Part shown: positions 1 through 64,000 of the stretch, piece after piece
Position numbering within the stretch: the first letter of the stretch is position 1
Layout of the letters: each line of letters starts with the position of its first letter
Assembly: GCF_035083965.1 (NCBI RefSeq)
Contig: NC_089731.1
Coordinates: 5,183,501 to 5,247,500, forward strand
Direction of reading: 5' to 3'
DNA length: 64,000 nucleotides
DNA from: Branchiostoma lanceolatum
Taxonomy: Eukaryota; Chordata; Leptocardii; Amphioxiformes; Branchiostomatidae
Position numbers and translations under genes: made by a program
Notes under the pieces: generated by a model
What the model saw: only the letters and a program-made list of their open reading frames with translations
Told to the model about the DNA's origin: nothing
Databases searched by the model: none

Positions 1-3000
1 ATGTGGCACTTCAAGATGAGAGAAATCGGCGACCTGGTAAGAACCGCTTTTTTCAACCAAATAGTTATTTAGATTCAGTAGCAATAATATTTCTTATTTC
101 AAGTCTGATAGTATGTATGCAACTAATAGTTTTATAATGATGTGATCTGTGATTTGTGATTTATTGAGATTGTACAGTACAGTACAATACACGTGGGCCA
201 CAGGCAGCTGTTGCTGGTGTCGTGGCCCAAACACAAAACAATACGCAGCACATAAACTACAAATAGCAAACAGTTCTATCCGTATGTAAAACTGATGGAG
301 AATTTCTCAAAATTTTCAGTACCTTATGTTTAATTTTGCCAATCACAGGCGGGGAAATATCTAGAAGCCATAAAGGAAGGTCGTGCAGAGGCTCCTGGCG
401 TCCCAAGTGAGTATTGCATCACACCTAATTTTCTTCCTTTCCGTGATTGCGCGCATGCGGACTTTTATAAAAATGCTACACTAAAATGACATAGGTCAAG
501 TAAGTCAAGTAAGTCACACTAAAATATGGTACCATCAAAATGGTGTATTATACAGAATATTTACTCTTGCAATGTTGACTCTGAGGGAAAGGAATACGTC
601 TAGAATAACGTATGTTGGAAACAAACGTGTATGAATTATGACACACTAGTCAAATCGCGGTGATTCGGACTTTCATTTCTGTATATAGGTAATTCTTGTG
701 AACGATCGGCTCAAGATCAGAATGATTATCATTTAACAACTCACTATCACTCACTCATGCATGGCCGCATGCTCCCATGTGGTGCGCAGTGCCTCGGCAT
801 ACGGTTCTCCAAGTAGTCCCCAAGCAGAGCTTGGTGGACAAAATGTGAACTTTTTAGCATCAACAAAGCAAGAGAAGTACTGACAAAAAACGAGGTATAT
901 CATGAAAAGGTCACAATCTCCTCCATAAACCTCTGCTTAGAGAGTCCAAGTGGATCTGTCCCTGGCTGCCCCCAGGCGGTATTCGGGTTTAGGCCTGCAG
1001 CCAGTAGGCTAGGTCATCCTTCAGCTAATCTTAACCTTTGATTGTTTCCCTGATGGGTACAACTACAACCTTAGACTTTTCAAGTCAAAGGTGAACAGAC
1101 ATCTGTCATTACATTACAGTCCAGTATAGCCTGGATGCCAGACCCCCAATCTCTATAATATCTATCGTCCCCAAACGATCCACATGTTAGAGATTGGGGG
1201 TCTGGCATCCAGGCTAAGTCCAGTCCAGTAACCAAAACATGTGAGAGGCTCTTATGAGCCTTGTTTAGCGATAAAATTTAAGTAAATAGAAATAATAACT
1301 TCGTTTTTAACAACACTATATTGTTTTTTTCAACAGTGGGAAGCGAAAACTTCCAGAAGTGGGAGCAGAGCGTGCTTGAGCTGGACGACATGGTCCGGAA
1401 GATGACGGGTGTGGCGGGCCTGGAGAGCGCGCGGGAGAACCTGTACCGTCTGGAGGAAGTCGATCTCGAACCGGCGGTGAGTTAGCTTTTGTGAATTAGA
1501 TTAATTGTAACTTTTATTATTATTGTACTTTAGTTTGTAAATGTGCCTTTGTATTATATTTTGTTATTTCAGTTATTTTATGTTTATGTTTATGTATGCA
1601 CGCAGGGCGCTTTGAAAATCGCCCTAGTGGTGACAAGTTTGTCCCTGGATAAATAAATAAATGAAAAATGAAAATTAGGCCATGCTGATTTGATTTTATG
1701 GACGACATCCTCTGATATCTCCAAAACTGATGCAAGTGTGCGAATAAAAAAGAGTTTGGCAAAAATAGTTGCCTTCATTACGAAATCTACAAGGTCAGGA
1801 AGGTTGAGCAAATGCCTAAAATGATAAAATAATAAAAGCATAAAAGAATTCTTCTTTTCAATATCTTCATACCTTCTTCTTGGACTTTGCACTTGATTTC
1901 GGCATGACACGACATATCTATCGTTTTCCATATACTAGTAATCAAATCAATATGGCCTTCCGGGCACCTTGGATATAACAGAAATTATTTAGCACCAAGC
2001 AGCTAAATGCCATTTGTAAAGGCACAGATACAATTAAGTACATTTTTATTCTGATTGCGAAGACTCTAAGATTCCATAATTAACCGTGCTTATCCCGTCT
2101 CATTTTACTCATTATTACGTTGGATTTGGGAAATAAGGGTTCTCAAAACGCAACCTAACGGATCTCCTTGCAGCAGAACGTCCGATTTTGATATCTCGTG
2201 TTCTATGCAAGGTATGGTGACCGTCGTAAATTTTGGGTGATAGATAGTTCTTGCGCAGTGATGAAGCAATTGACTGTTTGACACATCCAGCTACAACTCG
2301 AATCACGGAGACAAGATGCGGAAGAGGCAAAGGACGCTGCGGAAGGCGCCGCCGCTGCTGCCGCCGGAGCTGCGAAGGAAGCCGCGGGCGAGGCTGCAGA
2401 AGGAGCCGGCGAGGCTACGAAGGGCGCTGCGGAAGGAGCCGCCGACGCTGCGAAGGGCGCTGGGGCAGAAGGAGCCGCTGCTGCTGCAGCTGCGGCTGAA
2501 GCTGCCAAGGAAGCCGCCGGAGCTGCCAAGGAAGCCGCGGAAGGAGCCGCCGACGCTGCCGCCGCAGCTGGGGAAGGAGCCGCCGACGCTGCAAAGGACG
2601 CAGGGGCAGAAGGAGCCGCTGCCGCTGCCGCTGCAGCCGAAGCTGCGAAGGGAGCCGCCGATTCAGCAGGTGAAGCCGCGGGCGAGGCTAAGGAAGGAGC
2701 CGACGACGCTGCCGCTGCAGCTGGAGCCGGTGGGGCCGCTGCAGCAGCAGCCGACGCTGTGAAGGGAGCCGCCGATTCAGCAAGCGTAGCCGCGGGCGAC
2801 GCCGCTAAGGGAGCGATCGACTCCGCCGCTAAAGCTGCCGAGGGCACGGCGCTGGGAGATGCCGCCAAGGGGGCTGCGGATGCGGCAAAGGGAGCTGTCG
2901 ACAGCGCGAGTAAAACCGTCGGCGAGGCTGCTAAAGGTGCTGCAGACAAGGCTGCCGCGGCTCTTGGAGGGGCGGCTGCAGGAGCTGCAGGAGCCGCAGG

Positions 3001-4541
3001 GGCCGCTGCAGGGGTTGCTGCGGCTGCAGGAAATGGCGCCGGTGCTGCTTCAAACGCTACTGCTGCTGAAGGTGATGCTGCCGGGGAAGGCGCAGCTACG
3101 GAAAAGGCCGAGACCGCGGATGAGGCAGCGGCCGGAGCGGGAGTCGCCGGCAACACGACAGAGACCGCGAAACCAAAGGTACTGTGAACGTTCTGTTTCA
3201 TCTTTGCTTGAATAAATGCCCTGAATTCCTTGAAACACAAGCACGGGTTTGTTTCTTTTATACGAGAGCCCATAGCGACACCAGGCGAGAGTTTACATGC
3301 CTCCGCGCAGCTCTTGTGCGGTGTCGCTATGGGCTATCGTACGTTTAGTGGAAGATGACGGTCCGGTGTAACAAACCCGGCAACCTTTTTACTATAACTA
3401 CCGGTACTCGCATTCGCAACTTACGTTGGTACGTTGGGGAGAGTCAGACATCTAGCTATAGGTACATAATACATTATATGAATCAAACAGGTTGGTTAAG
3501 CAGGTGATCTCTAACAGTCAAGCATTTCAAACAGCAACTGCTGTCTTTTGTCATTGAACTGTGGGAGACTCACACAATAACGGATGCTGTCTGAAACGCC
3601 TGACACCTTCAGAGACGCTATCCGGTTGTTTGATTTACTTTGTATACTATCTTTGCAACTCTGTTACACAGAGCTTGTAGTAGTATCCTTTTCATACACA
3701 GATATTTTGTTCTTCACGAGGATATATGTATGTGAGCGTTGTATATTGATGATGTTCATCTCTTCTGTTGATTAGAGTTGTCCGATATTCTGCTGGCAGT
3801 GGGGAGCGAAGGTTTGCTGTCCGCCGAAATCGTGCACGTAAGAACCGTGACTTTCTGTCTTCCTACCTTGCATGGTGTGCCATCATAATCCATATATCCC
3901 TGGTATAGTAGCCGTTAAACTAACTACGACGGAATCTAGGTTATGTTTCATAACTCGTAGCGAAGTCAACAACATGTGTGAAATCACGAAAGAGAGAAGA
4001 TTTAACTAGTATTACTACCTACGTAGACTGGATGTAAATGAATTGTAATTTCAAGTTAACAACTGATATATGGCAAGACCAGCAAAATGAAGCTTAATTT
4101 CCAAGCAGATGTTTAAGCGGACAATTGTACAGTTTTCTGACCTGCCAGCTTTTCTGACAGTCCTCTTAAACTGCCATTGACGTCGGTCGATCAGAAAACT
4201 TCACAGTTCTCCACCCAACATCTTCTTGGAGTCATTTATCTGGACCGGTCATCAAAATAATAGTAATATAGAAAACTACATAAAAGTCTATCACAGTGAT
4301 GTAATTTGTAAATAGTGTATGACAGGCTGATATATAGAAAGACATACATTTAATGATTTGTATCTAGATTCTAGAATATTCTTTGCAATCATTCAGCTTC
4401 AGTAACGCTATATTCTGTTCCTAACGAAATACTTTTTTGTTTTTATTTCGTCACACATAGGTTCTTCTGGTGCGCCTAAAGGACAGTCCAGAAGTACGGC
4501 AGCCGGCCTTTCTTGGAGACGTTATTTCGCTTTCGCTTTGA
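1..4541 (+). CDS. Multi-exon gene with alanine-rich LEA-like repetitive exon (5' end may be missing)
   Basis: Six exons join in phase: 1-36, 349-406, 1337-1476, 2291-3178, 3778-3837 and 4461-4541 (TGA), each with a plausible GT/AG pair. The product is at least 420 aa. The first ATG is base 1 of the window, so the true start may lie upstream. Residues 1-78 are charged and helical (for example ENFQKWEQSVLELDDMVRK). Exon 4 gives 296 residues made mostly of Ala, Gly, Glu, Lys and Asp in AAKEAAGEAAEG-type units. The last two exons encode an ordinary hydrophobic/charged tail ending VISLSL. If exon 4 were not spliced at 3178, translation would stop at 3187; the coding quality of the two later exons argues for splicing. 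The repeat resembles group-3 LEA 11-mers, which form helices on drying in other taxa, but low complexity alone can create that likeness. I do not recognise the family and assign no function. Confidence 0.6.
1129..1214. mobile_element. 86-bp hairpin MITE, copy 1
   Basis: Near-perfect inverted termini beginning GCCTGGATGCCAGACCCCC are separated by a short loop, and TA lies on both sides. A shorter copy with the same termini is at 56799-56859. It lies in intron 2 of the alanine-rich gene. TA flanks would suit a Tc1/mariner-type MITE, but the second copy does not keep the right-hand TA, so the superfamily is open. Confidence 0.75.
2291..3178 (+). repeat. GC-rich coding repeat, LEA-like Ala/Glu/Lys units
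   Basis: This 888-nt exon is built from recurring GCC/GCT/GAA/AAG/GGA codons. It contrasts sharply with the AT-rich surroundings, and the composition keeps long stretches of other frames and the antisense strand open as well. The sense frame beginning CTACAACTC is chosen because it is in phase with exons on both sides. Periodicity is imperfect, about 11-12 residues. Confidence 0.7.
3261..3341. repeat. Hairpin (22-bp stem, 37-nt loop), probable MITE
   Basis: Left arm 3261-3282 and right arm 3320-3341 are inverted copies around the core CCCATAGCGACACC, with one or two mismatches. It lies in intron 4 of the alanine-rich gene. Confidence 0.7.
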
Positions 4542-4633
4542 GTTTTAGTTTATTCAGATCTACAATTAGCTTTTTACAATGTTCACCTTTGTTCTAGCTT
4601 GAGTAATGCCCGTAGAGTACTAGTATTCAAAAC

Positions 4634-4639
4634 AATAAA
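4634..4639 (+). terminator. Poly(A) signal AATAAA of the alanine-rich gene
   Basis: AATAAA lies 93 nt after the TGA at 4539-4541, as expected for a short 3'UTR. Confidence 0.6.
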
Positions 4640-4644
4640 GCGAG

Positions 4645-5750
4645 AAAGACAGAATGATAGATAGGGTAGAGACAATGAGAGAGAGGTAGAAAGAGAGAGA
4701 GTGGGGAAGAGAGAGGGAGAACAGGCATACAGACGAATTGTAACATGGGGTATTTATATCAGATTATTCTCCAAGCAGATGTAGGGCGCGGCTTAGTGTT
4801 TCAGGTGTGTTTTGGAGCATGTTTATAATACGTTCTTCCTGTAGTCACTTGTGGAATGGAAGAGCGAGAAAAGCGGACCACAAGAAAACTATTAAAAGGC
4901 ACAAAAGTACACATAACACACTAAACCGAATTCTGCATCTGCATGGATTTTAGCTATCTATGCAGACGAACATTCTAAGCTGACATGAAACTTTGAATAT
5001 GATACTTATATCACAGCTTCGTATGTGAAACTGCTGTGCAATGTACATGTGTTGTACATGTGTATCATGTCGGTACAAATGTTGCATCACTATATATGCA
5101 TAATCTATGGTCGGGATCGTGCAATTACATGTTATATCTAAAATAGAATATTTTATGGTGGAATATGGTACGTGGATTATGAAAGCTTAAGGAAGTAATC
5201 GTGATTTTGTTACGTATGAAACGCATAAAACAGCCATTGGTATCAGCAGTGTTTATAAATGATTATCAGAACTTCATTGGTGAAAAATTGTTAAGTTAAA
5301 GGGTTACGTGCTTCTGTTTGGAGCTTATTTATGGAAATATAACTTATCATCTGAAAAATTTACGTAAAATATATAATTATATTGCATAAGGGTTGAATAG
5401 TTTGTTGGTGGGGATACAATGTTGAATACATATTTGTACTTTCTATTCTATTCTAATGCAAACATGTACACCAAAGCAATGATATGGACAAAACAAGCTT
5501 GACTGAACACAAACTTATACCAAAATATGATAAACTTAATATATGTACAATAGACAAGAAGAACAAATTGTTTCTGAAAGAGCAAGTCCAAACCCCCCAC
5601 CCGATGGCGAAATATTCAAGAGTACACACTGAACTTAGAGGAAGATTGACAATTTAAGCGTTTGCAAGTGGTGACAAATCTTGGGTAATAGATACGATTA
5701 TGGAATTAACCTAATATGAGTATTTGTTGTAAATTTCATTTCTATTCATA
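4645..5750. other. Intergenic, no gene seen
   Basis: AT-rich sequence with a GA-rich patch at about 4670-4720. No long open frame, splice-supported exon or structured RNA was found. Confidence 0.5.
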
Positions 5751-5754
5751 ACAC

Positions 5755-5875
5755 ACTTGTGACATGATGATGTCTTCAGTGTTAGGCTATACTGGTACCA
5801 GTTATAAAAAGGGTAAAACACAATATTTGCGTATTTGTTCTATCGGAAACGGCCATACTTAAGCATGGCTTTTTT
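5755..5875. repeat. Dispersed repeat block, copy 1
   Basis: Shares an ordered series of matches with 10325-10475, including TGTGACATGAT, a GGCTATACTG core and ATCGGAAACGG. Both copies are in the same orientation about 4.6 kb apart. They may be pieces of one old repeat or the flanks of a decayed composite element. Confidence 0.55.
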
Positions 5876-6149
5876 TTTACATCGTCCCAGTCCACAGTGT
5901 GAAAACGACGAGTGTAAGAGTTCGGAGACCTCATATTTCCATGAACTATTTTGATTCTGCAATTGACTTCCACATTTACATAATCTATGCTTGGCCATGT
6001 ACACCTTTGACTAATTTACACAGGTCACAATGTTAACAGTCCAATTATTTACCACTTAGAAGAATCATGGCACTTTTGCCTTCATTATGCAAATTAGGGA
6101 TTATTTGCATAATTATCTTCGCCGAGGAACTCGGAGTAGATTATGTTTT

Positions 6150-7130
6150 CGGTTGAGCCGGCTGTTGTGTGGGTCTGAATGTATGTCAAGAGCATAACTC
6201 GGGAAACCTTTGATGGATCTTCATGATATTTGGTAGGTGTGTAGTGTCTGTGCAAAGGAAGGTCAAGTTCAAAAATCGTTCACCTGGCGTTTTCCAACAA
6301 TACTGCAGCGGACTTTTAATTTTTCTGTGTTTGTATGTAGGCAAAAAAAGTGACGGAAACGTTGATGGATCTCAATGATTTTTGGTAGTTTGGAAGAGAT
6401 TGTGAGAACGAAGGTCAACTTTAAAAATGATTTATTTGGCGCTTTCCTACAGAACTGCAGCAGGCTTTGTGTGTTTGAGAGTTTGTATGTCGCCAGCATA
6501 ACTCGAGGAGATATTGGCGGTTGTGCATGATATTTCGTGGATAGGTAGGGATGTCAAAGAGGAAGGTCAAGTTCGATAAAGGGCCTCCTAGCGGGTATTT
6601 GAGGTACTGCAGCGGAGCTTCAACGTTTGAGGCCAAATTTTCTGGTGGCGTCAGGTTCATGATTTTTTGGTAGTATATAGCTTCTGGGACGGCAAGTGAG
6701 TGGTGGGAATTAAGGCCCCCTAGCTGCTCATTTGGAACTGCAGTTGGCATTTTTGTTGATACATTTGGAGACGAATAACTCCAGCAGGGATTGACGGATT
6801 ATCATGATTTATGGCATGTGGGTAGTTTCGGTGATGCTTTACATAACTGAATACTTGTCATGCAAATAAGACGATAATTTGCATAATAAATGAGGAAAGC
6901 TTGTAGTCAAATTTCATACAAATGCTATGGTAACGATTTTTAAGTGGTGTACAGCTCTAGGGGCAGGGAGTGATGTAAGTTTAGACCCCCTAGTGGCTTG
7001 CTTAGAACTGCAGTGGGCTTTTTTTATGTTACCTTTGGAGGCGAATAACTCGGGTAGGGTTTGATGAATTTGCATTGTTTTGGACATGTAGGTTATTGAG
7101 GTAATGATTAACAAATAAAGACGTATGGAA
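6150..7130. repeat. Degenerate tandem array, about 150-bp unit, 5 copies
   Basis: The words ACTGCAG (near 6302, 6455, 6606, 6739, 7005), GGTCAA(G/C)TT, GTTTGTATGT, ATAACTCG and TCATGATTTTTGG recur in the same order. Spacing varies from about 130 to 270 bp. Inverted relatives occur at about 10010-10290 and 13085-13250. No coding capacity is evident. Confidence 0.6.
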
Positions 7131-7859
7131 TTGTAATCAGGGTCTAATTAAGTGGTGAAATAGGCTTGTTTATAGTTACATTTTCAAGTACCTTTTGTCG
7201 ACCTATATCTAAGGACAACACCTGCTTGTCAGCAGGCCTGTGCAAATTAGATTGATGCTCTCTGGTGACCTCAAAAACCACCGGCCAAACTACACTCCCG
7301 TTGGGACGGAGCTTATATCAACAAACACAGGAAAGGTCTGGCCCTGTGCGGGACAAGTCAAAACGATGAATATAAGGAAATGTGCAAGCAGCAGGCACTA
7401 CAGAAGGCATTATACTCAGCTTTATGGATGTGGTTTGTAAAATGCAGTTGTATATACCACACTGGATGTGGACCACAGTCCTTCGTAGATGAGAGTAAGA
7501 AAAGGTTCTTGCGCAGATAGTGACATAAACATCCTCAAAACCAGGATAATCTTTAAAACAGACCCATGCTACCCATCAGGACCTGACTGAACTCCCCTCC
7601 AGGTTGTTTCACATTTAAGACAGAGACACGAAAAAACAGTAACAGGTCTCACAAATCTAACACCCTCAAAAAAAAAGGGATACAGTGAAGTCATGTTGAG
7701 TTTGAACGGATTGTATCTATTGGGACTTAAACCGTATGCAATTACAATACTGTAAACCAAAATATACGTTCTTAAAGAAATGGAACTCCTAAAAACAGCT
7801 GCCTGTGTCAAAGGTTACACAACAATCTAACACAGAAGACCATGATACTTGCATTAAAT

Positions 7860-8275
7860 GTTAAGTTCCTGAATATACTCCTTCCTACGCGGAACATCTA
7901 AAAAACATGAGAGCTGACAGATCAACACAACCAGTCGATGTCTTCTGTTTCGTGGAAACCTTCCTGAATGGCCAACAACAGACTAAAAAATTTCTGCCAC
8001 AAGCAACGGCATTCAGAGCAGACAGAAATGGAACAGGAGGAGGGGTGATGACTGTTGCTACACAAGACGTCAATCCTACACAGCCGATATATTTCAGCCG
8101 ATGGAGTGAAGTGCATAGCTACCACAGTCACCAAACTATCGACCACAGTTGAAACAAATCAAAGTTTTGCTCACGCCGAAACCGGAGGCCAGATCACAGG
8201 CACGCACGCCTTAACCACTAGCCTAAAAGGTCGCGACCAGTTAGACTGGTCAGTTGGAGGCGCTTGAACCCCCAC
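7860..8275 (+). mobile_element. LINE endonuclease-domain relic
   Basis: Fragments typical of the N-terminus of a non-LTR (CR1/L2-like) apurinic endonuclease can be read with frameshifts. They are an LNVKFLN-like start near 7855, then DVFCFVETFLN and FRADRNGTGGG at about 7940-8050, then DGVKCIATTVTKL near 8110 in another frame. The order matches the family (LNxRSL, then ETxL, then the Gly-rich strand). No reverse transcriptase was seen downstream, so this is a dead 5' fragment. Sequence at 7200-7440 may belong to the same copy. Confidence 0.55.
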
Positions 8276-8457
8276 TGTTACACAGTCAACAGCATTAACA
8301 TCTAAAAACCACACTCCTTGCCTGAAGCAGCCTTGTTAATTGTATGAGCTTGAGGTGTGTTGCCAATTATTATCACAAGTAACACATGTATCAACTAAAA
8401 TACGAACTAAAAAACTAACGTTCGATAAATGTGGTAAATAGCTAGAGCTCTTTCAAG

Positions 8458-8825
8458 TAGATTTATCAGCACCAGATAAAAAGGCGATGTTACCTAAACT
8501 TCTCCATGATACAGATGCAGACTCCACCACCAATATTCATAGTCGTCAATGTTTGTAAATGTCTATGAATATTCATCAATGTTCATGTAAATTTTCATTA
8601 ATATCTACGAATATTTATCTATGTTGAAACGTATATTTATAAAACATAACATCCTTGTAGATTTATCAACACCAGATAAAAATGCGATATTACCTAAACT
8701 TCTCCATAATACAGATGCAGAATAGAAGGGTATTTTCCTAGTCATCAATGTTTGTAAATGTCTATGAATATTCATCAATGTTTATGTAAATTTCCATTTA
8801 TATCTATATTGAAACGCATACTTAT
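8458..8825. repeat. 200-bp tandem duplication
   Basis: GTAGATTTATCA(G/A)CACCAG starts at 8458 and again at 8658, followed in both by the same AT-rich series (CCTAAACTTCTCCAT, TGTTTGTAAATGTCTATG). The copies differ by scattered substitutions. Confidence 0.75.
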
Positions 8826-8929
8826 AGTATACATCAATTCATAAATTCATAAATTCGTGAATTCACAAATTTATGATTTATATACACACCCGCGAGTCAA
8901 GTCTATGAATTTATGAATTTATGAATTTC

Positions 8930-9436
8930 AATGATATAATATCGTAATATCATAATTTCATAATAACATAATATGATATCATAATAACATAATATAATAT
9001 CATAATATCATAATATCATAATATCATACCATAATATCATAATATCATAATATCATAATATCATCATATCATCATATCATAATATCATAATATCATAATA
9101 TCATAATATCATAATATCATATAATATCATATAATATCATAATATCATAATATCATAATATCATAATATCATAATATCATAATATCATAATATCATAATA
9201 TCATAATATCATAATATCAGTCGGCATGATATTATGATATTATGATATTATGATATTATGATATTATGATATTATGATATTATGATATTATGATATTATG
9301 ATATTATGATATTATGATATTATGATATTATGATATTATGATATTATGATATTATGATATTATGATATTATGATATTATGATATTATGATATTATGATAT
9401 TATGATATTATGATATTATGATATTATGATATTATG
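8930..9436. repeat. AT-rich 8-bp satellite arranged as a ~500-bp palindrome
   Basis: The left arm (about 8930-9219) repeats ATAATATC. The right arm (about 9225-9436) repeats the reverse complement GATATTAT almost without error for some 26 units. The arms meet at a spacer of a few bases near CAGTCGGC. Such a structure can extrude a cruciform and is also prone to assembly error. Confidence 0.85.
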
Positions 9437-9479
9437 AATTTCAAGAATTTCATGAATTTCATGAATTTCATGAATATCA

Positions 9480-10000
9480 TTGTACCAAAACTAGGTGCGG
9501 AAAAGTCACATGTACATGTACTATGTCTTTCAAAATGTGTATGATATGGAATAAAGATTTATTCTATTCATATATATTGACTGTATTTCATCATCACTTT
9601 CAACTTACAACACTGCAATATCGAACCTTTGTGGCCCATATAATATCACCATACCTGTGCCACCAAATGATTTTTAACCCCATCTAGACTGAACTCATTC
9701 GCCCCATCATAACTTCCAAATGCATGATCACGTAAATATCAATCACTCTCCATAATAAGCCTTGATTATTTGGCGAAGATAATGTGTTCGTGGAACTCTA
9801 GTTGGTATCTGGTAATGTTCCACCTGCCACCTGTTACATGTATTTGAGTCCTACAACACTGCAAATGTAGATTTTCCTCATCAATTATGCAAATTAATAC
9901 CCAATTTGCATAATCTGCACTTCATTGTGTACATCTCTGTCTAGGCTACCTGCATACTAAATATCTCGGAAATCCGTCGATCCTTTCTTTAGTGATTCAC
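9480..10000. other. Intergenic, no gene seen
   Basis: Unique-looking AT-rich sequence. A block at 9765-9800 partly matches 6100-6140 in inverse orientation (CATTATCTTCGCC). Confidence 0.4.
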
Positions 10001-10009
10001 CTTGGAAGA

Positions 10010-10290
10010 TTTTGACAAAACCGCCCCTGCAGTTTACATCACAACCTATCTGCCACCAAAAAATCAAGACCATACCACGTTCTGTTCAAAAGATACCAAA
10101 ACTGAAGTTCAGCTGCAGTACCAAGGTCATATACCAGGGGGCTCAAAATCGACCTTGATCTTTGTCTCCCCGACACCTACCGACATACCAAATATCATCG
10201 TAATTCATCCAAAGGTTCTCGAGTTATGCTGACTACAAGGGTCTGGAAACACAAAAGACAGACAGATAGCCACACGGACACACAGGAATA
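10010..10290. repeat. Inverted relative of the 6.1-7.1 kb array
   Basis: Reads as the reverse complement of the array words: CTGCAGT, then AAATATCATCGTAATTCATC, then CGAGTTATG, followed by an ACAGACAGA tract. Confidence 0.55.
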
Positions 10291-10324
10291 TATGTTTATA
10301 AATTCCACTGCAATTTATGACGTA

Positions 10325-10475
10325 TACATGTGACATGATTATGCCTTCAGTGTTTGGCTATACTGCTACCAGCTACATGTATCTTCCTTGAAGCAGTAAT
10401 AAAGTGTTTGATTTAATAGATTTTACTTTTTTGCGCATTTACTTTATCGGAAACGGTCATACTTCAACACGACTT
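10325..10475. repeat. Dispersed repeat block, copy 2
   Basis: Second copy of the block at 5755-5875, with an inserted stretch around 10380-10430. Confidence 0.55.
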
Positions 10476-10479
10476 TGTC

Positions 10480-11960
10480 TGTATGTCCTGCCAATACACA
10501 GTGTAAAATATGGGGGAAAGTTGAGAAAAAAACGATGAATGATTGCTTCAAAGTATGTGATCATGAAAGTTGTGATGATTGAACACACAGGAATTTCATT
10601 AGTAGGTGGGTTGCCTTGTTTCAGACTCAGAGAACGGTGCAACAAGAATTTCGCCCATCAAACTGCTCCCCCGGCGTCCGAGGTTATATTGCACCTCGAA
10701 ATAAGCCACACAGCCTACAGTAGTTGGAAAGGAAATTGGATCTGTTGATAGACAAAGAAGCTAAAACACCATTGCATGCGTTTATAGTCTTCTTGTGTCA
10801 CAAAACAAGTTCGAAATTTTGACGTAGTAGCCCTTATAAGAAAGTGACAATTCACGGAAATTTATAATCGACCACTTCTGTCGGTACAGTGCGAAGGAGA
10901 CATACCAGTTTTGTTTGTGAAAAGTATTGAATATTAATAGTCTTCATTAAAGATGGAAAAATTTCCGGAATTAGATTCAAACCAGCCTCAAAACATCAAA
11001 CCCCTTTTTGAGCCTTTTTTCAAACCCGAAAAGACTGACATTCGGCAATTTGACATTGGTATTTGCCTGCCATATTTTAGCCGCAACCGGGAGTGGTGGT
11101 ACTGCATTTGATGGGATATTTAGTCCTAACTTTTTAATGTGGGAAAGTGCTTGATTGCTGTAAGACTAATGTCTTGTATATTTTCAAACAGGTCTCGACG
11201 AATTCACATACATTTACAATGGCTTTGAGACCATTGCAACACACCTATATGTATAAGGATCGATTTTAAGACGCGGACCGCGGGACTAGAGCTACAGATG
11301 TAATCACCCGTCGGAGTGCCACCTATGTTCCTGTACACATAAGTACATATACGAACATCTTCAGCATTGATTTCCTGGTTATCTGCTTATATGATAAACA
11401 TCGGCCAGACCACAGAATGAACCTCGTTGTGATTACATCTCCTGCTCGTAAAGATTTTTGACATTGAGTGTTCTACATCACATTTCTAAAGCCTTGCAAT
11501 GACTACTAAAACTATTCCAGCCGTCATGAATTAGAAGACTGTTAGCTGGGGCCATATTTGTTATAGAGGTTTAGTTCTATCTTCAGTGGGGAACAAGATT
11601 TTTTTTTTTTTACATGCATTCAACTGACGATTCACACTGTACCCTTTATTCTGGCACTTAAACCAAAACAAATACATGATAATTCGTTTCATACATTTAT
11701 TCATATAGCGAAAATACACTCAGGTTACAATGTACGATCTGTATGTCATTTTTCACCTATATTCTCACCCTGTGAGTTGAATCTTACTACGAGAATTGTA
11801 GATTGAATGTCGGTGGAGTGTACGATGAATGAAATGAATATTCATATTTACATCACATCAGTATTTACATCAATAACCGTAAAAGCTTCCCACAAAATGT
11901 AATTCTTGCGGACATTACTTAAAATCGTCGTTGTACTACTGAGAAAGCGGCTGTGACGTG
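10480..11960. other. Intergenic, no gene seen
   Basis: No splice-supported exon or long frame was found. It runs up to the 3' end of the minus-strand gene ending at 11965. Confidence 0.45.
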
Positions 11961-11964
11961 ATAA

Positions 11965-14320
11965 TCACGTACAGTTACTCATTCCTTTACATCTCTTTGC
12001 CAATGACAAGACAGCTCTCTTTACAAGGGCTTCTTGGAGTTTGTACAGCCTTTGGGGCGAACCTTTATCCTGAATGTGCTTATCATATATCACCATAGCT
12101 TCTTCCTTTGCTGTGTCTGTGACCTCACTAAGAAACTGGCTCGCCTGTGCCTCGGTCAGTGGGACCTGTCTGGAGATGTCTGTCCAGTTCCCGACTTGTA
12201 ACGTCCGTCGCACGAGGTCTGCAGTTTCTGGAAAACACGATATTTAGATTCAAAGAGTGATCAACGTCAAGAAAAGTCTTCTATCTAATATATACGGTTT
12301 AAAGAATCGTTGTATAGGGCGAAGCCAAGGAGGATGGTGGTGTGAGGGTGGTCATGATCCAGTATTGGTGTTTTGAAAAACAGATTAAGAAAGGTTGACA
12401 TCATGTGGGGGGGGGGGGTATACAGAACGACTGAAATCATCAACATCTTGTCTAAAGATTTTAACAGACCCCGACCGTCCGACCTTCTTAGTCTGTCCCT
12501 ATGGACAATAAAAGCAATAAATTACTCGGATGTTGATAGAAGGATATCAGTATAAATAAATGATATATAACGAATAACCAAGGAGAGCATCATAAGAAAT
12601 ATACAAATACATGTTTACCTTAACGCATTCCTATTTCAAAGACCATAAAGAGGGGTAAAGAATTAATCACCTTGGAAAAATGTGAATTATCAGTTGTCAG
12701 AGGAAATAAAACATTAAACCCTTACGTTTTGCGAAGTTTTGCCGCCCTGCACTTCTAACTTCTCTGACGTAGGCTCGATATTCCTCCGGTGATTCGCGGC
12801 TTGGATCAGGGTCTGTTTGACGGTCGACACCAGCTGTTGTCCCCGGCTCTGAACCCTGCAACAGACATAATGATCTAACAATTAGTCTTGATTCGATCCT
12901 ATTACTAGTATAACAGATTTTACTGCAAAGTCGTCCCCGTAGACTAATTGCAATGATAGTGTACAAGCATAAAGTGAAAGGAAAAATACACATGAACAAT
13001 GAAGGCTACTTTGCTATGATCCTATGTGCTACGTTTACGTTACCAATTCGTGGTTTACGTCTTCGTTGAAAACAGTACCAAGGAAAGCCACTAGGGGGCC
13101 CAAAATCTAATCGTTTCTTCGTCCTGCCAACGCCGAGCAACGTACCATAATATCATAAAGATCTATCCACAAATTTGTGAGTAATGCTTTCCACAGGTAG
13201 ACAGACAGACGGAGAGACAAACAGACGGACAGACAGACACACGAACAACGGCACCGAAAACATAACCTTCTTGGTGAATGTAACAACAGAATATCGACAT
13301 TTCTTACTTCGTTCCCAGTGTGGTTTTCCCGCTGTACGACCGCAACTGTTCGGCGTAGTTTGCAAGTGGCTGGGACATTCTTTATGACGGACACACATGG
13401 CCCGTCTACATGGATACAAGTCTGTATGGGTTGTTTTTCACAGGTAGCTTCCACGGTCACTTTTCCACCTTGCAGATGATTTCTTTTTGCTTTTATGTCA
13501 GTAAAAGAAATGTTTGCCAGCTCGATGTTCTCACTCGCTGGTGAGTTGTAGATTGTGTTCCTTCTCTCGATTTCAATGTCATCCTCACGGATGTGTTGTT
13601 GTTGTGGCCAGCTGTGGCATAGAGTTTGTCGGGCGATCTTTGTTCGAACACGATGCTGACCACTGTGTGTTCGGATTAACACTGTGAGCGAGCCTTCCCG
13701 TGACGGTGTGCCCTCTTCCGCCTCATGCCAGAACTGCACGTCGTCTTCTGTAGACTCGTCATTGGGGTTGGCACTTCCACTTTCATCGGAGTGAGTCCCA
13801 CACCTTGTCAAGTGGACACATAACACAGCGTAAGAACCAGAAAAACAAAAGATGATACATAGATAGGCAATTCACCGATATTTTGCCCCAAGTTGCAATC
13901 CATGCTTGAGACTATAGCGGCCGGACACGGTATCACGACGGGCGGATATGCCGACCGGGCCCGAATACCAGCAAAAAAGAAGAAGTTAAGATAAGATAGA
14001 GTCACGAGGCTTTGGTAGCATGTAATATCTAGAAGTAGGATATGTGCGTGTAAAACCAGTGTAAAGCCAAGGGCGATCCAGTATTGCCGGGCGCCCTAAT
14101 TTGGGGCGAGATGATAGTAAATATTTGGGGCGAGTTGGACTTGGCGCGGCTCGTCTAGAAATCAATACGCGTGATGGAATATTCAAGCTAATGTACTACT
14201 TTGGTACAGAAATACCAAAATATTGCACGAGAGCTACTTGATGAGGTTTTCATCACAGTTAGTACTTGTACAACGTATCTACAAAATGACTTACCTGTGC
14301 TGGCTGTCGCAACCAGTCAT
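11965..14320 (-). CDS. Death-domain-like protein, 304 aa, four exons
   Basis: In transcript order the exons are 14320-14295, 13803-13308, 12855-12726 and 12227-11965 (stop). They total 915 nt with every phase matching, and the first donor is a strong CAG|GTAAGT. The ATG has A at -3 and lies about 130 nt downstream of a TATA box. The N-terminal half is acidic (DESTEDDVQFWHEAEEG) followed by a beta-rich-looking segment (QGGKVTVEATCEKQPIQ) that I do not recognise. The last ~85 residues fit a death-domain pattern: WTDISRQ, then LTEAQ, then a helix with IYDKHIQDKGSPQRL, ending KLQEALVKRAVLSLAKRC. No signal peptide or membrane segment is visible. Death domains mediate adaptor assembly in apoptosis and NF-kB signalling; partners are unknown here. 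The domain call rests on pattern only and could be another helical death-fold. Intron 2 contains a dispersed repeat at about 13085-13250. Confidence 0.6.
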
Positions 14321-14431
14321 GATAACCTCTGGTCTGTGGTATGACTCTATTAGGTGCTTTTATACTAAGACTGCTGAAACGGACTATGATCATGTCATGA
14401 TAAAAAAAGAAGTGAGTTTCGGAGGCGGCCC

Positions 14432-14680
14432 AAAAAGAGGAAGTGTTCCGTGTTTATAAAGGGACCTGACCAATGTGGGTTTCTATGGGCGGAGCGAAAA
14501 GAGGAACTGTATAGAAACTCAAAACAACTGGAAAGGAACAGAAAGAGGAAGTGACAAAGGTCAAACGTTATGAAGTTTCGGAGGCGGAGCAAAAAAGGGA
14601 AGTGAGTCGAGTGATTGGTCGGCAGTGTGAGCACCTCTGGCCCATGACGTCACGGCAAACACCGGGCATGGGGATTCCCC
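14432..14680. promoter_or_regulatory. Regulatory module A: PU.1/ETS-like sites, CRE and kappaB palindrome
   Basis: PU.1-type words (core AAAAAGAGGAAGTG) are at 14432-14445, 14496-14509 (GAAAAGAGGAACTG), 14540-14553 and 14591-14604 (GGGAAGTG variant). Three of them follow a GGAGGCGG or GGGCGG word. A consensus CRE, TGACGTCA, is at 14645-14652, and a perfect palindromic kappaB word, GGGGATTCCCC, at 14670-14680. A GAG|GTAAGG donor at 14793/14794 on the + strand could end an untranslated exon of the downstream IAP gene, so the module may work in both directions. Factor names come from vertebrate consensus motifs; binding is inference. Confidence 0.5.
14453..14460 (-). promoter_or_regulatory. TATA box TTTATAAA of the death-domain gene
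   Basis: The octamer is palindromic. It lies about 130 bp upstream of the minus-strand ATG (14320), leaving room for a short 5'UTR. Three of the PU.1-like sites, a CRE and a kappaB site lie on its upstream side. Confidence 0.5.
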
Positions 14681-14799
14681 TGTTCCACTTTTTACTAGTT
14701 CTTGGTTGGTCAGTCATTAGGCTTAAGATTTGCTGATTTTAATTACTTCAATCCTAATAAAATCAGCAACTTCCAGGTTACGGCGGGAGTGAGGTAAGG

Positions 14800-15235
14800 G
14801 CATTTACGTTTCTCATGATTTTACAAGGATTTGATGTGACACTCCTCCTATGTCTTGACTGTTCAGTGTTTTGATTTATTTGAATAATGGGAGCACAGTT
14901 TCAAGGAAGCAGTCATTGGAGAACGGCACTTTTCATAACCAGTACGCAAAGGACAGCGCTAATACGGCTTACAAAGAAGGAGGGTAGCTAAAAAAAGTAT
15001 AGCCACTGCAGTATACGATAATGATTTGCTTTGCTAATGAGCTGAATGGCCCCTGTTTGTAACAAATCTTGTATGCTTTAATCCCGCATTTCTCTGTTAA
15101 TTTCTTTTTTTGTGTAATTCTCATCGCTTAACATATAAAGACAGTTTATCTAACCTCATTGGTACGAATAGGCTTCAGACAAAAAGACAGGTGTAGCAAT
15201 TCACGGTGTGAAAGCTAGACTCAAGGATGATGTAA
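14800..15235. other. Spacer between modules A and B
   Basis: No gene or clear repeat seen. Confidence 0.4.
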
Positions 15236-15253
15236 TTTGTTTCGGAGGCCGAC

Positions 15254-15431
15254 CAAAAAGCGGAACTATCTTTGCTTGCAATGACACCTGAATGACGTTC
15301 AGCAAAAAGGGGAACTAACTGCTTTAGTGACTCATCAGGGCAAAGGAGACAAAAGGGATGCAGAGTACATGACGTAAAAAAAGAAAGGTACATGAACATG
15401 TAATCAAAATCCCCCTGCATTGGGATTTCCC
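15254..15431. promoter_or_regulatory. Regulatory module B: ETS-like sites and kappaB
   Basis: AAAAAGCGGAACT at about 15255-15267 follows the same TTTCGGAGGC lead as in module A, and AAAAAGGGGAACT is at 15304-15316. GGGATTTCCC, a full match to GGGRNWYYCC, is at 15422-15431. A + strand GAG|GTAAGA donor is at 15576/15577, 145 bp after the kappaB word, comparable to 113 bp in module A. It may be an alternative promoter of the IAP gene. Confidence 0.45.
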
Positions 15432-16097
15432 GCTATAGTTGGCAGATACTTGAGGCGGCTTATTTTCATATTACCGGTTTGTAAGGTCCCACAGTGGTCC
15501 GTGCTCTTTTCTCGATACTGTGTCGCATAGTAAGTCTATTACTGACAAGACCACAGTAAAGATCAAGGGCATCGAGGTAAGAGCTAGCTCTTTTCAGACA
15601 TTTCTACTTATCATGATGTTCCATACATATCGTTCGTCATGGGTTCTTTTTACCTGAAATGCCCCCGAGGGATAGTTCTAGGAGATTGAAATATTGCAAA
15701 TCGGCACTTTTATTGTTAGATTCAATACGGTCAATGATTACTCAGATCATATTCTGTGATGTACATAAATAACTTCGTGTTAGCTTTTAAAATAAATCAG
15801 CTGTCAGAAATATCTTTGGATATGTCAGAAGTATTTTTGGACACATCGGCAAAAGAACTTACGACAAGTTTCATACCATGAATTCTATATCCTCCATATT
15901 TTTACGTGATACTTTGACTAAAGTAGGTCTATTCTTACCGAATAATTTACTTGACCTATATAAAAAGATTATAACGGCTCTAGCACTCATACTTCTGAAA
16001 TTTGTAAAAATGTTCCATGGGTTCTTAAGTTGCACATATCAACTTATAAATCTCTGCAGGTAAGGGATCTACATGTGTGATTTCATGTCAATGACCT

Positions 16098-16435
16098 CAC
16101 GTGTGTTCGGTCGGGGTTTTCCAACAAAATGAGAAATGAACGACCTCATTTTGCGGCATCGCCCTGACTTGCCCACCGAACAATGAGTCATGGAAATGTT
16201 GTTTTCGTAACGCTACCTGAAAGTTCCTCTTTTGGTCTTCACCTGTCGAAACTTATTCTATTGTTCAATCATGGTGTTCCTCTTTTTCCTGTCAATCATT
16301 TTAAATACCCGCCCATAGATTCAATCTAAAAATACTGGGAGGGGAATTTACAAGAATGACGACTGCTTGTCACTATAAAAAAGGAAGTGCAAGATGGCCA
16401 TAGCGGCTATTCGTCACTTTGCTTGCGGTTTTCAG
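16098..16435 (+). promoter_or_regulatory. Regulatory module C and candidate first exon
   Basis: An E-box CACGTG is at 16098-16103 and a kappaB-like GGGGTTTTCC at 16113-16122. Inverted ETS-like words lie at about 16223-16234 and 16274-16288, and AAAAAAGGAAGTG at about 16378-16390. Immediately after, ATG at 16394 in good context (CAAGATGGCC) opens 14 codons up to a CAG|GTGCGT donor at 16435. That short frame does not fit the phase of the next IAP exon if the acceptor at 17737 is used, so it may be a uORF. The segment 16090-16195 is also partly palindromic. Confidence 0.4.
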
Positions 16436-16714
16436 GTGCGTAGGGTTTATGAGAGAGGGGCTTGGGCCGTTTTCGATACTTCAGGAAAGAAGAGTGTCTG
16501 TATGTCAAACATTACAAAACAGGTCTCTATTCTTACTGTTGATACTAACAGAATGCTTATTGAACTTTTCAGTTCTGAATTGACAAGCTCTTGCTGGAAA
16601 TAAGGACAGCCACTTCGACAAGTTTGAGAGTGCTATGCACTTCTTTTTGCTGAAGGTCAGTGGCTTACATTTACCCCCATGAAAAATGGAGGAATGGTTT
16701 TGTGTGCGTGTGTG

Positions 16715-16718
<4 letters not shown>

Positions 16719-16779
<61 letters not shown>
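16719..16779. repeat. (GT)n microsatellite
   Basis: About 28 uninterrupted TG units within the putative first intron or upstream region of the IAP gene. Confidence 0.95.
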
Positions 16780-16784
<5 letters not shown>

Positions 16785-17795
16785 AATACTTTTTTTAACT
16801 ATTCACTTGAATTTTTTTATTTTTTTCAATGGTAAACGTAGACCACCTCTCAGAATTTTAAGTTTTTAAAACTATGTTCCAAATTAAATGGACCATTCTA
16901 ACATTAGTGATGTTTTCAACAGTTAGATTTTCTCTTTATCATTACTTGTGTTGTAACATTCGTTTTTCAAATTTCAAATCTTTGTTCAAATCTGAATTCA
17001 AAGTGTTTACTCTATCATTAATGCATGACAATCAATGTAAGCACTTGACCGATACTGATATTTTAGGCAATAACAATGACAATACATGCATTCCACACTG
17101 CACAAATTTTGTTGAATAATCATGTACTTCTCCGATTCTTTACCTCCCACTACCCAGGACTGAAGCAGTCTCCATCTCCACGGCCTGTCAAAACTTTCAA
17201 GCAAGACACACTTAGGACAGAATCTTAGCTTCCTGGGACACCCAAACACAGTGAGATTCAAGAGGACGTTTCTATCACATGCCTACCCAGACTGACCATT
17301 ATTTGTGACCTTAACTGAACTCAGTGGGTATATGTGTACAATAAAGGTCATCATCCATTCATTATTCCACTAAAATCACCCATTAGAACACAAATCGAAT
17401 TGAAACCTGATAGCACCACAGGACCTCAGGGGAGAAAAAGGGAGGAGGGGCATACCGCCCAGCCTCTCAGGGAGTGTGGGTACCTGTGAGGTGCACACAT
17501 AAGCTTTGGCTTGGCGACAGAGCAAACGGGACAAAATAGAGAGCTCGACAAAAACGCCTTAAAACACGTCAAAAACCAGCCAGAGCCGAACCTCTGCTTG
17601 TAGAGTGAGTGACACCATCAACACTGGGGTACAGGACACACCAGCAGAAGTGTTGTCATCCTTTCTTTCATCAAGGGAAAATCTTGAGAGGATGACATGT
17701 TAGGATCACAGCATCCCCCTTCCTCTCCATCTCTCAGTGCCCAGCTATCACCAGTAGCCATCCAACCTCCCAACTTTCCTCCTCGCCATCGAGAA

Positions 17796-20700
17796 ATGTC
17801 TTCCGCCAGGCAACAATTCGTGAGTCCCATGCATACAGAAATGACAGACGAGCTGGCAAGGCTTAGATCTTTTCGACTGTGGCCACCTAGTGCTCCAGTC
17901 AGCCCACTGGCACTTGCTGAAGCAGGTTTCTTCTATACATGTAAGTAACATTATTGTATGTATGTGTTGTGCATGTGACTTCTTGTTTCATTCTAGGCAA
18001 GCATTTTCTCCTCAGTAAACTGATTCAATTTAAAACAGCATTTAGCACACTGTCTCTCTTCATTATTTCTATTGGTTACTAGGTTAGGCAGGAGGGAGAA
18101 GGTTAAAAGAATTTTCTATGATAAGTAAAATATGACTGAATCCACCATACATTCATGTCTTGTATTCACAACACACAAATTTATCATGATTGCAGATATA
18201 GCAGACCAGGTCAAATGTTTCTGGTGCGATGGAGGACTGAAAGACTGGGAGCCAGGGGACGACCCATGGGAGGAACATGCAAAATGGTACCCACAGTGTG
18301 AGTTCCTGCTGCAAAGGAAAGGAGAGGCCTTTGTGAGAGCGGTACAGGCCTCAAGATCACCTCTACTTAACCATCAAGGACAGCAAAATGTACAGGTATG
18401 CAACTTGCTACAGTTTGTATAACTTTGAATCAAAAAGAAAAATATTCATGACAAGTCCTATTCCAAAATTCATCTAGCTGCTTGAGTAGCTATCATCCTG
18501 CATTCATTATAAAGTTTATATCCATGCAGTTGTTGCCTTTGGTGCTAAATAGCATACCGATCAGTAGCTTTGTCTAATATCTTACCGACTTTTTAAGCCG
18601 CATTCTATTCTATGTAACACAGATGCACCTGTATCACAGTCAGCTGGGAATCAGTCTGCCCCTCAGCAGTGGGAAACACCAGGACAGGTTCGAGGTTCTT
18701 GTGCAAGTGAGCGACCGGGTCATGGTGGTGGACGTCGCCTCGGTGGAGTTCCTGGAGAATCCACCCTCCCCTGCCACAAAAAAGTAAGTTCACAACCATG
18801 TTAAGAAACGGTGAAGTTTTACAATCATAACTAGTGTTCCATTCAAAGCTTCTCTCTTAAGTATAGTACAGTAACAACAAATTATGCTATATACCCCACT
18901 CACATACATGTATCTAAGCTGCATGTGTATAAGCTATTTCTGGCTATAGACCTATCGTAGATTCCAAATTTCTAATTTCAAACAATAACTTATGTCAGCC
19001 CCTGGTCTTTGTGTATGCTTTGTATGGTTTTGTGTGGTATTACATATCTAAACTATTACAAATTCAGAAGTATAACTGTGTATTTTGAACATACAGACCG
19101 GTTGACATTCCTTTGGGGGTCCAGAAAGCTGTGATGGAGAGTCTACGAGAAGTTCTCTTCAAAAACAGCACAGAGTTTCCAGACCTTCCATGCCGGTACA
19201 AGCCAGGAGGAGTCTAGTGAGTTCATCTACAGTTCCATTTGAAACGTCTGTTGATATGTTAGTGCAAATTTTAAAGTAGCTTAGAAAATGACATCTTTCC
19301 AGTAAATTGATCAAAGAAAAATATGAGAGGTACAGAAAAACATTTGTGACCGCCAAAAAAGACGTTTGTGTACTTGAGTATCAGAGTTGTACGTACAAGG
19401 TCTGCCACTGTACAATCATAATCAAGTTGTCTAAACTCTTTGATGTAGGGGTGTTGGAAAATGTGTGAGTACTTTGATTTAATCAAGGCGGTGTTGAACC
19501 AAGACAACAGCACTGATCACTCTTTTTCTTTCACAATGCCTATCTAGTGAGCACAGACAAGACAGGACTAAAAAGGTGGTTGTGAGCTCTACTGCCCACG
19601 CCAACTTACAACGTGACACGGTCTTGGTAGCACCGATCAATGAGATGAGGACTGCAGACATCAACCAAATCACCTCAGCAAAGAAGGTAACTAAGAAACA
19701 CACACACACTAAGAGACACACTAACACACATACACATACCCAGACTAGAGAGAGAGAGAGAGCGGGAGAGGGAGAGGGAAAGAGAGAGGGGGAGAAAGAG
19801 AGAGAGAGGGGAGAAAGGAAGAGAGAGAGACAGAGAGAGATAGAGAGAGAGAAAGACAGAGGGAGGGAGAGAGAGAAACCGTGAGACAATTGCTAGCCAA
19901 AGACTCGTCATGCCAGCTGCCGACTGACTTTATTCTAATATTGACTCTGACCTTATATCCACCCCACAGGAGGACCTTGTCCCCACCAGTGATGTTCAGT
20001 ACTACGACATCGCGAGACTGTTGGACGATCTGGACAGGAGGTTCTTCTCCACTCTGGGACCAGACCCTCACCAGGTAAGGGGAGATAACAAACTTAAAGG
20101 TGTTAGAAAAGAATGTAGAAAACACAAGGTTTGAAAATAGCACAACAACAAAAAATAGTGCAAACTAAGGCTTTGGTTCACAAGTTCTTCTCATTTTTCT
20201 CATTTTTGAAAATATCTTTATAGCAATGTGCCATTGTGATAACATGTGCACCAGTCCTGTAATACATGTATCTTCATAGCTATTATTTGTCATTATAAGA
20301 ACAAATGTTTGGTGTATTGACCATATACTTGTATCCTCTTACACACAGATCTGTGCTGATCTGGCAAATATGCCAGTACCAAACCCCACTTGGACAGACA
20401 GAAGCAAGCTGCCAGTGGGTAAGTGTTACAGACCTGTACATACACATTTTTAGACTTTGATAATGATCTCTGATTTTCTGGCTTTAGCCAACCATGTCAA
20501 GTAAAATGAAAGACATAAAAAAGGAGTTTTGAAATCTGTCAAGACTCTTAATGGCCATACTCTTAATGTTACAAGTAATGCAGCTAGTTTAGTTCAAATA
20601 CTGCACCAAATAATAGACTGTAATTGTAACTGTTAAGCATCTCCATTGATGTCATATTTGAATATCAAAGAAAAAAAGGAGGCTTTAATAAAAGATTTAC

Positions 20701-21315
20701 TTACATTTGTCTACAGGTTGGCTTTCAGAACAAACCCTGCCGAGAGAGGTTTCCAGCGATGTCATCTCTCCACAGGCCAGAAACGCATTTGGGCCAGGCT
20801 ACATCCCAAAGTCGACAACATTCCTCCACACCGTGGACGAACGGGGTCTGAGACACGAGTCAAAAAGACTCGAAACCTTCTCAGATTGGCCTCAGCACGC
20901 TCCTGTCAAGTCGGAAGCCCTGGCTGCAGCTGGATTTTTCTACACTGGAAAAGGCGACAACACCCAGTGCTGCATCTGTGGGAATGTGATCAGCCACTGG
21001 AAGGAGGGGGATGACCCAGTGGTAAAACACTTCTACCTCTTCCCAGACTGTGAGTTCATACTGGGTTATGGTGTCGGGAACGTCCCGGTGTCATCATCGC
21101 TGGAATCCCAGCAGGAGACAGTCCCCTCAGAAGAGAGCGAGGTCGAGAGACTGAAGGAGGAAAGAATGTGCAAGATCTGTATGGAGGAGGAGACAGAGAT
21201 AGTGTTCGTGCCGTGTGGACACTTCGCAGTATGCCAGAACTGTTCCGCCAGTCTTCACTGCTGCCCTATCTGTAGGAAAGACATTGATAGAACTGTCAGA
21301 ACATACATGGCTTGA
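17796..21315 (+). CDS. Inhibitor-of-apoptosis protein: BIR, novel middle region, BIR, RING
   Basis: Eight exons: 17796-17940, 18196-18395, 18623-18783, 19097-19216, 19548-19686, 19970-20074, 20349-20418 and 20717-21315 (TGA). All phases match, giving 512 aa. The start at 17796 is chosen because a strong pyrimidine-tract acceptor ends at 17737 and 17796 is the first ATG after it; 17697 is an in-frame alternative adding 33 residues. BIR1 (about 20-90) has the zinc ligands in VKCFWC, EEHAKW and PQCEF, and keeps Trp-Glu in DPWEEH. BIR2 (about 364-430) has QCCIC, KHFYLF and PDCEF. The RING (about 465-500) runs [24 protein letters not shown], a C3HC4 E3 ligase typical of IAPs. Residues ~116-313 (exons 3-7) match no domain I know. 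IAPs bind caspases and ubiquitinate signalling partners; kappaB-like upstream modules fit known NF-kB induction of IAP genes. Confidence 0.9.
19746..19878. repeat. GA-rich simple repeat in IAP intron 5
   Basis: Purine tract dominated by AGAG and GGGAGA words. It produces spurious open frames on both strands. Confidence 0.9.
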
Positions 21316-21560
21316 TTCCGTAACTGCCTTGTCCTTATGGCATCAACTTATGGCATCGACTTAACCCACCACACTTATCCAGAAGAGTAAGGGTCCTTCC
21401 CGGTGTGAGTGGATCATATAAATCTGTCCGTATATACAGCTTGTACTGTTCATTACAAACCTTGTGTGTTACGCCATGAGTCGGTTTACCGGGCATGCAA
21501 TACAAACAAAGAAACAAACCTTATCAGACACTGCAGTTGCTGTTCGAAAGTGTGACTACA

Positions 21561-22035
21561 CAGTCCCAGCCCTTCTGCGAGTCGGATCGTCTTTATGAGT
21601 GTGGCGACCCGACCCATGGTAGGGCTGGAACCTTACCAGACACTGAAATTATTGTTTGTTAGTATGTATGATGTACACAGTCCTTCTGCTAGTTGGATCG
21701 TCTTTATGCGTGTGACGACCCGAACCGTGGTTGGACTGGAACCTTACCAGATGCTAAAGTTATTGTTTGTAAGTACATGTATGATGTACACAGTCCCAGC
21801 CCTTCTGCGAGTCGGATCGTCTTTAGTCCGTGGCGACCCGACCCGTAGTTGGACTGGAACCTTGTCAGACACTGAAATTATTGTGTTAGTATGTATGATG
21901 TACGCAGTCCTTCTGCTAGTTGGATCGTCTTTATGCGTGTGGCGACCCGACCCGTGGTTGGACTGGAACCTTACTAGATGCTAAAGTTATTGTTTGTAAG
22001 TACATGTATGATGTACTTAGTCCCAGCTCTTCTTC
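21561..22035 (+). repeat. ~114-bp tandem repeat in the IAP 3'UTR
   Basis: AGTCC(CAGCCC)TTCTGC(G/T)AGT(C/T)GGATCG recurs near 21561, 21678, 21791, 21905 and 22019. Units alternate between a long form with CAGCCC and a short form without it, giving a ~228-bp higher-order dimer. It ends at the poly(A) signal. Confidence 0.85.
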
Positions 22036-22042
22036 GAGTTGG

Positions 22043-22048
22043 AATAAA
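22043..22048 (+). terminator. Poly(A) signal AATAAA of the IAP gene
   Basis: Lies about 730 nt after the stop, directly after the last 3'UTR repeat unit. Confidence 0.5.
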
Positions 22049-25000
22049 TTGTACATTTCTGTAAGCTTTATCCACTAACGTCTTATAACCAAAACTTTTT
22101 GTCCACTATTGCCTTGAGGCCAAACCTTTAAGTAAATTAAAAAAAGGGAGTATCAGATCTTGTTCTGGTGTTATTATTTGGTTATTATACACATGTAGTG
22201 ACAGTCTATAGTAGAAATAATACAACTTCCAAGCATTATAACACAAGGTTACTAAGGCCAGATTGATTACATCAAACACTATCAGTATCTTCATCCCATC
22301 CCTCGCTTATGAGTGCAAAACCTGGACCTAGAACTTGAGTAGAAAACTACTATCTCTGATTCACCATTTCAAACCTGTGCACTTCTTAGTCCATGTGGCC
22401 TTACACAAAGAAAACTCGTTGAAAAAAAATAGTGATCATGATTCCAAAAACCAATACAACAAAAACTGCACATAGACCTTTATTCTTTGTTGCCATAATG
22501 CAAACAAATTGGCAGACACCATCATTAACTCTAATATCTCACAAAAAATAAACGTATGCAGCTATTGAAGCACTATATAGACTCTATCCTCATTCAAATA
22601 CAAGCCAGAAAGTCGTTATGAGTCACATACTCTATCTTCTTTGTCAGTACCAATAGTTATGCATAGAAGTTGATATATGGCAAAAATATATAATAATTCT
22701 GTAAATTCATCTTCCTTAAATTGTCATCTAAAACAAAGATTAAAGGTACAAAATGCAGAACACTTAAAGAACTAGTTCACAAATTATTGAACCTGATTAA
22801 TATATGATAACAGTCATAATTAAATTCTATGGCTGGTACAATTAAGCAAGGTGCATAGGTCGTGAAGTGGTATTTGCTGCAATTGTGGGATCATGGAAAC
22901 GTTCAGACATTTTCCATATCATTTCAAAATCCAGATGATTTTGAATACCACCATGGTATTTATCCTTACAACATTCTACTATGGCACTGGAGGATCATCC
23001 ATTTTTTTCTCTGTTCACCTTGTAAGACAAACGTCAAAAGGATAAGAAGTAGAAAACTTAAGAAACACACTAATCAATGCAGCTGAAATTCCAATGAACT
23101 AAGCAAAATACTTCCTAGATCTCTAGCTGTAACACGCAAGAGTCAAATGTAGAGTTACACAAAAAATTAAGTTAAAGTCTTCTTTTCTCCCAATACTGTT
23201 TCTTCTTTAAGCTGTTGCTATGTACATGTACATGTAAGTAATATGGAAAGTCCGAAGAAATTGAGAAATGTCTCAAATTTTTAAAAATAGCTGTAATATC
23301 ATTGCATTTGTCGTGTCTTGGCTATTATTGGTGGGAAAGGTTCACTTGGCAAGATATTGACCGTGTACAATATTTACAAATTTAACAGTTTCACCAATAA
23401 CAATGTACATATGTCGCCTACAGTTATACCTTAATAACTTCCAAAATTGCTTGGAATATTTGCACTAAATCTTGTAATAATTGTAACCTGTCGTTTTACA
23501 TCTAACAGTATTGCTATTATTGCTATTATCAATTCTTGAGTTTTAAAAATTGCTGGAATGATGTAATACACTTGATAACAAGTAACTGTTGGTCTATGGA
23601 CAGGTTGAACAGCCAGCTTTGGTTCAGTCAAAAGAAAAAAAGGTTTTCTTTCAACATTCCTCACATTTTGTTTCTAGGTTTACAGACTGAGTCTCCACAG
23701 CTTAGTTTTACAGATTGCATGATAATCATTTTAGCACTGTTTTTCGAAAGACAAGTTTTTATCAAAAGGTGCAAAAATTGCAAATTCAGAAATATGCATG
23801 ACTCTGTATCGTATAATACTTGGTTTCTTTTTTTACAAAATCGATGGACACATCAACAAATTCGATGATAAATGATGAAAAGGTGGCTTACTTCTGCATT
23901 TCTTCATCTTAATTGGGATTTGCAGAAGTTTGCAGTGCAAGAACCCCATTCCAAAATGTAAGTGCTGAATTACACATACTACTTTCTTATAAATTTGCAC
24001 CACAATACAAAATACATTACACACCAGAAGGCACAGCAAGGTATGGCATAAGACAAGTCTCAAACTACATGCATAGCGCAAGTACACATTTTCCTGGCAT
24101 AAAGGACATTTTAGCTCATGCACTAAATGCATGTGCCAAAATTAGTTATTCAAGCAACTGGATAAAATTTTGAAACAGTCAGATGTTTCACCCAGTTGAT
24201 AAGTTAATCAAATCAGTTAACCAAATTTTATCCAGTTGCTTGAGTAACTAATTTTGGCGTATCTTACTACCAGGATGTCTAACCTTCATCGCCACACTAA
24301 ATGCATGGTTCAATGTGCACATAAGGCATCACCTGGACAACTTCTGGTAGCAGTTCCAAGTTCTCTTGGGTTACCTTTAACCACTTGAAGCTGACAGTGT
24401 ACCAGGTCTAACATAGTGCTCCAGGACCACCCTAAAGTTGGCATGCTAAAAGTTAACAATGAGGTGTATGGTTGTTGTGTAAGCATTCAGCGGAAGTGTA
24501 CCACTTTGGACATCAGCAACAGTAGTACATGTAAATGCAGCAATTTCTAAGCATGTACAGTGTAGCTTATTTCCTAGACCATTCTAAACTAAATCACATG
24601 AGTTCCTTGTAAGCAAGACTTAGTTGATTGCATAGTACATGTAAAATGGCTTACTTTGGTCAATATTTAGCACTTGTAACACGGCATTTGCTCAAGATAT
24701 ATTTAGTTTACTGTAAGTTACACTAGCAGCTGTATCTGTTAAGTACACTTACTTGGCTTGGAATGACTTTTCATCATGATTGAAAAAATGTATAGAATTG
24801 AAGGTTGCTGCTATGATTGTTACATATGAATTAGGAATATTTTCAATAATAATCGGTGGAATGAATTGGCAGCACTTTGTATCAATGTTGTGCAATCGGT
24901 CTTTAGAGTTCCTGTATTTTTGTACATTGCAACTTTACATGTGATATGCTAAGTACTGACTAAAAAAATTGTCTTTAAGTCTATTTTGTTTGTTTTGTAA

Positions 25001-25897
25001 AGTTATATCTTTCTAGATATTAAGGAAAGAAATTAGAACAACTATTCATCTTTACATTTCCCCTTGTAGAGTTGCAACAATAGAGTAAAAGGCAGCTGAC
25101 ATGGTTTCTTAAATTCTGAACCATTCATAGTCACCGTAAGGATGCACTTTACATTATAGCTGGAAGATCTAACATTGATTATCAACCAAGCCCCACAAAG
25201 AAGACTGAAAACAGCCTAATGTTCTAAAGAATAATTTACATTAAAAGCACAAATAACACCATGTTTGCTGCTTTGCTATATTCATCATTCATACAACTGG
25301 TTCCAGTCCCTAACAAAATATTATTTTCTCCATAAACTTAATCTCTCTAATAAAAAGAAGCTCAGCAGACACGCCTTTCTCTGATTTGAACCACATACGG
25401 TAGTCTTTCCTGACTAATTTTGCTGTCCAACTAATTTTGCTGTTTTGCAATGAGCACTCATCACAAAAATTTACCTAGTCAATTTGCAAATTCTGTCATC
25501 TCAATGTTTGATGCAAGAATTCAAAATTGATGTTTTTTCTAACATTGAGTACTGTACAGTTTTCACCACAGGACATACCACATGACCCTTTCTAGCCACC
25601 TTTTCTTTTAATATCAAAGCCAATTTCCTTAGTCACTTGAATTTTCACTTTTAACCATAATTATGTAATACTGAAGTCCTTTTTTTCCAAATTTTCCCTC
25701 CTCCTTTTCAACAAACTCCTTCCTCCTGAACATCTCAACAGTTGGACCAGGCAGTCGAGTCTTAAACGTATTCCTCTCAACTCCTTTCTAAGCTCCTTCA
25801 TCACAAAAACTCTAGTCTCTTTTCTCACAATATTCAAAGCACCAACTCTTTGTACAAACCCAATACACTTCCCACAATACCTTGCGTACCTATCCCA
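22049..25897. other. Noncoding: IAP/veph1 convergent region, probably including the veph1 3'UTR
   Basis: The IAP gene (+) and veph1 (-) converge here. The sequence is AT-rich and has no splice-supported exon. One SINE/MITE-like insertion is at 24134-24294. The veph1 3'UTR should extend into it from 25897 downwards, but its end could not be fixed. Confidence 0.5.
24134..24294. mobile_element. 161-bp foldback insertion with 13-bp direct repeats
   Basis: CACTAAATGCATG flanks both sides (24121-24133 and 24295-24307). Inside, GCCAAAATTAGTTA and CAAGCAACTGGATAAAATTT at about 24135-24170 are repeated inverted at about 24221-24258. The exact 13-bp direct repeats fit a target-site duplication of the length usual for LINE-driven insertion, although the hairpin looks MITE-like. 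Confidence 0.7.
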
Positions 25898-28800
25898 TCA
25901 TGCCGTGGACTCCTTGGCCTGTGCCACAGCGATGTTGATACACTGTAACCACTGCTCCGCGTTCTTGCTGTCCTTCGCCTTGAAGACGTACGTTTTGTTG
26001 TCGGTGAAGATTTCGAACGCTCGCGGAATGTTGCGGTCTCTCTTTCTCACCACCTTGACACTTTGCACCTTGCTGAGTTCGATGGGTAAGGCATCCTTTT
26101 TCTGAGAAGAAAAGGAACAAAAGTACACAAATGAAAACAGTAATAATTATAGTACTTTTTCTGAATTTATAGATCTTTTCTCAGAAATACATTTCCTAGG
26201 CCTACATTCCAAAGCAAAATTTTGACTCTTATCCTTATGTAGTCGACCTATGCCAAAAAGTTGCAGGTCTAAAGTAAGGTTATGTAGCAAAAGGTTGATA
26301 AGGCATTAATACAAGTCATGTAAATGAAAATAATGAAGATATAAACAATACACAGTTAGTTCTACTAGTATGGTACTACTTCTAGCAAAGGCAAATTATT
26401 AGCAAAAATGTCAAAAATGATAAATCAATGTTGTCTTAACCCTTGTCCTGACGTTTTTTTACACAACTTATTTCATCAATTTTATTTCTTAATCAGGTAA
26501 CTTTCCCATGACTTTTCTGCGCTGCGGTGGCATTGTTACTGCCGCATTCGGTGCGTTCCACTGCGGTGTGATGCTTTCAGCTGAAAAATACCCGTATATA
26601 CACACTACATGTACACAAGACCCACATACAGGCTCTGTATATATATATAGAGCCAATATATAGGCTTCCCGCAGGACAAGGGTTAAAATTAGCCGTATGA
26701 TTTTTATAAACGGCTACTGCTATTGTATCTAAAGAGAAGGCTCATATGCATACCGATCTGGATTTCTGAACCAGTTGTGCCCCCGCTAAGGTGAAGTATC
26801 GGGTTCTCCAGCGCCGGATGAACTTCCACCGAACCTTCTTCTCCTTCAACTGACCTTCTATGAGCGGCTGGCCCTCCTGAAGAAGGCCTGGGGAACAAAC
26901 AACAATCTTGGTCTTCAAACAGAACAGCTGAACTTCTCAAGTATGGTAGCAAAGAACAGATCCTACCATTGGATAGCTCATTTCATTAATGCTGGCCATC
27001 AATTCAGAGGAGCAAGATATGTACAGCAAAACAGATCAATTCCAAGCACAGATCTTTAAAATCCAAGTAGTGAAAGTAGTGTGTCTGTTTTCCAGGCTAC
27101 CTGTTGGCACATACAACTACATGTAAATCTGCACAGCCTAATGCATCTGATTTCCAGGCTACCTGTTGCTTGTATAACCACATGTGAGTTTGTGTAACCT
27201 AATGTGTCTGATTTCCATGCTACCCGTGGCCTTGTATAACTACAATATCGTGTAAATTTTAGAAGCCTAATATGGCTAATTTCCAGGCTACCTGTTGCCT
27301 TGTATAACTACATGTAAATCTTCACAGCCTAATGTGACTGATTTTCAGGCTACCTGTGGCCTTGTCTGGGTTACTGCACATGAAGCACTCCCAGTTGTCC
27401 TCCGACTGGTCGTAGGAAAACAGGTCAAAGAAGCGAACCTCGTCAAGCTGGCCGTGTAACATTTCTTGGTCCTAAAAAATAAAACAGTTTTTATTCACAA
27501 CAATTAAGGTAGTTCTCTTATTGAGTAGATACGCAGATTTAATTTAATAGATTTAGATAAACCTTAAGGTAAATCGTTTCATAGCAGTATGATAAAGCAA
27601 ATACCAGAAGACTGGTAGCAAGTCTTAGGGTACAATATTGTCTGATTCATAAAAGATGGCCATTTTCACAACTAAGGTAATTATAACGTGTACCATGCAT
27701 GTAATCATTATTCTTCCTCTAACATTTTCAGAAATCAGTGTTACCAACTCAGTGCAAGACAGTGATATATGCAATGTATCAGGGTATTCCTGCAGGGTGG
27801 CAACAAACATTACATCTTAATATTAAGTTGAATGGTACTTCATTCAATGTAAAAATAAATTAAGAAAACAATTATATAGGTGTGCAAGAACAGCGGAATA
27901 TGAAACAAAGGCAAAGAACACTCCTTCAATGCAAATCTGGCTACAAAACAGACAACATTATGTGACAAATCAAAATAAAATAATAGATTACCCTTCCTGA
28001 AGGGAAGTCAGACTGCATGATGTGCCCCTCTAACGTCAGCACCCCTCGTCTCTTGATTCTCTCCCACTGGGTGAGTAAGGACTGTATTCTCGGGTCCTGC
28101 TTGGACAGGGCACTTCTTTCCTCAGACTGAAATTCAAATGAATCACAAGTTAATTCACCGTAACCAATAACTCAACTGTTTATTTTAAGTTTGTAGGCTT
28201 ACACTACAACTTTTTCTTCAGCCTTCTTTTTACAACCTTGAAGATTCTTCTTCTTTTTACAAACTTGAAGATTCTTCTTCTTTTTACAATCTTGAAGTTT
28301 CTTCAGTACAATTTGCTTACAGCTCAGCCATGTGGAAGAACACTAAGACCTGTCTAAAGTAACCACACAAGGAAATTGTCACAGTAGACATGTGGTCACT
28401 AAAGACAAGACTTCTAACGCTTACTTCAATACTAAATATGATTAAAGGGACCACCAAACAGTGACAACAATGGCCAGATGGCCCTTATGTAAAGGTGCCA
28501 CCTTAGTACAGGTTTGACTGTACTTCCACAGTTTGTTTGTTTACTTGTTGTTTGTTGACTTACCTGTATGTGCAGGAACATGAGATGTAGCCAGAGTTTG
28601 TTCACTGTTTACTTGTTTGTTTGTTTGTTTGTTTGTTTGTTGACTTACCTGTTTGTGCAGGAACATGAGATGTAGCCAGAGTTTGGGATGTCTGCTCATG
28701 GTGATGAACTGAGTTCTGGAGTACAGGCAGTGTTCTCCCTTCTTAGCACACATAAAACCTAGCCGGGCTAAGGAGCCGCTTTTTGTATCTGGGACAAAAT

Positions 28801-31078
28801 AAATACATCAAGTCTTCTCAATGACATACAACTGTAAGGAACTGGTAGCATTTTTTGTATGTTGTACGATTTTGTTGTCTTAGGATTTTGGAGCAGGCTG
28901 TGACAGAACGAAACCGTCAACAGGAATCAAAGACTGACTTTTCCATAACAAGACAGCTGGATTTTGCAGGACATATGCATTTCTATCCCATGCCCAGAAG
29001 AGCCCTTAGTTTGCAATTTTATGACTACTGTACAGTGAATGGGACCATGCAGGCCCTAAGAAACAGCAATGAATAATTTTCATTAATCAGTGTCACCATT
29101 TTTAAAGATGGCAGCCTAGATCTAGGTACACAAATCTGTAACAAAATTATCTGTCATGCAAAATAAGGAAATATTGACAAAACTGATAGAATCTTGAGCT
29201 CTTCCAAAAAACAACAAATTGTTCTACCTTCTATTGCACAGGAACATGGGATAGGTACCCGGCAGTTGACCTCTGACATGTAGTCCTTGATGTCCTCCAT
29301 TTTGCCCTTGGACCAGTCTTGAAGGACATCAATTTCATCATTGGTCTGCAATCATAAACATCTTTTCGATTAACATTTGCCAAAGTCAATGAAATTTTGC
29401 ACATTCATTAAATCTTTTGTGTACTTTTTGCTGTAAACTTCAGTTTTATACTGTTGATGATGTTGATTTCATTTTCAAATTATCCCCATGATACGACTTT
29501 AGTATTGTCGGTAATGAGGTGTGTTTCATACGAATCAATGGCAAAGAATTATTATTTGGGGACCTAGCAGCTTTCTTCAGTACTGCAGCAGAACTTCCAG
29601 GTTTTGTCAAAAGTTCAGGTACAGGTAAAGGTTTGGACATCTGCAACAAATGTATGGAAAAGGTACAAATGTACGTATACGCATCCCTAACATACATTTC
29701 GTACCTTAGTAAGTGTTTCACTTGATCCCCTTTCCGACCTGTCTGAGCTGTCCCCAAAGTTGATGATCCCCTTGATCTGGTCCGCCAGGCTTTTCCGTTT
29801 CTCCGTGTTGCGGATTTTTTCAGTCGCAGCCTTCTTTCTGCTGATGACCTTTGCCCTCACCCCACTGGGGGCTGGGTCAGGGGTCATCCTCTTGATGATA
29901 ACATCACTGCTGAGGGATATTCTCTTCTGTAAAAAAAAATGTCACAGTGATATTGTCTGTTTGTTTTTTGTTTAAGTAATTGCTTTGCATAACCAGTAAA
30001 GTGCCTCAAGGGGTAAAACACAAATTTGAACAGCATGAAAAAACTGTGTAAGAGTTTGATCCACTCACACAGGGAGGGACCCCTACTTGTAACGACAAGT
30101 GTGGTACATGTAGGGCCTTTAACATGAGAGATGTAGCTTTCCTGAATCATGTTTTTTAATGGGTTTGACATGCCATCCGAAGAACTGCAATCACTTTACA
30201 AGTAACATACAAACAGATATGATATTTAAAACACAATAGTATTGTAATAATATCAGAATATCATTTGAATTTCACATTGACTTATGGTGCCAAGTCTACA
30301 CCCACTAAGGTTGGATGAACTGCTACAATTATTGATTAATTCTAACTCACCCCTTCAAGGGAAGCAGCGGATCGCGGCCGCTCCTTGGATCTGTACGGTA
30401 AGCTGCTCGTGCTGCCCGGGCCAGAGGTCATCACCATGGCGCTGGGCCCTGGCAGCGATGCCGCCAGGTGTGACGACGTCGAACTGTGGCTGACTGGAAG
30501 AGTTTTCGGTGGGGACGGGACAAGGTTGGGGTTCGATGTCGTAGTCTGGGTGGACGTTGTGGATGTTCGTGTGGCTGTGGTCTTGATTGAGCCGGTGGAA
30601 GTGGAGAGCCCCTGTGTGGACAGCGACGGTACTGCAGCAGTGTGGATCGTTCCATTAGTAGGAGTGGGGGAGCTGAATCTTTTTACAGCTTTACTTGAGG
30701 AGGAGGAAGATGGAATGGACTGTTCCAGTGATACTGGGCGAGGTTGTCTTATCGCAGTGTTTCTAATACTGGGGCTGGGAATGAGGTTAGGGTTGCTATG
30801 TGACTTGGTCCCACTGTGCCTTTTAGTAGGGGTAGAGGAGGAGGAGGTAGTAGTAGTGAGGGAGCTTGGTGATTTAGTTTCATGTGGGGGAGAGGTCTGG
30901 GTAGGGGTTGTGGTGGGAACAGAGGATGGGGAGGTGGTTTCCAGTTTGTCATTTGTTGTTTTTACAGCCTGGGGCGTTGGACTTGTGGCGGGACTCGAAG
31001 CTTCCTTGTCTATGCCTCCATCTGGAGTCGGGGTGCTCCCACAACTGGGAAGAAGAAGAAATAAGCATTACTTACTGT

Positions 31079-31128
<50 letters not shown>

Positions 31129-34100
31129 CTTACATGCACACTGGATTGGTATAAAGAAAATGTTGGTACAATGTTATTGTGCCATATCTTATAGATCTAT
31201 ATGCAAGGAAAAGGCTTTATTTTGTTTTGTTTAAAAAGAGTAAAAAGAGTCATCAAAACAGTAAAGTAAAATATCACTGAATAGAAACTTAAAAATCAAC
31301 AGTAAAAGCAATGAAAACATGAGTTAGGGCTACATGTATATCAACTTTCACTTTGCTGCTTGGCTTTTTTGTATTGGTTATTTAGTGACACAGTTAGACA
31401 CCAACAAGAGTGTTTATCCATTGTGCCAAAATGTTCAGTAATAGGAAATGCAAGTCAAAATCACCTTCTTGCAGCCTGTTGCTGCAGCTGTTGAACAATT
31501 AGCCTAGCAGCGCTGGAGGACGAGTCGTTGTATCTGTTGATCTCCTTGATGTGGTCGGTCAGCTGGTTCGGGTTCCGGTCTACCAGAGTCTTGATCTCCC
31601 CCAACAGCACGGGCAAGGAACTGTGGTCTGCATTAGACAGCTGCTGAACAAGGTAAAGTAGGCAGTCCTTGGCTTCAGCCTAAAGGGATGAGAAATTGTT
31701 CTCGTTAAACATAAAACTATGTAGTTTGCCAACTAATTCTGAAGAGAAATACAATTATTCATTACTGATGTAAGGTAAGCTTGCACACTAGGGGTTAAGG
31801 AATGTCCTTGCACGAAAATAGCAAAATATGTTCCACAAAGCAGTAAAGGTTTTGTTTTCAGTTCTGCATTCTCATTTTGAACTTCACTCTTGACTGTAAT
31901 GTCTGAAAGAATTGCTTGTTCCTTTAAAGTGAATTCTTTTGTGTCCAGTTTTTGTAGCAAAGGCCATTACATGCACTGCATGAATTTGTGGCCATACAAC
32001 TTTAACCTCTGAGAAACGAGAGGAACTGTTTTGGTTGTGTTTGTTTGTCTGTCTGTCTGTCTGTCTGTGATACTGAAGCATAACTTTCTGCTTTTGTACA
32101 TGTACCTGCAATATTGGACACCCCATGGTCCTGATGTATTTCATTGACTGTTGTAGATTAGCAGCACTTGTTCTTTTGTGTCTTTCTCTGTGAATACCCT
32201 ATGGTTTTGATGTTTTTTATTGACTTATGGATTGGAGGCCTTACCTCATCAGTCCTCCCAATGGCCCCCACGATCCTGGCCACCCCACTCAGACACATGG
32301 GCTGCTGCTCTGCCGTCTTCTGCAGGGAGCCCAGCATGCCAACAAAGGGCGTGGCATTGGCCGTTGCCATGTCGACCAGAACAGGCAGCACTTGGGTGGT
32401 GGTGGGAGGAGAGGGGAGGAAGTCCACCAGGGTGTTCACATATGGCATCATCAGCTGCGGAGGGGCGAAGGAAGACAATTAAGATATTTAAAAGGAAACA
32501 TACATACAAGAGCAGAGTGTACAAAATATATCTTATCAACCATGAACCATGAAAGAGCAGGTCTTAAATATCACAAAACGATACACATTTTTCTAGCCTA
32601 AAAACCCTCCAAATAATCAGTAAGAAGATGTTAGATACCATGATTAGAACATCAAAGTGTGCTATAGGCAAGTTAAAAGTTGGCTACCACAAAGCCATTA
32701 GAAGAGTGTCAAACATCAACAAACACTGCTTTGTTCTGCAAAGCTATATGTATATTAGGCATTAAAATCCCTTCTGTTAAGAAAGGATAAATAAAATATA
32801 CAGAAGGTAGTTTGCAAAAAAATTCTCTCACTTTGGGTTCCTTCTTTGCAACCAATGAGAGCAGCTGTAACAAATTGCCCCTCTCAGACCCGTCACACTC
32901 CTTGAGCTGCCTAACCAGGTCTGGTACACGCTTGTTGATTGGATCAGGAGCCTCCTGGTAGATTTGGGGCAGGACTCGGATCAAAGACCTGTTTCCTGTA
33001 AGGTGTGATCAACAAATCAATTAGGGACAAGAGAAAATGCAAGCTCAAGAATACATAATTCTTTGAAAAATAAGAAAATGCATAAAATTCTATAAATACA
33101 AAATGTACTTGTCACCATACAACAAGGCTATCTCCAGCTTTAAATCTTTGTCCATCACACTCATTGTTTGGGAGCCCATGATGTAGTGATTTTTTGATAT
33201 CAAATCTATCATTTTAAGATTACAAAAATACATTTTTATCGATTCCATATCACACCGTTATCAAATATTTCATTCAGATGTTTGGGGAAACCAAATTTTC
33301 TGAACTTCTGGCACATTTAGCACTGAAATGGTGGGTATGACAAAAAAGAATACAACATGGTGTATACCGCGGTCGGCCTGATACATGTACCTCAGTTGAT
33401 ACGGAATACACCCTTGCATTCTCTATGTATGCCTACATGTCCCATACCTGCTATGATGCTATCTATGATGTGTTTGGTGTGTCTGGCGAGCAGGCCGGCG
33501 TTCTCTATGGCGGCGAGGGACAGGTAACTGGACATGTTCCTGCTCAGCTCCCGGTTTCCCTGCTGCAGGAACTTCACAGCTACGGGCACAGCAAGCTTCA
33601 TGATGGAGGGCTTGGAGTAGTTCTGGAGTAAAGATACAGTAGGGAGAACAATCAAGGTGCTGTAATAAACAAACGAAAAGATGAAGACAGTTATTTGTCT
33701 GGAAAAAAGTGCGCAAATTCACATAACCAGACTTGTACATCATCGTCATTCAAGGTTGGTATCACTCATTCTGAGGAACCCCCCCCCCCCCAGTCTTTTG
33801 TAAGTCTCGTTCTTGGCAATGTAGGGCCCAGGTATTTGACCATGTTGTCTCTGAGACTCCATCTGATAAAGGATCGCCCCTGTGTCTACTCCACTCTCAT
33901 TTGTACAAAATGTACAAAATTTAAATTGCAATACCGGTAGCATGCAACTTTGATTGACCCAAGTAAACAAATGCACAATTTGCTAATGCCCTTGCACCAC
34001 TCTGCAAATGCATTTCACAATTTGGCACAGTCTAGTGAGATAATTGCTTTAGTATTTCACATGCCAATGGGATCTTTCACACACAAAAATCATTTGTAAA

Positions 34101-35502
34101 GTCTGACAAATCATTTGATTATTTGTGTCTTATATTGTTGCTTATAGACCTAGTCTTTCAAGATCATCTAAATTTTTTCCCTACCTGGAAGATACAGCTC
34201 ATGATATCAGAGGCAATCTTGGCGTGAGGCGGGTCCTCGTCTCGAGACAGAGGCTTGAGGTTATGCTTAAGGCACGATTCCCACAAGGAGACCAGCGCAG
34301 GGCCGTGGCGCTTGATGGAAGACGTTTCTCTGGGAAACAAACAACAAGTTATCATTCAAACTGTGCATTTGTTTCAAAGAAATACTGATTCCAGCTGCAG
34401 GGTGTTCAGACACAATGGACTACTACTATTTCTTTTAGGTTTTTCTCTATGAATGACGGGCAGTCTTGAACAGCATGATACGTATATAAATGTATAACGC
34501 ATAGGAATATTGCTTAGAAATATTAAAATAACAAAAGTGTTGGTTCCTCATATCTATGTTTAAATGTGAAATGGCCAATTCAACTTCTTATAATTTAAAG
34601 AAAAGTGGTGCTATCAGTAATAATATCGCCTTGTTTTAAAATTTTACATGATTGTACCTTAGAGCAGTCATGCAAATATCAGCTCCCAATATTGTTCTAC
34701 ATTACATGATGCAAACTGCCTTTTCAATCAGAACTACTACATTCACACAAAGTTATTGAAACCAAGACGACGATTGGCTGCTAGTCACCTGATGGCAGTG
34801 GTTACCCTGGTGATGCAGATCTCCACCACTGATTGGTCGTTGTCATTAGTCAGGTAGTCAGGGCGAGAGGAGATCTCCTGTATCCTTTTCAGGACCTGTA
34901 TAAATAAATAAAAAGATGTAGATGTTAGGAGGGAGGAAAAGCAATCACAGATTGGAGCCCTGGTATGCAATAGCAAAGCACAAATATCAATCACTATGGA
35001 TATATTTTTGCCCCATCATGACTTTGAGAAACTTTCATTTAAATACTGCTTCCATTGATTGTTTCAAATGGCACAATCCTGCTAGTTTGCTGCTTTGTCT
35101 AAGGGATACAGGTAAGTAAAGAAGTTATGAAAAGATTGTCTTTGGACAGTTACGGTAGCTTTGGCCAAAGAAAAAAAAAATTGAGAACGATTCTTTATCA
35201 ATACATTTTTAAGGATTCTTCAGAATTGTTGCATGCACAAAGCATTCCATTGCAAATCTATAAATGATGCCTACAGAGAAAGGTACACACATCAGAAAAG
35301 ATACAAGCAAGAATACAATTTTTTAACAGTAATAACACAGTTCCAAACTAAAAAAATGACTTCCTTGAGGACACTAAATTATGCTGAAGATGTAGCGCAC
35401 CTCTGATAGATCGTTGACAATAGCGCTGTCCTCTATGGAGAAGAGATCCCCCGCCCTGGACAGGTCCCGTTTTGACAGGACCTGCGCAAACAGTTCATGC
35501 AT
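25898..35502 (-). CDS. veph1: Ventricular zone expressed PH domain protein / Melted orthologue, 960 aa
   Basis: Fifteen coding exons in transcript order: 35502-35401, 34895-34789, 34329-34185, 33622-33448, 32995-32832, 32454-32245, 31679-31465, 31044-30351, 29926-29705, 29345-29228, 28788-28649, 28126-27992, 27471-27354, 26887-26754, 26101-25898. The sum is 2883 nt and every junction is in phase. The start [20 protein letters not shown] matches the family N-terminus. Residues 1-372 are the ARM-like helical region ([49 protein letters not shown]). Residues 373-604 are a Ser/Thr/Pro-rich linker in a single exon. A second conserved region follows ([20 protein letters not shown]). The PH domain is at about 850-957 ([56 protein letters not shown]). 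Melted is a membrane-recruited modulator of PI3K, TOR and FoxO signalling in flies. Length is between human (~830) and fly (~990) forms from memory. Confidence 0.95.
26440..26682. mobile_element. Non-autonomous piggyBac-type MITE, 243 bp
   Basis: Ends are CCCTTGTCCTG and CAGGACAAGGG, flanked directly by TTAA at 26436-26439 and 26683-26686. TTAA target duplication with CCC termini is the piggyBac signature. There is no transposase. It lies in the intron before the last veph1 exon. Confidence 0.85.
27093..27356 (-). repeat. ~62-bp tandem array derived from a veph1 splice donor
   Basis: CAGGCTACCTGTTG-type units start at 27093, 27155, 27216, 27284 and 27346. The last copy is the real donor of veph1 exon 27471-27354 (ACAG|GTAGCC on the minus strand). 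The intron therefore carries four further near-copies of its own 5' splice site. Confidence 0.75.
28222..28300. repeat. Short ~30-bp tandem repeat
   Basis: About three copies of TTCTTCTTTTTACAA(A)CTTGAAG in a veph1 intron. Confidence 0.7.
28330..28522 (-). mobile_element. MITE family with CAGTCAAACCT end, copy 1
   Basis: Ends with AGGTTTGACTGTAC and contains GGCCATCTGGCC-like words shared with 55935-56110 in opposite orientation. It lies in a veph1 intron. Confidence 0.55.
28551..28600 (-). repeat. Duplicate of a veph1 exon end and donor
   Basis: This segment repeats 28637-28686, which holds the 3' end of exon 28788-28649 and its GTAAGT donor. The offset is 85 bp across a (TTTG)n tract. Use of the copied donor would add 85 nt and shift the frame. 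Confidence 0.8.
29446..29640 (-). other. Possible alternative veph1 exon
   Basis: Behind a fair acceptor (TTTGTTGCAG) a phase-0 frame begins [17 protein letters not shown] and stays open to a stop at 29446. It would follow exon 29926-29705 in frame but has no phase-0 donor joining the next exon. If real it would be an alternative terminal exon lacking the PH domain. Confidence 0.25.
31080..31125. repeat. (AT)n microsatellite
   Basis: Over 20 AT units just upstream, in transcript order, of the veph1 linker exon. Confidence 0.95.
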
Positions 35503-35522
35503 CCTGTAGGTCCAGGTCTTGT

Positions 35523-36740
35523 CTGGGGAGGAAGAAATAAAAATTTGTAAATCTCAATGCTGTTTAAGCCTACAGAAGCTATTCTCGCACTGGTCAAGCA
35601 AGTTCAACAAATGCTACATGTATGTACTGTCATATCAATGAAATGTCCCTAGCTCTTTTCCACAAGTACAGTGAATTGTGGATGATGACTTGACATCTCA
35701 TTCCAAGGATTGTATCCCTTTCCAAAAGCAAGTGGCACAGGCAAGTTGAGGCAACTACAGCCAGAATCTAACCATTGGACTACATACATGTATACTACAT
35801 GTACAAAGTGGCAATCCTTCAACCTTTCTCTTTGATAAGGATGCCATTCTTGCACCGTTGCACGAGATAATACAGCATAAGATTAAGTGGTATCATCAAG
35901 GAGAATACTAAGCCTCTTTTTTCATTGATCTGAAGGTGCAGGAAGTTGATAGGCATGGATGAAACACTTCATTTTGCTGTTACTTCCTACTGCCATGGCA
36001 TACATCCTGCCTGGGATCTATTCAGCTCTTAAGTTTTTACCCGTCCTCAGCGTCCTGTCACTTTGATGGTGAAAAGATCTGTGTCAAGAACAGAACATAT
36101 CTTCACAAGATGGCTTTAAATAACGTTTGCAGCTAGATGTGCAAAGCTTTAGGTATGACAGGTCATTCAGTTTAACAACCAGTTACACCAGAGATATACA
36201 GGAATTACAGCTACAGGCACAGAAGGCATACAGTTAGGGATGGAAAAACAGACAATAGACTGAGCCCTGCTTTATCTTTCTGCTTACAAAGAAAACTTAC
36301 GGCCTACTCCTTGTAAATTTAAAACCTTTAAACTAAAGATCTCAAGACATAAGCAAAACATGGTCATCAACTGGTTGTTAATTCATATGGTACAACATAT
36401 AGTTGGTAAACATTGTTATTAAGTAATATGACCTTTGGATACAAAAAGCAGGCAAATTGGTAAAGTGGTTTGGCTAGTTGTAGCTTTAACTGCTTAATAA
36501 TTATCACCCTCAAACAATAGATACAAAATTATGTACACTGGTGGGGCAATCGTAAGGCGATAACTTTTAGACAACAGTCCAAGCATTCACTATGATTCAG
36601 GCAAGATATGGCCATGAATTATCAATAAGATTTTCACAAATGGTAACAGACGTAGAGTGGAACACATTGCTGCCAAGTACTGTAGAAGCATCCTCGCTAA
36701 CAGAAACAGCGATTACAGCGAGGTGTGCTTAGGTTAGGTG
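35523..36740 (-). other. veph1: veph1 5' intron, proximal part
   Basis: The acceptor CCCCAG lies just before 35522, so the ATG exon has a short 5'UTR part. No further exon was recognised up to the hAT insertion. Confidence 0.5.
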
Positions 36741-38032
36741 CAGTGTTCTCGCCAGCGCCCGTCCTCCCGTCATTTGACGGGTTTTTGTCGCTCATGACGG
36801 ACAAAATTTTTGCCCAACCCGTCATTTTTAATGGACAAAAAAAGGTGTGTAAAGATATTTAGACAGAGTTTAGAATTTTGCAAAAACTCCAGAGGATCAC
36901 CGGAAAATCGCGACGAGGGCGATCTAGATCATTTCTAATGCCCGCCGGCGACAACCCCAGCCACACAAAGAGCGCCGTGGTGGATACTAGTATATATTTG
37001 GTGGCCGCCGAAAACTCGGCGTCATGCACCGCCCTCCCCACAGTTTTGGCTGGTCGCATCGGGCTGACGTTTATTTCTGTTTTGTCCCTCTCGGTTCACC
37101 GTCAGTTATTGTTATCAAAGAAGCCTAAAAATTCAGAAATATTCCTATAGCTATCAGGCTTTCTGTAATCTGTAAAACATTATTAAAGTTTCAAGCCGCG
37201 GCGGCTGAGTTGAATGCGCTTTCTTCCCGTAAGAAATGGTTAACAGGCGTCAGATATTCTATTCCACCAATCACAGTGCGTCGTCTCCGTCGGGTCAAGA
37301 AATACCGACCAATGACATGCGAGTCTCGCTACTCGCGTGATTTCAGCTAAGCGTGAATTTGCGAGATGTTAGAGGAATGGCGGGGATCGCAAGGATCGCA
37401 CAACGAAGCGGCTGTTTGAAGGCTTGAATCGACAACTTTTGAAGACATTCAGTGCAGTTACCGGAGAAATTAACCGTGGAAAACATGGGAGAAAAAAATG
37501 GACGTCTTTATGGCGTTCTTTCTCAAAGTTGGGTGTCAAATTTCTCATTATGTTCAATAAATACAGGGAGCATACGGGACAAGTGTTGAAAAATTTTAAT
37601 TTTGGCGACTTATTCTGTGTGTATTTTTTGTAGGACGTAGATACGTAATAAAGTTTTGTTGTGCTTGATTTTCTTTTCTTTGCCGATTGTATACAACATA
37701 GAAATGTAGCTTGTGTGTGAACATTCGATCTTACCGCGATGATCGACGGCACGCCTCCCCCCAAAATTAAGCCTGAAACCCTTGTGTAATTTTTCACCGA
37801 AAGAGATGTCATTAAACTAAGCTTATTCTGCCAAGAAATTTGCCCCTCAAAATGCAGGAAATAGCGTTTAAGAGGGTCTAGATTCCAAAATTTTCCGGGG
37901 GAGAATACCCCCGGACCCCCCTAGGATGGTCACGCCTCCGGCGCGACGCCTCGCGCCTTCGGCGCTCGATATGTTCTTCCCGACAGGAAAATTGAAATGA
38001 CGGGTAAAAAGTTCAGGCTGGCGAGAACACTG
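36741..38032. mobile_element. Complete non-autonomous hAT element, 1292 bp
   Basis: Terminal inverted repeats CAGTGTTCTCGCCAGC (36741-36756) and its exact complement (38017-38032) are flanked by a perfect 8-bp target duplication, GTTAGGTG (36733-36740 and 38033-38040). Subterminal CCCGTCATTT words occur at both ends. CAGTG termini and 8-bp duplications define hAT. Internal frames are short and I see no intact transposase. It sits in the first intron of veph1. Confidence 0.92.
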
Positions 38033-38734
38033 GTTAGGTGTGACAGGTCGTTCAGTGTAATATAACCAGCTGCTTGTCGTGCCGTGTGCCTGCAAAGCTG
38101 GTGTGTTACGCCAAAGGGTAGTTATACCAACCACATAGATACAGATACAGACACATTGATCATCTGTTTCAAATGTCAAATCTATGTAGCTCTAATCAAG
38201 TTGTTGTTGTTTTGAAAGCAACTACAGTTTTGGTTGTGCATTGCTTCGGGAGTAAGATCTAATCTGACAGAGACCAAGATAACGTGAAGAAGGCCTCAGC
38301 AACACGGCAAGTACTCACCAAAGTACTAGTAGTTCAGACCACAGTCTAACTAGACATGCCATCGGCACATGTGTAAACACAACACATCGTTGACAAACGG
38401 ATATGAATCTCTGTTATCATATAACCCACAGACAATAACAACACAAGCAGTCGTAGGTACTGCATTAAAGAAGCAAAATCGACTAGAAGGCATGGAAATG
38501 AGATTATTTCGCATTGATTTTGAGACAAACGGAAGATATTTCACCCCGCCTACGCAAAGTCGCAAACTACTGCGAATGTGCAACTTGAACTGAGAAGTCG
38601 CGAAGTGAACTACGCCCAAGGACTTTAGATCAATTTTCTACGCCGCCGAAGCTAGAGCTAGCCAAACCTACATTCACGTTTGTCGGATACTACTCCGTTT
38701 CACATAAAAACCTGTTGAATAGGCTGAAACGTAC

Positions 38735-38830
38735 CTTATTGCTTAGAAAAAACGCAAAGTTTTGGTTGGAAGCTGAGATTTTCTTCCGACGTCGGCCATT
38801 TTGATTGCTTACTTTCCCAGACTGCACCGC
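38735..38830 (-). promoter_or_regulatory. veph1: Probable noncoding first exon of veph1 with an 18-codon uORF
   Basis: On the minus strand AAAATGGCCGACGTCGG (ATG at 38799) gives an 18-codon frame ending at 38743. An AATAAG|GTACGT donor follows at 38735. The ATGGCC(G) context resembles the YY1-type start motif of housekeeping promoters. Linkage to the ATG exon at 35.5 kb is inferred from strand and position only. Confidence 0.4.
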
Positions 38831-38849
38831 GTGTGAAAAGCAAAGGTCA

Positions 38850-40440
38850 CTCGGGGTCATCCAGGGCGTGACCGTGACCAAAATAAGACAAACTTGAGAC
38901 GTGCCTGCTGTCAAGATATCAACTGAGGAGTTGTCTTATTTTCTCGGCTTTTATGTTCAATTTTAGGACATATAACCAAATCACAATCGCAACAAGTTGG
39001 CAAAACTTTTCTTCATCTACGTAACGTTACCACTGCACTGAACAGTAACGTTACGCAAGAACTTGAGAAGTTGAAGAATAGTAGTTAGCATGTCAAAAGG
39101 TTGCCTAAATTCGGTATATCAAAATTGGCTTCAAATGCAGGGCTTAAAATAATTTTTTATCCATACCAGTACAGCTACAGGTGCATATGCGCATTAAAAT
39201 TACCTGCACAATATGAATTGCACCTGCGCCTCTCTTTTTTTTAGCTCAATCACTCCTAAAAAATAAGATGTCCCTGGTAGAATCTGTTGCAGATCAGGGT
39301 CTAGACTCCAACTATGAACTGTGTAAAACTGAGGTTTGGGAACAAACAAAAATCCAGTACATGAACCATTGCAGATTAAATGGAGGTTGACGTCAAAAAT
39401 ATAACCTCCTTGAAAAATACCTGCACGCGCACAGGTCCAAGTTGACCGTTTACCTGCCCCAACCTGCACGTATGGCAAATCTAAAAGTCAATATAGTTCT
39501 GCCAAACGGACGTTTGATATCATAGCGGATCTTATTTGTTCCGAACAGAGCAGGTCACTTCTCTTTCGTTCGAAATTCTGCCTTTGCTGTTGAATGTTAT
39601 GATGGGGAGAACAGCAAGTAAATTTTGAGGATGACATCCACGCGTGCATTGATTTTCGATTGATGATTTAGGGAAGAAAAAGGAAGAAATTTCGTTCCCT
39701 CTCTCCGGTGATTGGCAAACATCACGAGTTAATACTGAAAATGCGAAATATGTCGTAAAATTCTATCTGGTAACGATTCTGGCGGAAAACAAGTGACGCC
39801 ATGATACAATGCTAGTTTCAATTTCTGTACTTCTTGAATACAGGAATAAAAGACGTGTTGGCTGTGGTACCATGTTTTGTGGCTTCAGTTCTTGTTACAA
39901 TATTTATGATCCTTTTTTATTAAATACAGGCATCCTGTTTTTGGGCCCATATTGATTTTTTTTCCCGCGCCCTGTGAATTGGGTGTAGGTCTGAACCATC
40001 CGTGGTTCAGGTACCGAAATAAAGGACCCACACAATAACTGCCATGGTTACAGCGGAGAGAGTACCTGTCTGGAACATGTACATTGTAGAAGCCAGTGCA
40101 TATATTCTGTATGAGTTTCTTTCTTTTCAAGCCAACGTCCGAGTCCAGCCTTTTCGCTTTATTCCTTCACTGGCTTCTCTCAGGTTATAGACTTCAAAAC
40201 CCCAAATTAAGAAAACAAACTCAGTGAGTTACCGGGTCGTTGAACAACCAAACAACTCTTCTATTTTAAAAACCCTTAGGCGACCCGAATAGCTTTGTAT
40301 ATGCTAATGACTTAACAAATCAGACAAATCGGGTCATTTGCGGCCATACAACTAAAGAGTGGCTTCACCAGACGCTGTGCAAACAACATGGTACAAATGT
40401 CCCAGTTCGCTGGCGACGCCTGCGTAGAAGATTGAACGTT
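38850..40440. other. Intergenic between veph1 and the CARD gene
   Basis: Divergent gene starts flank it. It holds a small perfect-stem hairpin around CGTAACGTTAC (39018-39054) and repetitive-looking sequence at 39130-39490 rich in ACCTGCAC words. No exon recognised. Confidence 0.4.
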
Positions 40441-40570
40441 ATTTGAAAACTTGACGACCGACGAGAGTCCAAATACGGGCTGATCAGTAAATCTGTCAGG
40501 TCCTCGCCTTTATAACCTCGCCTGTGCGTGTTTGGCAAAACAGTGGAGGGAAGAACTTATTTCAGAATGC
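40441..40570 (+). promoter_or_regulatory. TATA promoter segment of the CARD-LRR gene
   Basis: TTTATAA is at 40509-40515, about 130 bp before the ATG. The ~118-bp segment, including GGCAAAACAGTGGAGGGAAG, is duplicated at 46209-46326. Confidence 0.55.
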
Positions 40571-40640
40571 ACGGGAGAGCCAAGAAGAATTGTCGTCAAC
40601 TGCATTCAAGTGGAGGGTAACAGGATCTCTATGTAAAGGC

Positions 40641-43600
40641 ATGCATGCTCTTCTGCGCGACTCGCTTTTGAGGAATTCGACAACGTACGTGGACAACTTG
40701 AAGAACATAGAAGAAGTGTTAGGGTTCCTTCAACACGACTCCGTCCTTAGTAAAGAGGAAATAACCCTCATACTGTCCATTCCCAAGACTGAAGACAAGG
40801 TAAAGGTACTACTAGAAATCCTGGTTAGCAAAGATGACCGAGCCTTCTACGTCTTTCGTGACGCCCTTAGAAAAACTGGCTTCGGGCACTTGGAGGATTT
40901 GCTTGACGACGGCGCCGCGGCGTTTACAGGTAAGGGACCAAAGTTGACGAGTTATTTGCCTTTTCTATTGTAACTACACAACCAAGCAAACATATGAGCA
41001 CTCTTGTGTAAATCTAAGGCTTTGATACCAAAGAGGCGAACGTTTTGGAGCAACACTTAGACCCAATGCTCGAAGTCATAACGTTTTTTACAGTAACAGT
41101 ACGTGGCATGGCAGTGCCTTGTAGATGTGTGTTTGTACCCCCTAACTGTAAACCATCACCCAACTGCACAAATTCATGCTTGGTCATGTTAACTCGAAAG
41201 ATAAACACACATGTGGTGTGTGGTGCATACTGTACACTTGTTAGCAGTCGCCCTGCCGGAGCGGTTGGTTGACGACCACGCTCGAACGCCGCTGAGTCCC
41301 AGACGACAGAATTCCTCTCTGTCAGTTCGGGTTGCAGCAGACTTTCGCACGTCTTTGAACACAGAAGGGAGGGAAACGTTAACATAACCCATACATGTTA
41401 TATAGTTGTCTTTGTTTATGTTCTTTTATTCTGTTGAATAAAGATTGTTTAAAATATATATATATAACGTTAACCCACATTATTTGAAAAAGTTCAACGC
41501 CAAGGCTGTAAGCATTTCATCACAAGAAATAGAATCATGATATTCCGCATTCATAGCAGGAATGCATTTGTATTGTAGTTAGCCGTGAATCTTTTATACA
41601 GACTTCCTTTGAAGTCACGTGCCATAATATACAAACTCAAAGGTTAATATAATATACAGGTGCTTTCGTGATTGTCTATCATAAACGTATGGGGGGAGGG
41701 GGCACTTTCGAAGCTTACACACCATCCCAAACAAAATAATTGTCCCGTCAAAAGGAGCAGTCTGCTTGCCTAAAATTGACGGAGATGCTACTATTATTTA
41801 AAAATTTGGCACATGCTACGGAAATAATATAACGTTACATTCGTATGTAGAAATGGACTTTAGTCAACTTCATCCAAAATATACACTCTGCTGACCACAA
41901 AACGACACAGGCTATTCCCAAGACAATATACAACTATAATAGATACACAATAGATTGTTCAGCACTATATATACACATATTCAACATGTGTGTGTACATG
42001 GTACTGGGCAAACTACAGTATTTTTTGTCCCACGAGATATTTGTAATGGAAATATTGATGCCATGTCTCATGCTTTTTTAAAAGGATCAGGAACGCGAGG
42101 GAAGCATCGAGTCAAGCGTCTGTCGCCTCTGCAGGCAACCAACGTCACACAAAGGAAACCTCACGGTAAGGCACGGATCATCACATTTTAGTAGACTATA
42201 GATTTTCATTGTCCCTATTCATCTACTTAATGGCAGTGGATAAAGCTAATGAATAGACTGAAGCTGATATGAAATAGGGATGGATAACAGACTAGCTTTC
42301 CATAGCCATTCCATAGCCATGATTACTAGTATGATACATAACGTTTGCAGCTGGCGATATGTACTAGTTATTCTTTTATGTCTATCTTTTCTATGACTAT
42401 GACTATGTGTAAGACATATCATGTTTGATCTGTCCAGGTGCTTTCATGAGCAAGATCCCCCAGCTGCCTAATATCACAGCGGTGAGAAGAGCCGCAGTGC
42501 TCGAAGACAGAGATGTGCTTGGATTGGAGAGACGCGAAGAAAACACAGGTGACTTTTTTAATGACAACTTTGATTCTCAAAATCTGAAAAAATTACAGCC
42601 AGGGTGATCTCATATGACATACATGTATGGAAGGGCTAGGGCTAGTGACCCTTTCCATGATAAACATATTGCTTATTCAATGAGCAGATATAGAATGTAG
42701 TTCTCGATGCATATATTTTGTACTTTGTACTTTTATCTGTAGATCTATTTGCTTTTATGTGTTTGTACTTGACCATACGAAAGCTACTGTACCTTTGTTG
42801 TGTCAATAATCTAGCATTCACTGAATAAAACCTTTTGGCCACGCCTCAGGGGCGAAGGATGTTATTTTCTCTTACGTTGGTTTACATTACTCATCTTTTG
42901 TTTCTCTCCAAAAGGAGAATTACGAGGAAAATCAGATTCCAATAGACGCACCAAGCTCAGTAAGAAGAAAACAGTTTCACCTCGGGAAGAAATGGGTATC
43001 TGGACAGACGGAGAACAACCTCCGAACGAACAAGCAACTCAGAACGATGAAGTTTCTCAAAAAGAAACGCCACGTAAACAAAAAGAGCGACCGCCTGAAT
43101 CTCAATCGGAACAAAGTACGGCACCACCAAGCACATGTACAGAGGGGTCCAAACTTCCGACTCCACAATTGCAATGTCTTCAGTTCTCGATACTGAACGT
43201 CGAGAAAGTTCCTCCCCAAGCAAGCGAAGCCTCTGAAGAACTTGGAACACTAGACACACCATCAGATCTTGCAACACTGGATACAGATAAAAACGCTCCA
43301 CCAGATCTTGCAACACTAGATACAGATAAAAACGCACCATCCCCCACGTCCAAAAGTACTTTGCTGGAAGAGGCTGATTTGGATACACAAACATCTTCAA
43401 CACGCGAAGACCAAGAGAACGACGAATTAACCGTAGCAAATGAGGCTGTATTTTCAGACACTGCCCGTCCGAGACGAGCATACAGGTGCAAACTATCGCT
43501 ACACCTTAAATCACTGCAACAACATGGAAGCAAATCCAACCACTCTCAATCCGAACAAGACAGACTCAGGAAGGCCGGGGACCTCTTTACGACGGAGCTA

Positions 43601-45472
43601 ATGACCATCTCACAGAGATACAAAGACTTGGAGGTTGTCCTTAAGAAACACGGAGCTACCCTACTGACCGTCTCCAGGGCTAACCGGGCGAACAGTGTGA
43701 CGTGTTTGCTGCGGTTTCAGGCAGGGGACGACTTAGAGGGATTCTGGCGGGCGTATCGGGAAGGGACGGTTGCCATGGATATATCACGTGATCTAGTTTC
43801 AGACGACGTCTGCAAGGCGGCGAAACGACTGAATCTGACCGTGGGATGTCACATGGTGGAGAAGGAATACCAGATGGGAAGGGTGCATTTCCAAGGTCAG
43901 TGGCAACTTATTCGATATATTTAAGAAAAAAAATCAAAGTTCCAACATTGATTGATGTACGCTACTGTTAACTACGTATTACAAAGTGATGTATGATATT
44001 GACACAATGTTGGAATTTGACCTTTTTTCACGAAAAGAAGTATCGTCTGTTTATATCTGTTAAGTTTTAATCGTCAAATATTCTGCATAATACATGTGCA
44101 CATGAACGATGGATTGAATATAAAACAGCCACAAAGATTACTCATTCTGACGGTTTATACGTTATGTTTACACGTTGCAGGTGCATGTGAGGGCCTCCTG
44201 GACCCATCTCATTATCCGACCTTCGAGAAATACATCGTGGACTTCTTCCAGGGCGGTGACGGCAGCACCCTGCACGCCCCCTTCCGCACCAGCCCGCTCC
44301 TCTCCTGTCTGCTGCAGGATAACTTCTTCTGGCCGTTCGTCTGCTCCTACTGGAAGGACTGCAGACAGCCGCCGGCAACCCTGACGGACTTCGTGCTGTA
44401 TTGCGTAGAGGATGGGGCCAACCTTTCACAGGAAAACGATGGTCCAACTGCTGTCCAGTTCTACAAGGTCCTCCACGACAACTTGGCCAAGTTGTCGGGC
44501 ATAGGTGAAGTAAACATGCAATTCAGTGCAACAATCAAGTCGAGGTCCTCGTTGGTTAGAACTGAAGAAACTTTCCCTCTATTAGATCTACTTCTGTTCA
44601 TGAACCACCTTAAAGTACTTGTTCTACAGAATCAAAGACTCGCAGATGCTGACGTAGTAACGCTATCGCAGCGATTGTCAAGTTTAAATCTTCTAGAAGA
44701 GTTAGACCTCACCAACAATGGTCTGAACGATGAGAACATAATGAAGCTAACACACGCGTTCCCACGCATACCTGACCTTAAGATTCTAAAGATGACTGGC
44801 AACAAAACAACACCGCCGGGAACGAAACACCTGCTAGACCAAATATCGTTGTTGCAGAATTTAGAGAAGTCAGACTTCCGAGTTTTGAACATCTCGGGTG
44901 TCCGTGTTTCGCTTGAAGACGCCACGAAGATGCCCCACGCGTTGCGCTCCATGAGAAACTTAACATCGGTCGATTTAAGCGCATGTGGTTTAGAGGACGA
45001 CACCGCGATGAAGTTCGTTGAAACTCTAAGAAAACTTCCTCACGTTCGTCATCTTAACATCGGAGGGAATCTGATAACGGACAAAGGTATATCTGCGATC
45101 TTCAGACAACTGCGTCACATGAAAGCGCTGTGTAGAGTCGACGTCAGCTCAAACAAGATGACCACAGCCTGTCTCGCTCTTCTAGCCGACCACATCGGTT
45201 CCTTCCACGAGCTGAAGGAGTTGATCCTTCTAGGCGTTCAAAAGATAGAAGACTCAGTATCTGAGACACTTCAACTCGTGTTAGGATTCATAAACAGTTT
45301 GGAAGGGTCGATGGGGAGCGGGGATGATGCAGACTCTTTGTTTGACAAGATTTTGAATGAAGATATGGATGACGAGGCCTTAGAGAGTAACATCAAAGAA
45401 TCGCTGTTAAAGTCTGAACCGATTGTTATCTGGACAGGCGACCTTTCCGTTCATCTTGGCATCATTTTGTGA
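40641..45472 (+). CDS. CARD / TRADD-N-like / LRR protein resembling an NLR without a P-loop, 917 aa
   Basis: Five exons: 40641-40929, 42085-42165, 42438-42548, 42915-43895 and 44181-45472 (stop). They total 2754 nt and all introns are phase 1. The start is the ATG before HALLRDSLL; the frame is open upstream to 40524. Residues 1-96 fit a CARD (LLRDSLL, VLGFLQHDSVLSKEEI, KVKVLLEILVSKDDRAFYVF, ALRKTGFGHLEDLL). A polar linker follows, with two copies of DLATLDTDKNAPP. About 365-487 resembles the TRADD-N-type domain found in invertebrate immune proteins (LRFQAGDDLEGFWRAYREG, then EYQMGR). About 488-610 resembles the part of NLRs after the NACHT core (SPLLSCLL, then PPATLTDFVLYCVED, FYKVLHDNLAKL). 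Six or seven ribonuclease-inhibitor-like LRRs follow (LEELDLTNNGLNDENI, LTSVDLSACGLEDD, VRHLNIGGNLITDKG). No Walker A or B motif is visible. A role in CARD-based sensing or scaffolding is inference. Confidence 0.8.
40930..42084 (+). other. Intron 1 of the CARD-LRR gene
   Basis: Over 1.1 kb. Palindromic AACGTTAAC words at about 41374 and 41466 flank an 80-bp stretch ending in AATAAA and (AT)n, a possible small insertion. No exon was accepted in it. Confidence 0.4.
43267..43344 (+). repeat. 39-bp coding tandem duplication
   Basis: Two nearly identical 39-nt units encode DLATLDTDKNAPP/S in the linker of the CARD-LRR protein. Confidence 0.9.
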
Positions 45473-45650
45473 GACGTTCAAATTGTATTTTTCCACTGAG
45501 AAATCATTGAATATCAATTCCGCTTAAAGTGATTGAAAAAGAGACAAAGAAAAAGTACGAATTTTTCTTTCGCTGTGACTTGAGACTCAACTTTCTACTG
45601 ATACCTGTCAAATGTCAATCACTATCATTGTAGGCGTTCATTACCTTGTC

Positions 45651-45656
45651 AATAAA
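45651..45656 (+). terminator. Poly(A) signal AATAAA of the CARD-LRR gene
   Basis: About 180 nt after the stop codon. Confidence 0.65.
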
Positions 45657-46208
45657 TTGTGTCTCTGTTAAAAAATTCCATTTGAATTTGTTATAGTCTC
45701 TAAGCAGATTTTACAGTTCAGTCAGCATGCAGAAAACAACGATTCTCTAGCTCACTATTAACCTCTGCTTGGAAATCGACTATTGGTAGAACTGTTAGCA
45801 TCACTGTTATTGCTTTAGGCTGTGCTGTTCCAGAAAATCTTAACCTGAAGCATAAAAAAGGTCCAGGATCTAGGAAAGATTGTTCAAGAACCTTGGTATG
45901 GAAAGCAAGTTGCCCTGCTAAAGGTTTGGTTTCAGTACTGGTGATGACACAAGCAAGGTACCGTGCATATCAGTGAAGCAGGTTTTGTGTTCATGGATCA
46001 AAAGCGACCTCTAGCAGTCATTGAAATAATTGCACGGATCGACTCAATCAGCTGCAAAACAACATGCATCGCCAGAGGCCCCCACTGACACGTGCATGCT
46101 GGTGAGCGTGAGTGGGTTAGTGAGTGAGGAAACTTGCAGATCAAGGGTGCCAGCTTAATTAGTGTCCAGAACAAAATACTAGTAGACACACAAATAGAGA
46201 AAGGCTTT

Positions 46209-46326
46209 GACGACCGGCAACAGTCCAAATACGGGCTAATCTGTAAATCTGTCAGGTCCTCGCCTGTATAAACTGGTCTGTGCGTGTTTGGCAAAACAGT
46301 GGAGGGAAGGACTTATTTCAGAATGC
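46209..46326 (+). repeat. Duplicated promoter/5'UTR of the CARD-LRR gene
   Basis: Matches 40446-40566 almost throughout (GTCCAAATACGGGCT, AAATCTGTCAGGTCCTCGCC, GTGCGTGTTTGGCAAAACAG), including a TATA-like CTGTATAAAC. Homology resumes after an insertion at about 46460 (AATTGTAGTCAACT). No CARD coding frame follows, so it is a promoter copy without its gene. Confidence 0.8.
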
Positions 46327-46333
46327 ACAGGGG

Positions 46334-46459
46334 CCTACCTGCCTACCTGCTCAGGCCAGAAACTGGCCCCTTGCTTTCCAGGAGGATCCTCCAAGCAGTC
46401 CTGTCCCTTGCCCTAGCCTCTGCTTCCCGACTATAAGCCCGTGTCCTTCTGCACAGGGG
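46334..46459. mobile_element. 126-bp insertion in the duplicated promoter
   Basis: The original segment lacks this stretch. It is bounded by the direct repeat TGCACAGGGG (46324-46333 and 46450-46459), which fits a 10-bp target duplication. Content is C-rich with no recognised family. Confidence 0.6.
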
Positions 46460-46499
46460 AGCCCACCGGAATTGTAGTCAACTATAACTGGGGTTGTAG

Positions 46500-47250
46500 G
46501 CTCTGTTTGTATGATTAATAGTAAAGCAAACTAAAGCATCGATAGAACATCATGGAAGCTTTATTGAATGGAATGTATTATGGAAAGGAATCGAAATACA
46601 TGTAACGTTACTGAGGTTCGACCGCTTTACAGTGTATTACCGTACCTGAGAGTTATATACATCACAGGCAGTTGAACTATTGCTAATATCTAACAATTCT
46701 AAGGAACCAATCTACTACATTGTATTATGAATAACGGTAAAGACACTCTAATGATGCATGCTTATACTCTAAAAGGTTGTAAAAATTATGTTGATAAGTA
46801 ATGATAACAGTATGCTTCGCCAGAAATGTAACGTTATAACGTTAACATATTCTCGCATTCCAGAAATGCGATATCTTACATTGGGTACATGTCGAATAAA
46901 GTTATTACAAGTGATAATGAAGAAACCATGTTGACATGTACTACCGATATCGAGTAAAGCAGCAAATATAAAACCACATCGCATGAAAAGATTAATTTAA
47001 TTTTACCGCGCCAAATTCCATCCAAGATGCAGGTAGTAGAATAATCCATATTCCTACTCTAGGTAAGAAAGTAGCTGAATCATTTCGTGTTGTGAGTTAC
47101 TAAATGTACTTTAAAAGGTTCACACTTAAATACAATGGATCTTTTTTATTCTTAATCAGTATTTTCCTGCTTAATAAAGGTTGTTAAGATTGCAAAGTTT
47201 TACATTTTTCGTTCACCCTATATTAGTCATGTAGCTTTCCAACACCCCTA
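46500..47250. other. Intergenic, no gene seen
   Basis: AT-rich, no splice-supported exon. Confidence 0.4.
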
Positions 47251-47279
47251 TACAAGAAAATGTTAGAGTCTGGCCTACT

Positions 47280-47385
47280 TCCGGTTGTGATATTTGCACA
47301 ATGGCGCTGTTGTCCCCAAACAACGGGGCAGGTTCGGGCTATTTTCAGTCGTCCCGACGTCAGTGAGGTCCTGTCGGAGGCACAG
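47280..47385 (+). promoter_or_regulatory. Candidate promoter and first exon of a downstream gene
   Basis: ACTTCCGG (ETS-type) is followed about 20 bp later by CACAATGGCGCTG (YY1-like). The frame from that ATG (47301) is only 19 codons. A CACAG|GTGCGT donor lies at 47385. This is the look of a TATA-less promoter with a short first exon; the gene would lie to the right. Confidence 0.3.
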
Positions 47386-48051
47386 GTGCGTAGAGCTGAA
47401 GTTCACGGACTCAAACAACCCCAGGAGTGCGAGAGACAGCGGATTTAACAGCGGGAATTTGATGCGGGACTCTGTGACGAACGGGATTCGAACTCGTCTG
47501 ATCTTGGTTGGCGCGAGTAGGATTCGCTCCCCCCCCCCCTACAATCCCACCCATTCTTATGGTAAGTTTTAATCTTATTACGGTAGTTAAATCGTTATTT
47601 GCCCATTTACAGCTCATTGTAACCCCCGGGGGTTCTAAACAGTTTACAGAAGCTATAAAGATATGTTAGTAGTGTTAGCGGACTTCCTGAAATCCGAAAC
47701 GTTTCGAACACGCACGTTTGTTCCCGTCCCTTGTAAAATTTACCATCAAACCACATTTTGTAACAATTACATTGTCATTGACAGAGAACATTAATTGTTA
47801 ACCCTGACACTCGCAGCCAACGAAGTTCTGTACAGGCCCCGCTCGGCTCCAGACTGAAAACGAACAAAAACAACTCTTTCCTGGGTAATAATCCGTGAAA
47901 TGTGAGCACAATTTCGTCTGTATTTGTCCTGACGGGGTAGAATTGCCGAAATGTAAACAAGCAGCGCAGCAAGAAAAAAATCCAGTCCACATGCGAGCCA
48001 CATACTTCTGCAGACACCCCCTGGGTGGGGAATAACAACTTGTTCAGCATA

Positions 48052-48448
48052 TACTGTAAATGCATTTGAATTTGCTGTGGTTTAAAATGTTCACAGTTTT
48101 CGCAGTGACCGCTTCAATGCAAACCCAAGACCACCGCAAAAACTTTTCTTCTGTCTTCTGCTGAACAAGTTGTTATTCCACCGCCCACTTGTCTAGGCAC
48201 TACATGTACGAACCTATCATGATGTGTTGGAGATGACTGTTATGTCCGTTTGTCTGTAGCAACCTTGCCCCGAGTCCCTAGTATAGTAGTAGGTGGTTTC
48301 CGACTGGCAGTCCGTAAAGGCACCGGTGTTTCCAATACAGTAGCAGTACATAGCTATAGCGCTCTCGTGAACTCAAAACCACCGCAAACACGCCATTTTC
48401 TCCTACCACCAAATTAAATCACAGCGAACATAAATGTATTTACAGTAC
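48052..48448. mobile_element. MITE with ACTGTAAATGCATTT termini
   Basis: The left end ACTGTAAATGCATTT and the right end AAATGTATTTACAGTA are inverted. Internal CCACCGCAAA words appear twice. The inverted AATAACAACTTGTTCAGCA pair (about 48031 and 48162) suggests a nested insertion or rearrangement. A relative is at 56563-56732. Confidence 0.6.
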
Positions 48449-48623
48449 TTGTCGCTTGAAAAGATCTTGGGCTGGTATTCAGACATGGTCTGGTAGCCCC
48501 CTACTGCCCTAGTGTGTTGGATATCGTCAGGAATTTAAGCTGAAATTTCCGACATTTCAGAGTTGACCCCCAGGGTGAAGTATATCTCTTATAACACGTT
48601 CTTGTGCAATGGAGCATTTTGGT

Positions 48624-48844
48624 AAGGCCTGGAAAAATTGATGTTTTGTTTCTGACTAGGGCCCCGGAAAAATTAGGCCTAGAATAGTAGAAATGAATGT
48701 TCTGTTTCTGGTAACACTCTTAGATGATAGAAAACATTGAAAATTTTATGTCCCTTGCTAGCGGTAGACAAAAAAAAGGCTAGGGTCGGCAGTTTTTTGC
48801 TAGGGTCAGTCGGGTAACCAGAAACAACATTTTTCCCAGGCCTT
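48624..48844. mobile_element. ~220-bp MITE with AAGGCCTGG termini
   Basis: AAGGCCTGGAAAAATTGATG at the left is matched inverted by ACATTTTTCCCAGGCCTT at the right. Internal CTAGGGTC words repeat. Confidence 0.65.
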
Positions 48845-48849
48845 GGGTG

Positions 48850-51310
48850 TTGTGCAACTGTACATCATCCAAGCACTTGTGCCTCTGAGCTATGAATGGC
48901 TGTCCTACAATCTGGGATCCAAGACCACACCATATGGGGAAACACTTCTCTTTGTGTTCCCAAGTTCATAACCCATTTCCAAGGAGTGTGTGAAGTTTTG
49001 GTTGTACATGGAAAAACTGGTCCACCTTGGCTACGTCGTTAGAGAGAGCGTCTGTTGGAACCTTCTTATTTAGCATAAAAGACTCTTAAACCAGTTCAAG
49101 GTCAGCAGGTTTTGTTCCCATTTTGGAATTCGTTGTTGTGAAATTCTTTTGGTGCTATTTTAGATTCCTGCCAAGGAAGAAGCATTTTGAACCCCTGTGC
49201 ACATTCTCTAATCCTTTCCCCAAATCTCAACTATATGTATGGAAACTACATATTTCAGCTTGTGATAATATTTACATTAATATCATACTTGACTTCTGTG
49301 TAACGCATGGTTGTTTTTTTAAGTGCCAGGCTCTCACCTTTTGACCTGTGACCTCTGCCCTCAGGTGTATGACTTTTTTTTTGTTCAGAAATACGTTGAA
49401 CTTTGTACAGGTTGACTTTAGTCAGTCCTCAACTGCCCATAATAAGGTGAGGGTCGGTAGATTTTAAGAAGTAGGACCAAAAATGTCTAAGGTCTCACTC
49501 TGTAGTCTGTACCTTCATAGACAGTAGTACTACACACAGTTTCAGGTAGTAGTGAATATACTAGTATCATATAGTCAGATCAAAGAGGTTTCCTTGGTCA
49601 AATTAAGATTTCTATACCCAGTGACCAGTCCATTACTGTATTCAATATATATTGGTCTCTTGTTTAATTCTCACTTTAGTTTAAAAAAATACTGAGAATC
49701 TCGGAAACCAAGGGTTTTTGGGTGTGGTGGCACTACTAATACTGTATATTAATTGACCTTTGTGATGATATAATTTCACAGTTGGAGGGGATAGGATGTG
49801 TTTACTTTGGACAGAAAATCACAGTAAATATTACATCATTCAGACATGGTTTTTAAGCCACTGTCAACAACGTTTGGTCAGATTTGTTGATCGCCAGAAG
49901 GTCGTCAGACATCAGTATCGCCAAAAAATTGATCATGTTTCTTTGCCCAACAATCTACTGTTACATTGAAGGTATGTAGCTTGGTGATCTGCGAAATTGT
50001 CTGTTGGATCCCCCAAAATCACACACTGATTGATGGAGGCTGTGTTCCGGCAAAAAATGTCCTTTGAGCTGTCTGACTTGTCAGGCGAGCTGTTTTCCTA
50101 CTTTACAACCATGACGCCAGGTGTTACCAGTGCTAGGACTGGCCTTCACCATTGTACCAGTCACTCTCTCCCCTCAGGCCAGGTGACTCATCGTAGTTAT
50201 GCAAATGTCTTTTACTTTTAGACTCTTCAGCTTGGACTGTAGTTGGTGTTGTGAATAATGATAAACACTGTTTGAACCTACAATGTGATCTCCGAGATGT
50301 TAAGGAGCTAGCCTCAAGATAGCTATTCTGAGAAACTTTTCTTCACATCCTGTGTGCATGTAGGTATATTCTCCAATCTTTGTTTTGCATAACCGGTAAG
50401 CCGCCTTTAGCTGTAGTTTAGGCAAACACACCAGTTATGTACAGAAGGTACAAGCTGCGTAAGACCGAACTGTAACTTAGTATATCCTCTCACAGTGGGA
50501 TGGTCCCCTTCTCTTTTTGATTAGTGCGATGGGATCTTTAACGTGCTTGAGGTGTGGCTCATTTTAAACAAAAATATCTGATTTTGTTCATGTATTATGG
50601 ACCCTTTGTTCTTTTACAGTCATTCTCAAAAGTTATTTGGTAGTTACGATCTCAAAAACGTTTTTGCAAGATGGTATTTTGAGCTACTAATTTGCAATAT
50701 CAACTGTACATCTGTATGTAATCTGTGTAAAGATTTTACTAGTGATGACTGTTTGCACTTTGAAAAAGGAGTAATGTTCATTACCACATGGCTTGAATGT
50801 GACTTTCCAGATGTAAAAGCATTTTTGTACAACCTTGTCCTAGACAGGTTATGTTGGTCGCTTTCCAACCCATTTGGAGGTTATGGTCTGACTACATTGT
50901 TGTAAACAGAACTAGACTATGAAGTTTTATGGAGGTTATCAATCTTAGTGTTTCAAAGTTCAGGTGCGATGCCAAGTACACCCTGTTTACTGGCTCTGGC
51001 TCACAGATTAGAAACACAGGCCATCCTTTGGCAATGTTAAAAGTTTAATGATATTGCAACCAGCTGACTTAAACCTCTGAAGTGTGTTGAAGTATAATTC
51101 TTCACAACTTACACAAGGCTATTTTTCAGATGAAGTACGTGTGGTGTATCCATCTAAATTTTGAGTACAAAATTATTTAGGTTCCTCTTTGGAATTCCAG
51201 ACTTTTAAAGTCATCCCAGAACGTAAGACGCAAATCATTCATTTACTCCTCAGTTTGGATTAAGGATTAATAATCTTTATTAATATTATGTCCTGAAAAG
51301 CACAGACTTT
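48850..51310. other. No gene recognised
   Basis: Short frames only, none with convincing splice sites or domain content. Could be intron of the candidate + strand gene. Confidence 0.4.
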
Positions 51311-51315
51311 TTTCA

Positions 51316-51404
51316 GTGGCTAAGTGTTGGTCCGGCATATCCTTCCTGATATGAGTGGCCGGGCGATAACAGTAATGCGGCCTGGTTACCTGATTAACCA
51401 AATG
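51316..51404 (+). other. Candidate exon with start codon
   Basis: The acceptor CTTTTTTCAG ends at 51315. ATG at 51351 opens MSGRAITVMRPGYLINQM, 18 codons up to a good GTGAGT donor at 51405, phase 0. Product not recognised. Confidence 0.3.
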
Positions 51405-52637
51405 GTGAGTTCTATTTGCATTTTGTCTTGTTTTTGTCACCTTCGGCGATTGTGGGAAAGGTATCCTCTTGATTTTTTTCATTTAAGGAATGCCCCCAAG
51501 ATAGTAGCTCTCGAGTGAAAAATTGGAAATTATGTTTTTTTTACAAAAAATAACATGTCCACAGAAAATCTGTTGGTCAATGGATCTGGCCAGGCACCCT
51601 TTTCCACCAAATTGAATTAATTAGACAAGACATACAAGTATTTCACAGAGAAGGAGGTATAAGATCTTTGAACTCTTCCTTCGTGTTTGTCCAGTACACT
51701 GTGTCCCACTGTTGATGCATGCCTGCCTTTACTGCAAATTTCCCACGCTGGTGAAAACCAACATCTTCTAACCTGTGTTTTCCTCGCTGTCAGTTCTATT
51801 TAAAGAGGGTGCTATGGTATGCTACTTTTGCAGAGTTAAAATTTTCCCCTGAGAAAAAAGTCTTCATCCTAAGTCTATGTTGGGCCTGTTTATCTAAGTG
51901 TGATATATGATAACAATTGGCTTTCAATAATAGCACAGTCATTTTCACAAGGGTTAGTATTGCCATCTGTTGTTCAAAGGGTTAAACGGTAAAAGAAGGA
52001 TGTTTGGTAAGACTTGGGAGGTTAAAGGTTGAGTCGTGTATGATATGGATACCTGTGACTTTTCTTACCAAGAAAATATCAAGAAACAACCAGAAAGGTA
52101 GTATTTCAGACAGACATATTATATTTTTGCTCAGATTTTTGCAAAAAGTAATTTTTTTCACACTGCAGGAAACATTTTTGACAATTTGTATAATGGTAGG
52201 TAGATCTAACAAAAAAGGATTCTGAGCCACGCCTCTGTCTATCTTGTTACCAGGATTCTTCTAGATATGACTGGTTTGTAATCCTATCCAACAGATCACA
52301 CCATGTCCTTGGGTTAGTTACTTTGGACAGAAGAATGTCCTTGTCCAAGAGAGAGGTCACTTAGTGTGTTTCTTGACTGCTGGACAAAAAGATGTTATAA
52401 ATCAAATTAGATACACATGTTACGTATTATTCACACGGAAAAGTCAAAGCTTGGAGTTTCAAATCCTTCCTGTTTTTTTAATATTCTGTAATGTCTATTT
52501 GATAGATACATGATATTGAAATAATTGATATTTACCATTGTTGTTTGCAGATATAAGTACAAAGTTAAGGAATGGAAAAGTCTTAAAATCTTGAATATTA
52601 CACGCTGTTTGAGAGTCATAACCTTGGCTTTGACTGA

Positions 52638-52880
52638 ACGCTCATTCTCATTTAAATGTACACATTTTGTAATCTCCTTTACCGTTAGAAGTAAGACGTT
52701 CCTGACATTAAGATATGCCACATATAAGGTACCAAACTGCCGTTTTCAAAAGCTACAAAAGTTTTAAGTCGTCATAAAAACTACAGTTTGACATCTTATA
52801 TGTGGCATATCTTCAAGAACGTCTTATTTCAATCGGTAACGGAGATTACAAAATGTGTTCATTTAAATGAGAACGAGCGT
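52638..52880. mobile_element. Foldback element, ~100-bp arms
   Basis: Arms 52638-52739 and 52784-52880 are inverted copies (CATTTAAATGAGAACGAGCG against its complement; ATATGCCACATATAAG at the inner ends) with a ~44-nt loop. Divergence is modest. Confidence 0.8.
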
Positions 52881-52889
52881 GAAGAAAGA

Positions 52890-54060
52890 TGCATAAACAT
52901 ATGTACACTTCCGTACCTTAGGATGTACTGTTGTGGTTCCAGTCAGGTAAAACCTGCTGACAGACACAAGCGGAAGTCACCTTGTATTGATCGTGTCTGA
53001 GTCACATCAGCAGGTCGTCGCCACCGCTGCCACGTTGTTTGTTTGCTGTGACCTGGATTCACCTCTGATCTGTGCACCTTTCTAACTACAGTACCCCTCT
53101 GATCTGGAATTTTTGCAACTCTAAGCATTTCAAGCTTGACATGCCAAATTTTGCTGTGTCATTGGTAACGTTGTCACAAACACAGGACAAACCCAAATAG
53201 ATAAGCCATGTTTAAAATCTTCAACATTCTTCTTAACTCCAGTGACCATGGGGAGATTTTGTTTACAGATTTTGTGATGTTTGTTTTAGTGGTATATAGA
53301 TCCATCTCCTTCTGCCTGCAGAAAAGAAGAAAACTACCCTTCAAACGATTCACAATAGCATTTGTAGAAATAGATTAAGAATAAGACACTATTTAATTTT
53401 TCTCTCTTTTTTTAAAGAATATGATACTGAACTGGAAGGTTTGGTTTGTGTACAGTTATTGAGGTTGCAAAGAAATGTGGCAATTTTTGGACCCCTAGCA
53501 GCTTTTTCAGGTACTGTAGCATTACAGTCTCACACCCCCTTCCTGAAAGTAGTCCATTGAGAGCTGGTCTCCCCCCCCCCCTCCCAAGAAGTCAATGACC
53601 TCAATTTGAGACACCTGAGTAGCTCTGAACTTCTTTAGCATCAACTGTTATACTTATTAGTTATAGTGCTCGATAAGGCTAATGTTATGGCATTATGATG
53701 TTCAGGAATTTATAAAAACTGTAGATATTTCACTGAGGTGTGAGATCTTCGTTTTTTGTTGTATGTGAGGCTGTGAGTGTGAGGTTTGCAAAACAGTATG
53801 GATAAGAGGGTGAAAACTGCCATCTCGGAAATGGCCTTGGTTGTAATTTGACACTTCTTCGCTGTTATTGAGTGTGATTTAAATCATCATAACATAAGAT
53901 ATATCTGTACCCTTCAGATGTTACACCTACATATTTCATAGGTTTTTAGGTCTTCCTTTTCTAGATATCTTTATGATTCATATCAAATGTGATAAGTTTA
54001 AGCATTTCAACCCATCAATACAATATCAATGCTTTTAGCAAGTTGTTTTTTTCCCTTTGA
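52890..54060. other. No gene recognised
   Basis: Includes a C-run at about 53569-53584. No accepted exon. Confidence 0.4.
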
Positions 54061-54062
54061 AG

Positions 54063-54115
54063 TTGGAATTTGCTCCTGCGCAGCTCAGAGCTATCCATGT
54101 CAACATCGCCTACAT
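54063..54115 (+). other. Candidate internal exon
   Basis: A pyrimidine-tract acceptor (TTTTTTTCCCTTTGAAG) and a GTAAGT donor bound 53 nt that read LEFAPAQLRAIHVNIAY in phase 0, matching the end phase of 51316-51404. A further 23-nt candidate at 54360-54382 reads EATDFYS in matching phase. Family not recognised. Confidence 0.3.
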
Positions 54116-54399
54116 GTAAGTTTTTGAGCACCACTTGAAGTTTGGAGTCGTATCGATCAATGGGAATCGCATCACTTTGATGTTAAAGCTCCCTCATTGT
54201 GTTTTAAACACTGTGACAACACAGGCAAGGCTAGGGGGAAAACACAACATGTATTTCTCATGTTGCCCTGGGGCCCCCTTTTTTAAAAATATATATATGT
54301 CACCTAAGTGTTAGGTTTGAACCGGCAGAAGAATATGATATGTTGGAGTTTTGTTGCAGTGAGGCCACAGACTTCTACTCAGGTACATTTCTGCTATTG

Positions 54400-55930
54400 T
54401 ATAAACTTTAAGCACAATCTGATAGACTATTTGACACTCATCCAGATCACAAAACCTGCCTTCATCAAGGGTGGCTTGAGTTATTTCAGTTACCGTCCGA
54501 AGGTGTTCATGCATGCTAGATATACATTCCTATGTGTGTATGAAAATGCATTCTATAATGTTAAAACACTTTCTGGCAGAAATGACATACATGTAATGTA
54601 TGAACACCCTGCAATGCAAGCAGTTTTTCTGGCTCTGTACTTGTTGAGCATTAGCTGTTGTGGCACATGATAAGGCTTGGGCTATGGCTATGACTGGAGA
54701 TGGTCACATGAATTTTTTTATGTTGGCAATTATAGGTCAACTTTAAGTTTAATTTTATTCAGAATTTCACAAAACTCTGAATATCGCACGGAGGTATGAA
54801 ATCTTTGATTTCTCGTTACAGTTAGATTGGTTGTGTACTAAAGTGACAGCTGGTGGGAAAAATGGGTTTTTCAGACCTACCTGTCTGCTGAGGCTCTCCA
54901 AGGGGTTTCAACTTACTATGTTTATTATTGTGCTGCCACCTTAGGTCAACTTCTTCATCTACCAGAAACCCCAGGAGTCTCTCTTTGCTAATTGTTTCTT
55001 TGAAAGTTGTTTAACTTGGGATTTAGGGGGTCACAATGTTTTCCTTGTAATTAGTTTGAAAGAGAACGTATTTAAGTGAGTATTTTGTTAAACTTAAATT
55101 CATGTTCTTGATTCCTTTTTTTTCTGAAAAAAGGCTTCTTATATTTTCAGTTTTAAGACTTCAAAAATGCTGTAAATTGATTCATTTCAGGCAAACTTAA
55201 TTTAGTGGTAGAAGACGGAAGGTTGAAACAATTATTCTGTACCCAAATATGCATTGGAAAGGCATATTCATGGTGTGACACAGGGAACTGTGCCAACTCA
55301 ACTCTTTCAAATTTTCATGAGTAAAAGGCCATGGGTCCTCTTTTTATAATAACACGTCAAAGTGGCTAATTGAATCTACAGAAGAAGCTGGAACCAGATT
55401 GTAAGTAGTGTTGGTCACAAGTTTTTCCAGACCTTCCAAGCATACAATGGAACAATACCCAATGAACCAGTTTCCTGCGGAAATGGTTGGAACCGTTTTG
55501 ATTTTTGCGTCATGAACGGGGCCTTAAGTGATGACGGCCCTCGAAAGTTAGCGTTAAGTGTTGCCAGACTTCTTCAGGCTTCAGTTTGGAGCTAGAAGCG
55601 CAGTTGGTGTACAAACTGGAAATGATTAGACTCTAGTCCCTCAGTCAAGCAGGGATTAATCAGGCAGAATCCAGGACAGAAGGATTGAATTTGTCTGGTT
55701 TGTTCCTTCCTTCCTTTTCTTGTCCCCAGACTGATGGTATTACTTAAGATAATTGATCCTAATCAAGTCCTGACCTGAATGTTTGTGTGCACTGCTTGCA
55801 GCTTACTTTGCAGTGTTATCTTAGTGTTAAACTTTAGTCTTTGACTTTGAGGAGATTTAGATAAAGAAAACAACAACTTGCTATGTGTTATACTGATATA
55901 TGAACTTGGTCTATGGTATTTACGATAATC
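54400..55930. other. No gene recognised
   Basis: Noncoding in appearance; possible intron. Confidence 0.4.
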
Positions 55931-55934
55931 AGTA

Positions 55935-56110
55935 CAGTCAAACCTCTACATAACGACCATCTGGCCAATGTGTACACTTTTTTGTGGTTAGATGATTTTT
56001 CCCGTTGGCACAAGCAAAGAATCCTGTCTATAGTCATCACCTGTCCACATAGACCAGATTTTATTGGTCCCCTGAGTGGTCTTCTTGTATAAACTTTTTT
56101 ACAAACTATA
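55935..56110 (+). mobile_element. MITE family with CAGTCAAACCT end, copy 2
   Basis: Begins CAGTCAAACCTCTACATAA and contains CGACCATCTGGCCAATG. Related to 28330-28522 in inverse orientation. Confidence 0.55.
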
Positions 56111-56562
56111 GTGATTGCAGGTATCTACTATAATCTAGATATGAAAGTCATGAGCCACATATATTTGGTCATCTCTATCTAGTCAACAATATCATCAGGG
56201 GATTCATCAGTCTTTTTTTTTTGGCATGTACTGTATTTGAGAATGTTTGCCAGGAACTGGAAAAATTCTGCAGTTTGCTAGCTGTCCTCTAGGTGGCACT
56301 ACTGCTAGTGATCATCCTATATACCAGGAACAAGCTTATTGAAGCTAGATTTTTAATCCCTTAACACTATTGTATCAGGTGAAAAATCTCAGACTGGAAG
56401 GTTATATGAAACCCCTTTTCATGTCTGTCATGATGATAACAATTGTAGATCAGCTTTAGCATGTTTGGACATCGGCTTTCCTTTCATCCCAGAACAAGTT
56501 TGTTTGGTGCCCTATGGATCATTTCCGATCCACCATCCAGTTAGAACAGGGTAAACACACGC

Positions 56563-56732
56563 ACTGTAAATTCATTTATTTTCACAGGGTTTTGGTTGCA
56601 GGATAAGAATGGGAGGGAGATTTTTGTGGAGTTTTAAGTTCACAGAAACACGTATGGTGTTCACATTGTTGGCAGAGAGGCGCTGCAAAAACCATGAAAA
56701 TAAATCAATGCGAATATTTCAAGATTTACAGT
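56563..56732. mobile_element. MITE with ACTGTAAATTCATTTATTTT termini
   Basis: The left terminus is mirrored by AAAATAAATCAATGCG and AGATTTACAGT at the right. Same family as 48052-48448. Confidence 0.65.
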
Positions 56733-56798
56733 ACTATGGTCAGATTTTACTTATTGTCCTGTAGTGTAGATGCTTATACCACTTTGTAGAGTTCTGTA

Positions 56799-56859
56799 GC
56801 CTGGATGCCAGACCCCTACACGACAGATATTTTAGAAATTGGGGGTCTGGCATCCAGGC
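56799..56859. mobile_element. Hairpin MITE, copy 2 (61 bp, internally deleted)
   Basis: Same GCCTGGATGCCAGACCCC termini as 1129-1214. Confidence 0.8.
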
Positions 56860-57406
56860 TTTAAGTTTTGATGATACTTAAGTGCTATTTTCTGTACTTC
56901 ATGATTGAGATTCAACCTGTAGCCTTTTAGCTTGTGAAATTAGATTGCAAGTTTTTCTGTAATCTCAACTTTTCTGCAAATTGTAGGTGGATTCAGAAGA
57001 ACCTCTACGTATTACGATAAAATAAAGGAAACCAATTACGCAAAATTTGGTCGCCTCCCTATGAATTCCGCGTATAATATGGCTTTCCCTACAAATTACG
57101 GAAAATAAAAATAGGCTCCCTATGTCTTACGAAAAAGAGCATGCAGACCCTCTTGCACGACTGACAACAAGTGGCATGGTATGAGTGATGTCCCGATCCT
57201 GTTACTGTTGACAGTCCCAGGGATTATCTGGAATGATCCTCCATGCCTGTTTAGGAGAGGGATTATCAAATATCTAATGACCGTGGGATCCTCTGGGTGG
57301 TTTGGATAAAGGATTTGCTACTGTTTCAGTAATGTGGAAACCTGCTGAGATTTTGCAGTGAAACGGCCTTTCCTAACCTGCTATCTAAACAATTGATGTA
57401 TCTTTT

Positions 57407-57475
57407 GCTCTCCCTCTGTCTCCCTCCTTCTCTCCTTCCCTCTCTCCCTCTCTCCTTCCCTCCCTCCATCTCTAT
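57407..57475. repeat. Pyrimidine (TCTCCCTCC) tract
   Basis: Simple CT-rich repeat with no base of interest beyond its composition. Confidence 0.85.
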
Positions 57476-57479
57476 GAGT

Positions 57480-60400
57480 ATGACCCGATACACACTGGCA
57501 AAATTTTCTGGATGTACGACAATGACGAGCTAGGGCCAGCAATCTGGTATTCGACTATGCAAAAGGAATAATTTGTCAATAAAAATGACATTGAATTAAA
57601 GTGGGCCAGCTACGATTAAAGTGAACCAAAAGTAAAAATCATGTAGCTATGCCTCACAGCCTTCCTACATACAACCCCTACCCTAGCCTCCACCAGGCCC
57701 TCCTACGGGCGTAGCATATGGATCGTAGAATTCAGCAGAAAAAGGAATAATTAGCCAGTACAGTCAGTCTATGGTGAAGATCACATTTTACCCGCGTAAC
57801 GGAGCCTGCGAATGAAACCCTGACAAATATTCTCCCTGTAGCCGGCATAGTTAGTCTGGAAGAGACTACCCACCCCTACCCTACCAGCCCTTGCTTGATC
57901 CATTCCTAGTATATGGATTGTAATGTACACACAGATGTCATGGCTTCCAGGCCCCTCTGACAACTATGTGTGAATTAACAAACCATTCAGGCCCTGATCC
58001 CCTCTTTATCACATCTTTTCAATTCATGATGTGGACAGAAGCACTCGTGAAAGAGAATCACGAGCCGTGAAATATTTCAGACCTCTGTTATCACCTATTC
58101 AGATGCTGATTGAATTAGCCGTGTTTGTTTAGATGCTCTTTTGTGGAGTGGGACGATTTTTTAAAAACAGAAAGCAGTAAGGGATGGAGGAATTTCTCCT
58201 GAATGCTGACTGTATTTGCCTAGTATTTGCCCCTCCCTGTACTCCCGAGTTGTTATTGGTCAGTTCCGCCTGTTCTGCATGAATGACTGCCCCCTGGAGA
58301 GTAGAGAAGGCATTACAGCCTGGTGATAACAATGCCCTCTCACCAGAGCATGAACCTGCCTGTGAAGCTAGCAGTAGGAGGCACCGTACACTGCCCTGTA
58401 AACATCTGCACAAAATGTGCATGCCTTGTTTGTGTGCGGGTTTTGAGCAGGTTAGTTTGTTTCATTTTGCTAAAATGTATCTTGTATAGGTGATTGCATT
58501 TTGAGACAATATTGCAGTGTGATATATGATGACATGCTTCAAAACTGGGTCAGATTTGGGTACTATGAATAACAAGAATGTTGGAACATGTTTGGCAGAA
58601 TATCGGAAAACAGTCATGCACTATATGGTTTTAATAAAGACCTTGAACTAGATCTAGACTATTTCCCCAAAAGGAGAAATATTCTTGTTTATGGCCTTTA
58701 TTGAGGAATAAGATAACTGAATTAGAAATATTTGTAGCAACCATAGATGATATCGTCAGCTGAAATAACCGCTACTGCCACTACATTGTTGAAAAAAACA
58801 TGAAATACCTATTTTTATTATGATTTCTCTCTATAATGTGTTTTTTTGCTAAACAAATCATCTTGTTTACCCAAAAACGTTGTTTCAGAACCCAATCTTT
58901 TGTTGGTAGCAGATTACATACTACCAGTATAGAGTGAATGGGGTCTCTTGTGTGCATGCTACAGATTTGAGTATTCTGTTTCATTGAATGTTAGTACCCC
59001 ATACTGGTAATGACTACCTTACCCCTGGGGCCAGGATTTTTACTGCATGTAATTTGCATAGGAAATTGGAATAAATGTACTCCGCTACAGTTATACTACA
59101 TTTATATACAAAGTGATATCAATAGCTAGTAGGTGTGACTCAGTGTTAATTTGTGTTTTAGGTACGCAAATAGAAAATGAGTTCTTTTTTCCATATCTTG
59201 TACTAAATTATATGAAGTTGTTGCCTTTTTGACGCTGCTCATTTGTGTGAGCAATTTTGGTGGGAAAAAAATAGTAGACAGTTACAGAATTTTGTGTGTG
59301 TACAGTTACAAGTATGCAAAGGTTTTGAAGATCTGAATTTTTGTGTACTGTGAATTGTCAATTTTGTCATTTTAAGAGGACTTGTTAAATAAAGATTTGA
59401 TAGAGAGTAACGTACCTAGTGTGATACCAAGTTGCCTTGCATTAGTCCAAGAGTATACTTTAGTACTAATATTTTAGCATCGAAAAAACTATTGGGCCCC
59501 CAAAAAACTTTCATAAATTCCCTATAAATTTCCCTAGCTGAAAGGAAAAGTGTATGAGATGAAAGTTATTTTACTGATGAAATTAGTTAGGTAATTGTGC
59601 GCAGCCAAGCGATAGGTCGGACATGTACGCTTTGTTGTTTTGCGTGCTACGGTCAGGCATTGGCGGCCGTGAAATGAGATAAATCTGGAAGTCCATTGTT
59701 TTTTGTATAATCAGAATCAACAGGGTACAAAAAAGAAAAATGGTTTAAAATGTCGCAGGCTTATTAGATTATGGCCATCTATCTATGATAAAAGGGGAAT
59801 ATTTTCCCATTAACCTACATATGCAAGCCAAATACATGAATGAGACCATATTGCTGACTTCAGTAGGTCAAGTTCAAAGTTCAGAAGTTCTCATGTGTCA
59901 GATGATACCTTATTACTAAGATTGACATGTTGATTTTTATAGATGTATAGATATGTAGTGTGTTGTGGTCTCATGGCTTGTCTATGTATGTATAATCTGT
60001 TTTTATGTTCATGTTATCTGTGCCAAGGGGCTTTGGTAATGAATTTTTGGCAACTCCCCTCAGCTCTCAGACCCTTATTGTTGAAATACAGTGCCAGATA
60101 TTTGAACTGAAACTTGATAGTGGGTCATTGAAAAGATTGAAATAAAAAGATAAAACTATTTCTAGTATCTGAGCAAGATTTGATTATCATTACTTAAGTT
60201 ACATAAGTTGCTATACATGCATTGTGGCACATACGTAATTTTGACTCCTAGACTTTGACCTGCCCCCCTCCACTGAAATAGAACAGTCCGTCATGGGGAA
60301 ATTCCAAAGGCATGACATCAGCTGCGCTGCCAACAGCTGAGCACATGTAAAGCAGCACCGCGATGTGGAGCGCTATTGTACCACAACAGTCAAGTTTAGA

Positions 60401-61860
60401 ACCATGCCAGCCACTTCTGTTTCAGTTGCGGGTGTTGAAGTAATACTTCTCGTTGCAAATGACTTGTGTCCGAGGGAGGAAGAACATTGCAGTCCGTAGA
60501 ATGGTTCGACTCTTAAGAGGTTTGCTGGTCTAACTTGGACACATTGTTGCAAACAGGTTGGTGCACTGTTTGTATTACTGTTCAGTCTACCGTGCCAAAG
60601 TGAAGGAAACTGTGACATAGATTTCCCACCTACTGAATCCGTGTTAACTTAATATGGTCTGCAGGTTTCTAATTTCATACTTTGTGCATCGTTGCTCCAA
60701 GTTGTTTTGTAGGTCGGGTTTGGAGGTGTTTTTACTGCAGGTGTTGGTCCTGAAGTGGTTGTCATCCGTGGAGGGTGTATTTATAGTTTGAAGTTTTATT
60801 TACTGCATGAGAAAGGGATCTCCCATACTGCAAACATATTGGATACTAGACTATGATAACACTGGTAGTCGACTAGTGGTAATACTGATAGCAATGGAGT
60901 AGTCCGTTTCAAGTATGCAAGTATTATACTTTATAAGTTTTAATTTTGAAAGCCAAGTTCAATTTTCACTCTATAAATGTTAAAAAGATACTTGTTTGGT
61001 GGTCGGATTTTAGCCTCTCGATCTGTTACTAATTAACTACGATGAGTCACAAATTTAAAAATAGGCGCTTGTGTTATTTATCGTTTAATGTTACTTAAAG
61101 CTTCGACCTTGTGACTTTGCGGTTCACCTTTGTGGCTATTGTAATATTATTCTCGGGACCTGTAAGAAGACAGCACTTAGAATCATATTAATAACTTCCT
61201 TATTGGACAATAGAGGTGACTGACAATCAACATGTGGTGTAATTTCATATCTCGTAATGTTTTGCCAAACTATATTTACCAGGTATGTCCTGTAATAGTA
61301 TCTCTTGAGCATTAAAGAGTCGGAGTCAAGTTTCACAATGACGTACATTCACCTGTGGTTGACTGTTTTGTCACCCATTTGTGTCAGTTTGCGATAATGG
61401 ACCTCGAGGTTGTCACATATCAGCGTTGGCTGTCAGCGTAAATGAAGTGCTCTCCCGTGATAACATTCGCGGGGTTCTAACGAGAGTTTTATGGCAGTTA
61501 GTGTCGGCGGTTGTCAGATTACTCGGGCCCTTTGTCATCCCGATAATGAAGGAGAAGAGGTTTGTGGTGATTGTTGTACGGTAAATCAACGAACATGCAC
61601 CAAACGCATCTCCCTTAGTGCATATTCGCATACAGGTATATAGACATAATATCTTTCACATATGTAGTTCTGTGTGAAAAGAAGTTGTTGATTCGGATGG
61701 ATTCTGATGCAACGTTGACCAAACATCTATCAGATCAATTCTGTTGGAGCTACAAGGCAGAAGCTGTTATGCAGGTATGACCCTTTTTGCTTTGGATAGA
61801 AGTCTACCTGGTCGTTGTAATTTTAACACATCGGAAGAGCCTCTGTATATTTGGAGATAA
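57480..61860. other. No gene recognised
   Basis: AT-rich, short frames only. A few conserved-looking words but no splice-supported exon. Confidence 0.4.
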
Positions 61861-61896
61861 AATTTGTTTGGTAAGGAGCTCAGACGTCTGAAAAAC

Positions 61897-62108
61897 CATG
61901 GGTCTACATGTCTTATACCTGTGCAACCCAGGTCAGAATCATGGGTCTACATGTCTTACACCTGCACAACCCAGGTCAGAATCATAGGTCTACATGTCTT
62001 ACACCTGTGTACTATAACCCTATACAGCTGTACGACAAGTAGACCCATGATTCTGACCTGGGTTATGCAGGTGTAAGACATGTAGACCCATGATTGCAAC
62101 CAGGGTTA
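61897..62108. repeat. 43-bp tandem repeat followed by inverted copies
   Basis: CATGGGTCTACATGTCTTA starts at 61897, 61940 and, with one change, 61983. The reverse complement (TAAGACATGTAGACCCATG and ATGATTCTGACCTGGGTT) fills 62040-62108. The block can fold into a long hairpin. Confidence 0.8.
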
Positions 62109-62109
62109 C

Positions 62110-64000
62110 CCATGATGTTGACCAGGTGTTTGAGGATATTGTTGATACGTGTGGGTGTGGTGGCCTGGGCTGGAGTTGAAGCCATGACATCATTGTTTAG
62201 TTCACAGGTGTTTCTCCAATTCTGGGATATACATGCAGGTGTGGGGAGAGATTTATGTCAAGTAAATTATAGGATACAAAATGTATAATCCTTTGTGAAG
62301 GATACGCTTTTTAAATATTTGATATGTTACTGGTAATATGGATACCAGACATAATATATTTTCTGCTTTGATTCAGTTTGAATGTCATATTTCTTAACAG
62401 TAATCTTTGACCCCTACTTTATTTGTTATGGATTCCAATTGTCACATTATCTTGCATTACCTTTTTCTTTGATTCAAAGTTTGAAGTAGCTCAGTTTGGA
62501 CGTAAGTCTCAAAATCCTCAGATATCAATAGTTAATACAAATGTACCTTTTGTAGAGAGTGACAATAACAACAGGTGTGACTCATCATGTAATTGCATGA
62601 TGTCATACAATCCACGTGTTTGACAGAGTCTTTAAAAACTTGAAGGCACGATAATTGCCCGAAGAAAAACCTAGTACTGTACCATTTTTCTTGATAATAT
62701 ATTCAATTCATTTGAATATCATACTCGTTTATTATCGTGCGAAGCTCGAAGAAGACTGGGGAAAGGAGGTTTTCGTAGCATTTCACGTTCTGTAGTACAG
62801 TATTGATACATTGAAAATGCATATTCATGGTGGATAGGTCACTGCGCAAACCTGCAAATAAAACGAACATTGCAAGATATACCGTAATATATGCTGAAAA
62901 CAATATATGGATGTATTTGTGGTTGAATTTCAATGACAGCTGTCAAAATACAAATTACAAACTGCAAAAACATAGTACCCAAGGGTTTAGAGATTGTGTC
63001 GGAATGAGTATGGAGTTGACAATACCCCCTTGTGTGGAATAAATATTTGTATATTTTAATGATGTACAGTAATGTGAAGTATGTCTGTGCCTGGCAACCC
63101 TCTCTGCTGGCTAGACCATGCATGCTTGGGGAATGCCTGGCTTGTATAGCTAGGAATATCTAAGAGTGAAAATCATTTCTTGGAAAAACCACAATGGTCA
63201 TGTTGTATATTTCTGTTCAGTTTACTTGACTGAATGTGCTTTTTTCCTGTCAGATACCTATAAAAACTTTTATAGATAAGAAGAATATGTTTGTTAGAAA
63301 ATGTGACCACTTATATTTGAATTAATGTATCCATTCAGTTGCTTATATTATTTATAATACAAGCTCTAGTATTTCATGTATTAAAAAAATTACTATATGC
63401 ATATAGTATAAGAAATTGTTCTCAGGGAAGGTTTAGTGAAACATAGTGTACATTATTCCCCTATGATAATTAAAAATTACTGCTATGATAATGAATGCTT
63501 TTGTTGTTGGGTTGTACTTGGACTGTGTAAATATTGTTTGAGGGTTGGTATGCATGACAATGTCTGTAAAATATAAATTGAAATTGAGAATGTCAAGTCC
63601 TTGTCAGTGTTAATAAAAAGGTTGAAAGTGGGAAATTCCTAGCGCTTACCACACACTCATCATGTGACAAGTGTTTGAGTCCATAAACTACATGTACAAT
63701 GGTTTGTCCTTTGGTAAAATGAATAGAGAATCAAATATTTGCTAAGCAGCCTTAGCAGGGCACTTTTTGCCAGTCATGTGCCTATAAGAAACAAGTTGAG
63801 TTCCTGTAATAATGTAAATTCATCTATTTTCTCTGGGACTTGATTTAGTGGCAGGACTGGAAGGAGATTTTGCAGTGTTCAAGTTTGTGGTTGAAACCGT
63901 TCTATGGTTCAGTAGAGATACATTGGGAACACCTTTTTGGAAGCAGAACCCCCTATGACATATGCACCCGACTTTGGCCTCCATCTAGGACACCGGCTTG
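62110..64000. other. No gene recognised
   Basis: AT-rich noncoding sequence. A possible small element with GCACGATAAT inverted ends is at about 62645-62745. A diverged relative of the ACTGTAAAT MITE may lie at about 63810-63900. Confidence 0.4.

Follow-up and report, generated by a model that had tools for sequence, protein, structure and literature searches.

A lancelet gene predicted to join a CARD to leucine-rich repeats through a likely TRADD-N domain, with no nucleotide-binding core

The gene described here lies at positions 40641 to 45472 on the forward strand of a 64,000-nucleotide stretch of the Branchiostoma lanceolatum genome (the window, NC_089731.1). Five exons, placed by splice sites at 40641-40929, 42085-42165, 42438-42548, 42915-43895 and 44181-45472, join in frame to give 917 residues and a stop codon (2754 nt) and fill this interval exactly. 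All four introns begin with a GT donor, end with an AG acceptor and are in phase 1, in agreement with the first-pass annotation, which had proposed five in-frame exons with uniform phase-1 introns. The stop-to-stop open frames measure 369 codons at exon 4 and 483 codons at exon 5. The GC content of the exons is uneven by codon position (0.52-0.62 at the first, 0.29-0.54 at the second and 0.44-0.58 at the third) and that of the introns is 0.32-0.39, a pattern that fits coding sequence. The exon junctions are nevertheless predictions from the sequence.

Exon 1 (40641-40929) encodes residues 1-96 plus one nucleotide and contains a CARD at residues 9-89 (approximately 40665-40907); its assignment draws on the Pfam match, the in-frame join and the donor. 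Exons 2 (42085-42165) and 3 (42438-42548), recognized by their in-frame joins and splice sites, are 1-1-phase exons that encode linker. The first part of exon 4 (42915-43465) encodes a polar linker in which a DLATLDTDKNAP unit recurs, as two exact copies at residues 278 and 291, and the second part (43466-43895) encodes residues 345-487, the likely TRADD-N region. Exon 5 opens with approximately 138 residues that a low-confidence model predicts to be helical and whose family is unassigned (44181-44593), continues with leucine-rich repeats (LRRs; 44606-45214, approximately residues 630-832) and ends, according to the translation, in a C-terminal tail that includes an acidic stretch, followed by the stop codon (45215-45472). 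A candidate poly(A) signal, AATAAA, is located on the same strand at 45651-45656, 179 nt past the stop; further copies of the hexamer occur in intron 1 (41437) and intron 3 (42824).

If this gene model were wrong, the CARD exon could form a short transcript of its own and exons 2-5 could form another. Intron 1 is the longest of the four (1155 bp) and holds an AATAAA at 41437, and the translation contains in-frame ATG codons within exons 3 and 4, either of which could act as a separate start. Against such a split stand the strong-looking donor CAG|GTAAGG immediately after the CARD, the agreement of phase at every one of the four junctions and the location of the AATAAA at 45651, 3' of the stop codon. 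We consider two separate transcripts very improbable and treat the five exons as a single gene.

A 125-bp element just upstream of the start codon (40451-40575, forward strand) is repeated downstream of the gene at 46207-46331 (91%), and a further 34 bp (40568-40601) match 46450-46483, past an insert with TGCACAGGGG on both sides. The upstream element is perhaps a promoter or 5' leader, which is a guess. The window showed no further coding copy to accompany this repeat, and a tblastn search of the window for paralogues of the protein returned, apart from the gene, nothing but two chance matches. Elsewhere in the window, an open reading frame at 20692-21312 (forward strand), approximately 19 kb upstream, encodes a BIR domain (E 3.4e-21) together with a RING finger (E 1.1e-14) and represents an IAP-type gene. 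A 301-codon alanine-rich repetitive open reading frame at 2282-3187 (forward strand) matches nothing in Pfam at E up to 1. Comparison of the window with itself revealed a match, both direct and reverse complement, at 8905-9480. Inverted repeats, imperfect and with 68-92 nt in each arm, are present at 61894-62112 and 52638-52880 and are possibly small transposable elements.

Analysis of the predicted protein confirmed the CARD and LRR patterns of the first-pass annotation, both of which are significant in Pfam. The CARD (PF00619, residues 9-89) matches with an E-value of 8.7e-10 and a score of 38.9 bits, above the cut-off of 23.9. The LRRs match LRR_6 (E 1.5e-8) and LRR_4 (E 2.5e-6), and their repeat cores are visible in the sequence. 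A sequence search of the PDB, from which the best 60 of 72 matches at E up to 1 were listed, matched the LRRs to RanGAP1, DRC5, NLRP5, ribonuclease inhibitor and NLRP1; among the same 60, the N-terminal region matched a designed protein (E 4.8e-5), followed by Apaf-1 (E 0.02) and CED-3 (E 0.037). The predicted protein consequently carries two features of NLR membership, an N-terminal death-fold effector domain (the CARD) and C-terminal LRRs. The linker contains two TRAF-binding-like motifs of one TRAF2 type, where 1.4 are expected, which is uninformative, and none of the other two TRAF-binding motif types.

The feature that defines NLRs, a NACHT domain with a Walker A motif, is absent from the predicted protein. 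The Pfam list at E up to 10 contains neither NACHT nor NB-ARC, bearing in mind that the HMMER filters drop most matches above approximately 0.1. The Walker A pattern GxxxxGK[ST] does not occur in the 917 residues, just as the first-pass annotation had stated, and its relaxed form, [GA]xxxxGK[ST], does not occur in any of the six frames between 40641 and 45472. Across the entire window, read in six frames, this relaxed form occurs three times, in open reading frames of 42, 53 and 54 codons that all lie outside the gene. An additional exon with a Walker A motif was also sought between 43895 and 44181. None of the seven open reading frames of at least 25 codons in intron 4 matched NACHT in Pfam, and at 285 bp this intron is too short for a hidden ATPase. 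The sole Pfam line obtained from these seven together with three open reading frames of intron 1 was MEDS (E 0.13), which was taken as chance. In intron 1 the hidden-exon scan covered four of the open reading frames of at least 60 codons, which number five plus one of 60. The predicted protein does not qualify as an NLR, for want of the domain that defines the family; "NLR-like" is an apt label for how it would work.

Residues 345-487, between the linker and the end of exon 4, are likely a TRADD-N domain. In a local alignment against residues 67-142 of human TRADD, the one TRADD sequence compared, residues 426-456 aligned with TRADD 75-105 at a raw BLOSUM62 score of 49 (z 5.7). This score was reached by 2 of 2000 shuffles against TRADD 67-142 and by 6 of 2000 against whole TRADD; against human TRADD, every other region (CARD, linker, helical stretch and LRRs) scored at shuffle level. 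A structural model of low confidence (pLDDT 43.5) predicts the order strand-helix-strand-strand-helices-strand, and a Foldseek search with this model placed 1f3v_A, the TRADD N-domain, first among 608 PDB matches (probability 0.97, E 0.031). Features of the TRADD-N superfamily are an RRM-like fold and, in the turn that links strands 2 and 3, a tiny residue plus serine. Asn420-Ser421 occupies the start of predicted strand 3; asparagine is not a tiny residue, and Ser421 is three columns off human Ser67 in the ungapped alignment. Neither Pfam nor the PDB sequence searches of this region named TRADD. Its PDB sequence matches were to designed TIM barrels (four) and olfactory marker protein (two sequences), and a search of the region and of exon 5 against viral contigs found no relatives. 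The earlier label "TRADD-N-like" is accordingly upheld by the human TRADD alignment and the Foldseek rank, and is weak or missing in Pfam and the PDB sequence searches.

The stretch between this region and the LRRs had been labelled post-NACHT-like helices, a label that our results do not bear out beyond a faint hint. Residues 488-625 have no family match in Pfam or NCBIfam and a single chance-level PDB sequence match, and the model of exon 5, with a mean pLDDT of 41.9, was left out of the fold search. Comparison with NLR helices yielded weak similarity at best. With an HD1/winged-helix segment of NLRP3, the register of the best alignment was wrong (82 of 2000 shuffles; 149 of 2000 for the CARD region). 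Three shorter HD1 helices were also compared. The NLRP6 helix found its best place in the protein at residues 537-548 (FWPFVCSYWKDC), with 60 of 2000 shuffles for region 488-630 and 75 of 2000 for the whole protein, and the NLRP3 helix (7lfh) found the same best place (219 of 2000 for the region, 464 of 2000 for the whole protein); these values are not significant. The NLRP1 segment preferred the TRADD-N region (9 of 2000). We regard the sequence similarity of the helical stretch to NLR helices as a hint at most, which would fail correction for the number of comparisons.

These comparisons bear on a different history, in which a CARD-TRADD-N-NACHT-LRR gene lost its ATPase, kept the HD1/winged-helix end of NACHT ahead of the LRRs and now regulates intact NLRs or acts as their decoy. 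Such a history would account for the overall domain order, which is that of an NLR, and for the best NLRP6 and NLRP3 placements at 537-548, where HD1 is expected; an ancestor with both domains is also conceivable given that some oyster TRADD-N proteins have STAND NTPases in their variable part (Kaur et al. 2021, PMC8195603). The shuffle values for HD1 argue against it, as do the out-of-register alignment of the longer NLRP3 segment, the preference of the NLRP1 segment for the TRADD-N region, the absence of NLR helical families from the profile matches, the mere 140 or so residues between TRADD-N and LRRs and the lack of a NACHT match in the intron 4 reading frames. Moreover, TRADD-N-then-LRR architectures without NACHT have been described in invertebrates (PMC8195603), hence loss of a NACHT need not be invoked. 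We judge loss of an ATPase to be unlikely, and the earlier description of the gene as an NLR minus its NACHT is not established.

The architectures described by Kaur et al. (PMC8195603) provide the closest context for this gene. According to that report, TRADD-N usually occurs singly, flanked by two other globular domains, and is expanded in lancelets, with 46-71 cephalochordate proteins in the DEDD2 clade and 13-129 in the NCOA6 clade. The lancelet architectures it names are DED-TRADD-N-WD40 and GT4-TRADD-N-LRR; GT4-fronted TRADD-N followed by LRRs is reported from cephalochordates, hemichordates and cnidarians, and a combination of death-fold, TRADD-N, SH3 and LRR from the sponge Amphimedon. 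The invertebrate proteins of these two clades share with the present gene a death-fold domain, a TRADD-N and variable C-terminal repeats (PMC8195603). Provided that the TRADD-N call holds, the predicted protein has this order in one chain (CARD, likely TRADD-N, LRR); the likeness is one of domain order. The usual death-fold domain in those proteins is a DED, whereas here it is a CARD, with no GT4 or SH3 seen, and in the lancelet DED-TRADD-N-WD40 proteins the linker follows TRADD-N, whereas here it precedes it (PMC8195603). TRADD-N-then-LRR architectures are thus already described in invertebrates, and among the titles and abstracts listed in our literature searches none describes a gene with precisely the CARD-TRADD-N-LRR combination. 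Nor did these searches yield a paper on an NLR with CARD and LRRs that lacks NACHT.

Lancelet NLRs are reported as CARD-NACHT-LRR, CARD-NACHT or Death-NACHT-LRR (PMC11508797), and the first of these, the NLRC type, resembles the present gene in its CARD at the start and LRRs at the end. NLRC-type proteins have a NACHT, whereas here a likely TRADD-N stands in between with no NACHT or P-loop. TRADD and DEDD2 resemble it in joining TRADD-N to a death-fold domain (PMC8195603). Where this gene has a CARD, those proteins have a death domain or a DED. To our knowledge, neither of them has LRRs. PIDD1 combines LRRs with a death-fold domain as a caspase platform without a nucleotide switch, which is a likeness to this gene, but has its LRRs first, its death domain last and ZU5-UPA between them, and is not known to carry a TRADD-N or a CARD. 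PIDD1 belongs to the PIDDosome (PMC8385073).

Taken with this context, the gene probably encodes an intracellular, nucleotide-free CARD adaptor in immunity or cell death, of the death-fold plus TRADD-N kind, with LRRs for binding and TRADD-N as a hinge. The LRRs would bind a ligand or partner. The TRADD-N domain may act as a protein-protein hinge between the two ends, restraining the CARD and freeing it once the LRRs are engaged, in keeping with the general proposal of Kaur et al. (PMC8195603) that neighbouring domains are kept inactive by TRADD-N until a signal arrives. A freed CARD could then nucleate or join a CARD assembly and recruit a CARD-bearing caspase or adaptor; lancelet caspases have DD, DED or CARD prodomains (PMC2575513). 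The predicted protein has no P-loop, and a nucleotide cycle would not be used. The nucleotide-independent CARD scaffold proposed in the first-pass annotation is in this respect a fair functional reading, with CARD and LRRs present, the P-loop absent and TRADD-N likely.

Alternatively, the protein might be a non-sensing CARD/TRADD-N adaptor similar to TRADD or DEDD2, two proteins that carry TRADD-N alongside a death-fold domain (PMC8195603), and its LRRs might provide an assembly surface only. The best LRR matches listed from the PDB do include structural or housekeeping proteins (RanGAP1, DRC5), but the LRRs of NLRP5 and NLRP1 are among them too, and the raised sequence diversity of the expanded invertebrate TRADD-N families, lancelets included, has been read as selection for immune diversification (PMC8195603). 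A role without sensing consequently appears distinctly improbable. A bolder possibility, which we think quite unlikely, is an inflammasome-like sensor that works without nucleotide, TRADD-N having replaced NACHT as the conformational switch from LRR sensing to CARD polymerisation, possibly in an NLR descendant that retains a remnant of the helical arm of NACHT.

Returning to the favoured CARD adaptor, its origin would more likely lie in the shuffling of 1-1-phase exons than in deletion of a NACHT from an NLR. Exons of 1-1 phase are preferred in lancelet exon shuffling, and new domain pairs are gained in lancelets at more than 10 per Myr (PMC4284660). The gene may accordingly serve as an example of an immune adaptor built by such shuffling, and it would add a CARD-bearing case to the TRADD-N expansions, so far described mostly with DED. 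If TRADD-N can replace NACHT between LRRs and CARD, LRR-gated CARD signalling would need no nucleotide switch.
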